Source: Fusobacteriota bacterium | GTDB taxonomy: Bacteria; Bacillota; TC1 | Length of the DNA stretch: 64,000 nt | NCBI GenBank assembly: GCA_022615965.1 | Contig: JAKEGG010000007.1 | Location: forward strand, 92,067-156,066 | Direction: 5' to 3' | Shown here: in pieces, positions 1 through 64,000 of the stretch | Numbering within the stretch: position 1 is the first letter of the stretch | Layout: each line of letters begins with the position of its first letter | Translations under genes and position numbers: made by a program | Notes under the pieces: model-generated | Told to the model about the DNA's origin: nothing | Databases searched by the model: none | Seen by the model: the letters and a program-made list of their open reading frames with translations, nothing else

Positions 1-1415
1 TTTAAATCAAAGGACATTGAAGCATTAATAAAATTTTTATGGTTATAGGCAAAAACCTTTAAAGCACTATAATGTGTTGTTGTTATACTGTATACTCCTA
101 CTTTATCAATATATTCGAGTATACTCATACCAAGACTTCCACCTTCACTTGGATCTGTTCCGTTTCCTAATTCATCAAATAACAAGAGAGTATTTTCATC
201 TGCATTATCAATCATCTCTCTAACATTGTACATATGTCCTGAAAATGTACTTAAAGAGTTTTCAATACTTTGTTCGTCACCTAAATCTACATAGATTTTA
301 TTGAAATAGGCCATTTTTGAGCCTTCTGCAGCTATTATACCCAAGCCTAAAGACACCATCAATGAAAATAATCCTATCATTTTTAAAAATACAGTTTTAC
401 CACCAGTATTGGGGCCACTTATTATGATATGTCTATAGCCATTACCTATTATTAAATTATTAGATATAATATTGCCAGTTAGAAGGGGGTGACGACAATT
501 TCTTAAATCAACGATCCTTTCAGCATTTAATATAGGTATTATTCCTTTTATACTTTTTGTATACAAAGCTTTTGCCAAGATAAAGTTATATTCACCTAAA
601 TTCTGAAAATTATTTTGAATTATATCTTTTTCTGCAAATATAAAGTTTGAAATATTTTTTAATATTTCATTTATTTCTTCCTTTTCTTTTTTTTCTAATA
701 ATTTGATATCACTTCTTAAATTTCTGATTTCTATTGGTTCGATAAATACTGTATTCCCACTTGCAGAAGTGTCTTCGACTATACCTGGAATTTTATAGCC
801 AAATTCTTTTTTTACTGACAAACAGTAGCTTTCACCTTTTCTCACTATAACTTCATCTTGAAGGTATTGCTGATAGGTTTTTTTCTTCAAAATATTTTCA
901 ACTGTTTTCCTTATACTTGATGACTTAGCTTTTAATTCTTTTCTAATTGCCTGTAAACCTGGAGATGCATTGTCTTTTATCTCACCCTTTTCATCCAGGA
1001 TGTCAGCAATTTTATTTTCTAAATCTTTTGTTTCGTTTAGAAGAAGTAATATTCTGTTGAAAACCTGTCCTATTTCTCTATTAGAAAAATATCGTATCAC
1101 CTTACTAGAATTGATCAACAAATGATAAACATAAAATACATCTTGAGCGTTTAATATATAACCAGCTTCTATTTTACTTAAGGTATTAGCCATATCTGGT
1201 ACACTTCCTGTAGGTAGATCCGGAAATAATCTTAATAGCTCAAGACCACTGGCAGTTTCAAATAATCTATCTTCACATTGATTATAGTCTTTAGCCAGAT
1301 CTAAGTCTTTGAGCCATCTTACACTTAACGGATGACTGGCATATTTCAATACTTCTTCTTTTATTCTATATAACTCTAATTTTGCAATAGACTTATCCTT
1401 GATACTTATTCCCAT
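1..1415 (-). CDS. mutS2: Endonuclease MutS2 (partial, continues past the window start)
   Basis: Not in the ORF track. My reverse-strand translation gives MGISIKDKSIAKLELYRIKEEVLKYASHPLSVKWLKD...IISGPNTGGKTVFLKMIGLFSLM...LLLFDELGNGTDPSEGGSLGMSIL (Walker A and B). Start ATG overlaps the U32 stop (TAATG). Confidence 0.93.
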   Translation of the reverse strand, partial: MGISIKDKSIAKLELYRIKEEVLKYASHPLSVRWLKDLDLAKDYNQCEDRLFETASGLELLRLFPDLPTGSVPDMANTLSKIEAGYILNAQDVFYVYHLLINSSKVIRYFSNREIGQVFNRILLLLNETKDLENKIADILDEKGEIKDNASPGLQAIRKELKAKSSSIRKTVENILKKKTYQQYLQDEVIVRKGESYCLSVKKEFGYKIPGIVEDTSASGNTVFIEPIEIRNLRSDIKLLEKKEKEEINEILKNISNFIFAEKDIIQNNFQNLGEYNFILAKALYTKSIKGIIPILNAERIVDLRNCRHPLLTGNIISNNLIIGNGYRHIIISGPNTGGKTVFLKMIGLFSLMVSLGLGIIAAEGSKMAYFNKIYVDLGDEQSIENSLSTFSGHMYNVREMIDNADENTLLLFDELGNGTDPSEGGSLGMSILEYIDKVGVYSITTTHYSALKVFAYNHKNFINASMSFDL

Positions 1416-3844
1416 TACATAACTCCTCTGTTATAGTGTCCTTTAGTATAATTGCCAACCTTTTCGATAAGATTTAGCTGTAAGGATTCTTTTGTGATTT
1501 TATTATTCATAAATTGCATATATAAGTTGGTGATATAGAATATTTCTTCTTTCGGTCTTAAAGTAAAATTCAGATTATATGAATAAAATCCATACTTTTT
1601 CAATAGTTCAATTTCATCTGTTAACATTAATACTCTATTATTAATAATATGATTTTTTCCAAGATTATCAACAATAATCGGAAATTCAGCGCCAATTCTA
1701 TCTTTTAAGGCATAGACCTTGCTTTTACATCTGCCTATACCTAGTTGTGTTCCAATAATACAATGCTCCAATATCATCAATTCAATGATACCAAAGATTT
1801 GAAGCTGACCTCCCTTAGCAATAACTTTTAATTGTGATAAATTTAGTTCTTTTGAGTATTCGAATTCTTTTAAACCGAATTTATCTTTTAAAAACAGATA
1901 GCTATAATTATTAAAGATATTCAAACCACTTGAAGCATGAATATTACCTGCACCCAATTCCTTGACCAGCTGGACACCATCTAAGGTATGTACTAAATAA
2001 TTATTGATATATTTTTTAGCTGATAAAATTTTTTCTTTAACTTTGAATAAATCCTCTTCCCTGATTATTCTTGGAAGTTCAAGTATGATTTTATCTTTTT
2101 CTAAGGAAGATAGCTGGGAAATATAGCTGATTATTGAATCAAAACTATCACCTATGCTTTGAAAGCTAAACATTGGTAATGAAATATATTGTGCTTTAGT
2201 TTTCAGTGCTTCTTTTAATTTATCTGTATTTTCTACTTTTACAGTAAATCTTGGAACCATATTCTCACTATCTTCTCTTATATTTTTAGGCATCTCCAAT
2301 TTTATCTTTAAATATTCTGTAACCTGCCTATAGCTCATAAGGTTATTGATAGCTTCCCTCCTAAGATTGTTCAAAAGGCTTTTTGGTACCATAACTGGAT
2401 CAGCATCCATTATTAGTGAATCCAGATAATAGTCAGTATCTCCTAATCTGATCTGTTCTTTAACACTGTTTTCTGTAACCGGATGCTTATTAGCAAGTTC
2501 TAACCTATCTGCAGAAGTTACAGTAGTCTGATTTCCTAAACCATCAATAAATACAAGTAGAAGTTGTTCTCCTGCCTTAGCTTTAACACTGATCTTTAAA
2601 GGAATCAATTCATCATTTTCTTTTTCTTTAAATTGCTTTTCCATTTCAATTTTTAAATGAATAGACTCGATTTTAAATATTCTATCACCTTCAAATACCC
2701 TTTTAGGTGAATCCAGTACTACTACATCTCCTATTTTTCCTCTTGTAACTTCTCTATCATTTAATAAAATTTTATCTGCTTTAAAGTTTACTCTACCTTC
2801 CTTAGTAGTCCAAACAGATAATTTATCACCTTTATCTAAATTAGTTTTTAATAAAACTTCAATTTTACCTGAGTTATAGCTTTTAATTCTTCCCAACAAC
2901 ACGCCTCGATGATTAGGTTTATTAGCATTCATTAATTCCTTACCACTTCGACCATATAAATATTCTGAAGTGAAATCTCTGCTAAAAACCTGAGCAATTT
3001 CATCATTTTTATCTTTTGTTAAGATAAATTTCTCTTTATTTAAAGCTTTATCGATTGCTTCTCTATAATATTTTACTATAGCTGCAACATATTCAGGAGT
3101 TTTCATTCTGCCTTCGATTTTAAATGAAGTAACCCCTGCATCTATTAATTCTTGCATATTTTCAATCAACATCATGTCTTTAGGACTTAATATTGCTGAA
3201 GGACATTCAGTTAGCTTTTCCTTAGAATTATAGTCTATTAAATCATATTTCAATCTACAAGGTTGAGCACAAGAACCTCTATTACCACTTCTTCCCCCTA
3301 TCATGCTGCTCATTAAACATTGTCCTGAAAATGAAATACAAATGGCTCCGTGAACAAACATTTCCAATTCAATTCCTTCTTTAGCAAGTGACTGTATGTC
3401 CTTAAATGACACTTCTCTAGGTATTACCGCTCTTTTGATTCCAAGATTTTTAAGAAGCTTAAGACCATAGCTATTTTGTATAGATAGTTGTGTACTACTG
3501 TGTATTTCAATATCCGGAAAATATTCTAAGACCAATTTCAATAAGCCAAGATCCTGAATAATGAAGGCATCGATACCGATTTTATAGATGAAACCTATAT
3601 AGTTTAAAGCATCTTCGATTTCATCATCTTTGATCAAGGTGTTTATAGCACAATACATTTTCACATTATATTTATTAGTTAACCTCCTGGCCTTGATAAT
3701 TTCGTCCACAGTAAAATTATTTGCTTTACTCCTGGCAGAAAATCTGCTACCTCCAAAATAGATGGCATCAGCACCACTATATACAGCTGCTTTCAATTGA
3801 TCATAACCACCAGCTGGCGCCAGTAATTCTATGTGTTTAATCAT
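1415..3844 (-). CDS. Peptidase U32 family protein with C-terminal extension
   Basis: ELLAPAGGYDQLKAAVYSGADAIYFGG; FVHGAICISFSGQCLMSSMIGGRSGNRGSCAQPCRLKY. Confidence 0.93.
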   Translation of the reverse strand: MIKHIELLAPAGGYDQLKAAVYSGADAIYFGGSRFSARSKANNFTVDEIIKARRLTNKYNVKMYCAINTLIKDDEIEDALNYIGFIYKIGIDAFIIQDLGLLKLVLEYFPDIEIHSSTQLSIQNSYGLKLLKNLGIKRAVIPREVSFKDIQSLAKEGIELEMFVHGAICISFSGQCLMSSMIGGRSGNRGSCAQPCRLKYDLIDYNSKEKLTECPSAILSPKDMMLIENMQELIDAGVTSFKIEGRMKTPEYVAAIVKYYREAIDKALNKEKFILTKDKNDEIAQVFSRDFTSEYLYGRSGKELMNANKPNHRGVLLGRIKSYNSGKIEVLLKTNLDKGDKLSVWTTKEGRVNFKADKILLNDREVTRGKIGDVVVLDSPKRVFEGDRIFKIESIHLKIEMEKQFKEKENDELIPLKISVKAKAGEQLLLVFIDGLGNQTTVTSADRLELANKHPVTENSVKEQIRLGDTDYYLDSLIMDADPVMVPKSLLNNLRREAINNLMSYRQVTEYLKIKLEMPKNIREDSENMVPRFTVKVENTDKLKEALKTKAQYISLPMFSFQSIGDSFDSIISYISQLSSLEKDKIILELPRIIREEDLFKVKEKILSAKKYINNYLVHTLDGVQLVKELGAGNIHASSGLNIFNNYSYLFLKDKFGLKEFEYSKELNLSQLKVIAKGGQLQIFGIIELMILEHCIIGTQLGIGRCKSKVYALKDRIGAEFPIIVDNLGKNHIINNRVLMLTDEIELLKKYGFYSYNLNFTLRPKEEIFYITNLYMQFMNNKITKESLQLNLIEKVGNYTKGHYNRGVM

Positions 3845-3861
3845 TTATCCTCCAAAAATTT

Positions 3862-3885
3862 AACGCTTTTCATCAGAAAAGCGTT
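3862..3885 (-). terminator. Putative terminator hairpin after hsp33
   Basis: AACGCTTTT-CATCAG-AAAAGCGTT followed on - strand by aaatttttgg. Confidence 0.6.
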
Positions 3886-3889
3886 ATGA

Positions 3890-4756
3890 CTAATTATTTG
3901 CTATTAAATGTTTGATTTCATCTTTGTCGAAAATATATTTTTCATTGCAAAACTGACATACAACTTCTATTTCTTTGTCCTGTGCTAATTTTTCCAATTC
4001 ATCTTTGCCTAGGGTCAAAAGTGCTACAGCGAAATTATCTTTGTTACAATGACATTTGAAATTTATTTCTTTATTATCTAAAATCTTATAGTCCTCACCA
4101 AAAAATAGCTTAACTAAATCTTCAGGAGTATTGTCTATAAAATATGAGCTAATACTAGATATTAAACCTATTCTTTTTTCAAGTAACATTCCTGTTTCAT
4201 TACCAGCTTCTGGCATCAGCTGAATTATAAAGCCTCCAGCAGCAATTATGGTATAGTCAACATCTACCAATACTCCTAAACCTACAGCAGATAATGTTTG
4301 TTCTGAGCTATAGTAGTATTCTGTAAGATCTTCACCTATTTCGCCTGAAACTATTGGCACAGTACCAACATATGGGTCTTTTAAGCCCATATCCTTTGCT
4401 ATGTACAAGGTACCAAAGCCTATCCCTCCACTAACATCTATCTTACCATTTTCTTTAACTGGTAAATCAACTTCAGGATTATCACAGTAGCCTTTGACCT
4501 CACCTAGACTATTGCTTCTTGCTACAATATTACCAAGTGGTCCATCACCTTTAAAAGTGATAGTTAATGTATCATCCCCTTTAAGATTCATGCCCATCAT
4601 TGAAGCAGCAGTTAAAGTTCTGCCTAATGCAGCAGCTGACAAAGGAGTTAAATTGTACCTTTTCATTGCTTCTTCAACAATATTTTTGGTATTGGCAATA
4701 AAAAATCTAACCTGATTATTTAGGGCAACACCTCTTATACAATAATCTTGTTCCAT
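3890..4756 (-). CDS. hslO: Hsp33 redox-regulated chaperone
   Basis: C-terminal CxC...CxxC (KCHCNK ... VCQFCNEKY); Hsp33 N-terminal fold motifs. Confidence 0.95.
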   Translation of the reverse strand: MEQDYCIRGVALNNQVRFFIANTKNIVEEAMKRYNLTPLSAAALGRTLTAASMMGMNLKGDDTLTITFKGDGPLGNIVARSNSLGEVKGYCDNPEVDLPVKENGKIDVSGGIGFGTLYIAKDMGLKDPYVGTVPIVSGEIGEDLTEYYYSSEQTLSAVGLGVLVDVDYTIIAAGGFIIQLMPEAGNETGMLLEKRIGLISSISSYFIDNTPEDLVKLFFGEDYKILDNKEINFKCHCNKDNFAVALLTLGKDELEKLAQDKEIEVVCQFCNEKYIFDKDEIKHLIANN

Positions 4757-4766
4757 TCTTTTTTTC

Positions 4767-5669
4767 CTAACTATTTCTTATTTCTTTTAGTCTATTATTA
4801 AAATATTCTGGAATTTCAGCTATAAATTCAATATATTCTCCAGTAACAGGATGATTGATACCTAAAAGAAAGGCATGTAGATATTGGCCATCTAAAGGAA
4901 ATTTATCTCTTCTGACACCATAAAGTGGATCTCCAACCAAAGGGTATTTCATATAGGAAAAATGAACCCTTATTTGATGAGTTCTGCCAGTTTCTAAAGT
5001 ACATTCAACCAGTGTATAGCCATTAAACCTCTCTAAAACCTTATAATTGGTTTTCGCAGGCTTGCCTTTACTGTTTACTCCCATTTTAATTCTACTAGCT
5101 GGATCTCTGGCTATTGGTAAATCAATACTACCAGTGCCTTCTGAAAGCTCTCCAACTACTAAGGCTAAATACTTTCTATTAATATTATGGTTTTTAAAAT
5201 CTTCAGCTAACTTGTTGTGAGCTATATCATTTTTAGCCACTACAATTATTCCAGAAGTATCTTTATCTATTCTATGTACAATACCAGGTCTATATTTACC
5301 ATTGATCAATGATAAGTGTTTATCATGATACAATAAGCCATTAACAATTGTATTATCATAATTACCTGGAGCTGGATGTACCACTAAGCCCCTGGCTTTA
5401 TTGATAATAATTATATGCTCATCTTCATAAAGAATATCAAGTTCCATTTTAACTGGTAATACATCTATTTCCTTTGGTATGACTTCTTCAATCTCTATGA
5501 CATTTCCTGGTTGAAGCTTGTGGTTTTTTTTAGGAAAGCTTCCATCTATCTTGATTTTTCTGTCCTTGATCATTTCTTCTACCAAAGCTCTTGATAGGCT
5601 TAATTGATTGCTTATATATTTATCTATTCTTTCGGATCTATCTGCTATAATACTTATATTTTTATTCAT
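4767..5669 (-). CDS. rluD: RluA/RluD family 23S rRNA pseudouridine synthase
   Basis: GIVHRIDKDTSGIIVVAKND; ETGRTHQIRVH. Confidence 0.93.
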   Translation of the reverse strand: MNKNISIIADRSERIDKYISNQLSLSRALVEEMIKDRKIKIDGSFPKKNHKLQPGNVIEIEEVIPKEIDVLPVKMELDILYEDEHIIIINKARGLVVHPAPGNYDNTIVNGLLYHDKHLSLINGKYRPGIVHRIDKDTSGIIVVAKNDIAHNKLAEDFKNHNINRKYLALVVGELSEGTGSIDLPIARDPASRIKMGVNSKGKPAKTNYKVLERFNGYTLVECTLETGRTHQIRVHFSYMKYPLVGDPLYGVRRDKFPLDGQYLHAFLLGINHPVTGEYIEFIAEIPEYFNNRLKEIRNS

Positions 5670-6216
5670 TTTTAATTTCCTTTTTGGAGTAAAATAGTAT
5701 CTTGATCACAAATAAGAATATACCTAAACTAACAAACCAATCAGCAAAGTTCATAACAGCAAAAAAAGGTACTTCAAGAAAATCTCTTACCTGTCCTGAC
5801 AAAAACAACCTATCGATCAAATTTCCAAAGGCACCACCGATAATTATTAATTCTGGCACTATAGTATTACCTGACTTTTTTTCTTTTATTGCTATAAAAA
5901 TTATAAAAATGATCATAAATATAGAAATTATAATTAAAAATAAGGTCATATCATTTAAAATTCCTAAAGCAGCACCTTTATTGATAATATACTGAATATT
6001 GAAAATACCAGGTATAACGATTATTTTCTCACCAATTTCCAAATTATTGCTTATAAAATATTTGGTAAGCTGATCAATAATAATCAAAGCAACAGGAAGG
6101 ATTATATAATGTAATCTGAAACCCTTCTTTAAGATTTTCTGATCCTTGTTTTTTTCCTTTTCAATTATTTCTTTGATTGAATTTGTTTTATTTAACTTAT
6201 ATTTGATTTTAGACAT
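5662..6216 (-). CDS. lspA: Prolipoprotein signal peptidase
   Basis: IIDQLTKYFI; GGAFGNLIDRLF; VMNFADWFVSLG. Confidence 0.94.
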   Translation of the reverse strand: MSKIKYKLNKTNSIKEIIEKEKNKDQKILKKGFRLHYIILPVALIIIDQLTKYFISNNLEIGEKIIVIPGIFNIQYIINKGAALGILNDMTLFLIIISIFMIIFIIFIAIKEKKSGNTIVPELIIIGGAFGNLIDRLFLSGQVRDFLEVPFFAVMNFADWFVSLGIFLFVIKILFYSKKEIKNE

Positions 6217-6778
6217 AACTTAATTCAATTTCCTGTCCATCATAAGCAAGTGATGCATTTGCCTCATCAGTATCTAGGTGAAGTTCATCAACAAATGAAT
6301 CATCTACTCTGGCAAGAATATTGCCAAATACAACTTCTCTGTCTCCTGGTACTGTGGCTTTCAAAATATTACCATTTTTAATACCCTCTTTTTGAGCTGT
6401 TTTAGTACTGATATGAACATGTCTGGAAGCAACTATCACACCTTTTTCAATAGTGATTTCCCCTTGAGGGCCAATTATTTTAGCACCATAAGATCCTTCA
6501 TGATCACCAGAATCCTTCACTACTGGCTTTACACCTATTTTAATACAATCAGATACTGATAATTCAACCTGGTTTTTCGATCTTTCAGGACCAAGTATCC
6601 TTACTGTTTTAAAGGAATCTCTTGGTCCTGCTACTTCAACTTTCTCATTAGCAGCATACTGACCTAGCTGTTTTAAATCTTTTAATTTAGTTAATTGATA
6701 ATCTTTACCAAAAAGAATATCAATTGCTTCTCTGGTTAAATGCACATGACGAGCAGAAATACCTAATCCTATTTTCAT
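6209..6778 (-). CDS. pduL: PduL-family phosphate acyltransferase
   Basis: Tandem SARHVHL / ASRHVHI motifs and RDSFKTVRILGPER; 189 aa. Confidence 0.85.
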   Translation of the reverse strand: MKIGLGISARHVHLTREAIDILFGKDYQLTKLKDLKQLGQYAANEKVEVAGPRDSFKTVRILGPERSKNQVELSVSDCIKIGVKPVVKDSGDHEGSYGAKIIGPQGEITIEKGVIVASRHVHISTKTAQKEGIKNGNILKATVPGDREVVFGNILARVDDSFVDELHLDTDEANASLAYDGQEIELSYV

Positions 6779-6779
6779 A

Positions 6780-9563
6780 TTACACCTCTATATCTTCGAT
6801 AACTGCTGCACATCTAGGACAAATAGTAGGATGATCTAAGTTACTTCCTATTTCTTCAACATGCATCCAGCATCTTTCACATTTTTCTTCTTCAATATTC
6901 TCAGCTTTTATATACAACCCATCAAATACTGCATAGCCTTCAAGTTCTTTAGCCTGTATGATTTCTATTCTGGATACTATAGCTATATCCATGATAGTTT
7001 TTTCATTTTTTCTCAAAAACTCAAATCTATTTTCATCTTCTGTGGCCAGATATAGTTTTGCTCCAAGTGAATTACCAAATAACCCATCTTGTCTGCCTTT
7101 TTCCAGAACTTTCAGAATATGTTCTCTGATTTCTAAGAGTTCTTCCCATGTTTTTAACAAGGCCACATCAGATTTTCCTGAATATACTGGGAAATCAACT
7201 AATTGTGGGCTGATTTCTTTATTATTTTCTTCAAAATAACTATACATTTCTTCCATAGTAAAAGATAAAATTGGTGTTAACATTATGATCAAATCCTTAA
7301 GAACCTTATTAATAGCTGTCTGAGCTGATCTTCTAAGTCTGCTATCAGCTTTAGAAGCATACACTCTGTCTTTTATTACATCTAAATATAGAGCGCTTAG
7401 ATCTAAGACACAAAATTGATGTATAGAATGAAATGCTTGATAAAATTCATAATCATCGTATGCAGTTGTAGCTATTTTTATTGTTTGGTCTAATTTAATA
7501 AGGATATATTTATCTATATCCTCCATTTCTTCATAACGAACACTATCTGTATTTTCATTGAAGTCATAAAGATTTCCATGTAAAAATCTTAAAGTATTTC
7601 TTATTTTTCGATAAGATTCTGTAACCTGTTTAAATATTTCATCTGAAACAGAGATATCTTTTCTATAGTCTGCAGAAGCAGCCCATAATCTTAAAATATC
7701 TGCACCTAATTGTTTTACTACATCCTTGGGATCTATTCCATTTCCAAGGGATTTACTCATTTTTCTACCTTTACCATCAACAACATAACCATGAGTCAAT
7801 ACACCTTTATATGGTGCTTTATCTGTTAAGGCAACTGCAATTGACAGTGATGAATTAAACCAGCCTCTATATTGATCGCTGCCTTCCAAATAAAGATCAG
7901 CAGGATAAGATAATTCTTCTCTTTCCTTTAAAACAGCAACATTGCTTACTCCAGAATCAAACCAGACATCCATTATATCAGTTTCTTTATTGAATTCATG
8001 GCCGCCACAGCTACTGCAGCTGTAATCAGCAGGCATGAGCTCTGTTGCAGACTTGCTGAACCAGATGTTTGAACCTTTTTCTCTAACCAAATCTCCAATA
8101 TGATAGATTATTTCCTTATCAAGTACTGGCTCTCCACATTTTTTACAATAAAAAATAGGAATAGGAACTCCCCATTCTCTTTGTCTTGAGATACACCAGT
8201 CACTTCTTTCAGCTATCATATTATAGATTCTTTCTCTGCCCCAGCTTGGAATCCATTTAACATCTTCGGTTATGGCTTTTAAGGCATTTTCTCTGAAACC
8301 TTTGATACTAGCAAACCACTGTTCTGTCGCACGGAACATTAAAGGGTTTTTACATCTCCAACAATGTGGATACTGATGCTTGATAAACTCCAGACTTAAC
8401 AAAGCATTTGCTTCATCTAAATCAATTGAAATTTGTTTGTTCATATCTATTGCCTTTTCACCAGCATATTTACCTGCATCTTTAGTAAATATTCCTTTAT
8501 TGTCTAAAGGAGAAATGACTTCCAAATCATATTTTTGACCAACTTCAAAATCCTCTAAACCATGTCCTGGAGCTGTGTGTACACAACCAGTACCAGTTTC
8601 TAAAGTTACATGGTCACCTAAAATAACTACAGACCTCCTGTCCATTATTGGATTCTGACATTCAACATACTCCAATTCCTGACCTTTAAATTCTTTAATG
8701 ACCTGTCCCTTTTCTATTTTCCAGTTCTCAAAACATTCATCAACCAATTCCTTAGCTAATACATATTTTTCTTTTTTCTCTTTGTGAATCCCTTCAATCA
8801 ACACATAATCAAAATCTGGATTTAGAGATATAGCTACATTCGCTGGCAATGTCCAAGGAGTAGTAGTCCAGATAACTATGTAAGTGTTGTCATTATCTAA
8901 TTTATCTTTACCATCTACTACTTTGAATTTAACATAAATAGATGGTGATTTTTTTTCACCATACTCTACTTCTGCTTCTGCTAAGGCTGTTTCACAGTCT
9001 GAACACCAGTATACTGGTTTATGACCTTTATAGATATAGCCTTTTTCGACCATATCTCCAAAAACCTTGATCTGTGTGCCTTCGTAGCTCCAATCTAATG
9101 TTAAATATGGATGGGAAAAATCTCCTCTTACTCCTAATCTTTTAAATGACTCTCTTTGTATATCCACATATTTCAAGGCATATTCTTTACATTTCTCTCT
9201 AAAAGCAGGAATACCTACCTCATGTCTGTCTATTTTCCATTCATTGCTTACTTTTTGTGCAATTGGTAAGCCATGGGTATCCCAACCAGGAACATAAGGA
9301 GTATTAAATCCTTTCATAGACTTATATTTAACTACAATATCCTTAAGTATCTTATTTAATGATGTTCCTAAGTGTATGTCTCCATTAGCATAAGGTGGTC
9401 CATCATGTAATATGAACTTATCTCTACCTTTGTTTTTTTCTTATATTCTGTTATAAATATCCTTTTCTTCCCAGTAATCTAGAATTTCCGGTTCTTTTTT
9501 TGGCAGACCACCTCTCATTGGAAAGTCTGTCTTAGGTAGATTCAGGGTTTTATCATACTCCAT
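6780..9563 (-). pseudogene. ileS: Isoleucyl-tRNA synthetase, full-length frame interrupted by an in-frame TAA at 9441..9443
   Basis: Track ORF 6780..9317 starts at internal Met83. Same frame extends upstream to ATG 9563 with [99 protein letters not shown] and C-terminal zinc motif present. May be a functional gene with a sequence error rather than a true pseudogene. Confidence 0.9.
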
Positions 9564-9575
9564 GTTGGCCTCCTT

Positions 9576-10025
9576 TTATTCGACAATATCTCTATCTAAA
9601 ATCTCTAATTGCTTTCTTAAATCATTTTTAATTGAGTTTCTATACTTTAGATATTTCATTTTTAGTAGATTATATTTTTCTTCAAGTTTTTTGCCTTGTT
9701 CATATTTATCAATATTTGCACTTTGCAACATTGTATTAGCTTTTTTCATCTTTGCTTCATAATCAGCTTTCGCTCTTTCAACAAGTTTATCAGCAGATTC
9801 CTGAGCTTTGATCAAAGTTTCGTTAAGCTCATTTTCTTTTTTCTTATAGTGTGCAAGCTGATTTAACAGTATTTCTTTTTCCTCTTTAAGCTTTTGGTTT
9901 TTTTGTAAAACATCTTCAAATTCTTCAATAATTTCATCTAAAAAGATATCTACTTCCTTTTTATCATATCCTCTTAAGCTAGTTTTAAAATCCTTATGTT
10001 CAATAACTTCTGGTGTAATCTGCAT
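9576..10025 (-). CDS. divIVA: DivIVA domain coiled-coil protein
   Basis: MQITPEVIEHKDFKTSLRGYDKKEVDIFLDEI then coiled coil; after proC/sepF. Confidence 0.88.
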   Translation of the reverse strand: MQITPEVIEHKDFKTSLRGYDKKEVDIFLDEIIEEFEDVLQKNQKLKEEKEILLNQLAHYKKKENELNETLIKAQESADKLVERAKADYEAKMKKANTMLQSANIDKYEQGKKLEEKYNLLKMKYLKYRNSIKNDLRKQLEILDRDIVE

Positions 10026-10036
10026 AATATGCCTCC

Positions 10037-10843
10037 TTAATATTTATTTCCTAGTTCTTCAGCTCTTTGATAAGCTGCTTTTACTCCATCTTTAATAGCA
10101 TTGGAAAAATTACTTTTTTCCATAGCGGTTAAACCATAAATAGTAGTACCTCCAGGTGAAGTCACCTTAGCTTCCAGTGATTTAGGTGCTTCATTGTTTT
10201 CTTTAACCATATAGACACTACCTATAATCGTTTCCAGTACTAATTTATAGGCGAGTTCTCTTGGCAAACCTATTAAAACTCCACTATCTATAAATGCCTC
10301 AATAAATCTATAAACATACGCAGGTCCGCTACCACTTATTGCAGTTACTGCATTGAACTGGTTTTCTTCTAGCCATAGATATTCTCCTACAGCAGCAAAA
10401 ATACTTTCAATCAACTCTTTTTCCTTATTTGTTAAGACTGAGCTATCATCTATAGATAAAGCGGATATGCCTTTTTCGATCAAAGCAGGTGTATTGGGCA
10501 TTACTCTGATTATTTTATCAGTAGCCAGTTGTTTCTTTATTTTTTTTATTTCGATTCCTGCTGCTATTGATATTACAATTTTATCTTTAGAAATATTTCC
10601 AGAAATATCTTGTAATATTTTCAATAGAACTTGAGGCTTGACTGCTAGTATAATAACATCTGACTCTTTTAACAATTCAGCTGAGGTGCTTTTGATAGTA
10701 ATACCATACTTCATCTTCATATTTTCTGATTTATGCTGATCTGTATCATAAGTTAGAATCGACTCTCTATTATATCCAGCTTTTATCATTCCAGTGATTA
10801 TAGCCTCTGCCATATTACCAGCTCCAAGAAAACCTATTTTCAA
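10037..10843 (-). CDS. proC: Pyrroline-5-carboxylate reductase
   Basis: MKIGFLGAGNMAEAII; AVTAISGSGPAYVYRFIEA; VTSPGGTTIYGL. Confidence 0.96.
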   Translation of the reverse strand: MKIGFLGAGNMAEAIITGMIKAGYNRESILTYDTDQHKSENMKMKYGITIKSTSAELLKESDVIILAVKPQVLLKILQDISGNISKDKIVISIAAGIEIKKIKKQLATDKIIRVMPNTPALIEKGISALSIDDSSVLTNKEKELIESIFAAVGEYLWLEENQFNAVTAISGSGPAYVYRFIEAFIDSGVLIGLPRELAYKLVLETIIGSVYMVKENNEAPKSLEAKVTSPGGTTIYGLTAMEKSNFSNAIKDGVKAAYQRAEELGNKY

Positions 10844-10854
10844 AATATCACCTC

Positions 10855-11331
10855 TTAGATTCTTCTAAAATTTGGTATTTCCATACCATTATCTTTTCTT
10901 CTAACATTAATGGTATTTTGCACATCAACAAAAATAGGAGAAAAGGCAATTATTTTACTGCTGATTTTGCTAACTGAACCACCTAAGGCATATACTGTTC
11001 CACTTACAAAGTCCAGTATTTTTCTTGCTTCTTCAAACTCTATTTCTTCTAAATTTACAATTACCATTTTGTTTCTTTTAAGTTCATCAGAAATTCTTAT
11101 TGAATCGTTAAAATTATTAGGACTTATAAGAACTACAGAAAATTTCTTTTTCACTTCATTGCTGAAGAGATCATCGTTAAATGCTTTTAATTCATCTTCC
11201 TGCCTTGATTCATCTTGATCATCATCATAGGAATAATCATCATTGTTGTCATCGTCTTCATATCCTTCCTCATTGTCATCATCTTCATAATCGTCATCCT
11301 TTGAAAAATAACCTTTAATTTTTTCAATCAT
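10855..11331 (-). CDS. sepF: Cell division protein SepF
   Basis: Acidic N-terminal linker then KMVIVNLEEIEFEEARKILDFVSGTVYALGGSVSKI. Confidence 0.92.
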   Translation of the reverse strand: MIEKIKGYFSKDDDYEDDDNEEGYEDDDNNDDYSYDDDQDESRQEDELKAFNDDLFSNEVKKKFSVVLISPNNFNDSIRISDELKRNKMVIVNLEEIEFEEARKILDFVSGTVYALGGSVSKISSKIIAFSPIFVDVQNTINVRRKDNGMEIPNFRRI

Positions 11332-11345
11332 AATTAACCCTCCTA

Positions 11346-12029
11346 TTATCTGTTTCCATATAGTGAAGAACCAACTCTTATTACATTGGCTCCTTCTAAT
11401 ATTGCTAATTCATAATCCTGGCTCATCCCCATAGATAAATATTCCATAGAAATATTTGCAATATCAAGGATGACTATCTCATCTCTTAACTCTCTTAATT
11501 TCCTGAAAATACTTCTTACGTACTCATGGTCCCTTGAATTAGGCGCCATGGTCATTAGCCCTTTGACTTTGATACCAGGTAAAAGTGAAATTTCCTTGAG
11601 TAAAGGTACAACAGCCTCTTTATTTAAACCAAATTTACTTTCTTCACCAGAAATGTTTACTTCCAGTAAAATATCCTGAATTAAATCAAGTTTTTGTGCC
11701 TTATTGGAAATTTCTTTTGCCAATTCAAAAGAATCCACTGAATGTATTAGTTTAACCTTACCTACTACATATTTAACTTTATTTTTTTGTAGATGACCAA
11801 TAAAGTGCCAGTTAACTCTATTTTTTATTATATCATATTTTTCTTTGAATTCTTGTGCTTTATTTTCTCCGACATCTAAAATATTTAGACTGATACTGTC
11901 TTCAATAACTGCTACAGGAAATGTTTTGGTAACTCCAACTAATAGAACCTCATCATTTCTGCCAGCTTTTTCTTTTGCAATGTTTATTTTCTCAATAATG
12001 TCTTTTAAATTCTTTTCTATATGCTTCAA
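11346..12029 (-). CDS. yggS: YggS family PLP homeostasis protein
   Basis: LLVGVTKTFP, GENKAQEF, WHFIGHLQKNKVKYVV, SMGMSQDYELAI. Confidence 0.94.
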   Translation of the reverse strand: MKHIEKNLKDIIEKINIAKEKAGRNDEVLLVGVTKTFPVAVIEDSISLNILDVGENKAQEFKEKYDIIKNRVNWHFIGHLQKNKVKYVVGKVKLIHSVDSFELAKEISNKAQKLDLIQDILLEVNISGEESKFGLNKEAVVPLLKEISLLPGIKVKGLMTMAPNSRDHEYVRSIFRKLRELRDEIVILDIANISMEYLSMGMSQDYELAILEGANVIRVGSSLYGNR

Positions 12030-12799
12030 TTTGTCACCTCATCTGTAATCATTATTATAGCCGCCATTCTTCCTGCAAATTTACCATCACGTCTATATGA
12101 AAAAAACGTTTTCTCTTTGTATGTACAGTGTTCATCAACTTCTATTTGAAATACACCTTTTCTTTTAAGGTTTTCTCTATTTATTTCACCCAAACTTATC
12201 TTTGAGCCTTTAACAAATGGTAAGTTATCAAGCTTTAAATCAGCAAGCTGATCGATTATTTCTTCGCTGACTTCATAGTTTTCCAAGCTAATCGCAGGAC
12301 CTATTATATATATCAGGTTTTCTGGTTTAGAATTAAATTTTTCTACCATCAAATCTACAGATTTTCCGGCGATATTATTAAGTGTACCTTTCCAGCCAGC
12401 ATGTAAAATACCTATTATCTTTTCCACAGGATCATATAAATATATCGGCGTACAATCAGCATAAAATGAAAATAAGGGGATGTTTGTCATTTTAGTAATC
12501 AATCCATCACAATCATCTATTGCTTCCTCATAATCAAAAGCACCTTTACCTCTATCTTCCAGCTCTACAATTTTGATATTAGTACCATGAACCTGTTTTG
12601 CTGAGGTAAGATGGGAAGGATCAACCTCAATAAAATCAGCCAATCTTTTTCTGTTTTCTATAACCTTCTCAGCTATATCTCCAACATGTAGTCCTTGATT
12701 ACCAAAATCAACAGTTGAAAATATATGTTTGATATTCAGATTTTTGTCTAATAATTCACTATGTAAAAATAGTTTGTTGTTTCTTTTACTGACTTTCAT
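12026..12799 (-). CDS. pgeF: YfiH/PgeF family purine nucleoside phosphorylase (laccase-fold)
   Basis: FYADCTPIYLYDP; ILHAGWKGTLNNI; FFSYRRDGKFAGRMAAII. Confidence 0.92.
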   Translation of the reverse strand: MKVSKRNNKLFLHSELLDKNLNIKHIFSTVDFGNQGLHVGDIAEKVIENRKRLADFIEVDPSHLTSAKQVHGTNIKIVELEDRGKGAFDYEEAIDDCDGLITKMTNIPLFSFYADCTPIYLYDPVEKIIGILHAGWKGTLNNIAGKSVDLMVEKFNSKPENLIYIIGPAISLENYEVSEEIIDQLADLKLDNLPFVKGSKISLGEINRENLKRKGVFQIEVDEHCTYKEKTFFSYRRDGKFAGRMAAIIMITDEVTN

Positions 12800-12828
12800 T
12801 TAACATCCTAACCATTTAAATAGCCGCT

Positions 12829-13305
12829 CTAAGAGCGGCTATCATCATTTTTTTTTGTTTTTAATAAGCTGTCTATCTCTTTTCTAAAGGTCTCTACATC
12901 TTTAAATTCTCTATATACAGATGCAAACCTAACATAGGCTACTGGATCTACTTTTTGTAGTTGATCCATAACCAGTTGACCTATTAATTCACTTTTAACT
13001 TCTTTACTTCCATTATTCAATAATTGTCGTTCGATTTCATTCACCATGTCTTCAGCTTGTTCCATAGTAACTTTAGTCTTCTGGCTGGCTTTCAAAATAC
13101 CTTTTAAAAGTTTATCTTTATCAAATAAATCTCTTCTGCCATTTTTTTTCACAATAATTATTGAGGTTTCTTCCGCCTTTTCATAGGTAGTAAAGCGCTT
13201 TTTACAGACAATGCATTCTCTTCTTCTTTTTATAGCATTGCCATCTTCTATATGTCTGGAATCTAGTACCTTTGAATCAGGACTGTTGCAAAAAATACAT
13301 CTCAT
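12829..13305 (-). CDS. nrdR: Transcriptional repressor NrdR
   Basis: MRCIFCNSPDSKVLDSRHIEDGNAIKRRRECIVCKKRFTTYE (zinc ribbon + ATP cone). Confidence 0.96.
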   Translation of the reverse strand: MRCIFCNSPDSKVLDSRHIEDGNAIKRRRECIVCKKRFTTYEKAEETSIIIVKKNGRRDLFDKDKLLKGILKASQKTKVTMEQAEDMVNEIERQLLNNGSKEVKSELIGQLVMDQLQKVDPVAYVRFASVYREFKDVETFRKEIDSLLKTKKNDDSRS

Positions 13306-13309
13306 ACTA

Positions 13310-14398
13310 TTATTCTAAAAATCTAGGAATAGAAAACATCATATCTAAAGTGTCTTTCTTTTCTTCCTTAACTTCTTCAGCTTTTTCTTCTTTTACTTCA
13401 TCTTGTTTACTTTTCTTTTTTTTGCTTTTCAGGCTGGTATATTCTCCTTCAAAACCTGTAGCGATAACAGTTACTGAAACCTCATCTTGTATCTCAGGAT
13501 CAATAGCTGCGCCAAAGATAACATTGACCTCACTATCACAAGCTTCAGTTACGATAGATGCTATTTCGTTTACTTCATATAAAGTCAAGTCATTGCCACC
13601 AGTAATATTTAACAATACTCCTTTGGCTCCATCAATACTAGTATCTAGTAATGCACTTGATATTGAAGCTAAAGCTGCTTCTTGTGCCCTGTTTTCACCA
13701 GTAGCTTTACCAATACCCATCAGTGCAGCTCCATTTTCTGACATAATGGTTCTCACATCAGCAAAGTCCAGATTAATCAATGCAGGCATTACAATCAAAT
13801 CAGATATGCTTTGTACACCTTGTCTTAAAATATCATCAGCCATTTTAAAGGCTTGAAGCATAGGTGTTCTTTTATCAGCTAGTTCAAGCAATTTATCATT
13901 TTGTACTATTATCAAGCTGTCAACATATTGTGATAACTTTTCAATTCCTTCTTTTGCAGAAGCTTCTCTTTTTTTACCTTCAAAAGCAAAAGGTTTAGTT
14001 ACAACACCTATTGTCAAAGCTCCAACTTCTTTGGCTATCTGTGCAATTACTGGCGCTGCGCCAGTACCAGTACCACCACCCATGCCTGCTGTGATGAAGA
14101 TCATATCTGTTCCTTGTAATAGTTTATATAATTCTTCTCTACTTTCATCTGCTGCTGCTTTTCCTATTTCCGGATTCGCACCAGCTCCTAATCCTTTGGT
14201 CAGCTTACTGCCTATTTGAATTTTTTTATTTGCTAAAGAGCTGTGTAATGATTGTGCATCTGTATTGATTGAAATAAATTCCACACCTTGTAGACCGGCT
14301 TCAATCATGCGGTTTATCGCATTATTGCCACCACCTCCTACACCAACAACTTTTATATTTGCTGAATTATTAAAATTTGCATCTTCGAATTCAATCAC
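13310..14398 (-). CDS. ftsZ: Cell division protein FtsZ
   Basis: [13 protein letters not shown] tubulin signature; C-terminal peptide SIPRFLE. Confidence 0.98.
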
Positions 14399-15177
14399 GA
14401 AATACCCTCCTTAGTTTTTTTTATTATTTTTTCTGGTTTTGTAATATCAATATAGTCTATAGAATTGACTAAAATATTTGTATCAGTAATCAGCATTTCT
14501 AGAACAATAAGCTTTTTTTCTAAATTGCTTGAATCTCCAATAATAACCTTATAGCTGCTTGTGGGAAAAATAATTATCTGATCATCAACAATGGCAATTT
14601 CACCAAAAAGATATTTTTTTTCATCATTTACTGTCTCAAGTAATTTGACAATCTTTATTACATCACTATCAACTATTACCTGACCTACTGCAACCTGCTC
14701 AGATAAGCTTATACCAGTTAATATAGGTATAGATAACTGATTAAGCTTGTCCTTGATATCTATTATTTCGCCGTTATTACCAATTAAAATATATTTAGAG
14801 TTGCTCAGCAAGGTTAATATCGGTTTTTTTTCTTGCACATCTATTACCACCTTGTTTGGCAAACTTTGCTTTATTTTAATATCTTCGATAATATTATAGG
14901 ATTTTTTTATATTGTTTTCCCTGCTGACATTATTTTGTAAAAAAATGTTTTCACCTACATTTATATTAGCTACCTCTAGTATGGTCTGAGAATCCAGTGA
15001 TATTGCACCTTTAACTTCAACTTTTTCAATGTTGAAGAAGGGAGAAAACAATAAAAAATATGATAACGAAAACATCAGCATCATAAATACAAATAAAATC
15101 AAGATTTTTTTCATCAACGATTTTTTCTTAATTTTTTTTTTATTTACACCACTATTTTTGCCTTGTCTCTTTATCAA
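14395..15177 (-). CDS. ftsQ: FtsQ/DivIB family cell division protein
   Basis: Single TM, POTRA-like region ([26 protein letters not shown]), between murB and ftsZ; TTG start. Confidence 0.85.
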
Positions 15178-15206
15178 AATCCCCCCATTATTAAATATAT
15201 GTAATA

Positions 15207-15234
15207 ATTATAACATCATATTAAAAATAAGCAA
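15207..15234 (-). promoter_or_regulatory. Putative promoter upstream of ftsQ-ftsZ
   Basis: - strand TTGCTT-16nt-TATAAT in the only sizeable gap inside the dcw cluster. Confidence 0.5.
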
Positions 15235-15235
15235 A

Positions 15236-16153
15236 TTAATTATTGAATATTTTTATCTCTAATTCTAAATTAACGGAATAGTAATCGTTGATCTTATTTC
15301 TAATTATATTTATCAGTTGAATAACATCTGCAGAAGCAGCCAATTCTTCATTCAATATGAAGTTCCCATGAACAATCGAAATAACTGCTCCTCCCACTTT
15401 TAAACCTTTTAAGCCTGCCTGATCAATTAATAATCCTGCAGGTCCAATATCGGGATTTTTAAAAACACTTCCAGCACTTGGCATTTTAGGTTGTTTTTCC
15501 ATTCTGAATAATTTAGCTTCTTCATATCTCTTATCTATATCTTCTTGTTGATCTCTTTTAAGCTGTAATGTCACCTCTATTATAACAAAATCATTTTTCT
15601 CGAATATAGATGACCTATATTTAAATCCGCATTGCTCTTTAGTTATGACCTTAACTTCGCCATTATCTACAATTTTAACCTCAACCACCAAATCACCAAT
15701 TGATTTTTTATGCGCCTCAGCATTTGTTATAAGCGCCCCTCCAACTGAACCAGGTATAAATGAAAGATATTCCATACCTGACAATGAATTTTCTTTTGCT
15801 ATTTTACCGATCTTATTCAGTGATTGTCCACTTAATACCTTGATGATCCCAATATCATTTTCTGTTTTAATATTATATCTGGTAAAGTTTTTACCTAAAT
15901 AAATAACCATACCAGAAAAATATTGATCTCCAAATAATATATTGGAAGCTTTGCCAATTATATAATATTTAACATTATACTTTTTTAATAGCTTGAGTAT
16001 TATAAGCAGATCAGCCTCATTATCAGGAAAAGCAATATACTTACAAATACCACCTATTTTCCAAGTAGTTAGTCTCTTAATATCATAATCAGTCTTTAAT
16101 TCTCCATGATATAATTCTATCAACTCATTTTGAAATCCTATCATTTTACCCAT
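15236..16153 (-). CDS. murB: UDP-N-acetylenolpyruvoylglucosamine reductase
   Basis: LTTWKIGGICKYIAFP; SFIPGSVGGALITNAEAH; PSAGSVFKNP. Confidence 0.95.
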   Translation of the reverse strand: MGKMIGFQNELIELYHGELKTDYDIKRLTTWKIGGICKYIAFPDNEADLLIILKLLKKYNVKYYIIGKASNILFGDQYFSGMVIYLGKNFTRYNIKTENDIGIIKVLSGQSLNKIGKIAKENSLSGMEYLSFIPGSVGGALITNAEAHKKSIGDLVVEVKIVDNGEVKVITKEQCGFKYRSSIFEKNDFVIIEVTLQLKRDQQEDIDKRYEEAKLFRMEKQPKMPSAGSVFKNPDIGPAGLLIDQAGLKGLKVGGAVISIVHGNFILNEELAASADVIQLINIIRNKINDYYSVNLELEIKIFNN

Positions 16154-17476
16154 TTATAGAGCCTCTAATATCATCTTTCCTACTTCACAAATATTTCCTG
16201 CTCCAATTGTTAAAATTAAATCTTCTTCATGGCTATTTTTCACGATATAATCAACAATCTTACTAAATTCTTCAATATATTCACCGTTTACAGATCTGGC
16301 TAGTTTTTCTCCAGAAATCCCTGCTATTGGAGTTTCACCAGCACTATATATATTATTCACAATACAGATGTCTGATTTTTTCAAAACTTCAATAAATTCA
16401 TTATATAATTGCTTGGTTCTAGTATATCTATGTGGTTGAAAAATACTTATAACTCTTTTATAGCCGAAGGATTTTGCACCTGAAAGCAGTGCTTCTATTT
16501 CTTTAGGGTGATGAGCATAGTCATCAACAATAGTTCTCCCCTTTTTTTGTCCTATGATTTCAAATCTTCGGCCAACACCCTGAAAGGTATTTAAGCTTTT
16601 GAAAATAATATCATCTGGTATTTTCTTATCTCTGGCTAAGGCAATTGCTCCTAAAGCATTTTGTAAGTTATGAATTCCTGGCAAAGGAATATTGATAGTA
16701 CCAATATACTCACCCTTGTAATATGCTTTTGCAGTATTTCTATAATTTTGAACTTTAATTTCATCTAATGTGTAATCACAGTCTTTAAATCCAAAGGTAA
16801 TTACATTGCTTCTGCCTTCAACCAATTTTTTTATAGTTTTATCTTGTCCATTAATGATTATTTTATCTTCAATTTTTTCAATAAATTCACCAAAGGCTTT
16901 ATCAATATTGTCCTTAGTTGAATAAAAATCTAAATGATCATCATCGATATTTGTAATGACAGCAGTGTTTGTAAGTATTTTTAAAAATGAGCCATCGCTT
17001 TCATCTAATTCTGCAATAAAAACACTTCCTTTTGGATCATATTTACCATTGGCGTTTTCAAATACCAACTTACCACCAGCTGCAATACTGGGATTCATAC
17101 CACTTTTTACAAATATTTCAGCTAGCATAGTTGTTGTTGTAGTTTTACCATGAGCTCCAGCTACACCGTATACCATTTTCCCTTGAGCTAAATATCTTAA
17201 TATATCACTACGATGCCAAAGAGGTATCCCTTTATTTCTGGCATCGATAATTTCTACATTACTTTCATTAACAGCTGTGCTATAAACTACCAAATTGGTA
17301 TTTTCTGGTATATATGAATGTCCGATTTTGATTTCAGCTCCAATATTTTTTAAGTTTTGTACAGTTTCCGAATTTTTTATATCTGATCCTGTTACATTGA
17401 TGCCTTTTTCCAGACACATTTTAGCCAGTCCGCTCATGCCTGTGCCACCTATGCCTATAAAATGTATATTATTCAT
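16154..17476 (-). CDS. murC: UDP-N-acetylmuramate--L-alanine ligase
   Basis: HFIGIGGTGMSGLAKMCLEKG; GAHGKTTTTTMLA; DDYAHHPKEIEALL. Confidence 0.97.
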   Translation of the reverse strand: MNNIHFIGIGGTGMSGLAKMCLEKGINVTGSDIKNSETVQNLKNIGAEIKIGHSYIPENTNLVVYSTAVNESNVEIIDARNKGIPLWHRSDILRYLAQGKMVYGVAGAHGKTTTTTMLAEIFVKSGMNPSIAAGGKLVFENANGKYDPKGSVFIAELDESDGSFLKILTNTAVITNIDDDHLDFYSTKDNIDKAFGEFIEKIEDKIIINGQDKTIKKLVEGRSNVITFGFKDCDYTLDEIKVQNYRNTAKAYYKGEYIGTINIPLPGIHNLQNALGAIALARDKKIPDDIIFKSLNTFQGVGRRFEIIGQKKGRTIVDDYAHHPKEIEALLSGAKSFGYKRVISIFQPHRYTRTKQLYNEFIEVLKKSDICIVNNIYSAGETPIAGISGEKLARSVNGEYIEEFSKIVDYIVKNSHEEDLILTIGAGNICEVGKMILEAL

Positions 17477-18584
17477 TTAAATACTTATATGTTTCCTTCC
17501 TGATAATTTCCTTGGTATTTTCACCATATAAAATTCCCACGTTATTTTTTATTATATTATGAATCATATCAGGCTGTAAAGACTTTAAAGTTTCATATAG
17601 CTTATCACTACTTAAGTTATCTTCTTCAATTATTCTGCCTAAGCCAGCTTTTTCAATAGCCTTAGCATTTTTAAGCTGATGATTCCCAGCGGATTTTTTC
17701 ATTGGAATCTGAATGCTATAACTATTGGTTGCAATCAATTCGCATATGAAGCTGGCGCCTGATCTACTAATAACTACATCAGCAGCATTTAAAGCAAATT
17801 CCATTTCCTTTAAATAACTTAGTATGATTAGCTCCTTATTCTCTAATAGTATCTTCAACTGTTCATTTAATCCATTAACAATTTCTTCATAAAAATTTGG
17901 TCCGGTAATATGTATTATCTTATAACCAAGCTCATTTATGATTTTTTCATAAATTGGGACAAGTGTTTCATTAATGATTTTAGAACCTTGGCTACCACCA
18001 GTAACTAAAAGTATTTTATCTTCTTCCTTAAAGCCAAAATGTTCTCTGCTAATTTCCTTAGTAAATAGCTGAAAGTTTTTCCTTAAGGGCATACCTGTCA
18101 GCACCTTTTTTTTACCCTTAGGGAAAAAGCTAGCACTTTCATTGAAAGTCATCCAGATTACATCGCTGATATTACTTAAAATTTTATTGGTAAAGCCAGG
18201 AGCTACATTTTGTTCATGTATGATTATTGGTACTCTTAAGATAAATGCTGCAGATAATACTGGACCAGCTACAAAACCACCAGTACCAATAATAAGTTTT
18301 GGTTCTATTTTACTAATAATTTTCAAGCTTTGAAAAAAACCAAGGATATTTCTAAAAAAGCCTTTGATTTTTTTGAACACCGAAACACCTATAAAAGGTG
18401 CAAGTCTAATACCATAAAAAGGTATTGGCTCATTTTCCAGTATTTTTGATTCCATTCCATCATTAGCTCCTATATAATGGAGGTCCACCTCATATTCCTT
18501 AACAAGAATATCTCCTATCGCCAGAGCAGGATAAATATGTCCTCCAGTTTTACCACCAGTTAATATAACGCTATTGCTTTTCAT
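17469..18584 (-). CDS. murG: UDP-GlcNAc undecaprenyl-pyrophosphoryl-muramyl-pentapeptide transferase
   Basis: TGGKTGGHIYPALAI; HEQNVAPGFTNKIL; GGSQGSKIINE. Confidence 0.95.
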   Translation of the reverse strand: MKSNSVILTGGKTGGHIYPALAIGDILVKEYEVDLHYIGANDGMESKILENEPIPFYGIRLAPFIGVSVFKKIKGFFRNILGFFQSLKIISKIEPKLIIGTGGFVAGPVLSAAFILRVPIIIHEQNVAPGFTNKILSNISDVIWMTFNESASFFPKGKKKVLTGMPLRKNFQLFTKEISREHFGFKEEDKILLVTGGSQGSKIINETLVPIYEKIINELGYKIIHITGPNFYEEIVNGLNEQLKILLENKELIILSYLKEMEFALNAADVVISRSGASFICELIATNSYSIQIPMKKSAGNHQLKNAKAIEKAGLGRIIEEDNLSSDKLYETLKSLQPDMIHNIIKNNVGILYGENTKEIIRKETYKYLNE

Positions 18585-19704
18585 TTTTTCTCCTTTTTTT
18601 CGGTACAGTCGTTCCTAATATAAAGCCAATAATTATTAAAAAGGAAACTATTGATGATCCCCCATAACTAATAAAAGGCAAGGTTACTCCAGTAACTGGA
18701 CTTAAGGCTGTTACAACTGCTAGATTCAGTATTGTTTGTGATACAAACAGAGCACCAAAACCAATGATTGTTAATTTATTGAATTTATCGGTAGTTTCTA
18801 ATGCTATTTGTATGATAATAAAACTTAAAGAAAAAAGCAAAACAATCAGTATAGCAGCTCCAATAAAGCCTAATTCTTCGCCCACGATGGCAAAGATAAA
18901 ATCTGTATGATGTTCTGGAAGATGAAAGAATTTTTGTTTACTATTAGTAATCCCAACCCCGAAAATACCTCCATCAGCTATTGCATATAAGCTTTGTTTT
19001 GACTGATAGTCGGCTTTTAATGGATTAAGCCAGACACCCATAAAGTTTACTATTCTAAGCATCCTATAAGGTTCCAGAATAACTGCACTAACAATTCCCA
19101 ACACACCAATTATCCCAGCAATAAATGCTGGTTTCTTATTAATTCCATAAACAAAAAATATAACAAGAACTGGTATAATAAGCAGTATAGCTGAGCTTAA
19201 ATTTTCCACAGCTACTAGTCCTGCTGCGATAAAGCTAATGAAAATAGCTAATCCAGTATTTGCTTTTTTTCTTCTGGTTAATAAATGAGCTACCAAAAGT
19301 ACTAAAGCTGGTTTTAAAAGTTCAGATGGCTGAATATTTATAGGACCTAAATTGATCCATCTTTTTGAACCTCCAATTGTTTCACCAAAAATATAGGCAA
19401 TCAGCAACAGTACAATTGCCAGTGCCATAAAACTATAGATCAAAAGTGATTTATGTTTTAGTTGGCCAAATTTAAAAAATATTGTTCCAAATATTATACC
19501 AGCAATGATAAAAAATACATGTTTCAACAGATAAAACCAAGGGGGACTATCATCAACACCAATATATGAAGCACTGAAAACCATATATGAACCAAATATC
19601 AGCAATATAGATACAATAATAATCAAGCTAACACTATTGGGTATTTTTCTACCTATGCTATTTTTAAGTTTTTTATTTTTTAGCTTACTTGATTTCATTG
19701 ACAT
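18571..19704 (-). CDS. ftsW: FtsW/RodA/SpoVE family glycosyltransferase
   Basis: GGSKRWINLGPINIQPSELLKPALV; LPFISYGGSSIV. Start placed at 19704 (MSMKSSKL) rather than the track's 19800, which runs deep into murD. Confidence 0.92.
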   Translation of the reverse strand: MSMKSSKLKNKKLKNSIGRKIPNSVSLIIIVSILLIFGSYMVFSASYIGVDDSPPWFYLLKHVFFIIAGIIFGTIFFKFGQLKHKSLLIYSFMALAIVLLLIAYIFGETIGGSKRWINLGPINIQPSELLKPALVLLVAHLLTRRKKANTGLAIFISFIAAGLVAVENLSSAILLIIPVLVIFFVYGINKKPAFIAGIIGVLGIVSAVILEPYRMLRIVNFMGVWLNPLKADYQSKQSLYAIADGGIFGVGITNSKQKFFHLPEHHTDFIFAIVGEELGFIGAAILIVLLFSLSFIIIQIALETTDKFNKLTIIGFGALFVSQTILNLAVVTALSPVTGVTLPFISYGGSSIVSFLIIIGFILGTTVPKKRRKNEKQ

Positions 19705-20971
19705 AGCTTTTAAATACTTCTCCTCTATTTTCAAAGTTACTAAACTGATCGAAGCTGGCACAAGCAGGGGACAAGATAATAACTTCATCTTTCTTGGCAA
19801 TTTGCACAGCAGAATCCAAAGCAGACTTCATATCCTTACATAGGATATATTTTTTAACTCCTGCTAATTCCAGAGCATTTTTTATTTCTTCCCTTGTAGC
19901 TCCTTGCAATATAGGACATACATTATTTTCTTTTATAGTCTTTGCTAACGCTCCATAATCGACAGACTTATGACTGCCACCTAATATCAGGTATATCATT
20001 GTATTATTAAATGCTTTGATTGCAGTAATGGATGCTTCTGGATTGGTGGATTTTGAATCATTATAATATTTGACGCCATTATGCTCTCTTATAAATTCAA
20101 GTCTATGTTCTACGCCCTTGAAAGTTAGAGCACCTTGAATCAAACATTCTAATGACTGTCCAGATAAATAGCCTGCCAAAATAGCAAACATTATATTCTC
20201 TATATTGTGTATGCCAAAAATCAATAAATCTTTGATATTCAGAAGTACTTGTTTTCTATCTAGATTTAAATAAATGATATCTTTCTCTAAAAATATTCCT
20301 GTTACCTTAGTTGTAGTACTGATAAATAATTTTTTAGATATTTTTACTTCGATATTTTTTAAGTAGGGATCATCATAATTTAATATGATAAAATTACTGC
20401 TATCCATATTTTTGAATACTCTCTTTTTTATATTCAAATAATTATCCATTGTCTTATGTCTTTCCAGATGATCTGGAGTTAAATTTGTAATAATAGCTAT
20501 TTCAGGTTTAAAAAGATCAACTGCTTCTAGCTGATAGCTAGATAACTCTAAGACATAATAATCATAATCATTTTCTGTCATAGCAATAAATGGTGTTCCC
20601 ACATTGCCCACTAATACATTTTTTAAATTACATGTATTTAAAAGATGATGTATTAGATTAACTGTGGTAGTTTTACCATTTGTCCCTGTCACAGCAATGA
20701 TTTTCTTGTTTGTATTTTGAGCTGCTAATTCAATTTCATTTGTAACCTTTATGCCTAATTGATCACACTTTAATAAAAATGGATGTTGTCTAGAAATTCC
20801 AGGTGACTGAACAATAAGATCATATTCTGTTGGATCAATTTCTATAAAGGAACCATCTTCCTTTTCATCCTTAATATTAACAATAGCCTCTTTTTTTATT
20901 AAAAAAGAGGCAGTTGCTTGTCCAGTTATTCCTTTACCTAAAACCAATATTTTTTTATTCTTAAAATCCAT
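19685..20971 (-). CDS. murD: UDP-N-acetylmuramoylalanine--D-glutamate ligase
   Basis: AVTGTNGKTTTVNLI; YNDSKSTNPEASITAI; LSPACASFDQFSNFENRGEVF. Confidence 0.97.
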   Translation of the reverse strand: MDFKNKKILVLGKGITGQATASFLIKKEAIVNIKDEKEDGSFIEIDPTEYDLIVQSPGISRQHPFLLKCDQLGIKVTNEIELAAQNTNKKIIAVTGTNGKTTTVNLIHHLLNTCNLKNVLVGNVGTPFIAMTENDYDYYVLELSSYQLEAVDLFKPEIAIITNLTPDHLERHKTMDNYLNIKKRVFKNMDSSNFIILNYDDPYLKNIEVKISKKLFISTTTKVTGIFLEKDIIYLNLDRKQVLLNIKDLLIFGIHNIENIMFAILAGYLSGQSLECLIQGALTFKGVEHRLEFIREHNGVKYYNDSKSTNPEASITAIKAFNNTMIYLILGGSHKSVDYGALAKTIKENNVCPILQGATREEIKNALELAGVKKYILCKDMKSALDSAVQIAKKDEVIILSPACASFDQFSNFENRGEVFKSYVNEIK

Positions 20972-20978
20972 AATTCTC

Positions 20979-21926
20979 CTAAATCAATATATATACAAAA
21001 TAGGCCAGAGTTGATGTAGCAACTGAGATTAGAGTAAAGACAGTTACAACCTTGACTTCAGACCAGCCAGAAAGCTCAAAATGATGATGTAGTGGAGCCA
21101 TTTTAAAAAATCTTTTTCCATTTGTTTTCTTAAAATAGATTATTTGAATGATTACTGATAAAACTTCAATAAAATAGACAAATCCAAAAATCAATAATAA
21201 TATTTCAACGTTTAGAACAATTGCTATTGCAGCAACTAGAGCACCTAAGGCTAAAGATCCAGTATCGCCCATAAATATTTTAGCTGGATGAATATTAAAA
21301 AACAGAAAACCTATTATTGAGGCTAGAGCCATAGCTGAAAATTTAGCCATAATAATATTGCCTTGGTCAATACTAATAAATATATAGAGGATCAAGATTG
21401 GAATAGTTACTAAAGTAGCTAGTCCATCAAGACCATCAATAAAGTTTACTCCATTTGTAACTGATATTAGAAATATAATAATAAAGAGTAAATAAAAAAC
21501 TGGATGAATATTGAATATGAGATTTTTACTTAAACCAACTATATTATTATTCAGGATAAATAGTGCTACAATACTAACTATTATCCCAATTACTATTTCT
21601 AATATCAATTTCTTTTTTATAGAAAGTCCACTGCTTTTATTTACTACCCTTTTGTCAATATCGTCATATATGCCTAATAAGGCATAGCCTATCAAAGCTA
21701 TTAATGGCAGAATAGTATTTGGTAGATAAATAATTGCTATCAAGGTTATTGGAATCAGAAATATTAGTCCTCCCATACTAGGAGTTCCTCTTTTTTTTAA
21801 ATGAGCTTCAGGCCCATCATCTCTGATGGTTTGTTCTAGCTTCATTTTTTTTAATTTGTTTTTAATCAATACTCCTAAAACAAGAGTTAATATCACATTT
21901 ACTATCATGTAAACTACAAAATTCAT
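20979..21926 (-). CDS. mraY: Phospho-N-acetylmuramoyl-pentapeptide-transferase
   Basis: KKRGTPSMGGLIFLI; NGVNFIDGLDGLA; FMGDTGSLALG; MAPLHHHFELSGWSE. Confidence 0.97.
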   Translation of the reverse strand: MNFVVYMIVNVILTLVLGVLIKNKLKKMKLEQTIRDDGPEAHLKKRGTPSMGGLIFLIPITLIAIIYLPNTILPLIALIGYALLGIYDDIDKRVVNKSSGLSIKKKLILEIVIGIIVSIVALFILNNNIVGLSKNLIFNIHPVFYLLFIIIFLISVTNGVNFIDGLDGLATLVTIPILILYIFISIDQGNIIMAKFSAMALASIIGFLFFNIHPAKIFMGDTGSLALGALVAAIAIVLNVEILLLIFGFVYFIEVLSVIIQIIYFKKTNGKRFFKMAPLHHHFELSGWSEVKVVTVFTLISVATSTLAYFVYILI

Positions 21927-23308
21927 TATTCATCCACCTCAAGTAATTCAATAATTTTTTCCATGCCCATTGCTCGTGACCCCTTAACTAAAACAACTGC
22001 ATCAGTTTGAATTACTTTTTTCAAAATATCATAAGCATCTAAATTGTTAAGGACAGAATACACCTTGATGTTCTTATTGTTGGTTGAACTATCGATACCT
22101 TCACCTATATATCTGCCTAATGCTCCTACAGTGATTATTGTATCGATCATAAGCTGAGAGCAATATTCTCCTACTTCTTTGTGTTGCTCAACTTCATGTG
22201 GACCTAGTTCCTTCATATCACCTAAAACTGCTATCTTAAATCCATTATATTTTTCCAGGATATTAAGTGAAGCCCTCATAGAATCTGGGTTTGCATTATA
22301 GGTATCATCGATTATGGTATAGTTTTCAAAATCTTTAACTTCAAATCTACCTGGTGAAACATCCAGTCTGCTCAATGACATTATTATATCATTAAAGTCT
22401 ATATTAAAAATCAAACCAATCTCTATAGCACCTAAAGCATCTAATATCAAATGTTTACCTGTAAAAGGTAAATCAACAACATATTCCTGATTTTCTCTTT
22501 TAATTAACAATTTAGTAAAATCTTGGGATTCCCTGATTATTTCACCTTTTATAGTAGCTTGTTCATTAAAGCCAAATACTCTTTTTTCTCCGGAAAATGT
22601 TGAAAGCATCTGATTAAAAAAGTCATCTTCTCCGTTTATTATAGCTATTCCATCATTTCTCATATTTTGATAAAGCTCTGTTTTAGCTTGAAAAATATTT
22701 TCCCTTGAACCTAATTCACCAATATGAGCAACCCCAATATTAGTGATGATACCAATGTCAGGATCAGCAATTTCAGTCAATTGTTTTATTTCATCTAAAG
22801 CTCTCATACCCATCTCAAGCACTAAAACTTCTGTATCTTCAGTTGCTGATAAAATAGTATATGGTAGTCCGATTTCATTATTATTATTTTTGAAGGTTTT
22901 AACCACATTGAATTTAGATTCCAGCACCTGGGCAATCATATCTTTAGTAGTTGTCTTTCCACTAGACCCAGTTATAGATACAACTTTAAATTTCATTTTT
23001 TCTCTGTAAAATCTGGCTATTTTACCATATGCCTCTATTGTATCATCAACTTCTATCAAGGAACTAAAACTAATATTTTTTTTATTATGATGATCCTTAC
23101 TAATTACTACTCCATAAGCACCTAATTGGATAGCTTTTTCAATAAAGTCATGACCATCAAAATTTTCACCTTTTATTGCAATAAAAATACTGTTTTTTTG
23201 AATATTTCTAGAGTCTGTCGAAATATTTTCAATCATTAAAGAATCATCTTTATCATGTATAACCTGATTGCCAAGTAATTCTTTTATTTCTTTTAAAGTA
23301 CCTATCAT
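21926..23308 (-). CDS. murF: UDP-N-acetylmuramoyl-tripeptide--D-Ala-D-Ala ligase
   Basis: SITGSSGKTTTKDMIA; DDTYNANPDSMRASL; VLVKGSRAMGMEKI. Confidence 0.95.
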   Translation of the reverse strand: MIGTLKEIKELLGNQVIHDKDDSLMIENISTDSRNIQKNSIFIAIKGENFDGHDFIEKAIQLGAYGVVISKDHHNKKNISFSSLIEVDDTIEAYGKIARFYREKMKFKVVSITGSSGKTTTKDMIAQVLESKFNVVKTFKNNNNEIGLPYTILSATEDTEVLVLEMGMRALDEIKQLTEIADPDIGIITNIGVAHIGELGSRENIFQAKTELYQNMRNDGIAIINGEDDFFNQMLSTFSGEKRVFGFNEQATIKGEIIRESQDFTKLLIKRENQEYVVDLPFTGKHLILDALGAIEIGLIFNIDFNDIIMSLSRLDVSPGRFEVKDFENYTIIDDTYNANPDSMRASLNILEKYNGFKIAVLGDMKELGPHEVEQHKEVGEYCSQLMIDTIITVGALGRYIGEGIDSSTNNKNIKVYSVLNNLDAYDILKKVIQTDAVVLVKGSRAMGMEKIIELLEVDE

Positions 23309-24768
23309 TTAGCTATACTCCTTAAATATTCTTCTGCAACTTCACGGTCACTGAAATGGTATTTTATTTTACCAATGATCTGATAGTCCTCATGTCCTTT
23401 ACCAGCTATTACAATTATATCATCTTTTCTGGCTATGCTTATTCCCTTTTCAATTGCAGCTTTTCTATTTTCAATTTTCAAATATTCTTTGGTTCTCTCT
23501 TTGACACCTGCCTCAATCATATCAATAATTGAATTAGGCTCTTCAGTTCTTGGATTATCAGAAGTAATGATAACAATATCACTTAGTTCTCCTGCCACTC
23601 TGCCCATGATAGGTCTCTTTTTTTTATCTCTATCTCCACCACAGCCAAAAACACAAATCACTCTGCCTTTGGTAATTTTTCTGGCAGTTGATAAAACATT
23701 TGCCAAACCATCTGGAGTATGAGCGTAATCTACCACTACTGCAAAATCACTTATTCCATTTACAACTTCAAAACGACCATTGACCTTAACTTTCTTGATT
23801 CCTGCTTTAATAGTTTCCATAGCGATCCCAAGTTTATCAGCTGCTGCAATGGCAGCAAGAGAATTATATATACTAAATTCACCTATTAATTTTAAATTGA
23901 TTTTTTCTTTATCTATTTTTGTCTGAAGAAGATATTCTGTACCTTCCAGTTTAAGATTTATTTCAGTTGCTTTATAGTCCGGATCATTTTTTAGACCATA
24001 GGTGATAACCTCACCTTTTGCAATTTCAATAACCGATTTAGCTACAGGATCATCAATATTGATTATGGAAAACCCATCAACCTCCACTAATTTAAATAGT
24101 AATTTTTTAGCTTCCAGGTATTCATCTAGATCTTGATGAAAATCCAGATGATCCTGAGTTAAGTTGGTGAAAATTCCTGCTTTGAATTGTATTCCTGCAA
24201 CTCTGTCTAAAAACAGGGCATGACTGGAAGCTTCCATCAAACAGTATTGACATTCTGCCATGACCATTTCATGTAATAATTCTTGCAGATCTCTGGATTC
24301 TGGTGTAGTTACATTTGATTCATATACTTTTTCACCTATCTGATTCTCAATGGTGCCAATGATCCCAGTTTTATAGCCAGCCTCCTGTAAAATACTTTTT
24401 AGCAGATATGTAATAGAGGTTTTGCCATTTGTACCTGTTACACCAACTACTATCAGTTTTTTACTGGGTTCTCCAAAAAATATGCTGCTTATCAAGCCTA
24501 ATGATCTACGACTATTATCAACTTTAATAAAAACTACATCTTGGTAATCTTCCACAAAAGCTTCATTTTCAAGGACAATGACCTTTGCCCCTTTAGCCAA
24601 AGCTTCTTTTATATATAGATGACCATCTGTATCATAGCCCTTGATGGCAACAAATAAACTTGAATCATTTACTTTTCTAGAATCATATTCAATGCCCTTT
24701 ATATCTACATCGAGTTCTCCAGCCAGAACCTTATAGCTTATATTTTTTAATAAATCTGTTAATTTCAT
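23305..24768 (-). CDS. murE: UDP-N-acetylmuramyl-tripeptide synthetase
   Basis: VTGTNGKTSITYLL; VVDYAHTPDGL; FGCGGDRDKKKRPIMG; TSDNPRTEEP. Confidence 0.96.
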   Translation of the reverse strand: MKLTDLLKNISYKVLAGELDVDIKGIEYDSRKVNDSSLFVAIKGYDTDGHLYIKEALAKGAKVIVLENEAFVEDYQDVVFIKVDNSRRSLGLISSIFFGEPSKKLIVVGVTGTNGKTSITYLLKSILQEAGYKTGIIGTIENQIGEKVYESNVTTPESRDLQELLHEMVMAECQYCLMEASSHALFLDRVAGIQFKAGIFTNLTQDHLDFHQDLDEYLEAKKLLFKLVEVDGFSIINIDDPVAKSVIEIAKGEVITYGLKNDPDYKATEINLKLEGTEYLLQTKIDKEKINLKLIGEFSIYNSLAAIAAADKLGIAMETIKAGIKKVKVNGRFEVVNGISDFAVVVDYAHTPDGLANVLSTARKITKGRVICVFGCGGDRDKKKRPIMGRVAGELSDIVIITSDNPRTEEPNSIIDMIEAGVKERTKEYLKIENRKAAIEKGISIARKDDIIVIAGKGHEDYQIIGKIKYHFSDREVAEEYLRSIAK

Positions 24769-24770
24769 TT

Positions 24771-26915
24771 CTAATCTCCTAATCTAACTACCAGTAAAGA
24801 ATTTTTTGCTACTATATCTCCTGGATTAAGGTTCTGTTGTATTACTTTTCCAGTACCTTGAGTCTCTAATTTTAAACCTGCTTTTTCACAAAGATATATA
24901 ACATCAGTCAATCTTAAATTTTCTAATCCAGGTACCACAGTTTGGTTTTCTGCCAGCACTTTTTCTTCCCCTTGAAGTACTAAAATTTCATCTGCATTGA
25001 TTATACTAAATGGTTTTGCTGATTGATCAACAACATAGCCATTACCTTTTATTTCAACTTTTATACCTGCTTTTTGAGCTATTCTGGCAGCTTCTTCTAC
25101 TTTTTGTCCAACGAAATTAGGTATTATTAGCTTATTAGTCGAAGCAGCTATATTTGCCTGATTGCTTACACTATTTTGAGATAATATTCCTTCCATTACT
25201 GCTTTATAATATGGAGCAACAGTCGCACTGCTTTCTCCACCTTTTTGTGCATTATCAACAATAACCAATACTGTATATTTTGGGTCATCATAAGGAGCTA
25301 CTCCAACAAATGAGATTGTATATCTTCCTTTAAAATAGGTACCTGTAGTTTCATCTACCTTCTCAGCAGTACCAGTTTTTCCCATAGAAGGAATATTATT
25401 CTCTAACTGAAAGCTTGTTCCTGTGCCGCTATCAACTACTTCCTTCATCATCATCTGGACTACTTCAGCTGTTTCTTTAGATATTAATTGACCTTCTATG
25501 GTTGGTTCATTTTTTTGAAGCAATTGGCCATTTATATCTCTGATTTCTTTTATCAGATAGGGCTTCATCTTCTGTCCATCATTTGCCACTGCAGAAGCTG
25601 CAACCAACATTTGTATAGGAGTTACGGCTATTCCTTGCCCAATGGCTGATGTTGCATGATAAATATCGCTATCTCCATAGGGCATTATTCCCGATGATTC
25701 ACCAATAAAGTTTATATCACTTAGTTTACCAAAGCCAAATTTATCCAGATAATCAAACCATAAGTTTTCATTTTTCTTTTTAAGTTGTAAAGCAACATCA
25801 ACAAAAACAGGATTACAAGAATTAGCAAGTCCTTCAACTAATGTTTCTACTCCATGGGAATTTGGATAAATCCAACATTTCACTCTTTGATCATCAACAT
25901 CTCTATAGCCATTATCGTAAAATGTAGAATTTTCATTGACTACTCCTTCGTTAACCCCCGCAGAAGAAGTAACTACTTTCATCGTTGATCCAGGTTCATA
26001 GACACTTTGAAATTCTAATGTAGAAAATAAGTTGCTATCTGTGGTACTATATTCATTAGGATCATAACTATTGGTATTACCTGAAGCAATTATAGCTCCT
26101 GTCTTGGTTTCCATCACCATAATAGTTGCTGAAGTAGGTTTCAACTGGTTTTTAATATTATTTAGTTCTCTATCAACAATATATTGAGCTTTTTGGTCTA
26201 TAGTTAGGTATATCGATTGTCCAGGTATTTCTTCTTTTAATATCTTAACTGTATCTGGTATATATTTGTTCTGTCCATCTTTTTCTCCAGTAATATAGCC
26301 ATCCTGACCTCTTAAGATGTCATTATAAGTTGCTTCTATACCAGCAATACCTTCTCCTGAGGTATTTACAAAGCCTAAAAGATTACCACCTACATTGTGA
26401 TCCGGGTAATATCTGGCATCTTCTTCTTTAAAATACATACCAGTTATTTTTAAATCCTTGATACCTTGAACTTCTTCAAAGGAGACTTCTTTTTTTAACC
26501 AAACAAAACCACTGTTTAATTCAATTTTTCTTAATACATATTCTTTTTCTAAATTTAGTTTTGCACCAATAGCTGCTGCTGCTTCTTCCTTGGTCATATT
26601 TAAACTTTCCAGTTTACTTCTTAAATATGAAGGGTCGATCCACAATGAATAAACTGAAGTATCAATAGCTAATTCCATGCCATATGCATCATATATATTT
26701 CCTCTTTGTGCAACGATCACTGATTCATCTTTTCTGATTGAATAACTTTCGTTTCTAAATGTGTCACCTAAAACTATCTGAAGTTGGAATAACCTTAGCA
26801 AAACTAATATGAACAAACTAGAAGCAACTATTAAAAATAACTTTATTCTGAAATTTTCACTTTTGAAGATGCTTATTTTTTTACTTTTATTACCACTTGA
26901 ATTTTTGGCCATCAA
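24771..26915 (-). CDS. ftsI: FtsI/SpoVD-type penicillin-binding protein with two PASTA domains
   Basis: SVYEPGSTMKVVTSSAGV (SxxK), SCN, GKTGTAEK; tandem C-terminal PASTA repeats (IIPNFVGQKVEEA..., VVPGLENLRLTDV...). Confidence 0.94.
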   Translation of the reverse strand: MMAKNSSGNKSKKISIFKSENFRIKLFLIVASSLFILVLLRLFQLQIVLGDTFRNESYSIRKDESVIVAQRGNIYDAYGMELAIDTSVYSLWIDPSYLRSKLESLNMTKEEAAAAIGAKLNLEKEYVLRKIELNSGFVWLKKEVSFEEVQGIKDLKITGMYFKEEDARYYPDHNVGGNLLGFVNTSGEGIAGIEATYNDILRGQDGYITGEKDGQNKYIPDTVKILKEEIPGQSIYLTIDQKAQYIVDRELNNIKNQLKPTSATIMVMETKTGAIIASGNTNSYDPNEYSTTDSNLFSTLEFQSVYEPGSTMKVVTSSAGVNEGVVNENSTFYDNGYRDVDDQRVKCWIYPNSHGVETLVEGLANSCNPVFVDVALQLKKKNENLWFDYLDKFGFGKLSDINFIGESSGIMPYGDSDIYHATSAIGQGIAVTPIQMLVAASAVANDGQKMKPYLIKEIRDINGQLLQKNEPTIEGQLISKETAEVVQMMMKEVVDSGTGTSFQLENNIPSMGKTGTAEKVDETTGTYFKGRYTISFVGVAPYDDPKYTVLVIVDNAQKGGESSATVAPYYKAVMEGILSQNSVSNQANIAASTNKLIIPNFVGQKVEEAARIAQKAGIKVEIKGNGYVVDQSAKPFSIINADEILVLQGEEKVLAENQTVVPGLENLRLTDVIYLCEKAGLKLETQGTGKVIQQNLNPGDIVAKNSLLVVRLGD

Positions 26916-27255
26916 AGATTTCCTCTACATTTTTCTTAAGAAGACTTTGCCAATTTTCTGCAGCTACAACTGTGCCTTCTGCTATTTTTTTCATACTTAC
27001 CTTCACATACTTCATATTTTCGTTGGTGATTTCTACCATGCCTAAATTATTTTTTGCATAGGTCTCGATTTTGTCTAGAGACATTTTATCACTAATTTGA
27101 TATTTTATCCATTGATTGGTACTAACCAACTCACTGATATTATTCTTTAAAGAAATATTTTTTTGATTAAGATAAGCTTCAATTCCTCTGGTTAGAATCA
27201 AAACCATTAATGACAACAATAGAGTGCCAATCAAAATATTAAGTCTTTTATTCAT
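26890..27255 (-). CDS. ftsL: FtsL-like septum formation protein
   Basis: Small single-TM protein between rsmH and ftsI; start at MNKRLNILIGT with SD. Confidence 0.7.
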   Translation of the reverse strand: MNKRLNILIGTLLLSLMVLILTRGIEAYLNQKNISLKNNISELVSTNQWIKYQISDKMSLDKIETYAKNNLGMVEITNENMKYVKVSMKKIAEGTVVAAENWQSLLKKNVEEIFDGQKFKW

Positions 27256-27268
27256 TGATATCTCCTGA

Positions 27269-28195
27269 CTAAACTCTTTCAGCAATCCTTAACTTAGCAC
27301 TTCTTGCTCTCGGGTTATTGTTAATTTCATTTTCACTTGGAAACAAGGGTTTCTTTGTTATTTTTTTATAAGTGCTTGTAAGACCACAGGTACACTCAGG
27401 AAAATCCGGAGGACAGATACAAGGGTTTATTTTTGAATTTATAAATTGCTTAACTATTCTGTCTTCCAAAGAGTGGAAGGTGATGACAACCAACCGTCCA
27501 CCAGTATTTAATCTGTTTTCTACTGACTTCAACAATCTTTTTAATACTCCAAGTTCATCATTGACTTCTATCCTTAAAGCCTGGAATATCTTCCTAGCTG
27601 GATGACCTGTTTTTCTCTTTTCTCTTTCAGTTAGAGCTGACTTAATAATTTCAATCAACTCCTGATTGGTAGCTATCTCTTTTTCATTTCTGACTGCAAT
27701 TATTTTTTTAGTTATCTTATAGCTATTTTTTTCTTCTCCATAGTTTGTAAAAATCTCTATTAATCTTTCTTGTGAATATTTATTGATAATATCCTTTGCA
27801 GTTAATGTTTGACTTTTATCCATTCTCATATCTAGTTCATTTTCTTCCCAATAGCTAAAACCCCTGTTGCGATCATCAAACTGAAATGAGGATACACCTA
27901 AATCAAGGAGTATCCCATCTATTTTATCAATATGATATTCATCAAGTATATTTTCCAGTTCGGAAAAATTATTTTTGACAAAAATTATGTTACTATGGTT
28001 ACTTAATCTCTTTTTACTATACTCAAAAGCAAAATCATCCTGATCTATACCAATAAGCAAGCCACTTCCATTGAGCTTTTTAAGTATTTCCAGACTATGT
28101 CCGCCTCCACCTAACGTACAGTCAACGTATACACCATTTTCTTTTATGTCTAAGCCTGCTACTGCTTCATTTAAAAGTATGCTTATATGTTCCAT
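27269..28195 (-). CDS. rsmH: 16S rRNA m4C1402 methyltransferase
   Basis: VDCTLGGGGHSLEIL; GILLDLGVSSFQFDDRNRGFSY; ITFHSLEDRIVKQF. Confidence 0.97.
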   Translation of the reverse strand: MEHISILLNEAVAGLDIKENGVYVDCTLGGGGHSLEILKKLNGSGLLIGIDQDDFAFEYSKKRLSNHSNIIFVKNNFSELENILDEYHIDKIDGILLDLGVSSFQFDDRNRGFSYWEENELDMRMDKSQTLTAKDIINKYSQERLIEIFTNYGEEKNSYKITKKIIAVRNEKEIATNQELIEIIKSALTEREKRKTGHPARKIFQALRIEVNDELGVLKRLLKSVENRLNTGGRLVVITFHSLEDRIVKQFINSKINPCICPPDFPECTCGLTSTYKKITKKPLFPSENEINNNPRARSAKLRIAERV

Positions 28196-28633
28196 CTACT
28201 TTTCATCTTCCCCAATCAATCTGATTAATTCTTTTCTCAGAGCTTGTAATTTTTTTGATTCTATAAGCCAGTTTTTGCTGCTCCATATTTCTAGATAAAA
28301 ACCAGTACCTACCAGATAGACCTCTTCTGTTATTTCTGCATATTCCAGCAAAGATCTGGAGAGTAGTATTCTACCTTGACTGTCGGTTTTCACCTCTGTG
28401 ATACCTGAAAAGAAAGCTCTGGTAAAATCTCTTACTTCTTTATCTACTAAAGATCTTTTGCTTATTCTGTCTTCTATCTTTTTTATTTCCTTAGAATCAA
28501 GTAATAAAAGGCATTTTTCAAAACCTTTTAGCAGGTAGACATTTTCAGTAAAATTCTCTCTGAACTTTCCAGGGATAATTACCCTGCCCTTACTATCTAA
28601 ATTATATTTATATTCACCAATAAATCTAGGCAT
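28196..28633 (-). CDS. mraZ: Transcriptional regulator MraZ
   Basis: MPRFIGEYKYNLDSKGRVIIPGKFRE; DSQGRILLSRSLLEYA. Confidence 0.96.
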   Translation of the reverse strand: MPRFIGEYKYNLDSKGRVIIPGKFRENFTENVYLLKGFEKCLLLLDSKEIKKIEDRISKRSLVDKEVRDFTRAFFSGITEVKTDSQGRILLSRSLLEYAEITEEVYLVGTGFYLEIWSSKNWLIESKKLQALRKELIRLIGEDEK

Positions 28634-28651
28634 AAACTCACCTCGGGGTTT

Positions 28652-28691
28652 ATTATATCACAAATGCCCACAATTCTCCACCCATGCCCAC
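28652..28691 (-). promoter_or_regulatory. mraZ promoter with three MraZ-box-like repeats
   Basis: - strand GTGGGC-ATGG-GTGGAG-AATT-GTGGGC with 10-nt periodicity, then TATAAT at 28652..28657; middle box overlaps the expected -35. Confidence 0.8.
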
Positions 28692-28699
28692 CAATGAAT

Positions 28700-28722
28700 A
28701 AAAGGCAGTATAACTGCCTTTT
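28700..28722 (-). terminator. Terminator hairpin at the end of the TPR gene
   Basis: AAAAGGCAG-TATAA-CTGCCTTTT followed by tatt on - strand. Confidence 0.55.
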
Positions 28723-29386
28723 ATTTCAAATTATATTCAGTTATCATTTTATTGATATATTCTTTTTCACTTTCTGTTTGGGCATTGTTTAAAGCAATTT
28801 GCAGTTGTTCTTCAGCTTTTGTTTTATCATTTCTTTTATATATCAAAAATTCGGCATATGCTAGTCTTGAGTTAATAGGATCAATATTTTTATTAACTAT
28901 CCCTATCAATATTTGTTCAGCTTCATCCAGGTTGCCTGATTCTGCCTTAAGACCAGCAATTATATAGTCTGCTGATGTGCTCATGTCAGGATTTGCAGAT
29001 TTTAAATCTTCTGCATAACTGATCGTTATAGCGAAATATTCATTAGCCTTAGCATTATCACCTTGATTTTTTGATTGATAAGCCAATTGTTCATATATTT
29101 GTATCAGATTTAGCATATATTCTTTATTAGTAGGATCAGTCTTAAGTTTATCTTCATACTCCTTGGCTAGCATTAAAAAATCATCTGCACCATATTCAAT
29201 TATATTTGAACCATTAGATGTCTGTGGGAAAAAACGAGATATTAAAGCACCAATCACAGTAGCAAAGACTCCACTTAAAAATATTATTATCATAGACATA
29301 GCTATTATTTTGATCCACTTTTCTCTAGATATCTTTTTCTTTTTTTTCCCTTTATTTTCTGTTTTCTTATTATTTTCTTTGTCCAT
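28721..29386 (-). CDS. Membrane-anchored TPR-like protein
   Basis: N-terminal Lys-rich + TM; TPR-like helices (DPTNKEYMLNLIQIYEQLAYQSKNQGDNAKANEYF). Confidence 0.7.
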   Translation of the reverse strand: MDKENNKKTENKGKKKKKISREKWIKIIAMSMIIIFLSGVFATVIGALISRFFPQTSNGSNIIEYGADDFLMLAKEYEDKLKTDPTNKEYMLNLIQIYEQLAYQSKNQGDNAKANEYFAITISYAEDLKSANPDMSTSADYIIAGLKAESGNLDEAEQILIGIVNKNIDPINSRLAYAEFLIYKRNDKTKAEEQLQIALNNAQTESEKEYINKMITEYNLK

Positions 29387-29400
29387 TGCTTACTCCTTTA

Positions 29401-29748
29401 TTAGTTAGTATCCTTACTCTCTTTATTTTCGATGATGTAATTTAAATCCTGATATATTTTCTGCAAAACATTCTTAAGTTTATATTCTGCATTTAAAAAG
29501 TTGTTTACCGCTTCATATTGGGATATTTCTTCATAAATCTGATCTATCTTTTCAGATTCATCTTCGTTTAAATCCTGACCTAAAAACATTCCTAGTTGAT
29601 TTTCAATTAATAGCTTTTTATATTCATCTAAGCTTATTTTTTGTTCAGGATATTTTTTTAAATTATCATTTGCTTCTATAAATTCTATATACTCAATGGA
29701 ATTTTTTATTTCATCAATCAATTCATTCTTCTTTTCAATAATAGACAT
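29401..29748 (-). CDS. YlbF/YheA/YmcA family-like protein
   Basis: Helical 115-aa protein, MSIIEKKNELIDEIKNSIEYIEF...; family by size and pattern only. Confidence 0.55.
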   Translation of the reverse strand: MSIIEKKNELIDEIKNSIEYIEFIEANDNLKKYPEQKISLDEYKKLLIENQLGMFLGQDLNEDESEKIDQIYEEISQYEAVNNFLNAEYKLKNVLQKIYQDLNYIIENKESKDTN

Positions 29749-29799
29749 TAAATCCCTCCTTAATATATAATTATATCATATTTTAAGACATTTTTAAAA

Positions 29800-30402
29800 T
29801 CATAAGATATATTTCTTCTTGCCTATAATTCTGTATTCAAGTGTTTTTAATTTTACTTCAAAATCATCAAGACAGCTATTTTTAACAAATAGTTCAACTT
29901 GTACCAAATCTTTATAATCTACCTTGATTATCTTATGTTCTGGTAAAAAGTTTTTTTTGCTTATAGTATCTGCTCCTGAGTAATTAGTTTCTATTTTAAT
30001 CAGAAAGCCACTAGATCTAGATATGATCTTTCCTGTTCTAATAACCCTTTTTCCAGCTTCTCCATAAGCATTGATCAAACCTCTAATCCCTAGTTTTTTC
30101 CCGCCAAAATACCTGGTAACTACCACTACAAGATTATTAAGATTATTTTTCTTTATAGTATTCAAAATAGGTATACCTGCGCTTCCTGAAGGTTCTCGAT
30201 CATCATCATAGCCTTCTTGTCCAGCTACAATAAATCCTGATGCACTATGGGAAGCATCAGGATATTTTGCTTTGATATTTTTGATAAACTCTTTAGCTTC
30301 TAATTGATTATTTACTTCTTTTGCATTGCCTATAAACATTGAATTCAAGATATTTAATTTTACTTCCTTGATATCTGACAGAGTTTGATAGTCTTCTGCC
30401 AT
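29800..30402 (-). CDS. YigZ/IMPACT family protein
   Basis: FIVAGQEGYDDDREPSGSAGIPIL; VVVTRYFGGKKLGIRGLINAYGEA. Confidence 0.92.
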   Translation of the reverse strand: MAEDYQTLSDIKEVKLNILNSMFIGNAKEVNNQLEAKEFIKNIKAKYPDASHSASGFIVAGQEGYDDDREPSGSAGIPILNTIKKNNLNNLVVVVTRYFGGKKLGIRGLINAYGEAGKRVIRTGKIISRSSGFLIKIETNYSGADTISKKNFLPEHKIIKVDYKDLVQVELFVKNSCLDDFEVKLKTLEYRIIGKKKYIL

Positions 30403-31587
30403 TTATCTGGCTACTCCACTATCTATAGCTGCTTGAGCTACATATTCAGCTACCCTGATTGCTACTTCCTTATTTAATGGACTTGGAATCACAAAATCAA
30501 AGTCTAATTCAGTATCTGAAACCATCGATGCAATTGCCTTAGCTGCAGCAACCTTCATTTCTTCATTGATGTCACTGGCTCTTACTTGTAAAGCTCCTTT
30601 CAGTATCCCTGGAAAAGCTAAAACATTATTGACCTGATTAGGAAAATCAGATCTACCTGTGGCAATGATTTTAGCTCCATGCTTTTTAGCTACCTCAGGG
30701 AATATTTCAGGCTCTGGATTTGCCATTGCAAAAATCATCGGATCTCTGTTCATTGTTTCTACCATTGCACCAGTTAAGACTCCTGCTTGTGAAACTCCAA
30801 TAAAAACATCAGCATCTATTATAGCAGTCTCTAATTTACCTCTAACAAGCTTTCTATTGGTCTTTAATGCAATTTCCTGTTTATAGGTATTCAGCTTATC
30901 CCTACCTTCATAAATCGCACCAGTTCTATCACAAATTATCAGCTCACCTACCCCAACATCTAGAAGGATTTTCCCAATAGCTATTCCTGCTGCTCCTGCT
31001 CCATTGATCACGATCTTTAAATCCTTGAATTCTTTTCCCACAAGTTTCAGTCCATTAATTAAGGCTGCTAAAGTAACTACAGCTGTACCATGCTGATCAT
31101 CATGAAAAATCGGTATATTGGAAATCTTCTTCAGTTCCTTTTCTATATAGAAACAATTAGGTGCACTGATATCTTCTAAGTTGATTCCCCCAAATGTTGG
31201 TTCTAAAGCTTTTACAATTTTGACTATTTCATCTTTATCAGTAGTACCTAAACACACTGGTATTGCATCAATATCAGCAAATTCCTTAAATAGAATAGCT
31301 TTACCTTCCATTACAGGCAAAGCAGCCTCTGGCCCAATATTGCCTAAACCAAGAACAGCAGTTCCATCAGTTACTACTCCAATAGTATTGCCTCTGTTAG
31401 TATACTTATAGCTTAAGCTAAGATCACCTTCAATTTCCAGACAAGGCTTAGCAACTCCAGGAGTATAGGCAATGCTTAAATCATCCTTGGTTTCCAGCTT
31501 TACTTTACTTTTTATCTCAAGTTTACCTCTGTTTTTTTCATGTAATTCTAATGCTAATTTATAGTAATCTATCTTACTCATCCTCAT
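30403..31587 (-). CDS. NAD(P)-dependent malic enzyme
   Basis: SIAYTPGVAKPCLEI; FHDDQHGTAVVTLAAL; GAGAAGIAIGKILLDVG. Confidence 0.94.
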   Translation of the reverse strand: MRMSKIDYYKLALELHEKNRGKLEIKSKVKLETKDDLSIAYTPGVAKPCLEIEGDLSLSYKYTNRGNTIGVVTDGTAVLGLGNIGPEAALPVMEGKAILFKEFADIDAIPVCLGTTDKDEIVKIVKALEPTFGGINLEDISAPNCFYIEKELKKISNIPIFHDDQHGTAVVTLAALINGLKLVGKEFKDLKIVINGAGAAGIAIGKILLDVGVGELIICDRTGAIYEGRDKLNTYKQEIALKTNRKLVRGKLETAIIDADVFIGVSQAGVLTGAMVETMNRDPMIFAMANPEPEIFPEVAKKHGAKIIATGRSDFPNQVNNVLAFPGILKGALQVRASDINEEMKVAAAKAIASMVSDTELDFDFVIPSPLNKEVAIRVAEYVAQAAIDSGVAR

Positions 31588-31996
31588 TAATTCCTGCCTT
31601 TTTATAGTAGTATTCCAATAGTTTTGCCCTTCTTACTATACCTATAAACCTATTTTCACCATCAACCACTGGTATTATATTCTGGATTTTGCTTATGTCC
31701 ACCAATATATCTGATGTTGTATCAATATTTACTGTTAATACATTTTCATTGTGATAAAAGTGCTTGATCTTAAATTGGTGTGATTTTTCAAAGGTCATAT
31801 CTGGTTCCTTTTTGAAGGCCATCAAAACATCCTTGGCACTTAAAACTCCTGTAAATCTTCCTTCATTATCAATTACTATTATTTCTAGAAAATTATCATG
31901 GTTTTCCAGTTTTTCTATGCTCTGTCTGATATTGGCATCTTTATTTAGCACTGCTAGTTCATGCTTAGGTGTTAAAAAAAAGGCTACATTTCTCAT
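31574..31996 (-). CDS. Stand-alone CBS domain pair protein
   Basis: Two CBS-like units (EIIVIDNEGRFTGVLSAKDVLMAF; IIPVVDGENRFIGIVRRAKLLEY). Confidence 0.88.
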   Translation of the reverse strand: MRNVAFFLTPKHELAVLNKDANIRQSIEKLENHDNFLEIIVIDNEGRFTGVLSAKDVLMAFKKEPDMTFEKSHQFKIKHFYHNENVLTVNIDTTSDILVDISKIQNIIPVVDGENRFIGIVRRAKLLEYYYKKAGINEDE

Positions 31997-32008
31997 ATTA
32001 TTCCTCCT

Positions 32009-35000
32009 TTAAGAAAAAAGTGATAGCTGCTCACTCTCTGGCAAGCCATCTAATAAATTTAGTTTTTTCATTTCTTCAATTAAAGTATTATTGATTTTAC
32101 ATCTCCTTCTTAAATCATCTATGGAGATAAATTTTTTCTTAGCTCTTTCAATTATTATTGATTCACTAGCTTTTTCTCCTAAGCCTGGTATAGCAGAAAA
32201 TGGTGGTAACAGTTGATTATTTACTATTTTAAAGGATTTAGCCTCTGAATTATAGAGGTCTATCGGTAAGAAAATAACTCCTCTCAAATACATTTCATAA
32301 GCAATTTCCAACAAATTTTTTAAATCCTTCTCTCTGGCATTCAAATTGCTTTCAGCGTCATACTTTTTCAGATTTTTACTTATTTCTTCTTTATTTTTAA
32401 ATAGGTTATAGTCAAAGCTGTCACCACGAACACTAAAATAGCTGGCATAGAAAGCTTCCTTGTGATTAATTTTGTAATAACCTAGACGAAATGCCATTAT
32501 TACATATGCAGTAGCATGAGCCTTTGGAAACATATAGGTAATCTTATTACAGGAATCAATATACCATTTAGGAACTTTTTTTTCTAGCATCTTTTCTATA
32601 TATTCTTCTTTAAGATTTTTACCTTTTCTTACATCCTCCATTATTTTAAAAGCTACAATATCCTCAAGACCCTTATTTTGAAGGAAAACCATGATATCAT
32701 CTCTGGTTGAGATTGCTTCCTTTAGTTTTACCTGCCCACTAGTGATAAGATCCTTGGCATTGTTGACCCATACATCTGTTCCATGAGAAAAGCCACTTAT
32801 TCTAATCAAATCAGAAAACACCGCAGGCTTGGTATCTAATAGCATTTTTCTCACAAATTTTGTGCCAAACTCTGGCAAGCCTAAACTACCAGTATCAACA
32901 AAATCTTCACATAATTCTAATGCCTCAGGGCTTCTGAATAATGATAAAACCTTCTGATCATCTAAAGGTATATCCTTCACATTAATATCAGTCATTTTTT
33001 CCAGATATTTAATCATTGTTGGATCATCATGTCCTAATAAGTCTAATTTAACCAGACAGTCATTTATTGAATGATAATCAAAATGTGTAGTAGTTATTTC
33101 TGATGTCACATCATCAGCTGGTTTTTGGACAGGTGTAAAGTCCAGGATATCTACATGGTTTGGTACTATTACCAAACCACCTGGATGTTGACCAGTAGTT
33201 CTTTTAACACCTACACAACCGTTAGCTAAAGCAGAAATCTCAATAGCCTTAGGCTCATAATTAATCATTTCTTCCTCAAAGTATTTTTTAACAAAACCAG
33301 CTGCTGTTTTATCAGCAACAGTACTTATTGTTCCTGCTTTAAAAACATTACCCTTACCAAATAATTCCTCTGTATATTTATGGATATTAGGCTGATACTC
33401 CCCAGAAAAGTTTAAATCAATATCAGGTATTTTATCTCCTTTAAAACCTAAAAAGGTTTCAAAAGGTATATTGAAGCCATCTTTACTGTATTTTCCCCCA
33501 CAAAGAGGGCAATTTTTATTTGGCATTTCGATTCCACAATCATAATCGCCATCTATAAATTCACTATGCTGACATTTTGGACAAACATAGTGAGGCAATA
33601 ATGGATTTACTTCTGTAATACCCATCATAGTTGCTACTAAAGAAGAACCAACAGATCCTCTAGAACCAACTACATAACCGTCTTCATTAGATTTTTTTAC
33701 CAATTTATGGGCAATTAAATATAGTACGCTAAAGCCATGAGTGATAATAGAATTAAGTTCTTTATCCAACCTTTCTTGGACTATAGCCGGCAATGGTTTG
33801 CCATATATTCTTTGTGCATTATTTAAAGTTATTTCCTTCACCTGATCTTCAGCACCTTCAATCACAGGAGTATGAAGTCCATCAGGTATCGGTTGAATAT
33901 CTTCAATCATAGCTGCAATCATTCTTGGATTATTAACGACAATATCTCTGGCTATGTTCTCATCCAGATAACAAAACTCGTCTAGCATTTCTTGGGTGTT
34001 TCGGTAATAAAGCTCTGGCTGAATAACTTCCTTATAGCCTTTACTTTTCATTAAAATAGCTCTGAAAATACTATCTTCTTTATCTAAGAAGTGTACATCA
34101 CCAGTTGCTACTACAGGTTTTTGGCATCTTTCTCCTATTTCAACTATCTTTTTATTAAAATCGATCAATTCCTCATATCCATTTACTAGCTTATCTCTGA
34201 TCATAAATTCATTATTAGAATTTGGCTGGACCTCTAAATAGTCGTAAAACTCAGCTATTGCCATTAAATCATCATCTGTTTTTTTACTGACTATACCACT
34301 ATAGAATTCACCTGCTTCACAAGCACTTCCTAAAATCAGGCCTTCCCTGTTTTCTAATAAAAGGCTTTTAGGAATCCTGGGTACACGATAAAAATAGTTT
34401 AGGTGAGATTGACTAACTAAGCGATATAGATTTTTTAAGCCCTTTTGGTTTTTCACCAAAATGATGATGTGATAGGCTTTTCCTTTATGATCCGGCTCTT
34501 TGATATCATCATACATATAGCCTTCTAGCCCATAGATAACCTTGATGCCATGTTTTTTACTTAAAGCATAGGCTTCCGGATATATCTGAACCACACCATG
34601 ATCTGTTAAAGCAACTGTATCATGCCCATATTCATTTAGTCTATTAAATAATGAATCAAGTTCAAGATTAGCATCTAAAAAGCTCATCTTGGTATGAAGA
34701 TGAAGTTCAACTCTCTTTAACTCTGATTCGTCTGATTTTATTTCTTTCTTATAGCGATTGATGCTAGTACCAATCAACGCAAAATCATTCATATAACGGT
34801 CAAATTCGATATTACCTTTAACTTTTAGCAGCATATTATTATTGATCTCTGGTATTATTTTGTTTTTTCCTATGAATATTTTACAGGCCATGCCATTTGT
34901 CTTGGAAATAAGCTTAAAGGATATCATAGTTTTATCATTTGAGAAGGTTTTATATTCAACATCTATTGCTTTACCAAAAAGAACTGTTTTTTCAATATTT

Positions 35001-35671
35001 TCTCTGATCGTTCCTGCTTCAACTCCAGCTTCCATAATAATTTTACCATAGATGATCAAAGAATCCTCTGTAGTCTGTTTGTTAATAACATTGTCTTGTG
35101 ATTTTTTGTTCTTTTCCACATTTATTCTTTGCTGTGTTATTGCTTCATTTTTTTTCTTTTCTACATCCCTTAAAATTTCAAGCTGGCTTTTAGTATTATC
35201 GACCAACTTTAATTGAACTTCTTTTAAGTTTGGAAAAGAATAAATAAGGAGCTCTTCAATAAAGTCCACTATGCCCCTTTGGTCATATCTGTTCTTTTGA
35301 AACTCTGAATTAAGTAGCATTTGAACTTCATCCATATCCTGATCATAAAAGATTGTCTTCATATTTAAAAAAGGATATTCCTTAAATATGCGATAATTTA
35401 GAAAATCGATATAATTTGCTAGAAACTTTTTATTTTCCAGGTTATTTCTTAAACTTAAATTTACTTTATATGGATAAAGGTGTTCTTCAGCTGATTTTTC
35501 AAAGTTAGAAATTAGATCTACCTCAGGTATATCATCTGTGAAACAGCTAAAGTAAATGCATTTTGCACCTTTATCAACAAGTACTTCACTTATATTGATT
35601 GCTAATATTTTTTTTTCTATATCTTCTGTCAGGTTTAAGCCTTTAACAAAATCTATCCAATTATTATTCAT
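32009..35671 (-). CDS. polC: DNA polymerase III PolC-type alpha subunit, apparently lacking the internal exonuclease domain
   Basis: RVELHLHTKMSFLDA PHP; HYVCPKCQHSEFIDG; FETFLGFKGDKIPDIDLNFSGEYQP; GVKRTTGQHPGGLVIVP; C-terminal LSLFS. 1220 aa. Confidence 0.97.
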   Translation of the reverse strand: MNNNWIDFVKGLNLTEDIEKKILAINISEVLVDKGAKCIYFSCFTDDIPEVDLISNFEKSAEEHLYPYKVNLSLRNNLENKKFLANYIDFLNYRIFKEYPFLNMKTIFYDQDMDEVQMLLNSEFQKNRYDQRGIVDFIEELLIYSFPNLKEVQLKLVDNTKSQLEILRDVEKKKNEAITQQRINVEKNKKSQDNVINKQTTEDSLIIYGKIIMEAGVEAGTIRENIEKTVLFGKAIDVEYKTFSNDKTMISFKLISKTNGMACKIFIGKNKIIPEINNNMLLKVKGNIEFDRYMNDFALIGTSINRYKKEIKSDESELKRVELHLHTKMSFLDANLELDSLFNRLNEYGHDTVALTDHGVVQIYPEAYALSKKHGIKVIYGLEGYMYDDIKEPDHKGKAYHIIILVKNQKGLKNLYRLVSQSHLNYFYRVPRIPKSLLLENREGLILGSACEAGEFYSGIVSKKTDDDLMAIAEFYDYLEVQPNSNNEFMIRDKLVNGYEELIDFNKKIVEIGERCQKPVVATGDVHFLDKEDSIFRAILMKSKGYKEVIQPELYYRNTQEMLDEFCYLDENIARDIVVNNPRMIAAMIEDIQPIPDGLHTPVIEGAEDQVKEITLNNAQRIYGKPLPAIVQERLDKELNSIITHGFSVLYLIAHKLVKKSNEDGYVVGSRGSVGSSLVATMMGITEVNPLLPHYVCPKCQHSEFIDGDYDCGIEMPNKNCPLCGGKYSKDGFNIPFETFLGFKGDKIPDIDLNFSGEYQPNIHKYTEELFGKGNVFKAGTISTVADKTAAGFVKKYFEEEMINYEPKAIEISALANGCVGVKRTTGQHPGGLVIVPNHVDILDFTPVQKPADDVTSEITTTHFDYHSINDCLVKLDLLGHDDPTMIKYLEKMTDINVKDIPLDDQKVLSLFRSPEALELCEDFVDTGSLGLPEFGTKFVRKMLLDTKPAVFSDLIRISGFSHGTDVWVNNAKDLITSGQVKLKEAISTRDDIMVFLQNKGLEDIVAFKIMEDVRKGKNLKEEYIEKMLEKKVPKWYIDSCNKITYMFPKAHATAYVIMAFRLGYYKINHKEAFYASYFSVRGDSFDYNLFKNKEEISKNLKKYDAESNLNAREKDLKNLLEIAYEMYLRGVIFLPIDLYNSEAKSFKIVNNQLLPPFSAIPGLGEKASESIIIERAKKKFISIDDLRRRCKINNTLIEEMKKLNLLDGLPESEQLSLFS

Positions 35672-35683
35672 TATTCTCCTTGG

Positions 35684-37396
35684 TTATAACAGGATACGCT
35701 TTATTTTAGCTACAGCTTCCTTTAAAGGAACAATTATTTCTTCACCTGTTGCTCTGATTTTAAAATCTACAGTCCTATTTTCTACAGTTTTTTTACCCAC
35801 AACTATTTTGATTGGATAACCAATTAAATCTGAGTTTACAAATTTAATACCTGCAGAATCTTCTGTATCATCAATTATTACTTCAATATTTTCCTTCAAG
35901 AGATTTTTATACAATTCTTCTGCAGTATTTCTAATATTTTCATCCTTGATATTTACAGGAATTATTATTACATGATATGGAGCTATACCCTTTGGCCAAA
36001 TAATTCCATTTTTATCATGATTTTGCTCTATACTGGCTGCCATAGTCCTACCAATTCCAATTCCATAACAACCCATAGAGACCAATTGTTCTGTGCCATT
36101 TTCAGCACGGTATTTACAATCGAATTTTTCGGAATACCTGGTTCCAAGCTTAAATACCTGACCTACTTCAATACCTCTTCTTAAATCTAATCCTGATCCA
36201 CATTCAGGACAACTGTCTGTTGCATCTACATTATGAAAATCACCAACAATTATGTTTGAAGGAAAATCTCTTTGTGGATTTACTCCTGTTAAATGAATAT
36301 CCTTAGCCATGCCACCAGTTACACCTGCTTTGATATCCATTATCTCTTCATCAACAAAGATATCCATTCCATTTAGACCTATTGGCCCTATAAAGCCAAC
36401 TGGCAAATTAGTTTTTTCCTCAATTTCTTCATTTGCGGCTAATTTGATTTCCAAAGCTCCTGTAGCATTTTTTAGTTTTACAGGATTCACTTCTCTGTTA
36501 CCTCTCAATACTACTGCAATAAGGCTTTCATAATCATTATATAAGGCCTTATAAATCATTGTTTTCATCATTAGTGAGGAATCTATTTTTAAGAAGTCTG
36601 AAACCTCTTGAATTGATTTTTTATCTGGAGTTTTAACTTTTTTCAGTTCTTCGATTTGATTTTCTTTATATATTCTTTTTTGATGCTTAGCCAATTCCAT
36701 ATTAGCTGCATATTCACATTTATTACAATATACAATACCAGCTTCACCATTTTCCGCCAACACCATAAATTCATGGCTTGAAGATCCACCTATTGCTCCA
36801 GAATCAGCTTCTACCACTCTGTAGTTCAGGCCACATCTAGTAAAAATTCTTTTATAGGCTTCATACATTTCTAAATATGTCTCTTCCAGAGATATATCAT
36901 CAAGGTTAAAGGAATAACCATCTTTCATCAGAAATTCTCTGCTTCTTATCAAGCCAAATCTAGGCCTTACTTCATCTCTGTACTTATTCTGTATCTGATA
37001 TAGATTTAAAGGTAGATCTTTATATGAATTAATCTCATTTTTTACCAGGTTGGTAATAACCTCTTCATGGGTAGGACTTAAACAATATTCTTTTCCATGT
37101 CGATCATGTAATCTGATGAGTTCTTTGCCATAAATATCCCATCTACCTGATTCTTCCCATAGTTCTTTAGATTGAAGAATCGGAAGCATTACTTCCTGAC
37201 AGCCTGATCTGTTCATTTCTTCTCTGATTATATTATTTATCTTATTGATTACTCTCCAGCCTAATGGCAAGTAAGAAAATATCCCAGAGGCTGATTTTCT
37301 GATCATACCACTTCTGATCAAAAGAGAATGACTGACTATTTCTATATCAGCTGGATCCTCCTTGATAGTTCTATTAAACAGTTGGGATACTCTCAT
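35684..37396 (-). CDS. proS: Prolyl-tRNA synthetase (bacterial type with editing domain)
   Basis: SHSLLIRSGMIRKSASGIFSYLPLGWRV; LSPTHEEVIT; SMGCYGIGIGRT. Confidence 0.96.
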   Translation of the reverse strand: MRVSQLFNRTIKEDPADIEIVSHSLLIRSGMIRKSASGIFSYLPLGWRVINKINNIIREEMNRSGCQEVMLPILQSKELWEESGRWDIYGKELIRLHDRHGKEYCLSPTHEEVITNLVKNEINSYKDLPLNLYQIQNKYRDEVRPRFGLIRSREFLMKDGYSFNLDDISLEETYLEMYEAYKRIFTRCGLNYRVVEADSGAIGGSSSHEFMVLAENGEAGIVYCNKCEYAANMELAKHQKRIYKENQIEELKKVKTPDKKSIQEVSDFLKIDSSLMMKTMIYKALYNDYESLIAVVLRGNREVNPVKLKNATGALEIKLAANEEIEEKTNLPVGFIGPIGLNGMDIFVDEEIMDIKAGVTGGMAKDIHLTGVNPQRDFPSNIIVGDFHNVDATDSCPECGSGLDLRRGIEVGQVFKLGTRYSEKFDCKYRAENGTEQLVSMGCYGIGIGRTMAASIEQNHDKNGIIWPKGIAPYHVIIIPVNIKDENIRNTAEELYKNLLKENIEVIIDDTEDSAGIKFVNSDLIGYPIKIVVGKKTVENRTVDFKIRATGEEIIVPLKEAVAKIKRILL

Positions 37397-38466
37397 TTAT
37401 TTTGCTCCTTGTATTCTCTGATTGTTTTATTTAGTTCCTTGATAAATTCATCATAAAGCTCTTCTTCAGGAACTTTTTTGATGATTTTACCTTTTTTAAA
37501 AATAAGACCTAACTTTTTACCACCTGCGATTCCTATGTCAGCTTCTCTGGCTTCACCTGGTCCATTGACTGGGCAGCCCATAACAGCAACACTAATAGGA
37601 ACATCAATTTTTTCTACTATACCTTCAATTTTACCTGCCAGATCTATTAAATTTATTTCAGTTCTACCACAGGTAGGACATGAAACAAAGGTTGCACCTC
37701 TATCTGACATTTCAAGCACTTTTAGAATTTCATAGCCAGCTTTGATCTCTTTTACAGGATCTGCTGTTAAGGATACTCGCAAGGTATCTCCGATACCTTC
37801 ATGTAGTAATATGCCTATTCCTACTGAAGATTTTATCAAACCTGATTTTTCTGTACCTGCTTCTGTAACACCTATATGAAATGGATAATTGACCTTAATA
37901 GCCAGACTTTCATAGGCCGTGATCATCATTGGTACATTTGAAGATTTTAAAGATACTTTCAACCAAGGGTAATTTAATTCTTCAAGTATCCTGATATTTT
38001 TCAAAGCACTTTCGACCATTGCTTCTGGACATAAACCTCCGTACTTTTCTAACAAAGCTTTATCAAGTGATCCTCCATTAACACCAATTCTGATTGGTAT
38101 TTGTTTATCTCTGGCAGCTTCAACTACCTGAATCACTTTCTCTTTGGAGCCAATATTGCCAGGATTGATCCTTAACCCTGAAACTCCAGCCTTTAATGAG
38201 CCTAGAGCTAACTTATGATCGAAATGTATATCAGCAATAACAGGCAAACTACTTTCTTTACATATTTTTGCCAAGGAATCAACTGCTTCCTGATCAACTA
38301 CAGCTAATCTTACCAGCTGGCATCCTGCTGCTTTTAAATCAACTATTTGTTTCAATGTTGCAAAAACATCTCTGGTATCTGTATTACACATCGACTGTAC
38401 CACTACCGGATGGTTGCTGCCTATCATTACTCCCCCAACATTAAGGGATATAGTTTCTCTTCTCAT
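37393..38466 (-). CDS. ispG: 4-hydroxy-3-methylbut-2-enyl diphosphate synthase
   Basis: VVVQSMCNTDTRD; SCPTCGRTEINL; GCPVNGPGEAREADIGIAGG. Confidence 0.96.
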   Translation of the reverse strand: MRRETISLNVGGVMIGSNHPVVVQSMCNTDTRDVFATLKQIVDLKAAGCQLVRLAVVDQEAVDSLAKICKESSLPVIADIHFDHKLALGSLKAGVSGLRINPGNIGSKEKVIQVVEAARDKQIPIRIGVNGGSLDKALLEKYGGLCPEAMVESALKNIRILEELNYPWLKVSLKSSNVPMMITAYESLAIKVNYPFHIGVTEAGTEKSGLIKSSVGIGILLHEGIGDTLRVSLTADPVKEIKAGYEILKVLEMSDRGATFVSCPTCGRTEINLIDLAGKIEGIVEKIDVPISVAVMGCPVNGPGEAREADIGIAGGKKLGLIFKKGKIIKKVPEEELYDEFIKELNKTIREYKEQNK

Positions 38467-38468
38467 CT

Positions 38469-39473
38469 TTATCCTCCAAATATTCTTGTAATATCATTGT
38501 AGGTGGTGTAGAGCATCAGCAATATCAGCAAAGCAAAACTAGCTATAGTTAGATATACTTCAACTTTTTCATTTACTTTTTTACCTCTGATTTTCTCTAA
38601 CAACAATAACACTATCTTACCACCATCTAATGCTGGCAGAGGCAATATATTGATTACTGCCATACCTAAGCTTAATATTGCAATAAAGACCATAAAATCT
38701 GCAACATTGGTTGCAAAAGTACTGGTCAAAGAGACGATCCCTACAACTCCTACCAGATTATCTTTGGCACTTGCTGTTCCTATAAGCATATTACCTATTA
38801 ATTTAAAGGTTTCAGAAATATAATCTATGCTAACTTTAAAAGAATAAATAAAGCTAGAAAAAATATTCATTTTTTCTGTGCCAAAGTTAAAGCCTAAATA
38901 ATATTTACTATTTTCTTGGTCATATAACGGAGTAATCTTCACTTCCTGCAATTTATCATCTCTTAATACTTTCAAGGATATTTCCTGTGATCCATTTTCA
39001 TTTAGTTTAATGATGAATCCTTCAATATCTTCAACTTTATTGCCATTAAACTCAAGTATCTGGTCATTTTTTTCCAATACCACACTTGCTGGAGTATCTG
39101 GAATGATTTTGCCTACTATAACCTTATCGGTGACCATACCAGAAAATACTCCGATTAGAGTGAAGATAATTATGGCTGTTAAAAAGTTAAATGTTACTCC
39201 TCCGATATACATAAAAAATCTAGCTAAAAAACTGGCATCCTTCAAACTGCCAGGACCTTCTTCTTCTATTTTTACAAATGCCAGGACAGGTATCAGCCTG
39301 ATAGTATAGTCTGTTTCTCCTTTAGTAAAGGAAAATATTTTTGGACCAGCTCCTAAGGAAAGCTCCAAAACTTTCATACCAGCTCTTTTAGCAAAGAAAA
39401 AGTGACCTAGTTCATGAAGCAAAGCTATAAAGCCAATTGCAAATATACCTAATAATATTGCTACAATACTCAT
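38469..39473 (-). CDS. rseP: RseP family site-2 protease
   Basis: ALLHELGHFFFAKRAG (HExxH), PDZ region, NILPLPALDGGKIV. Confidence 0.95.
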   Translation of the reverse strand: MSIVAILLGIFAIGFIALLHELGHFFFAKRAGMKVLELSLGAGPKIFSFTKGETDYTIRLIPVLAFVKIEEEGPGSLKDASFLARFFMYIGGVTFNFLTAIIIFTLIGVFSGMVTDKVIVGKIIPDTPASVVLEKNDQILEFNGNKVEDIEGFIIKLNENGSQEISLKVLRDDKLQEVKITPLYDQENSKYYLGFNFGTEKMNIFSSFIYSFKVSIDYISETFKLIGNMLIGTASAKDNLVGVVGIVSLTSTFATNVADFMVFIAILSLGMAVINILPLPALDGGKIVLLLLEKIRGKKVNEKVEVYLTIASFALLILLMLYTTYNDITRIFGG

Positions 39474-40610
39474 CTATCTTATTCCCCTTACTAAAAATTC
39501 TCTGGTTGTTTTATCAATATGTTCAATATCTTCAAAACTATTGATTTTAAAGCTAGGTATTTGATTCAAAGCTGTTTCAATAAGTTGTGATATTTCCATA
39601 AATCCGATTTTTCTATTGAGAAAAAATTCTACAGCCTTTTCATTGGCCCCATTATATACAACTGGATAACTACCACCTTTTTTACCAGCTTCTATACCTA
39701 GACTCAATGCTTTAAAATAGCTTTTTGGCTTAGAAAAATTCAACGTGCCTATTTGACTTAAATCCAGACTTTTCCAGTTAGTTATAAGGCTGTTTGGATA
39801 TGATAAAGCGAATTGAATAGGTAGCTTCATGCTGGGGTAACCTAACTGAGCAAGGATAGAAGTATCTACAAATTCCACCATAGAATGTATTATGCTTTCC
39901 TTATGTATCAATACATCAATGTTTTCATATGAGCAATCAAAAAGGTAATGAGCTTCAATAATCTCTAAAGCTTTATTCGCTAAAGTAGCTGAATCAATAG
40001 TGATCTTTTTACCCATTGACCAATTTGGGTGCTTTAAAGCATCCTCTAAAGTTACTTTTTGAAGTTGTGCTTCTGAATAGTCTCTAAAGGGTCCACCAGA
40101 AGCAGTTAGTATTATTTTTTTTAGTTTCCTGTTTTCATTCAAACATTGAAATATAGCGCTATGTTCACTATCTACTGGCAAAAGATATGTATTATGTTTT
40201 TTTACCAAATCAAGTATCAGGTTTCCTCCAGCTACCAGAGTTTCCTTGTTAGCTAAAGCAATCACCTTACCTGCTTCAATGCCTTTTATGGTTGACTTAA
40301 GACCAGCGATTCCACTGATTGCAGCTACTAAAATCTGGTATCCAGAATGGGATACCAGTTCGAAAACTCCCCTTTCCCCTGCAACTATATTAATTGATTC
40401 AGGCAATCTGTTTTTTAATTCTTGATATTTAGTCTCATCATAAATACCAACCCATTCAGGTTGATATTTCAAGGCTTGTTCAGTGAGCAGGTCTATATTA
40501 CTGCCTCCAACAATGCCAAAGGCAGTAAAATCATCCTTTTGTTCTTCTATTACTTCTAGTGTCTGTGTTCCAATAGAACCAGTTGAACCTAAAATAACTA
40601 TTTTTTTCAA
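39474..40610 (-). CDS. dxr: 1-deoxy-D-xylulose-5-phosphate reductoisomerase
   Basis: ILGSTGSIGTQTLEVI; ALANKETLVAGG; LPVDSEHSAIFQCL; TASGGPFRD. Confidence 0.97.
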   Translation of the reverse strand: MKKIVILGSTGSIGTQTLEVIEEQKDDFTAFGIVGGSNIDLLTEQALKYQPEWVGIYDETKYQELKNRLPESINIVAGERGVFELVSHSGYQILVAAISGIAGLKSTIKGIEAGKVIALANKETLVAGGNLILDLVKKHNTYLLPVDSEHSAIFQCLNENRKLKKIILTASGGPFRDYSEAQLQKVTLEDALKHPNWSMGKKITIDSATLANKALEIIEAHYLFDCSYENIDVLIHKESIIHSMVEFVDTSILAQLGYPSMKLPIQFALSYPNSLITNWKSLDLSQIGTLNFSKPKSYFKALSLGIEAGKKGGSYPVVYNGANEKAVEFFLNRKIGFMEISQLIETALNQIPSFKINSFEDIEHIDKTTREFLVRGIR

Positions 40611-41413
40611 TTTACACCTCTATAAAATATTGATAAAAGCAGATAAATGAAACCTGATATAAATATTATGGCATCAAATCTATCCAGGAAGCCTCCATGA
40701 CCTGGTAAAGTACTCCCAGTATCTTTAATATTCACTTCTCTTTTTAAATGAGATTCAAATAAGTCTCCCATCAAACCAATCATTACAATAGCTATACTTA
40801 GGGCTATTGCCAAAAGAAAATGAAACTGTAAAGCAATAACTCCAAATATTACTCCAACAATAGTAGCAAAAGCTAATCCTCCAAGTAATCCTTCCAAAGT
40901 TTTGCCTGGGCTTAGTACTGGTGCTATTTTTCTTTTTCCAATAGCTTTACCTACCAGATATGCACCTACATCTCCAAAAACACTAACCAATAAAATAAAC
41001 AATATCCAGTACAAACCATTATCTTCTACTCTTAGTATATAGAGAGAGCTTAAAAAAACATAGCAGTACAGAAATCCCATTAATGTAGTTTTAATATTTT
41101 TATAGGTGTAGGCAGGATATTTGGTTATTACCCTATAGGCTCCGTAGATCAAAATTAGCAATAGTGATATCTGGAGTATATAGTGAATGTTGAAATATAT
41201 TCCCAGATAGTAGATTATACCTATAATACCCGTGCTAAAAAAAAAGCCAAAGCTTTTTTTATCTTTATATAAATTAATAAATTCTTTATATAGCAGTGTA
41301 GATAGTAAAAGACAGGTAAGCCAGAATAAAATACCTCCCAGGATAATCGACATGCCAATTATAATTACCAGCACCAGGCCAGTAATGGTTCTCGTTATTA
41401 ATTCTTTCTTCAT
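40607..41413 (-). CDS. cdsA: Phosphatidate cytidylyltransferase
   Basis: SPGKTLEGLLGG; HLKREVNIKDTGSTLPGHGGFLDRFDAIIF. Confidence 0.95.
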   Translation of the reverse strand: MKKELITRTITGLVLVIIIGMSIILGGILFWLTCLLLSTLLYKEFINLYKDKKSFGFFFSTGIIGIIYYLGIYFNIHYILQISLLLILIYGAYRVITKYPAYTYKNIKTTLMGFLYCYVFLSSLYILRVEDNGLYWILFILLVSVFGDVGAYLVGKAIGKRKIAPVLSPGKTLEGLLGGLAFATIVGVIFGVIALQFHFLLAIALSIAIVMIGLMGDLFESHLKREVNIKDTGSTLPGHGGFLDRFDAIIFISGFIYLLLSIFYRGVN

Positions 41414-41418
41414 GGCAC

Positions 41419-42129
41419 TTATATACCTCCAAATCTTCTGTTTCTTAAATTATAGCTTTCAATCGCTTTAAGCATATCTTCATTTTTAAAATCTGGCCAT
41501 AATACATCAGTTATATAATATTCACTATAAGCTCCTTGCCAAAGTAGAAAATTACTTGTTCTGAATTCACCAGATGTTCTGATGATCAGTTCTGGATCTG
41601 GCATCTTACTGGTATAAAGATAGTTCTGGAAATTATCTTCATTGATCTGGTCTTTTTTGACTAATCCATTGTCATAGTCTTCCAGAAGCTTATTGATTCC
41701 GTCAGATATTTCTTGCCGTCCGCCATAATTAAAGGCTATTGAAAGGACCATTTTACTATCCTTCCTGGTTTCTTCTTCAACTTGTTCTATCATTTTAAGG
41801 AGCCTAGGCTCCAAGTTGCTTCTTCTGCTTAAAAATCTTAAAGCTATATTGTTTTTCTTTAAATACTTAACTTCATTTTTAATATACAATTCTAATAGTT
41901 TCATCAGGAATTTAACTTCTGTTGCTGGTCTTTTCCAATTTTCCGTAGAAAAAGCATAGACAGTTAAGTAGTCTACGCCTAATTCTCTGGTAAATTCAAC
42001 AATATTTCTCAAGCTTTTCATTCCTGCTTTATGTCCGTTTGCTCTGATTTCACCTCTTTTTTCAGCCCATCTGCCATTGCCATCCATTATGATCCCTATA
42101 TGCCTGGGTATATTAAGAGTATCCTTCAT
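41419..42129 (-). CDS. uppS: Undecaprenyl diphosphate synthase
   Basis: HIGIIMDGNGRWAEKRG; LTVYAFSTENWKRP; ELIIRTSGEFRTSNFLLWQGAYSEYY. Confidence 0.97.
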   Translation of the reverse strand: MKDTLNIPRHIGIIMDGNGRWAEKRGEIRANGHKAGMKSLRNIVEFTRELGVDYLTVYAFSTENWKRPATEVKFLMKLLELYIKNEVKYLKKNNIALRFLSRRSNLEPRLLKMIEQVEEETRKDSKMVLSIAFNYGGRQEISDGINKLLEDYDNGLVKKDQINEDNFQNYLYTSKMPDPELIIRTSGEFRTSNFLLWQGAYSEYYITDVLWPDFKNEDMLKAIESYNLRNRRFGGI

Positions 42130-42130
42130 C

Positions 42131-42691
42131 TTAAATCTCCATTATTGATGCTTCTTTATTTTTAATTATCTCATCAACCTTTTTGATATAACTATCTGTC
42201 AGAACCTGTATTTTCTCTACAGCTTCTTCTTTACTGTCTTCTGATACCTTTCCTTTTTCGATTTTCTTTAAATCATCATTGCCATCTCTTCTAGTATTTC
42301 TTATTTGTACCTTAAATTCCTCCGAGATTTTTTTTACCTGCTTGACTAGCTCTTTTCTTCTTTCCTCTGTCAGAGCTGGGATCGGTATTCTGATGATATT
42401 ACCATCATTATTTGGATTTAGTCCTCTTTCAGAGGCTAGAATGGCTTTTTCTATACTTTTTAATGCTGTCTTATCCCAAGGCTGTACAACCAGTAGATTT
42501 GCTTCTGGTGCAGATATGCTACCTACCTGTCCAATTGGTGTATCAACACCATAATAATTTACTAGTATACCATCTAATATACCAGGATTAGCTCTTCCCG
42601 TTCTGATTACCTTGATATGTTCCTTAAGAGCTTCAATAATTTTTTTCATTTTATCTTCTGTATGATCAAGTATGATTTTTAATTCTTCCAT
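42131..42691 (-). CDS. frr: Ribosome recycling factor
   Basis: IRTGRANPGILDGILVNYYG; PALTEERRKELVKQVKK. Confidence 0.97.
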   Translation of the reverse strand: MEELKIILDHTEDKMKKIIEALKEHIKVIRTGRANPGILDGILVNYYGVDTPIGQVGSISAPEANLLVVQPWDKTALKSIEKAILASERGLNPNNDGNIIRIPIPALTEERRKELVKQVKKISEEFKVQIRNTRRDGNDDLKKIEKGKVSEDSKEEAVEKIQVLTDSYIKKVDEIIKNKEASIMEI

Positions 42692-42698
42692 TTTATAT

Positions 42699-43418
42699 TT
42701 ATCCTCCTATTATTGTTCCAATCTGTTCTCCAGTTATTGCTTTATAAATATTGCCTTTTTGAGTCAGATTGAATACTATGATTTTGATATCATTATCCAT
42801 ACATAATGATACAGCTGTGGAGTCCATAACCTTTAGACCATTATTCAGTACATCTATATAGCTTAAGTGATCAAACTTTTTAGCATTTGGATCTTTATTA
42901 GGATCTGCTGTAAATACTCCATCTACTTTCTTAGCCATTAGTATTACTTCAGCTTCCATTTCTGCTGCTCTTAATGCTGCTGTAGTATCAGTTGAGAAAT
43001 ATGGGTTGCCAGTGCCAGCTGCAAATATAACAATTCTTTTCTTTTCCAGATGTCTGATAGCTCTTCTTCTGATATATGGTTCTGCGATTTGTCTCATTTC
43101 TATTGCTGACTGGACCCTGGTATCCAAATCAAGCTTTTCAAAAGCTCCTTGTAAAGCCAGGGCATTAATTGAAGTCGCTAACATTCCCATATAGTCTGCA
43201 TTAGCTCTTTCAATGCCCTTTTCCGCACTACCTTTTACTCCACGCCAAATATTTCCACCACCAACTACGATAGCTATTTCCACACCCAAATCGGCAACTT
43301 CCTTTACTTCCCTGGCAATAGTATCTAAGGTTGGCCCATCTAAACCAAATTCTTCATTTCCAGCTAAGGCTTCACCACTGATTTTTAAAATTATCCTTTT
43401 GTACTTTACTTTATTCAT
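42699..43418 (-). CDS. pyrH: UMP kinase
   Basis: [48 protein letters not shown]. Start at MNKVKYKR (SD gaggtg). Confidence 0.96.
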
Positions 43419-43507
43419 TCTACACCTCATAAATTCTTTATTATATTATAGCTTATTTTAAAATCAAATTCATTCTTTTTAAACAAATTAGTAACCATTT
43501 ATATCAA

Positions 43508-44230
43508 TTATATGATATAAAAAATCAATTGATAACAAATAATAACAGCTAGTATACTATATAAGGAGCCTATAAGATAGTATTCAGCAAATTTTGGACT
43601 TTCAGCTATCTTATTGTACCTGGCAATAGATTTAGCAGTCATTATTAGTGCAATAGCTGAAAATTGGTTAAGAGCCAAAAAAACTCCAGCTAAAAGTCTT
43701 TCTAAATTACCAATTATTGAACCAGCACCAATTACTGTTTCACTGTTTATATCACTTTCAGGCTGATATCCTTTAAATAACTTTTTAAAGGATACATTGA
43801 TTGGTTTTGTTATCAAGATTATAAATAATATCCATTTTAAGACACTGATACTTAATATTTCCTGATGGAAATCACCCTTATACAATATCAAGCCTATGAA
43901 TATTATTGATAAGTGTACAAGCTGGTCTGTTATAAATACTATTTTATCAAGATGCTGATATTGAGAATTTGATAATAATTTCTGCTCCAGTAAACCCTTT
44001 ATTAAGTCTATCAGGATATGAAATATAGCTAAAATCAATAATAAAATACTTACTTTGAAATCAATCAAAATAAATATTAACGGAAAAATCAGACTAATCA
44101 CAAAATGCTTCAACATATATATCATCTTGCTGCCTTTATTTGTGGCAATATCCTGAGATTGTAGTTGAAAATCCATCAGAAAATGGATAATCAAAAGGAT
44201 TATCAATAATTCTTTATTCATTTTTTCCAC
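43508..44230 (-). CDS. DUF3307-like polytopic membrane protein
   Basis: LLIIHFLMDFQLQSQDIATNKG...HFVISLIFPLIF; multiple TM; overlaps satD-like gene. Confidence 0.75.
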   Translation of the reverse strand: MEKMNKELLIILLIIHFLMDFQLQSQDIATNKGSKMIYMLKHFVISLIFPLIFILIDFKVSILLLILAIFHILIDLIKGLLEQKLLSNSQYQHLDKIVFITDQLVHLSIIFIGLILYKGDFHQEILSISVLKWILFIILITKPINVSFKKLFKGYQPESDINSETVIGAGSIIGNLERLLAGVFLALNQFSAIALIMTAKSIARYNKIAESPKFAEYYLIGSLYSILAVIICYQLIFYII

Positions 44231-44876
44231 CTGTTATTTCTAATATTTCACCTAGGTTGGACTTCGATTTTAAATATAACTTAAGTCCACTAGATTTAAG
44301 TCTTTTCTGAAATGCTGATGGATTCATATTTATTTTTTCTGCTAGTTTTTTTTGTTCAAAATCTTCAGAATATATTCTTTCATTTAATAGATATTCATAT
44401 ATTTCCAGCTGAGTTTTAGACCATTTAGATTTAATAAAGTCTGTTAAAGCTAGCATATTATTAAATAGCTGATCATTTTCCTTTGATGATGAAAGGAAAC
44501 CTGTTTTCCTCACGCTATATTGATGATTGTCATGAACCTCAAGAATAGCTTCTCTAGCTCTCCAATATGCTGGACCATCTGCACCTATACTTATTTCTTT
44601 ATTTATATATGTTGATATTTCACCATAGCCTATACCAAATCTTAAAGCATAGGGCTTAAAGGATTTTTCTATTATATCAATTATGAGAAATATTTCTTTT
44701 TTGGGCAACAACAAACCTTGAAATTCGTCTCCCAGGGTAATTGTCAAGTTCGAGGCTATAATATCCTTAAATTCTTTATTCACTTCTTCTAGTATAGTCT
44801 TTAACTTATTTTGTGCCTTTTCTCTTTCTTTTATTTTTCTTGAGTTGATTATATCCCCTATTATTGCTATATACAT
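44214..44876 (-). CDS. SatD family-like protein with C-terminal HTH-like region
   Basis: MYIAIIGDIINSRKIKEREKAQNKL; LTITLGDEFQGLL; helical C-term EQKKLAEKINMNPSAFQKRLKSSGLKLYL. Confidence 0.8.
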   Translation of the reverse strand: MYIAIIGDIINSRKIKEREKAQNKLKTILEEVNKEFKDIIASNLTITLGDEFQGLLLPKKEIFLIIDIIEKSFKPYALRFGIGYGEISTYINKEISIGADGPAYWRAREAILEVHDNHQYSVRKTGFLSSSKENDQLFNNMLALTDFIKSKWSKTQLEIYEYLLNERIYSEDFEQKKLAEKINMNPSAFQKRLKSSGLKLYLKSKSNLGEILEITGGKNE

Positions 44877-44904
44877 ACTTTAATACCTCCTTCTCCAATT
44901 ATTT

Positions 44905-44969
44905 GGATATTTTTTCACATATCCTCTTTAAAGGATATTATTAATAATCGCCATTCAAAAGGATATCAA
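44905..44969 (-). promoter_or_regulatory. Phased GGATAT/ATATCC array at the satD-like promoter
   Basis: GGATAT at 44905, 44933, 44961 and ATATCC at 44919, degenerate ATCGCC at 44947; promoter candidate TTGATA-17nt-TATTAA on - strand. Confidence 0.55.
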
Positions 44970-44999
44970 CTAAGATTTTAACATCATTAAGTAATAATT

Positions 45000-45038
45000 G
45001 CAAATAAAAAGGGTTGAAATCATATAATTTCAACCCTT
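45000..45038 (-). terminator. Rho-independent terminator after tsf
   Basis: AAGGGTTGAAAT-catata-ATTTCAACCCTT followed on - strand by TTTTT. Confidence 0.85.
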
Positions 45039-45053
45039 GATTATTAAGCTTTA

Positions 45054-45698
45054 CTATTTCATCATTGAAGCAACTTCATCTGCAAAGTTATCTTCTTTCT
45101 TAGCCATTCCTTCGCCAAGCTCATATCTGACAAATCTTCTGATAGAAATGTTCTCACCTATTTTAGCTACCTTTTCAGTAATCAACTGACTTATTGTCTT
45201 ATCTGAATCCTTTACAAAAGGCTGTTCAACCAAACAAACATCTTTGTAGAATTTAGCTACTCTGCCTTCAACCATTTTATCAACGATTTTTTCAGGTTTT
45301 CCTTCATTTAACGCCTGAGCTCTTAAGATATTTCTTTCATTTTCAATAATATCAGCTGGAACCTCTTCAGAACTTAAATATTCAGGTTTTGCTGCTGCGA
45401 TGTGCATAGCAATATCCTTAGCTAATTCTTTGAATTCATCAGTTTTAGCTACGAAATCTGTTTCACAGTTAAGCTCTAATATAACTCCAATACGACCACC
45501 AGCATGCACATAAGTTTCGATAACACCTTCTGTTGCAATTCTACCAGCTTTTTTAGCAGCTGCAGCCAAACCTTTTTCTCTTAAATAGGCAATAGCTTTT
45601 TCTGTATCGCCTTCAGTCTCAGTTAAGGCCTTTTTACAATCCATCATACCAGCTCCGGTACGCTCTCTTAACTCTTTAACTAAACTAGCATTAACCAC
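45054..45698 (-). CDS. tsf: Elongation factor Ts
   Basis: [22 protein letters not shown]. Confidence 0.97.
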
Positions 45699-45700
45699 TA

Positions 45701-46471
45701 TTACTTAACCTCCAATTCATCAGTTTCTTCGATTTTAGCAGCTTCTTCTTCAGCTACCTGTATATCTTCGAAGCCTTCTTCATCAACAGTTGATTGATGT
45801 CCTTCGATAATAGCATCTGCCATGCTGCCAGCAATTAGCTTAACAGCTCTTATAGCATCATCATTACCTGGAATTACGTAATCAATTTCATCCGGATCAC
45901 AATTTGTATCAACAATAGCCACTGTTGGAATTCCAAGCTTTTTAGCTTCTGCAATTGCAATTCTTTCTTTTTTAGGATCTACAATGAACATTGCTCCAGG
46001 CAATCTATTCATTTCCTTGATACCGCCTAAAAATCTTTCTAATTTTTCCATTTCTTTTTTAAGCTCGATTACTTCTTTCTTTGGCAGGCTGTCAAAAGTG
46101 CCATCTGTTTCTTGTTCTTTAAGATCTTTAAGATATTTGCTCCTTTTTTTGATAGTTGCAAAATTTGTAAGCATTCCACCTAACCATCTTTGATCTACAT
46201 AATAACTGCCTGATCTTTCTGCTTCATCTCTTACAGCTTCCTGAGCTTGTTTTTTAGTACCTACAAACAAAACTTTTTCACCTTTGCTTGCAACATCTCT
46301 TAAGAAATCATAAGCATCATCGATTTTATGAACTGTTTTTTGCAAGTCGATGATATAGATACCATTTCTTGCGGTAAAGATGTATCTAGCCATTTTAGGG
46401 TTCCATCTTTTTGTCTGATGTCCGAAATGAACACCAGCTTCCAATAATTGTTTCATTGAAATTACTGCCAT
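45701..46471 (-). CDS. rpsB: 30S ribosomal protein S2
   Basis: [29 protein letters not shown]. Start at MAVISMKQ with SD aaggagg; the track start is 13 codons upstream. Confidence 0.97.
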
Positions 46472-46606
46472 GTCTTTTTCCTCCTTGGTTATTCTTCCTT
46501 TTAGCCTCATTTTGCTTAACTACTTATGCACCAATCAAGCAATCTGCTAAAAGTGATTTTTCATACTTTTTAAGTATAGCAAAATATTTTCATGTTTACA
46601 AGTCAA

Positions 46607-48130
46607 CTAATAGGTTTTTTTCTTAAGTTCAAACCAGAATATAGAGCCTTGTTTCCCTGTTGTAACTCCTACTTTGCCATCATGTAATTCTATAATTGAT
46701 TTAACTATAGATAGTCCTAAACCAGATCCTAATTCTGGTCGTTTATGGCTGGATTCTATCTTATAGTATCTGTCCCAGATATCATCTATTCTGGTAGCAT
46801 CTATTCCAGTACCTGTATCCTTGATCTCGACTCTCACCTTATCCGGCAGGATGATTTCATTTATTATTATTTTTTTGTCATCTCCTGTATAGGTAACTGC
46901 ATTGTTTATCAAATTATATATAACCTGAGAAATTTTCAGCTCATCACCAACTATATTAGCTGGTCCCGGGGATTCAAATTCGAAATTATAACCTTTAGCC
47001 ATTAACATCGCCTCGAATCTATCAACAATACTTTTAACACTTTCTGTTAAATCAAATTCTTCATTTCTTATTATTATATTTTTATTGCTTTCCAGCTTTG
47101 ATAATTCTAATAAATCGTTAACCAGTGTTTGTAATCTGGTAGTTTCATCTATTATCACCTGAATATTTTCAGTTGTTGTTTCTCCTGGGATATCTCTCAT
47201 AACTTCACTATAGCCCTTTATCATGGTTAAAGGTGTTCTTAAGTCATGTGATATGTTAGCTAAAAACTCTTTTCTGGTTGCTTCAGTTTTTGCTAGTTCT
47301 TGATCAGCAAAATGCAGTGTTTCATTTAAGTCACTAACCTCTTTGATAATAAGTCCCTCTAATTGGTAATCATATTTTTCCTTACCAAGGTTTTTAGCTG
47401 CTTTAGTTATACTTTCTATTGGCTTAGCTATTTTATTTGCTATGAAAAATGCTAGAAATATGGCTACGAGCAACATGATTATCGTTACATAAACCAGTTG
47501 TGATTTTAAGGTTTCTACAGTAGTACTTAATGGAGTCAGTTCCATAAAAAGGATTATAGTTACTGGTTCATTGTTTTTATTCAATACTGTGTTTGTATAT
47601 ATAATATTTTGACCCTTACGAATTTCATTTTCTAAGGGTGGTTTATTAACATTTTCTATTTCTTTACCTTGGCTATTACTTAAGTGGAAAAGTTCATAGC
47701 TAGAAATATTTAAATATTGTGGAGTACCAATATTTTTCTGTGAATTTTCAAATACTTTCAGATAGGCATCAATATTCATAAATCTGCTGAAAAATTGATT
47801 GCCTGCTACCTCAGTACCTGTATAAATCACACCATTTTTATTGGTCAATAAGATTGAAATATCATTCACTACAGCTATTCTGGTAATATAGTTGGCAATT
47901 TCACTGCTATTTAAAGATTCATTTGTACTTTCTTCTAGAACTATTTCTATACCATTGGCTATATTGCCTATAGTTGATCTTTTTATTGAGGAATAAAATT
48001 TATCCAGGAAGAAAACCTGGAACAACCACAACAAAACCAAGGTTATAAATACAAATATAACCATGTAGAAAACAAGATGTACTTTTAAGGATTTATCTTT
48101 AAACTTAATTGATTTCAAACTTGTAGCCAA
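46607..48130 (-). CDS. Sensor histidine kinase
   Basis: Two TM, HAMP, FLANISHDLRTPLTMIKGYSEV, NLINNAVTYT, GSGLGLSIVKSI. Confidence 0.96.
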   Translation of the reverse strand: MATSLKSIKFKDKSLKVHLVFYMVIFVFITLVLLWLFQVFFLDKFYSSIKRSTIGNIANGIEIVLEESTNESLNSSEIANYITRIAVVNDISILLTNKNGVIYTGTEVAGNQFFSRFMNIDAYLKVFENSQKNIGTPQYLNISSYELFHLSNSQGKEIENVNKPPLENEIRKGQNIIYTNTVLNKNNEPVTIILFMELTPLSTTVETLKSQLVYVTIIMLLVAIFLAFFIANKIAKPIESITKAAKNLGKEKYDYQLEGLIIKEVSDLNETLHFADQELAKTEATRKEFLANISHDLRTPLTMIKGYSEVMRDIPGETTTENIQVIIDETTRLQTLVNDLLELSKLESNKNIIIRNEEFDLTESVKSIVDRFEAMLMAKGYNFEFESPGPANIVGDELKISQVIYNLINNAVTYTGDDKKIIINEIILPDKVRVEIKDTGTGIDATRIDDIWDRYYKIESSHKRPELGSGLGLSIVKSIIELHDGKVGVTTGKQGSIFWFELKKKTY

Positions 48131-48776
48131 CTCCTCTTAAGGTTTTAACATAATCAGCATACTCACCTAGATTTTTTCTCAATAGCTTTATATGAGTATC
48201 AAGGGTTCTATCATTTCCATAATAATCATAGCCCCATACTTTGTTTAATAGTTTCTCTCTGGTTAAGGCAATACCTTTGTTTTTTACCATGTAAAATAAC
48301 AAATCATATTCTCTAGGAAATAATTGTATTTCCTCTCCATGGATAAAGACACTTCTACCTGTAAAGTCTATTTTTAGTCCCTCATATTCAAAAATATCCT
48401 TTTCTTCTTCAGGATTTTTGCTTCTTCTCATAATAGCTTCTACTCTCATCATCAGTTCCTTGGGAGAAAAAGGCTTGACCACATAATCATCTACTCCAAC
48501 CTCAAAGCCATGGATCCGGTCATATTCTTCGCCTCTGGCTGATAGCATCAATACTGGTGTATTGGAATATTTTCTTATTTCTTTTACTGCAGAAAAACCA
48601 TCTAGTTCTGGCATCATGACATCCATGAGGATAATATCATAATTATAATTTTTAGTTTTTTCTACTGCATCAAGTCCATTTTTAGCTTCAAAAACCTCAT
48701 GCCCTTCAAATTGTCCATATTTGACGATCAGTTCTCTTATTCTTGGCTCATCATCTACTACTAGAATTTTATACAT
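48105..48776 (-). CDS. OmpR/PhoB family response regulator
   Basis: KILVVDDEPRIREL; DIILMDVMMPELDG; winged-helix RTLDTHIKLLRKNLG. Confidence 0.96.
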   Translation of the reverse strand: MYKILVVDDEPRIRELIVKYGQFEGHEVFEAKNGLDAVEKTKNYNYDIILMDVMMPELDGFSAVKEIRKYSNTPVLMLSARGEEYDRIHGFEVGVDDYVVKPFSPKELMMRVEAIMRRSKNPEEEKDIFEYEGLKIDFTGRSVFIHGEEIQLFPREYDLLFYMVKNKGIALTREKLLNKVWGYDYYGNDRTLDTHIKLLRKNLGEYADYVKTLRGVGYKFEIN

Positions 48777-48787
48777 GGCTTTCTTCC

Positions 48788-49822
48788 CTACTCCTTCTTC
48801 TTATTTGCTAAATATTTTGGTATCATCACCAAGTAGTGTGTTCCTGCAACATACATACCCATAATAGGTAAAAAATCTGTTAAGGCTGTCATGATTCCAG
48901 GGTAATCCTTCTCTATATTATCATCTTTGATTTCTTCAGCTACAGGTGTACTTTGATTTGTTGTATTACTTGTGCTAGTACTAGTTTCAGTTTGACTGTT
49001 GCTATTACTTGTATTGGTAGTACCTTTGCTTTGTGCCTCTTGTACTAAGGCTTCGTATTCTATTTTAGCTTCTTGAGCCTGTTCTACTCCTACACTACAT
49101 TTTGGTGCAGACAAAGGGCAGTGTTTACTACAGCCAGTGCAGTAAAGACTACTTAAATATTCTTCTAAAGTTTTAGGTACTGTTGCCTCAGTTGTTACAT
49201 ATTTTTCATCATCTAGATCTTTGGTATAGTCTGTTGTGCTAACAACACTTTCATCATTATTGGTAAAGCCTTCAGTCACTTTAGTAAGAACATTTTGTTG
49301 AAATGAACCTTTAATACCGGCTATTACTATCAGTAAGGTTATTATTCTTAATGCTATGGTTCTAGCCTTATTAAAAGTTTTTAAATTAAATATTTTTCTG
49401 CAAAAATCCATAATAGCTGACCAATGTATTCCGATATGAACAGAAATTAAAATCAAGGCAATATACCCCAGGCTGTGATGAAGACTACTTGCTTGAAGCA
49501 TTAAATCTGAACTAAAGCCTAAACTGAATAATTCCTTAGAAATAATTATACCTGTAATGATAATTCCTAAGACTACAAATGCCAGAGCTATATCTATCAA
49601 TAGCCCTATTTTACATGACAACTTAATGCCTTTTTTAAAAAAATTTTGGAAAAGACATTTGGTATAGCTTAAGTTAAACAACTGATGAACTATTATCATT
49701 ATAAACACTGCGATACCTAGTATTTCGTGTAGTAATAGTCCTGTAAATATTGTTTTCATCAATAAAACCATAATGATGGTCATAATTAAGTCTAAAATAT
49801 ATTTATGTATGTTCTTAGGCAT
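48788..49822 (-). CDS. DUF4405-like/cytochrome b-like membrane protein with CxxCxxxCx5C motif
   Basis: TM His residues (LLLHEILGIAVFIMIIVHQLF; SLHHSLGYIALILISVHIGIHWSAIM); soluble CTGCSKHCPLSAPKC; Ser/Thr/Asn linker; C-terminal TM. Confidence 0.75.
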   Translation of the reverse strand: MPKNIHKYILDLIMTIIMVLLMKTIFTGLLLHEILGIAVFIMIIVHQLFNLSYTKCLFQNFFKKGIKLSCKIGLLIDIALAFVVLGIIITGIIISKELFSLGFSSDLMLQASSLHHSLGYIALILISVHIGIHWSAIMDFCRKIFNLKTFNKARTIALRIITLLIVIAGIKGSFQQNVLTKVTEGFTNNDESVVSTTDYTKDLDDEKYVTTEATVPKTLEEYLSSLYCTGCSKHCPLSAPKCSVGVEQAQEAKIEYEALVQEAQSKGTTNTSNSNSQTETSTSTSNTTNQSTPVAEEIKDDNIEKDYPGIMTALTDFLPIMGMYVAGTHYLVMIPKYLANKKKE

Positions 49823-49918
49823 TTTTACTATTTCTACTATTGCTTTTCATTAATCTCTCCTCCATTTTGTTGTTTGAGGATATTATAATCATCGAATGTG
49901 AAAACTCTATACCATATA

Positions 49919-50692
49919 TCAGTAATTTATGTGAAAATTTTCACTTTCATAATAAATTATTTTAACATTCAACACTGAAGCTAGTTTTTCATATAGTCCT
50001 TTAAATCCCAGAGTCTCACTTTCATGATGACCGATATCTATTAAAGGATAATTATAGTGGCAGGCTTTTTCCATAGCATGGTAATTAGTATCACCAGTTA
50101 AATAGACATCACTATTTTTAATAGCAAAATCCAATAAATCTTTACCAGATCCAGCACAGATGGAAATTTTTTCTATTTTTCTTTCTAAGTCTACAGCTGA
50201 TATTTTCAATTTCTTCAGCCCTAGCTTTTCTTTTAATATCTTGATTAATTCTAACAGTTGGATTTCTTTTCTTAATCTACCAATCAGACCTAATTCAATT
50301 TCTTTAACTAAGCACTTGGTTTCAACTATATCAAGACCAAGGCTCCTCAATAGGGACTGATTCATCATTGATTTATCATAGTTGGTATGTATCACATAGA
50401 GGCTAAGTTGTTTTTCTTGAAGTATTTGGTATATTTTCTGACTTTTTTGAAAATCCAACTCATTATTTTGATCAATTATCCAGTTTTTAAAATCTATTGG
50501 ATGATGACTAATAATGAGATCTACTCCTTGCTCAACTGCTTTGTCGATAGTTTGCTCTGTCACAGTAAGAGTAATCATTATTTTATCAATTTTTCCCTTA
50601 GCCCTATAGGCTAATCCAGAATTATCCCACTCTTCTTGTCTTTTCAATGGGAACTCTTGTTCCAAATAGGAAATTATATCATTTATTTTCAA
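49919..50692 (-). CDS. Nif3-like dinuclear metal center protein
   Basis: KRQEEWDNSGL; DLIISHHPIDFK; IDIGHHESET. Confidence 0.92.
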   Translation of the reverse strand: MKINDIISYLEQEFPLKRQEEWDNSGLAYRAKGKIDKIMITLTVTEQTIDKAVEQGVDLIISHHPIDFKNWIIDQNNELDFQKSQKIYQILQEKQLSLYVIHTNYDKSMMNQSLLRSLGLDIVETKCLVKEIELGLIGRLRKEIQLLELIKILKEKLGLKKLKISAVDLERKIEKISICAGSGKDLLDFAIKNSDVYLTGDTNYHAMEKACHYNYPLIDIGHHESETLGFKGLYEKLASVLNVKIIYYESENFHINY

Positions 50693-51368
50693 GTTCGTTG
50701 CTCCATAGTTTTATTTTATTTTCTATTTTCAATAGCCCTTTTTGAGCTGTTTCTTGATCATTAGCTTTATAAAGCTCTATTTTTATTTTGTTTAGTTTTT
50801 CTATTTTATCTAAGATATATTTATCTTTGCCTTCGCATTTTTTCTTTGTTAATACTGGTCCTATATCATATAGAAAATCGTTTCCCATGTTTTGCTCTCC
50901 TCTTTCAGCTACTATATATAGATATAAGCGATCTGAAATCAGAATATCTTCTTCAATTATCTTCCATCCATTTTTTATTAAAAATTTTCTAAGTTCCCTC
51001 TCACTACCCATAGGCTGTAAGATAAGTCTTGTAAAGGCTTGGGCTTTTTCCAGATCTTCTTCAAGTATATACTTGATCAGTTGTCCACCCATTCCTCCTA
51101 TAACACATATTTCTGCTTCATTTATATGTAATGGTTTTAACCCACTGCCTAGTCTGATATCCAGGTGTTCTTCCAACTTATTTTCTTTTATGTTGCTTTT
51201 TCCTTGCTGATATGGTCCAGGAACTACTTCTATCCCTATACCTTTTTTTATTTTATTTTCCAATACTCCTTTGATTAGAACATAACAATGATCACAACCT
51301 ATATCTGCTACTGTGCTTCCTTGAGGTATATATCCTATGGCTTTTTCTATACGCTTTTTGTTTTTCAT
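50679..51368 (-). CDS. trmK: tRNA (adenine22-N1)-methyltransferase
   Basis: VADIGCDHCYVLI; EICVIGGMGGQLIKYIL; LILQPMGSERELRKFL. Confidence 0.92.
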   Translation of the reverse strand: MKNKKRIEKAIGYIPQGSTVADIGCDHCYVLIKGVLENKIKKGIGIEVVPGPYQQGKSNIKENKLEEHLDIRLGSGLKPLHINEAEICVIGGMGGQLIKYILEEDLEKAQAFTRLILQPMGSERELRKFLIKNGWKIIEEDILISDRLYLYIVAERGEQNMGNDFLYDIGPVLTKKKCEGKDKYILDKIEKLNKIKIELYKANDQETAQKGLLKIENKIKLWSNELENK

Positions 51369-51414
51369 TTTTACTCCATTTTCAATACATTCATTATATA
51401 TTTTTTATGATAAT

Positions 51415-51444
51415 AAAAAAAGACCTCCAGAAGAGGTCTTTTTT
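51415..51444. terminator. Bidirectional terminator between tRNA genes and trmK
   Basis: AAAAAAGACCTC-cagaa-GAGGTCTTTTTT. Confidence 0.85.
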
Positions 51445-51445
51445 G

Positions 51446-51521
51446 TGGTGGGCGATGACGGGATCGAACCGCCGACATCTTGCTTGTAAGGCAAGCGCTC
51501 TCCCAGCTGAGCTAATCGCCC
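51446..51521 (-). tRNA. tRNA-Val (anticodon TAC)
   Basis: GGGCGATTAGCTCAGCTGGGAGAGCGCTTGCCTTACAAGCAAGATGTCGGCGGTTCGATCCCGTCATCGCCCACCA; encoded CCA. Confidence 0.97.
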
Positions 51522-51522
51522 A

Positions 51523-51597
51523 TGGTGGGGCCACTTGGGATTGAACCAAGGACCAACCGGTTATGAGCCGGTAGCTCTACCACTGAGCTATGGCCCC
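51523..51597 (-). tRNA. tRNA with CAT anticodon (Met type)
   Basis: GGGGCCATAGCTCAGTGGTAGAGCTACCGGCTCATAACCGGTTGGTCCTTGGTTCAATCCCAAGTGGCCCCACCA. Confidence 0.94.
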
Positions 51598-51604
51598 AAA
51601 AAAT

Positions 51605-51679
51605 TGGCTCCTCGAGCGGGATTCGAACCTGCAACCCCTCGGTTAACAGCCGAGTGCTCTACCGTTGAGCTATCGAGGA
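51605..51679 (-). tRNA. tRNA-Asn (anticodon GTT)
   Basis: TCCTCGATAGCTCAACGGTAGAGCACTCGGCTGTTAACCGAGGGGTTGCAGGTTCGAATCCCGCTCGAGGAGCCA. Confidence 0.96.
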
Positions 51680-51818
51680 ATGCCTAACGCAAAAACTATT
51701 ATATCTGTTATATGATTATAAGTCAATAGCATATATTTATTTTTCTACAATTACCTATTAATAAATTTAATATTTTGCTATAATTATTGGTAGATTGTTA
51801 ATTATAGGAGGATTGATT

Positions 51819-53036
51819 ATGGAAGAACAAAAAGGTCTTTTTGGTGAGTTTGGCGGCTCTTTTGTACCAGAACAGTTAGAAGCTGTCTTGGAAAATATTG
51901 GCAGGGAGTTTGAATCAGCAATCAAGGATGATGATTTTAATAAGGATTTGAACTACTACCTAAAACATTATGTTGGTAGACCTTCACCTTTGTATCTGGC
52001 CGAGAATATTACCAGAAAGCTTGGTGGAGCTAAAATATATTTAAAACGTGAGGATCTAAATCATACAGGTGCTCATAAAATCAATAATACCATTGGGCAA
52101 GCTCTTTTAGCCAGAAGAATGGGTCATAAGAGAATTATTGCTGAAACCGGTGCCGGGCAGCATGGTGTTGCTACAGCTACTGCTGCTGCCTTATTTGGTA
52201 TGGATTGTGTGATTTACATGGGGGAAAAGGATGTTTTAAAACAACCTTTAAATGTTTATAGGATGGAGCTGTTAGGTGCCAAGGTTATCACTGTGACTAA
52301 TGGTGCTAGGGATTTAAAGGCAGCAGTTGATGAGGCTTTGATGGATCTAGTACAAAATAGTGAAAGTACTTTTTATGTTTTAGGTTCAGCCGTTGGTCCT
52401 TATCCATATCCTCAGATAGTTAAGCATTTCCAATCAATTATTAGCGAGGAGATCGCTGTCCAGATTTTGGAACAGGAAAATAGATATCCTGATTATGTTA
52501 TTGCCTGTGTTGGTGGTGGTAGTAATGCAATCGGTGCCTTTGCCAAGTTTATTGGTAATAAAGAGGTTAAGCTTATCGGAGTTGAGCCTGGTGGCATAGG
52601 TATGGAAACTGGACTTCATGCTGCTCCACTTACTGAAGGTAAAATTGGAGTTATACATGGATTTAAAACTTATGTTATGCTAGATGATGAAAATGAAATT
52701 TTAACGTCTCATTCTATCGCTTCTGGTCTTAATTATCCTGGTGTTGGTCCTGAGCATAGCTATATGAAGGATGCTGGATTAGCTGAGTATTTTGCTGTTA
52801 CAGATTTTGAAGCTCTTCATGCCTTTAGAAAGCTATCCAAGCATGAGGGTATTATTCCGGCTATTGAAAGTGCCCATGCTCTTGCTTATGCGATGAAGTT
52901 AGCACCTACACTTAGCAAGGAAAAGCTTATTGTAGTTAATTTATCAGGCAGAGGTGATAAGGACCTGGATACTATTTTAAATTCTGAAAAAGTCAGCATG
53001 GAAATGCTTGATAATTTAAATAAGGCAGGTCAATAG
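51819..53036 (+). CDS. trpB: Tryptophan synthase beta chain
   Basis: [59 protein letters not shown] 51819 with AGGAGG; the track start is an upstream TTG. Confidence 0.96.
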
Positions 53037-53038
53037 TT

Positions 53039-54538
53039 ATGTCATTAAAGTACATTACTACCAGAGAAGGTAGTCAGGTTATTGATAGTAGTAAGGCTAT
53101 TTTAAATGGTTTAGGTGATGATGGTGGTCTTTATTTACCTACAGAGATCCCAGAGGTTTCATTGGCTGATATTTCTGACTTGGTCGATGCTTCCTATCAG
53201 GATAAAGCTAAGTTTGTTTTAAAAAAGTTTTTAAATGATTTCACTGATGAAGAAATTGATTATTGTGTCAGCAATGCCTATAATTCCAATACTTTTACAG
53301 ATGCAAATATTACTCCTCTTCATGTGCTGAATCATAAGAGTGCTGTTTTAGAATTGTATCATGGTCCTACCTCGGCTTTTAAAGATGTGGCCTTACAGAT
53401 TTTGCCATATTTGCTTACTACTAGTGCCAAGAAGAATAATGACAATAGGACTTATGTTATTTTAGTTGCTACAAGTGGTGATACTGGCAAGGCTGCCTTA
53501 GAGGGTTTTAAGGATGTTCCTGATACTAAGATCATGGTATTTTATCCTAACAATGGTGTTAGTTTAGTGCAGAAGCTTCAAATGATTACTCAACTTGGGG
53601 AAAATGTTAAGGTAGTAGCTGTTGATGGTAATTTTGACGATACTCAGACTGGAGTCAAAAAACTATTTGGAGATCTGGATCTGATCAGTGATTTAGAAAC
53701 TAAAAATCATACATTTTCTTCAGCTAACTCTATTAATTGGGGTAGATTAGTTCCTCAGATCGTATATTATTTTGCTAGTTATTGCGATTTAGTAAAAGAT
53801 GGTAAGATCACATTAGGAGATAGGATCAATTTTACTGTTCCTACAGGTAACTTTGGTAATATCTTGGCTGGTTATTATGCTAAAAGGATGGGTTTGCCAG
53901 TTAACAGGTTGATTTGTGCTGCTAATGCTAATGATGTGTTAAAGGATTTCATTAATACTGGAATCTATAATCGTCAGAGACATTTCTATAAGACTGTTTC
54001 TCCTTCTATGGATATTTTGATTTCCAGCAATCTTGAGAGGCTATTGTTCATTCTTTCAGGTGGTGATAAAGCACTTATTTCTTCTTTGATGTCATCTCTG
54101 AAGTCTACTGGAGAGTATAGGGTAAGTGATGAGCTTTTAGCTAAGGTTCAGTCTGTTTTTTCTGCTAATAGTGCTGATGATCTTGATACTATTGAAACTA
54201 TCAAGAGGGTTTTTATTGATTTTGATTATTTGATTGATACTCATACTGCAGTAGCTTATAAGGTCTATGAAAAGTATCTTGAGTCCACTGGTGATAATTC
54301 CTTTAATGTTATTGTTTCTACTGCTAGTCCCTATAAGTTTAGCGGGGCTGTAGCAGAGGCTATCATTGACAATTATAGTGATTTCAGTGAGCTTGACCTT
54401 CTTGAAGAGATTCATAGGGTTTCAGGGGTTCATATCCCTAAAGGGCTTTATAGGTTGGAAAAGCGTACTGTGAGATTTGATGAGAGTATTACTAAAGATA
54501 ATATGGAGAGCTCTTTAAGAGATTATTTAGGTTTATAG
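53039..54538 (+). CDS. thrC: Threonine synthase
   Basis: YHGPTSAFKDVALQILP; VATSGDTGKAALEGF; VPTGNFGNILAGYYAKRMG. Confidence 0.95.
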   Translation: MSLKYITTREGSQVIDSSKAILNGLGDDGGLYLPTEIPEVSLADISDLVDASYQDKAKFVLKKFLNDFTDEEIDYCVSNAYNSNTFTDANITPLHVLNHKSAVLELYHGPTSAFKDVALQILPYLLTTSAKKNNDNRTYVILVATSGDTGKAALEGFKDVPDTKIMVFYPNNGVSLVQKLQMITQLGENVKVVAVDGNFDDTQTGVKKLFGDLDLISDLETKNHTFSSANSINWGRLVPQIVYYFASYCDLVKDGKITLGDRINFTVPTGNFGNILAGYYAKRMGLPVNRLICAANANDVLKDFINTGIYNRQRHFYKTVSPSMDILISSNLERLLFILSGGDKALISSLMSSLKSTGEYRVSDELLAKVQSVFSANSADDLDTIETIKRVFIDFDYLIDTHTAVAYKVYEKYLESTGDNSFNVIVSTASPYKFSGAVAEAIIDNYSDFSELDLLEEIHRVSGVHIPKGLYRLEKRTVRFDESITKDNMESSLRDYLGL

Positions 54539-54575
54539 CAATTGTTTTAATAAATTTAAAGCAGAATATTATTTG

Positions 54576-54623
54576 AAGTACACCCCAGATGTTGGACAAA
54601 GTCCTAACATTTAAAGGTGTACT
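54576..54623. repeat. Imperfect inverted repeat resembling abutted IS ends; likely acts as the thrC terminator
   Basis: AAGTACACCccagATGTTGGAC-aaa-GTCCTAACATttaaaGGTGTACTT followed by a T-run on +. Confidence 0.6.
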
Positions 54624-54728
54624 TTTTTTCCTATATCAAAATAACTAGAAACAGTTCAAAAAGTTGTACGAGATAGAATTATTACTTGACAGATATAAAC
54701 TTTTGTACGACCCCAGCTCAAAAAAATA

Positions 54729-54758
54729 CATCCCCGACACTCACATATGTCGAGGATG
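54729..54758 (-). terminator. Terminator after the dehydratase/activase gene
   Basis: CATCCcCGACA-ctcacata-TGTCGaGGATG with T-run on - strand. Confidence 0.8.
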
Positions 54759-54785
54759 CACAATATACTAAATTTTTCAGAAAAG

Positions 54786-57700
54786 CTAGCTGTTCCTGTG
54801 CTCCAAATTCTTAAAGGCCTTAGACAACATCAACTTCAACCTATTTATCTGATTAACCTCACTAGCACCAGGATCATAATCTACAGCCACAATATTAGCA
54901 TCCCTGTAACGCTTATTAAGCTCCTTGATAACACCCTTACCAGTAATATGATTAGGTAAACAACCAAAAGGCTGAACACAAACGATATTATCTACACCAC
55001 TATCGATCAACTCAACCATCTCACCTGTCAGGAACCAACCCTCACCCATACTATTACCTAAAGATAAAATAGGCTTAGCTCCTTCAGTTAAAGAGCCGAT
55101 AGTAGCCTGTTCATGAAAATTCTTAGACTTACGAAGAGCATTTCTAGCTGAACGCCTATAGATTTCCAAAGCACTAATTGCAAAATTAGCAATACTCTTA
55201 TCCTTCTTTTTACCTGCTAGCTGATCATATCTGAATACATTGCCATACAAAGAGTACAAGAAGAAATCAAGTAAATCAGGAACCACAACCTCAGCTCCCT
55301 CCTTTTCCAAAAAGTCCACCACATTATTATTAGCAAAAGGATGAAACTTCACTAAAATCTCACCAACAACTCCAACCCTTGGCTTTTTAACACCGTTACG
55401 AGGTATTGCATCAAACTCCTTAACGATCTTCTCCATATTACCAGAAAACTGCCTGAACTTACCATTAAAAATAGAATCATTACACTTCAAGACCCATTTT
55501 TCATAAAGCTCATTTGTAGAACCAGGTACCAACTCATAAGGCTTGGTAGCCCTAACAACCCTCAATAAAATATCCCCATAAACAACTGCCATTAAAAACC
55601 TATGCAAAAAGCCTAAAGTAATCTTAAAACCAGTTGACTTCTCCAAATTGCTAGAAGCAGTAACAGGAATGATTGGAACCTGAGGAAAACCAGCATCAGC
55701 TAAAGCTTTAGTCATCAGTGCAATATAGTTAGTAGCACGGCAGCCACCACCAGTCTGAGTCATTAAAACAGCCACTTTATCAACATCATACTTACCGCTC
55801 TTTAAAGCCTCAAGAACCTGACCAATAACTACTAAGGTAGGATAACAAGCATCATTATTAACAAACTGCAAACCTAAATCCATCCCCTTATTACTGATCT
55901 CATCTAACACCTCAAGCTTATAGCCCTGAGCCCTAAAGGCTTCCTTTAAAAACTGAAAATGAATAGGTGACATCTGTGGAGATAACAAAGTATAATCTTC
56001 CATTCCTGCCTTAAACAAAGGTGTCCTAAGTACTTCACCTTTAACTTCATCACGAACAAATTTAGAACGCTCATTCATTGCAGCAATCAAAGACCTGGCC
56101 CTTATTCTCGCAGCACCTAGATTATTGATCTCATCAATCTTGATCAAAGTATAAATCTTTCCATGCCTGTCTAAAATCTCTTTAACCTGATCTGTAGTAA
56201 TAGCATCAAGACCACAACCGAAAGAAGTAAGCTGAACCAATTCAATATTTGGCTCATTTTTCACAAACTCAGCTGCATTATATAACCTAGAATGATAAAC
56301 CCACTGATTAACAACCCTTAGATCATCCTTATCAGCAGCTAGCTTAGCAATAGATTCCTCTGATAAAACCACCAAACCAAGCTGAGTCAACATCTCAGGA
56401 ATACCATGATTGATTTCGGGATCAACATGGTAAGGACGTCCAGCAAGAACTACCCCTCTCATTCCTCTTTCTTTCATTTTACTAACAGTATCACGACCCT
56501 TTTGCTCCACATCTGCCTTATACCTTGCTAGCTCAGCATAAGCCTTGTCAAGAGCCAGATTGATCTCCTTCTTACTAATATCATAATGGTCCTTCAAAGA
56601 ATCATAAAGCCTCACAGCCATCTTCTTCTGATCATAAATAGGTAAAAATGGATGAATAAACCTGATATTCTCACTTCTGATTTCTTCAAGGTTATTCTCG
56701 ATAACTTCTGGATAACTAGTTACAATAGGACAATTATAGTGGTTTTCTGCACTTTCCTCCTCTTTGATATCATAAGGAATAGAAGGATAAAAAATAGTGT
56801 TAACACCCTTTTTCAGAAGATTCATTACATGGCCATTAGTAATCTTAGCTGGATAACACATGGATTCAGAAGGAATAGATTCCATACCAGACTCATAGAT
56901 CTTCTTAGAACTCCTGTTAGAAAGTTCGACCCTAAATCCCAGTTCAGTAAAAAATGTAAACCACAAAGGATAATGTGCATAAATATTTAATGCTCTCGGT
57001 ATACCTAATACCCCACGTCTGGCAATTGACTTATCTAAAGGATGGTAACCTCTAAAAAGCCTGTTATAGGTATAGTCATAAAGATTAGGCAACTTATTTT
57101 TAGCATCCTCTGCTATACCAGCACCTCTTTCACACCTGTTACCAGAAACAAAAAAATCACCAGTAGGGAAAGTGCTGATCGTCAACAAACAATTATTACC
57201 ACAAAGACCACATCTTCTCATATCATTATCATAATTAAATTTATTTAAATCCTCTTTTGGCAATAAAGAAGAATCCTCATCTGAACTAAACCTTTCCTTA
57301 GAAATCAAAGCCATACCAAAGGCACCCATGATTCCAGCAATATCTGGTCTTATTACCTCTCGTTCAGTAATCAGTTCAAAACTCCTTAAAACAGCATCAT
57401 TATAAAAAGTACCACCCTGAACTACGACCTTATCTCCTAGTTCTGCAGTATTCTTAAGCTTAATAACCTTATATAAGGCATTTTTAATAACCGAATAAGA
57501 AACACCAGCAGAAATATCTCCTACACTAGCTCCATCCTTTTGAGCCTGTTTGATTTTAGAATTCATAAAAACCGTACATCTGGTACCTAAATCAACTGGG
57601 CTATCGGCAAATAAAGCCTTCTTGGCAAACTCCTTTACTGGGAGAGACAAAGAATTAGCATAAGTCTCAATAAAGGAACCACAGCCAGAAGAACAAGCTT

Positions 57701-59021
57701 CATTTAACATTATACTGGTAATAACCCCATCCCTTACCTGTAAGGACTTCATATCCTGACCACCAATATCTAAAATAAAGTTAACTCCAGGCTGAAAGAA
57801 GTTGGCTGCCTTAAAATGAGCCACTGTTTCAATCTCACCTTCATCAACCTGTAAAGCAGCTTTGATCAATCCCTCGCCATAGCCAGTAACTCCAGCTCTG
57901 GATATCTTAAGATTTGGAACTTCCTCATAAAGTCTGATCATATTCTTAACAATATTGGTCAATGGCTTACCCTCATTACTGCCATAATATGACCATACCA
58001 AAGAACCAGCACTATCAATCACTGCCATTTTGCTAGTAGTTGAACCTGCATCAATACCCAGGAAATAAGGTTCCTGACTTTCTTCAAAAGAAACTACTTT
58101 GACCTTAGCCTTATTATGCCTACTTGTAAACTCAGCATATTCCTCCTCACTTTTAAATAAAGGAGGTAAGGTACTAATATTTTCTGAAGTCAGATCCTTC
58201 TCAGAAAAATCCTTGAGAATATTATTTATTTTATGTAGCTTTTCTTCTTTTTTAACTAACTCTGCGGTGCCTAAAGCTACAAAATACTGTGAATTATCAG
58301 GAAAAATAGTATCTTCAGGAGTAAGCTTTAAAACATCGATAAATCTATTTCTAAGCTCAGACATAAAGGTCAAAGGACCACCTAAGAAAGCCACCTTTCC
58401 TTTGATTGGCCTGCCACAGGCCAGACCACTAATTGTCTGATTCACCACAGCTTGAAAGATGGAAACAGCAATATCAGAAATAGCAGCGCCCTCATTGATC
58501 AATGGTTGTACATCGGTTTTAGCAAATACCCCACATCTTGAAGCAATAGGATAAATAGTCTTATATTTTTTAGCCATTTCATTAAGCTCATCGACCTCAA
58601 TCTTCATCAGCTGTGCCATTTGATCAATAAAAGCACCTGTACCACCGGCACAAACCCCATTCATTCTTTGCTCATTGCTGGCTCCTAAATAGGTAATCTT
58701 AGCATCCTCACCACCTAGCTCTATTGCTACATCAGTTTCTGGTATATACTTTTCAATTGCTTCAGTTAAAGCAATAACCTCCTGAACAAAAGGCAAGCCC
58801 AGCTTCTCTGACAGACCCATTCCTCCAGAACCAGTAAACATGATCTTAAAGTAATGATCAGGAAACTGCTCATTGACCTCCTTCAACATAGTGATACCAG
58901 TTTTCAAAATCTCTGAATAATGTCTTTCATATGATTTATATAAACAATTATCTTCCTCATCCACTACAACTACCTTAACAGTAGTTGAGCCAACATCCAT
59001 TCCTAAAAATAGTGTTTTCAT
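54786..59021 (-). CDS. Large fusion: two BcrA/BadF/HgdC-type activase domains + DUF2229-like + HgdB-like dehydratase region
   Basis: GMDVGSTTVKVVVVDEE...MNGVCAGGTGAFIDQMAQ...RCGVFAKTDV; GIDAGSTTSKMAVID...NEACSSGCGSFIETYA...RCTVFMNSKI; MRRCGLCGNNCLL; 1411 aa. Confidence 0.92.
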   Translation of the reverse strand: MKTLFLGMDVGSTTVKVVVVDEEDNCLYKSYERHYSEILKTGITMLKEVNEQFPDHYFKIMFTGSGGMGLSEKLGLPFVQEVIALTEAIEKYIPETDVAIELGGEDAKITYLGASNEQRMNGVCAGGTGAFIDQMAQLMKIEVDELNEMAKKYKTIYPIASRCGVFAKTDVQPLINEGAAISDIAVSIFQAVVNQTISGLACGRPIKGKVAFLGGPLTFMSELRNRFIDVLKLTPEDTIFPDNSQYFVALGTAELVKKEEKLHKINNILKDFSEKDLTSENISTLPPLFKSEEEYAEFTSRHNKAKVKVVSFEESQEPYFLGIDAGSTTSKMAVIDSAGSLVWSYYGSNEGKPLTNIVKNMIRLYEEVPNLKISRAGVTGYGEGLIKAALQVDEGEIETVAHFKAANFFQPGVNFILDIGGQDMKSLQVRDGVITSIMLNEACSSGCGSFIETYANSLSLPVKEFAKKALFADSPVDLGTRCTVFMNSKIKQAQKDGASVGDISAGVSYSVIKNALYKVIKLKNTAELGDKVVVQGGTFYNDAVLRSFELITEREVIRPDIAGIMGAFGMALISKERFSSDEDSSLLPKEDLNKFNYDNDMRRCGLCGNNCLLTISTFPTGDFFVSGNRCERGAGIAEDAKNKLPNLYDYTYNRLFRGYHPLDKSIARRGVLGIPRALNIYAHYPLWFTFFTELGFRVELSNRSSKKIYESGMESIPSESMCYPAKITNGHVMNLLKKGVNTIFYPSIPYDIKEEESAENHYNCPIVTSYPEVIENNLEEIRSENIRFIHPFLPIYDQKKMAVRLYDSLKDHYDISKKEINLALDKAYAELARYKADVEQKGRDTVSKMKERGMRGVVLAGRPYHVDPEINHGIPEMLTQLGLVVLSEESIAKLAADKDDLRVVNQWVYHSRLYNAAEFVKNEPNIELVQLTSFGCGLDAITTDQVKEILDRHGKIYTLIKIDEINNLGAARIRARSLIAAMNERSKFVRDEVKGEVLRTPLFKAGMEDYTLLSPQMSPIHFQFLKEAFRAQGYKLEVLDEISNKGMDLGLQFVNNDACYPTLVVIGQVLEALKSGKYDVDKVAVLMTQTGGGCRATNYIALMTKALADAGFPQVPIIPVTASSNLEKSTGFKITLGFLHRFLMAVVYGDILLRVVRATKPYELVPGSTNELYEKWVLKCNDSIFNGKFRQFSGNMEKIVKEFDAIPRNGVKKPRVGVVGEILVKFHPFANNNVVDFLEKEGAEVVVPDLLDFFLYSLYGNVFRYDQLAGKKKDKSIANFAISALEIYRRSARNALRKSKNFHEQATIGSLTEGAKPILSLGNSMGEGWFLTGEMVELIDSGVDNIVCVQPFGCLPNHITGKGVIKELNKRYRDANIVAVDYDPGASEVNQINRLKLMLSKAFKNLEHRNS

Positions 59022-59035
59022 TTTTTCTCTCTCCT

Positions 59036-60166
59036 TTAAGATAAAAATTTGACCATACAGTAATTAGCCACATCAAAGCCATTCTCTGTAAGTCTCAATT
59101 GATCATCTTCTAAACTAATTAATTTTAGCTGTTCCAATTCTGAAATAGCTTCTCTATATTTTTCTCTTATATCTATATTATATCTGGTTGCAAAATCAAT
59201 TAAATCAAGACCTTTTGAAAGACGTAAACCTAATATGATACCATCTTCCATAGCCATATTATCATCTATTTCCACCAGATCATATTGGGCTAAATCATTT
59301 TCTATATCAATATACTCTTCTAAGACCTGAGTATTTCTATATCTGCAATTATCTATCTTGGAGGTACTCCCTAAACCAAAACCAAGATAATCCTCATTAT
59401 GCCAATAAATCAAATTATGCCTGGATTCAAAACCAGGCTGACAATAATTGGATATTTCATATCTTTTATAGCCAGCTATTAATAAATTTTGGTTAATATG
59501 ATGCCTCATCAAAAGCAAATCTTCATCTGTTGGCAGAATAAGTTTGCCTGCAGCATAATCTTTTTCAAACTTCGTGCCTTCTTCAATAATCAAACCATAA
59601 ATAGAAATATGTTTAGGCTTTAATGCAATAGCCTCACTAAGATCAGAAACAATACGTTCAAGGCTATCCTCAGGTAAACCATACATCAGATCAAGAGAAT
59701 AATTTTCAAATCCAGCCTTCCTGATCAAATCAATAGTATCATAAACTTTTTCTTTAGTATGTATCCTACCTAACCGTTTCAACATATTGCTATCAAAGCT
59801 TTGTACCCCTATAGAAACCCTGTTGATGCCTATATCAAAATATTCTTCAAGCTTTTCTTTCGTTAACGTACCAGGATTTACTTCAATACTAACTTCATTT
59901 AGATTACTTAAATCAAAGGATTCCCGTAAAGCAATGAATATTTTTCTAACATACTCTGAAGGTATGGCAGAAGGAGTTCCACCTCCGAAATATATAGTAT
60001 CTATAATATAATCTTTGTATTTTGAAGCTTTGATCTCATTTATTAAAGCAATTAAATACTGATCAGCCAACTCCATTTTGCTAAAGGATAAAAAGTCACA
60101 ATAATCACATTTTTTCCAACAAAAAGGTATATGAATATATATTCCTAGCTTAGCTTTCATCATCAA
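59036..60166 (-). CDS. hemW: HemW-like radical SAM protein
   Basis: [41 protein letters not shown]. Confidence 0.93.
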
Positions 60167-61958
60167 TTCTTAGAACAGCCATAAAAGCTTCCTGAGGTAC
60201 TTCTATTCTACCAACCTGTTTCATTCGCTTCTTGCCTTCCTTCTGTTTTTCCAAAAGCTTTCTCTTTCTGGAAATATCACCACCATAACACTTCTCCAGC
60301 ACATCCTTACGCATGGCCTTAACAGTTTCTCTGGCAATTACCTTAGAGCCAACAGCAGCCTGAATTGGTACTTCAAAGAGCTGTTTGGGAATCAGCTTCC
60401 TTAACTTTGAAACCAGTGCTCTTCCTCTGTAGTAGGACTTATCCTTATGTACTATTGATGATAAAGCATCTATTACCTCTCCAGCTAGTAAGATATCAAG
60501 CTTAACTAGCTTAGAAGGCTCATGTCCAGCTAATTCATAGTCCAGGCTGGCATAGCCTTTAGTCCTTGATTTCAGCTGATCGAAGAAATCATAGATTATC
60601 TCACTTAATGGCAGCTTATAGGTTAAAATCACTCTGATTGGTGTGATATACTCCATATTAACAAAGATACCCCTTTTATCCTGACAAAGCTCCATAACTG
60701 TACCAACATAATCATTAGGTACCATGATAGTCGACTTGACGATCGGCTCCTCAATATATTCTACAAACTTAGTATCTGGCAAAAGTGCCGGACTATCGAT
60801 ATCTACTATGCTGCCATCAGTTTTATGTACCTTGAAAACAACACTAGGTGCTGTAGTGATCAGAGAAAGATTATATTCCCTTTCAAGCCTTTCTTGAATG
60901 ATTTCCATATGCAAAAGACCTAAAAAGCCACATCTAAAACCAAAACCTAAAGCAGTAGAGGTTTCAGGCTCAAATAACAATGATGCATCATTTAACTGTA
61001 ATTTTTCCAAAGCATCCTTTAAGTCATTATATTGATCGTTATCAATTGGATAAAGACCACAATATACCATAGGAACTGCCTTTTTATAACCAGCTAATGG
61101 AGTAGCTGCTGGTTTATCAGCGCTGGTAATAGTATCTCCTACCCTGGTATCAGCAACCTTCTTGATACTTGCAGCAATATAGCCAACATCTCCGGCACTA
61201 AGTTTCTCAACAATTTTATGCATAGGTTCAAAAACCCCAACTTCAGTAACCTCAAATTCCTTACCTGTAGAAAACATTTTTATTTTCATACCTTTTTTGA
61301 CTTCACCATCCATGATTCTCACATAGGATAGCGCCCCTTTATAGACATCAAAATTCGAATCAAAAATCAAAGCCTTTAATGGTGCATCTATTTCACCTAC
61401 AGGAGCAGGTATTTTCTTAATAATTGCTTCTAATATTTCTCTTGTACCTTCACCTGTTTTTGCAGAGGTCAAGATTGCTTCACTGACATCGAGACCTATG
61501 ACCTCTTCAATCTCATACTTTACTCGTAAAGGCTCGGCACTAGGTAAATCGATTTTATTGATAACAGGTATGATTTCCAGGTTGTTTTCTACAGCCAGAT
61601 AAACATTGGCCATAGTCTGTGCTTCGATTCCTTGGGAAGCATCTACTACTAACAAAGCACCTTCACAGGCAGCCAGACTTCTGGAAACCTCATAGGTAAA
61701 ATCTACATGGCCAGGTGTATCGATTAAATTTAAAAAATAATCCTTACCATCCAATGCTGTATATTTCATTTTGATAGCCTGAAGCTTGATAGTAATACCT
61801 CTCTCTTGCTCCAGATCCATCCTATCCAACAATTGAGATGACATATCTCTTTTCTCAACTACCCCAGTATATTCAATAAGCCTATCAGCTAAGGTAGACT
61901 TCCCATGGTCTATATGTGCTATGATACAAAAATTTCTAATATTGTTTAAATCTGACAT
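60150..61958 (-). CDS. lepA: Elongation factor 4
   Basis: [59 protein letters not shown]. Confidence 0.98.
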
Positions 61959-62063
61959 TTCTCACCTCATTTTTTCCCATTTTACATTATATCATTTTTT
62001 TTATAAAATTACAGGTATCTTATTTAGAATTATTAAAAGATAGTATATATTATTTCACAAAAA

Positions 62064-62084
62064 AAGACTACCAAGAGTAGTCTT
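62064..62084 (-). terminator. Terminator after rdgB
   Basis: AAGACTAC-caaga-GTAGTCTT followed by T-run on - strand. Confidence 0.85.
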
Positions 62085-62676
62085 AAAATGTATTAAAATA
62101 TTTATTTTCTATAAAACTTTTAAACTCAGCCAGTGCTTGACCCCTATGACTGATTTTATTCTTTTCTGCCAAAGAAATCTGAGCCATAGTTTTCCTAAAA
62201 TTTTCAATATAAAAAATAGGATCATAGCCAAAACCACCTATACCTTTTTCATGTTTGATAATCTGACCATAACAAGACTTTTCTGTACTAAAGCAAACTT
62301 CATTATCAATAAAATAAATAGCACAGGTATAATGGGCATTTCTGTTATCCTGTCCCTTTAATAAATCTATGATCATCTGATTTTTCACTTTAGAAGGAGT
62401 ATCATAGCCACCAAACCTGGCTGAATGGATACCTGGTTCACCAGCTAAAGCATCTATACATATCCCTGAATCATCAGCTAAAGTTGGTATTTTATAAATC
62501 TGATAAATTGCTTTGGCTTTTATTGCAGCATTTTCCCTAAAGGTATTTCCATCCTCAACTATATCTTCTGTAAAGCCAATATCATCTAAGGATAAAATCT
62601 CTATATTCGTCCCTTTGAATAGAGCCTTTATTTCCAGTTTTTTATGCTTATTTTTAGTTGCTAACAGAATTTTCAT
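62083..62676 (-). CDS. rdgB: XTP/dITP diphosphatase
   Basis: LLATKNKHKKLEIKALF; LADDSGICIDALAGEPGIHSARF; GGFGYDPIFYI. Confidence 0.96.
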   Translation of the reverse strand: MKILLATKNKHKKLEIKALFKGTNIEILSLDDIGFTEDIVEDGNTFRENAAIKAKAIYQIYKIPTLADDSGICIDALAGEPGIHSARFGGYDTPSKVKNQMIIDLLKGQDNRNAHYTCAIYFIDNEVCFSTEKSCYGQIIKHEKGIGGFGYDPIFYIENFRKTMAQISLAEKNKISHRGQALAEFKSFIENKYFNTF

Positions 62677-63370
62677 TGATTTCCTCTTTGATTATCAATA
62701 TGATTTCTCTGATTCCAATTTTAGCTAATGATAAAATCTCTGCCATATCAGATTCACTAAAAACATTTTCTTCCCCTGTTCCCTGAACCTCAATAAACAT
62801 GTCCTGATCATTTAGTACTACATTCATATCTACAATAGCATGACTATCCTCTTCATAGCAAAGATCCATGATAAATCTGTCATCTACTTTGCCAACGCTA
62901 ACTGCTCCAATAAAATATTTTATTGGCATATCATTTATAACTCCATCATTCAAAAGCTTCTTACAAGCATCATATAGAGCAATAAAACCAGCATTGATCG
63001 ATGCTGTCCTGGTCCCTCCATCTCCCTGTAAAACATCACAGTCTATGGTAATAGTTCTTTCACCTAGCTTCTTCCTGTCAATTGCACTTCTTAAAGCTCT
63101 GCCAATAAGCCTCTGTATTTCCTGACTACGTCCATCAAGCTTTAAGCTAGCAATATCTCTTCTTTTTCTCGTTCTGTTAGCTCTAGGCAGCATACTGTAT
63201 TCAGCAGTTACCCAACCTGTTTCTTTTCCTTCAAGAAAAGGCGGCACCTTTTCTTCTATGCTGGCGGTTGCCAGTACAATAGTATCTCCCATTTCAATCA
63301 AACAAGAGCCTTCAGGATATTTCAAAAAATTTCTTTTGATATTAATTTTTCTTAAGCCATTATCTGACAT
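62654..63370 (-). CDS. rph: Ribonuclease PH
   Basis: GWVTAEYSMLPRANRTRKRRD; DCDVLQGDGGTRTASINAGF. Confidence 0.97.
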   Translation of the reverse strand: MSDNGLRKINIKRNFLKYPEGSCLIEMGDTIVLATASIEEKVPPFLEGKETGWVTAEYSMLPRANRTRKRRDIASLKLDGRSQEIQRLIGRALRSAIDRKKLGERTITIDCDVLQGDGGTRTASINAGFIALYDACKKLLNDGVINDMPIKYFIGAVSVGKVDDRFIMDLCYEEDSHAIVDMNVVLNDQDMFIEVQGTGEENVFSESDMAEILSLAKIGIREIILIIKEEINENSVSN

Positions 63371-64000
63371 TATTCACCATCCACTATTGGATCAAACTCC
63401 ACTATTTTTTCAAAGCCATGATTAGGAAAAACCTTCATTAAAGTATTATTGAATTCATGTAGATCTCCACTTACATAGCATATTTCTTCACTTTGAGACT
63501 CTTCAAGATAGCCTTCCAGTATATCTACAGTAGGTATTGCCGGATCTATCAGCTTGATTTCTTCACCCACTAGCTGGTTTATGGTATCAGCTAAAAATGG
63601 ATAGTGAGTACACCCCATTATCAAAGTATCACAATTATTTAAAAATATTTCATTAAGGTAGCTTTTTAAAATTCTTTTTAAGTAGTCTGAATCTAGGTCA
63701 CCATCTTCAATAAAACCTACCAGTTTTGGACAAGCCACAGCGGTAACATCAGTATCCTTATCTTTCTCCATTATTTTACTGGTATAGCAATGGCTGTCAA
63801 TTGTCGCCTTTGTTGCTATAACTCCGATTTTACCAGTTGATTCATGTACTGCATGCTCTGCACCTGGCTCTAATACTCCAATTATGGGAGTAGTGAATTT
63901 TTCCCTTAAATGGGGTAAAGCTAAAGCAGAGGTCGTATTACAAGCATCAATAATTACTTTTGCTCCTTGTGCTATCAAAAAAGCTACTATTTGTTCAGAT
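63370..64000 (-). CDS. murI: Glutamate racemase (partial, continues past the window end)
   Basis: VIIDACNTTSALALPHL; DTLIMGCTHYPFLADTI; frame stays open upstream of the track start (SEQIVAFLIAQGAK). Confidence 0.92.
   Translation of the reverse strand, partial: SEQIVAFLIAQGAKVIIDACNTTSALALPHLREKFTTPIIGVLEPGAEHAVHESTGKIGVIATKATIDSHCYTSKIMEKDKDTDVTAVACPKLVGFIEDGDLDSDYLKRILKSYLNEIFLNNCDTLIMGCTHYPFLADTINQLVGEEIKLIDPAIPTVDILEGYLEESQSEEICYVSGDLHEFNNTLMKVFPNHGFEKIVEFDPIVDGE

Follow-up and report, generated by a model that had tools for sequence, protein, structure and literature searches.

Does the PolC of this genome truly lack its internal proofreading exonuclease and, if so, what corrects the errors of the polymerase? 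The question is raised by a polC gene in the window, by which we mean the whole stretch of 64,000 nucleotides analysed here. A sequence-only reading had noticed that its product is short, and had proposed that the DnaQ-like exonuclease (Exo) is missing from the PHP domain, where its insertion is the hallmark of canonical PolC.

PolCs of this architecture are already known. Timinskas et al. (2013; PMC3919608) found that 6% of PolCs are without the Exo insertion; apart from an extra copy in Thermotogae, all of these belonged to Clostridia and Negativicutes, and they occurred only in bacteria with both PolC and DnaE1, making up 16% within that setting. The same authors raised DnaE1 as a possible bulk polymerase in PolC+DnaE1 bacteria. 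A survey from 2026 describes the Clostridia as mostly having three active proofreaders (PMC12926913). The hint in the sequence-only reading that the form might be undescribed does not stand, since it was reported in 2013 and is order-wide and common in the phylum; for the lineage of the window it is ordinary.

A PolC without its internal exonuclease

The gene is an uninterrupted reading frame at 32009-35671 on the minus strand. Its product scores above the cut-offs of two PolC equivalog profiles, NF001688 (1452.5 bits, cut-off 873) and TIGR01405 (1325.3 bits, cut-off 1043), and contains the Pfam domains PHP (PF02811, residues 322-475), DNA_pol3_alpha, finger and HHH_6. Its features are as follows.

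32009..35671, minus strand: polC, exo-less PolC-type DNA polymerase III alpha, 1220 aa (NCBIfam PolC equivalogs)
35192..35671, minus strand: N-terminal PolC domain, residues 1-160, without an exonuclease fold (AlphaFold model and Foldseek)
34754..34990, minus strand: OB-like beta domain, residues ~228-306 (AlphaFold strands; inside the 3f2b alignment)
33872..34726, minus strand: PHP domain, residues ~316-600, its nine metal ligands all present (Pfam PF02811, ligand alignment, model)
34472..34522, minus strand: loop, residues 384-400, at the Exo insertion site of other PolCs (alignments of 85, then 156 PolCs)
33407..33427, minus strand: polymerase catalytic motif PDIDLNF, residues 749-755 (invariant in 85/85 aligned PolCs)
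32015..32029, minus strand: C-terminal QLSLF, residues 1215-1219, beta-clamp-binding-like motif (sequence)

The OB identity of the beta domain is assumed from known PolC anatomy, and we likewise take QLSLF to be a beta-clamp-binding-like motif on the basis of established knowledge. Judged by its sequence, the PolC polymerase is intact, its tail is of the clamp-binding-like type, and the protein resembles a working replicase.

Only 17 residues separate the PHP ligands E383 and H401 in the window PolC, compared with about 212 in Exo-bearing PolCs; the interval singled out earlier, 34455-34560, corresponds to residues ~371-406 and includes this loop. No match to RNase_T, the Pfam model for DnaQ-type exonucleases, is found across the 1220 residues. 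Using phmmer, residues 221-1220 align unbroken to 3f2b, a construct of G. kaustophilus PolC from which Exo is absent. Against 9qpc, a full-length PolC that includes Exo, the alignment falls into two stretches, with a break at residues 389/396 that skips chain residues 432-635, the Exo domain. Exo-bearing PolCs of the same phylum are 1402-1471 aa long, with loops of 210-217 residues.

We also modelled residues 1-625 of the protein with AlphaFold, from an alignment of 23 sequences (pLDDT 83.4), and compared the model with the PDB by Foldseek. The best matches are PolC itself (3f2c/3f2b, E ~1e-41), together with further structures of Pol III alpha and PHP; among the 50 best matches there is no DnaQ-fold exonuclease, except in chains that share the Pol III alpha/PHP part. 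Two of these chains, 4gx8 and 4gx9, are alpha-epsilon chimeras, in which chain length and a sequence match at 46-306 point to the PHP as the matched part. Thus the sequence-only reading was right that the frame is unbroken, that the protein is about 200 residues shorter than usual and that it has no internal DnaQ-like exonuclease; nor did the structural check that it had proposed reveal such a fold elsewhere in residues 1-625.

Elsewhere in the window, a gene at 54786-59021 (minus strand) encodes a 1411-aa BcrAD/BadFG ATPase and DUF2229 protein of the CoA-enzyme activase type. It adjoins a plus-strand pair of PLP-dependent/threonine synthase-like genes, at the place where the GC skew changes.

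Exo-less PolCs across the phylum

We compared the window PolC with others of its phylum in two alignments, the first of 85 genes taken from its genomes and the second of 156 complete rows, in which named loci from GTDB species were added to the 85. Separately, we drew 300 genomes evenly over the phylum, all at least 90% complete except the window's own, and called PolCs exo-less by frame length or by the absence of any RNase_T domain. PolC occurs in 215 of the 300 genomes; at least 114 of these are exo-less, 85 have Exo and the remainder are uncalled. Exo-less carriers include Selenomonas, Anaerovibrio, Phascolarctobacterium, Moorella thermoacetica, Desulfosporosinus, Mogibacterium and some Lachnospiraceae, while Exo is carried by Bacillaceae, Halanaerobium, Tissierellaceae and several Clostridiaceae.

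Two variants deserve mention. BLAST coordinates had suggested that in one family (f66; 1412-1419 aa) Exo has moved to the N-terminus of PolC, a notion that we reject because in the alignment the Exo of this family lies in the PHP loop as usual. Two exo-less Selenomonas-like PolCs (L111 and L150, from G213 and G143) are 1330-1340 aa long; they have 425-435 residues ahead of the PHP domain where ~325 are usual, an excess of about 100.

The PHP site as a proofreader

The PHP-like residues that had been noticed in the protein prove to be a full set of nine metal ligands: H324, H326, D333, H358, E383, H401, C451, D525 and H527. Together they read HHDHEHCDH, in agreement with the active-type motif HHDHEH[C/H]DH (PMC12926913). 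The same motif is intact in 97 of the 97 readable exo-less PolCs, one further row (L177) being cut at a contig edge, and it is complete in the DnaE of all nine order-mates. Among Exo-bearing PolCs the motif is altered in 5 of 61, four of the five having the Bacilli-type HHDHEHCNH, with D changed to N at the eighth site; the D/E/D/H/D residues of Exo itself are invariant in 61/61. Altered PHP sites are thus more frequent in Exo-bearing PolCs (Fisher p 0.008), by a test that ignores relatedness and draws on very few lineages. In the Exo-bearing PolC of a Vallitaleaceae MAG (L197) two of the ligands differ (NHDYEHCDH); here the PHP site has decayed independently, outside Bacilli.

Gka PolC, in which one PHP residue is changed, has no PHP exonuclease activity, and the substitution D226N abolishes that activity in Mtb DnaE1 (PMC5636811).

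Since the motif is intact both in the exo-less PolCs and in the DnaE of the order-mates, PHP proofreading is the best explanation of these patterns. We consider it likely that Exo was lost long ago and that proofreading now falls to the zinc site of the PolC PHP domain together with that of a partner DnaE. The DnaQ-like insertion would have been lost cleanly from the PHP loop, in an ancestor no younger than the order; the Zn-dependent 3'-5' exonuclease site of PolC itself, whose activity is suggested by ligand conservation, would proofread; and the PHP site of DnaE may contribute, in the manner of Mycobacterium tuberculosis DnaE1 and Thermus Pol III alpha. Because 56 of the 61 Exo-bearing PolCs likewise keep all the ligands, conservation alone cannot show proofreading, and the role of the site could be structural.

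The partner polymerase

According to another explanation, PolC is proofread weakly or not at all by itself, and DnaE1 either does most of the synthesis or corrects the errors of PolC in trans with its PHP site, so that the loss of Exo from PolC could have been costless. The 2013 suggestion of DnaE1 as bulk polymerase and the confinement of exo-less PolC to PolC+DnaE1 bacteria (PMC3919608) speak for it, as does the presence, in each of the nine other members of the order, of a full DnaE whose PHP site is intact. Nevertheless, the PHP site of PolC is kept without exception in exo-less forms, and PolC retains its polymerase and clamp-type motifs, like a working replicase. We therefore regard this explanation as unlikely, although it is the strongest competitor of proofreading by the PHP site of PolC itself. 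The intact PHP site suggests that the DnaE of the order-mates is DnaE1 rather than DnaE3.

In the window assembly we find no DnaE, even as a fragment, and PolC is the only C-family polymerase found. The dnaE gene of the relatives is flanked by trmL-yfcE on one side and coaD-pyk on the other, and the window genome yields weak, paralogue-like matches only for trmL, coaD and pyk. Given that the whole block is missing from an assembly that is ~80% complete, and that all nine relatives have DnaE, we do not claim a PolC-only organism; the absence is probably a gap.

Stand-alone DnaQ-like proteins

A separate DnaQ- or epsilon-like protein might instead proofread for PolC in trans. Such proteins do exist in the order: three genus-mates (G001, G002 and G004) encode a single-domain DnaQ-like protein of 178-180 aa with DEDDh-type residues, and G009 encodes one of 247 aa. 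However, the 178-180 aa protein (on L071, L068 and L069, respectively) stops just past its exonuclease domain and has no alpha-binding tail like that of epsilon, and its gene neighbourhood shifts. The search for a stand-alone epsilon that the earlier reading had called for gives no PF00929 match in the window genome (~80% complete), nor in the order-mates G005-G008 (96-99% complete). At least 38 of the 114 exo-less genomes in the draw, 37 of them more than 90% complete and one the incomplete window genome (G000), are without any PF00929 domain, by a search that could miss a very divergent epsilon. Since about a third of exo-less genomes thus have no such domain, a stand-alone epsilon is unlikely as a general substitute, and we hold trans-proofreading of PolC by such a protein to be quite improbable. 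Among the options raised by the sequence-only reading (the PHP site, a separate epsilon-like protein or weak proofreading), the first gains from the nine intact ligands, in this protein and in 97/97 exo-less PolCs, while the second loses from the absence of DnaQ-family proteins in the window genome and in G005-G008.

Pol I-type exonucleases (PF01612) were considered as a substitute and rejected, there being no match over the cut-off in the order. One genus-mate (G001) encodes, at L040 1441-2394, a 318-aa protein whose N-terminal part is a DnaQ-like exonuclease and which seems to include a BRCT region; its gene lies near an integrase-like one, and it looks mobile rather than replicative.

Evolution of Exo

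The survey of close relatives finds the short loop in 10/10 genomes of the window's order. Across the 156 PolCs the length of the loop between E383 and H401 is bimodal, with 95 at 12-39 residues, 61 at 204-219 and nothing between; the flanks are the same in short and long forms (YGxEGYLxDD before, YHIIIL after). Presence of Exo is all-or-none, and no decayed Exo is seen. An assembly collapse or deletion, which the sequence-only reading had named as a possible undoing of its claim and which the fragmented, ~80% complete window assembly might invite, is refuted to the point of being negligible by the same short loop in all the other genomes of the order, single- and two-contig assemblies included. 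With the whole order short and loop lengths bimodal, the short loop cannot be the product of chance or of assembly collapse.

Repeated loss of Exo predicts that Exo-bearing PolCs do not form one clade and that the tree of Exo domains tracks that of the polymerase. We built the polymerase trees without the Exo columns and left them unrooted. Exo presence requires at least 7 changes on the tree of 85 rows, 4 of them forced by starred branches, and 13 changes on that of 156 rows, 8 of them forced. A single clade of Exo-bearing PolCs is rejected (AU p 0.00042), and the Exo-domain tree follows that of the polymerase (Spearman Mantel rho 0.52; 0/999 permutations as high). On these unrooted trees we favour vertical inheritance with repeated loss, although gain may have occurred instead. 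The position of the window's order, close to Syntrophomonadaceae, Desulfosporosinus, Moorella and their kin, is weakly supported. The common absence of Exo in the order comes from the comparison itself; that Exo was lost there, rather than never gained, is what we infer from it.

What had looked like an oddity is thereby explained away: the short PolC is inherited and regular. From the survey we learn further that PolCs without Exo are common in the phylum, that Exo is all-or-none, and that the PHP zinc site is kept wherever it can be read. We give about even chances to a broader picture, in which PolC and DnaE1 would replicate the DNA of many lineages of Bacillota, the whole of this order among them, neither enzyme having a proofreader of the DnaQ superfamily and proofreading depending on two zinc PHP sites only, with Exo repeatedly lost and exo-less PolC far commoner than in published surveys. 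Exo-less bacteria offer a natural test of whether a PolC replicase can do with a PHP site as its only proofreader.

Comparison with known systems

The canonical PolCs of Bacillus, Geobacillus and Staphylococcus (3f2b, 9qpc) have the same polymerase, OB and PHP domains as the window PolC, which differs in being without the DnaQ-like insertion of ~200 aa and in keeping D525 in its PHP site, where several Bacilli have N. M. tuberculosis DnaE1 (5lew, PMC5636811) has, like the window PolC, a nine-residue PHP metal site and a short loop at the Exo site; it is, however, a DnaE-type polymerase with demonstrated PHP activity, whereas the window enzyme is of the PolC type and its activity is predicted.

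The closest counterpart is the exo-less PolC of Clostridia and Negativicutes (PMC3919608), which has the same NTD-OB-PHP-Pol3-HhH order without Exo, co-occurs with DnaE1, and shows no structural difference from ours that we could find. The window PolC belongs with this subgroup: it is without Exo, comes from a Firmicutes lineage, and is paired with DnaE1, the pairing being read from the nine order-mates. What differs is frequency, with at least 114 of 215 PolC genomes exo-less here, where the 2013 figures were 6% of PolCs and 16% within PolC+DnaE1 systems; the higher share probably reflects our broader sampling of genomes.
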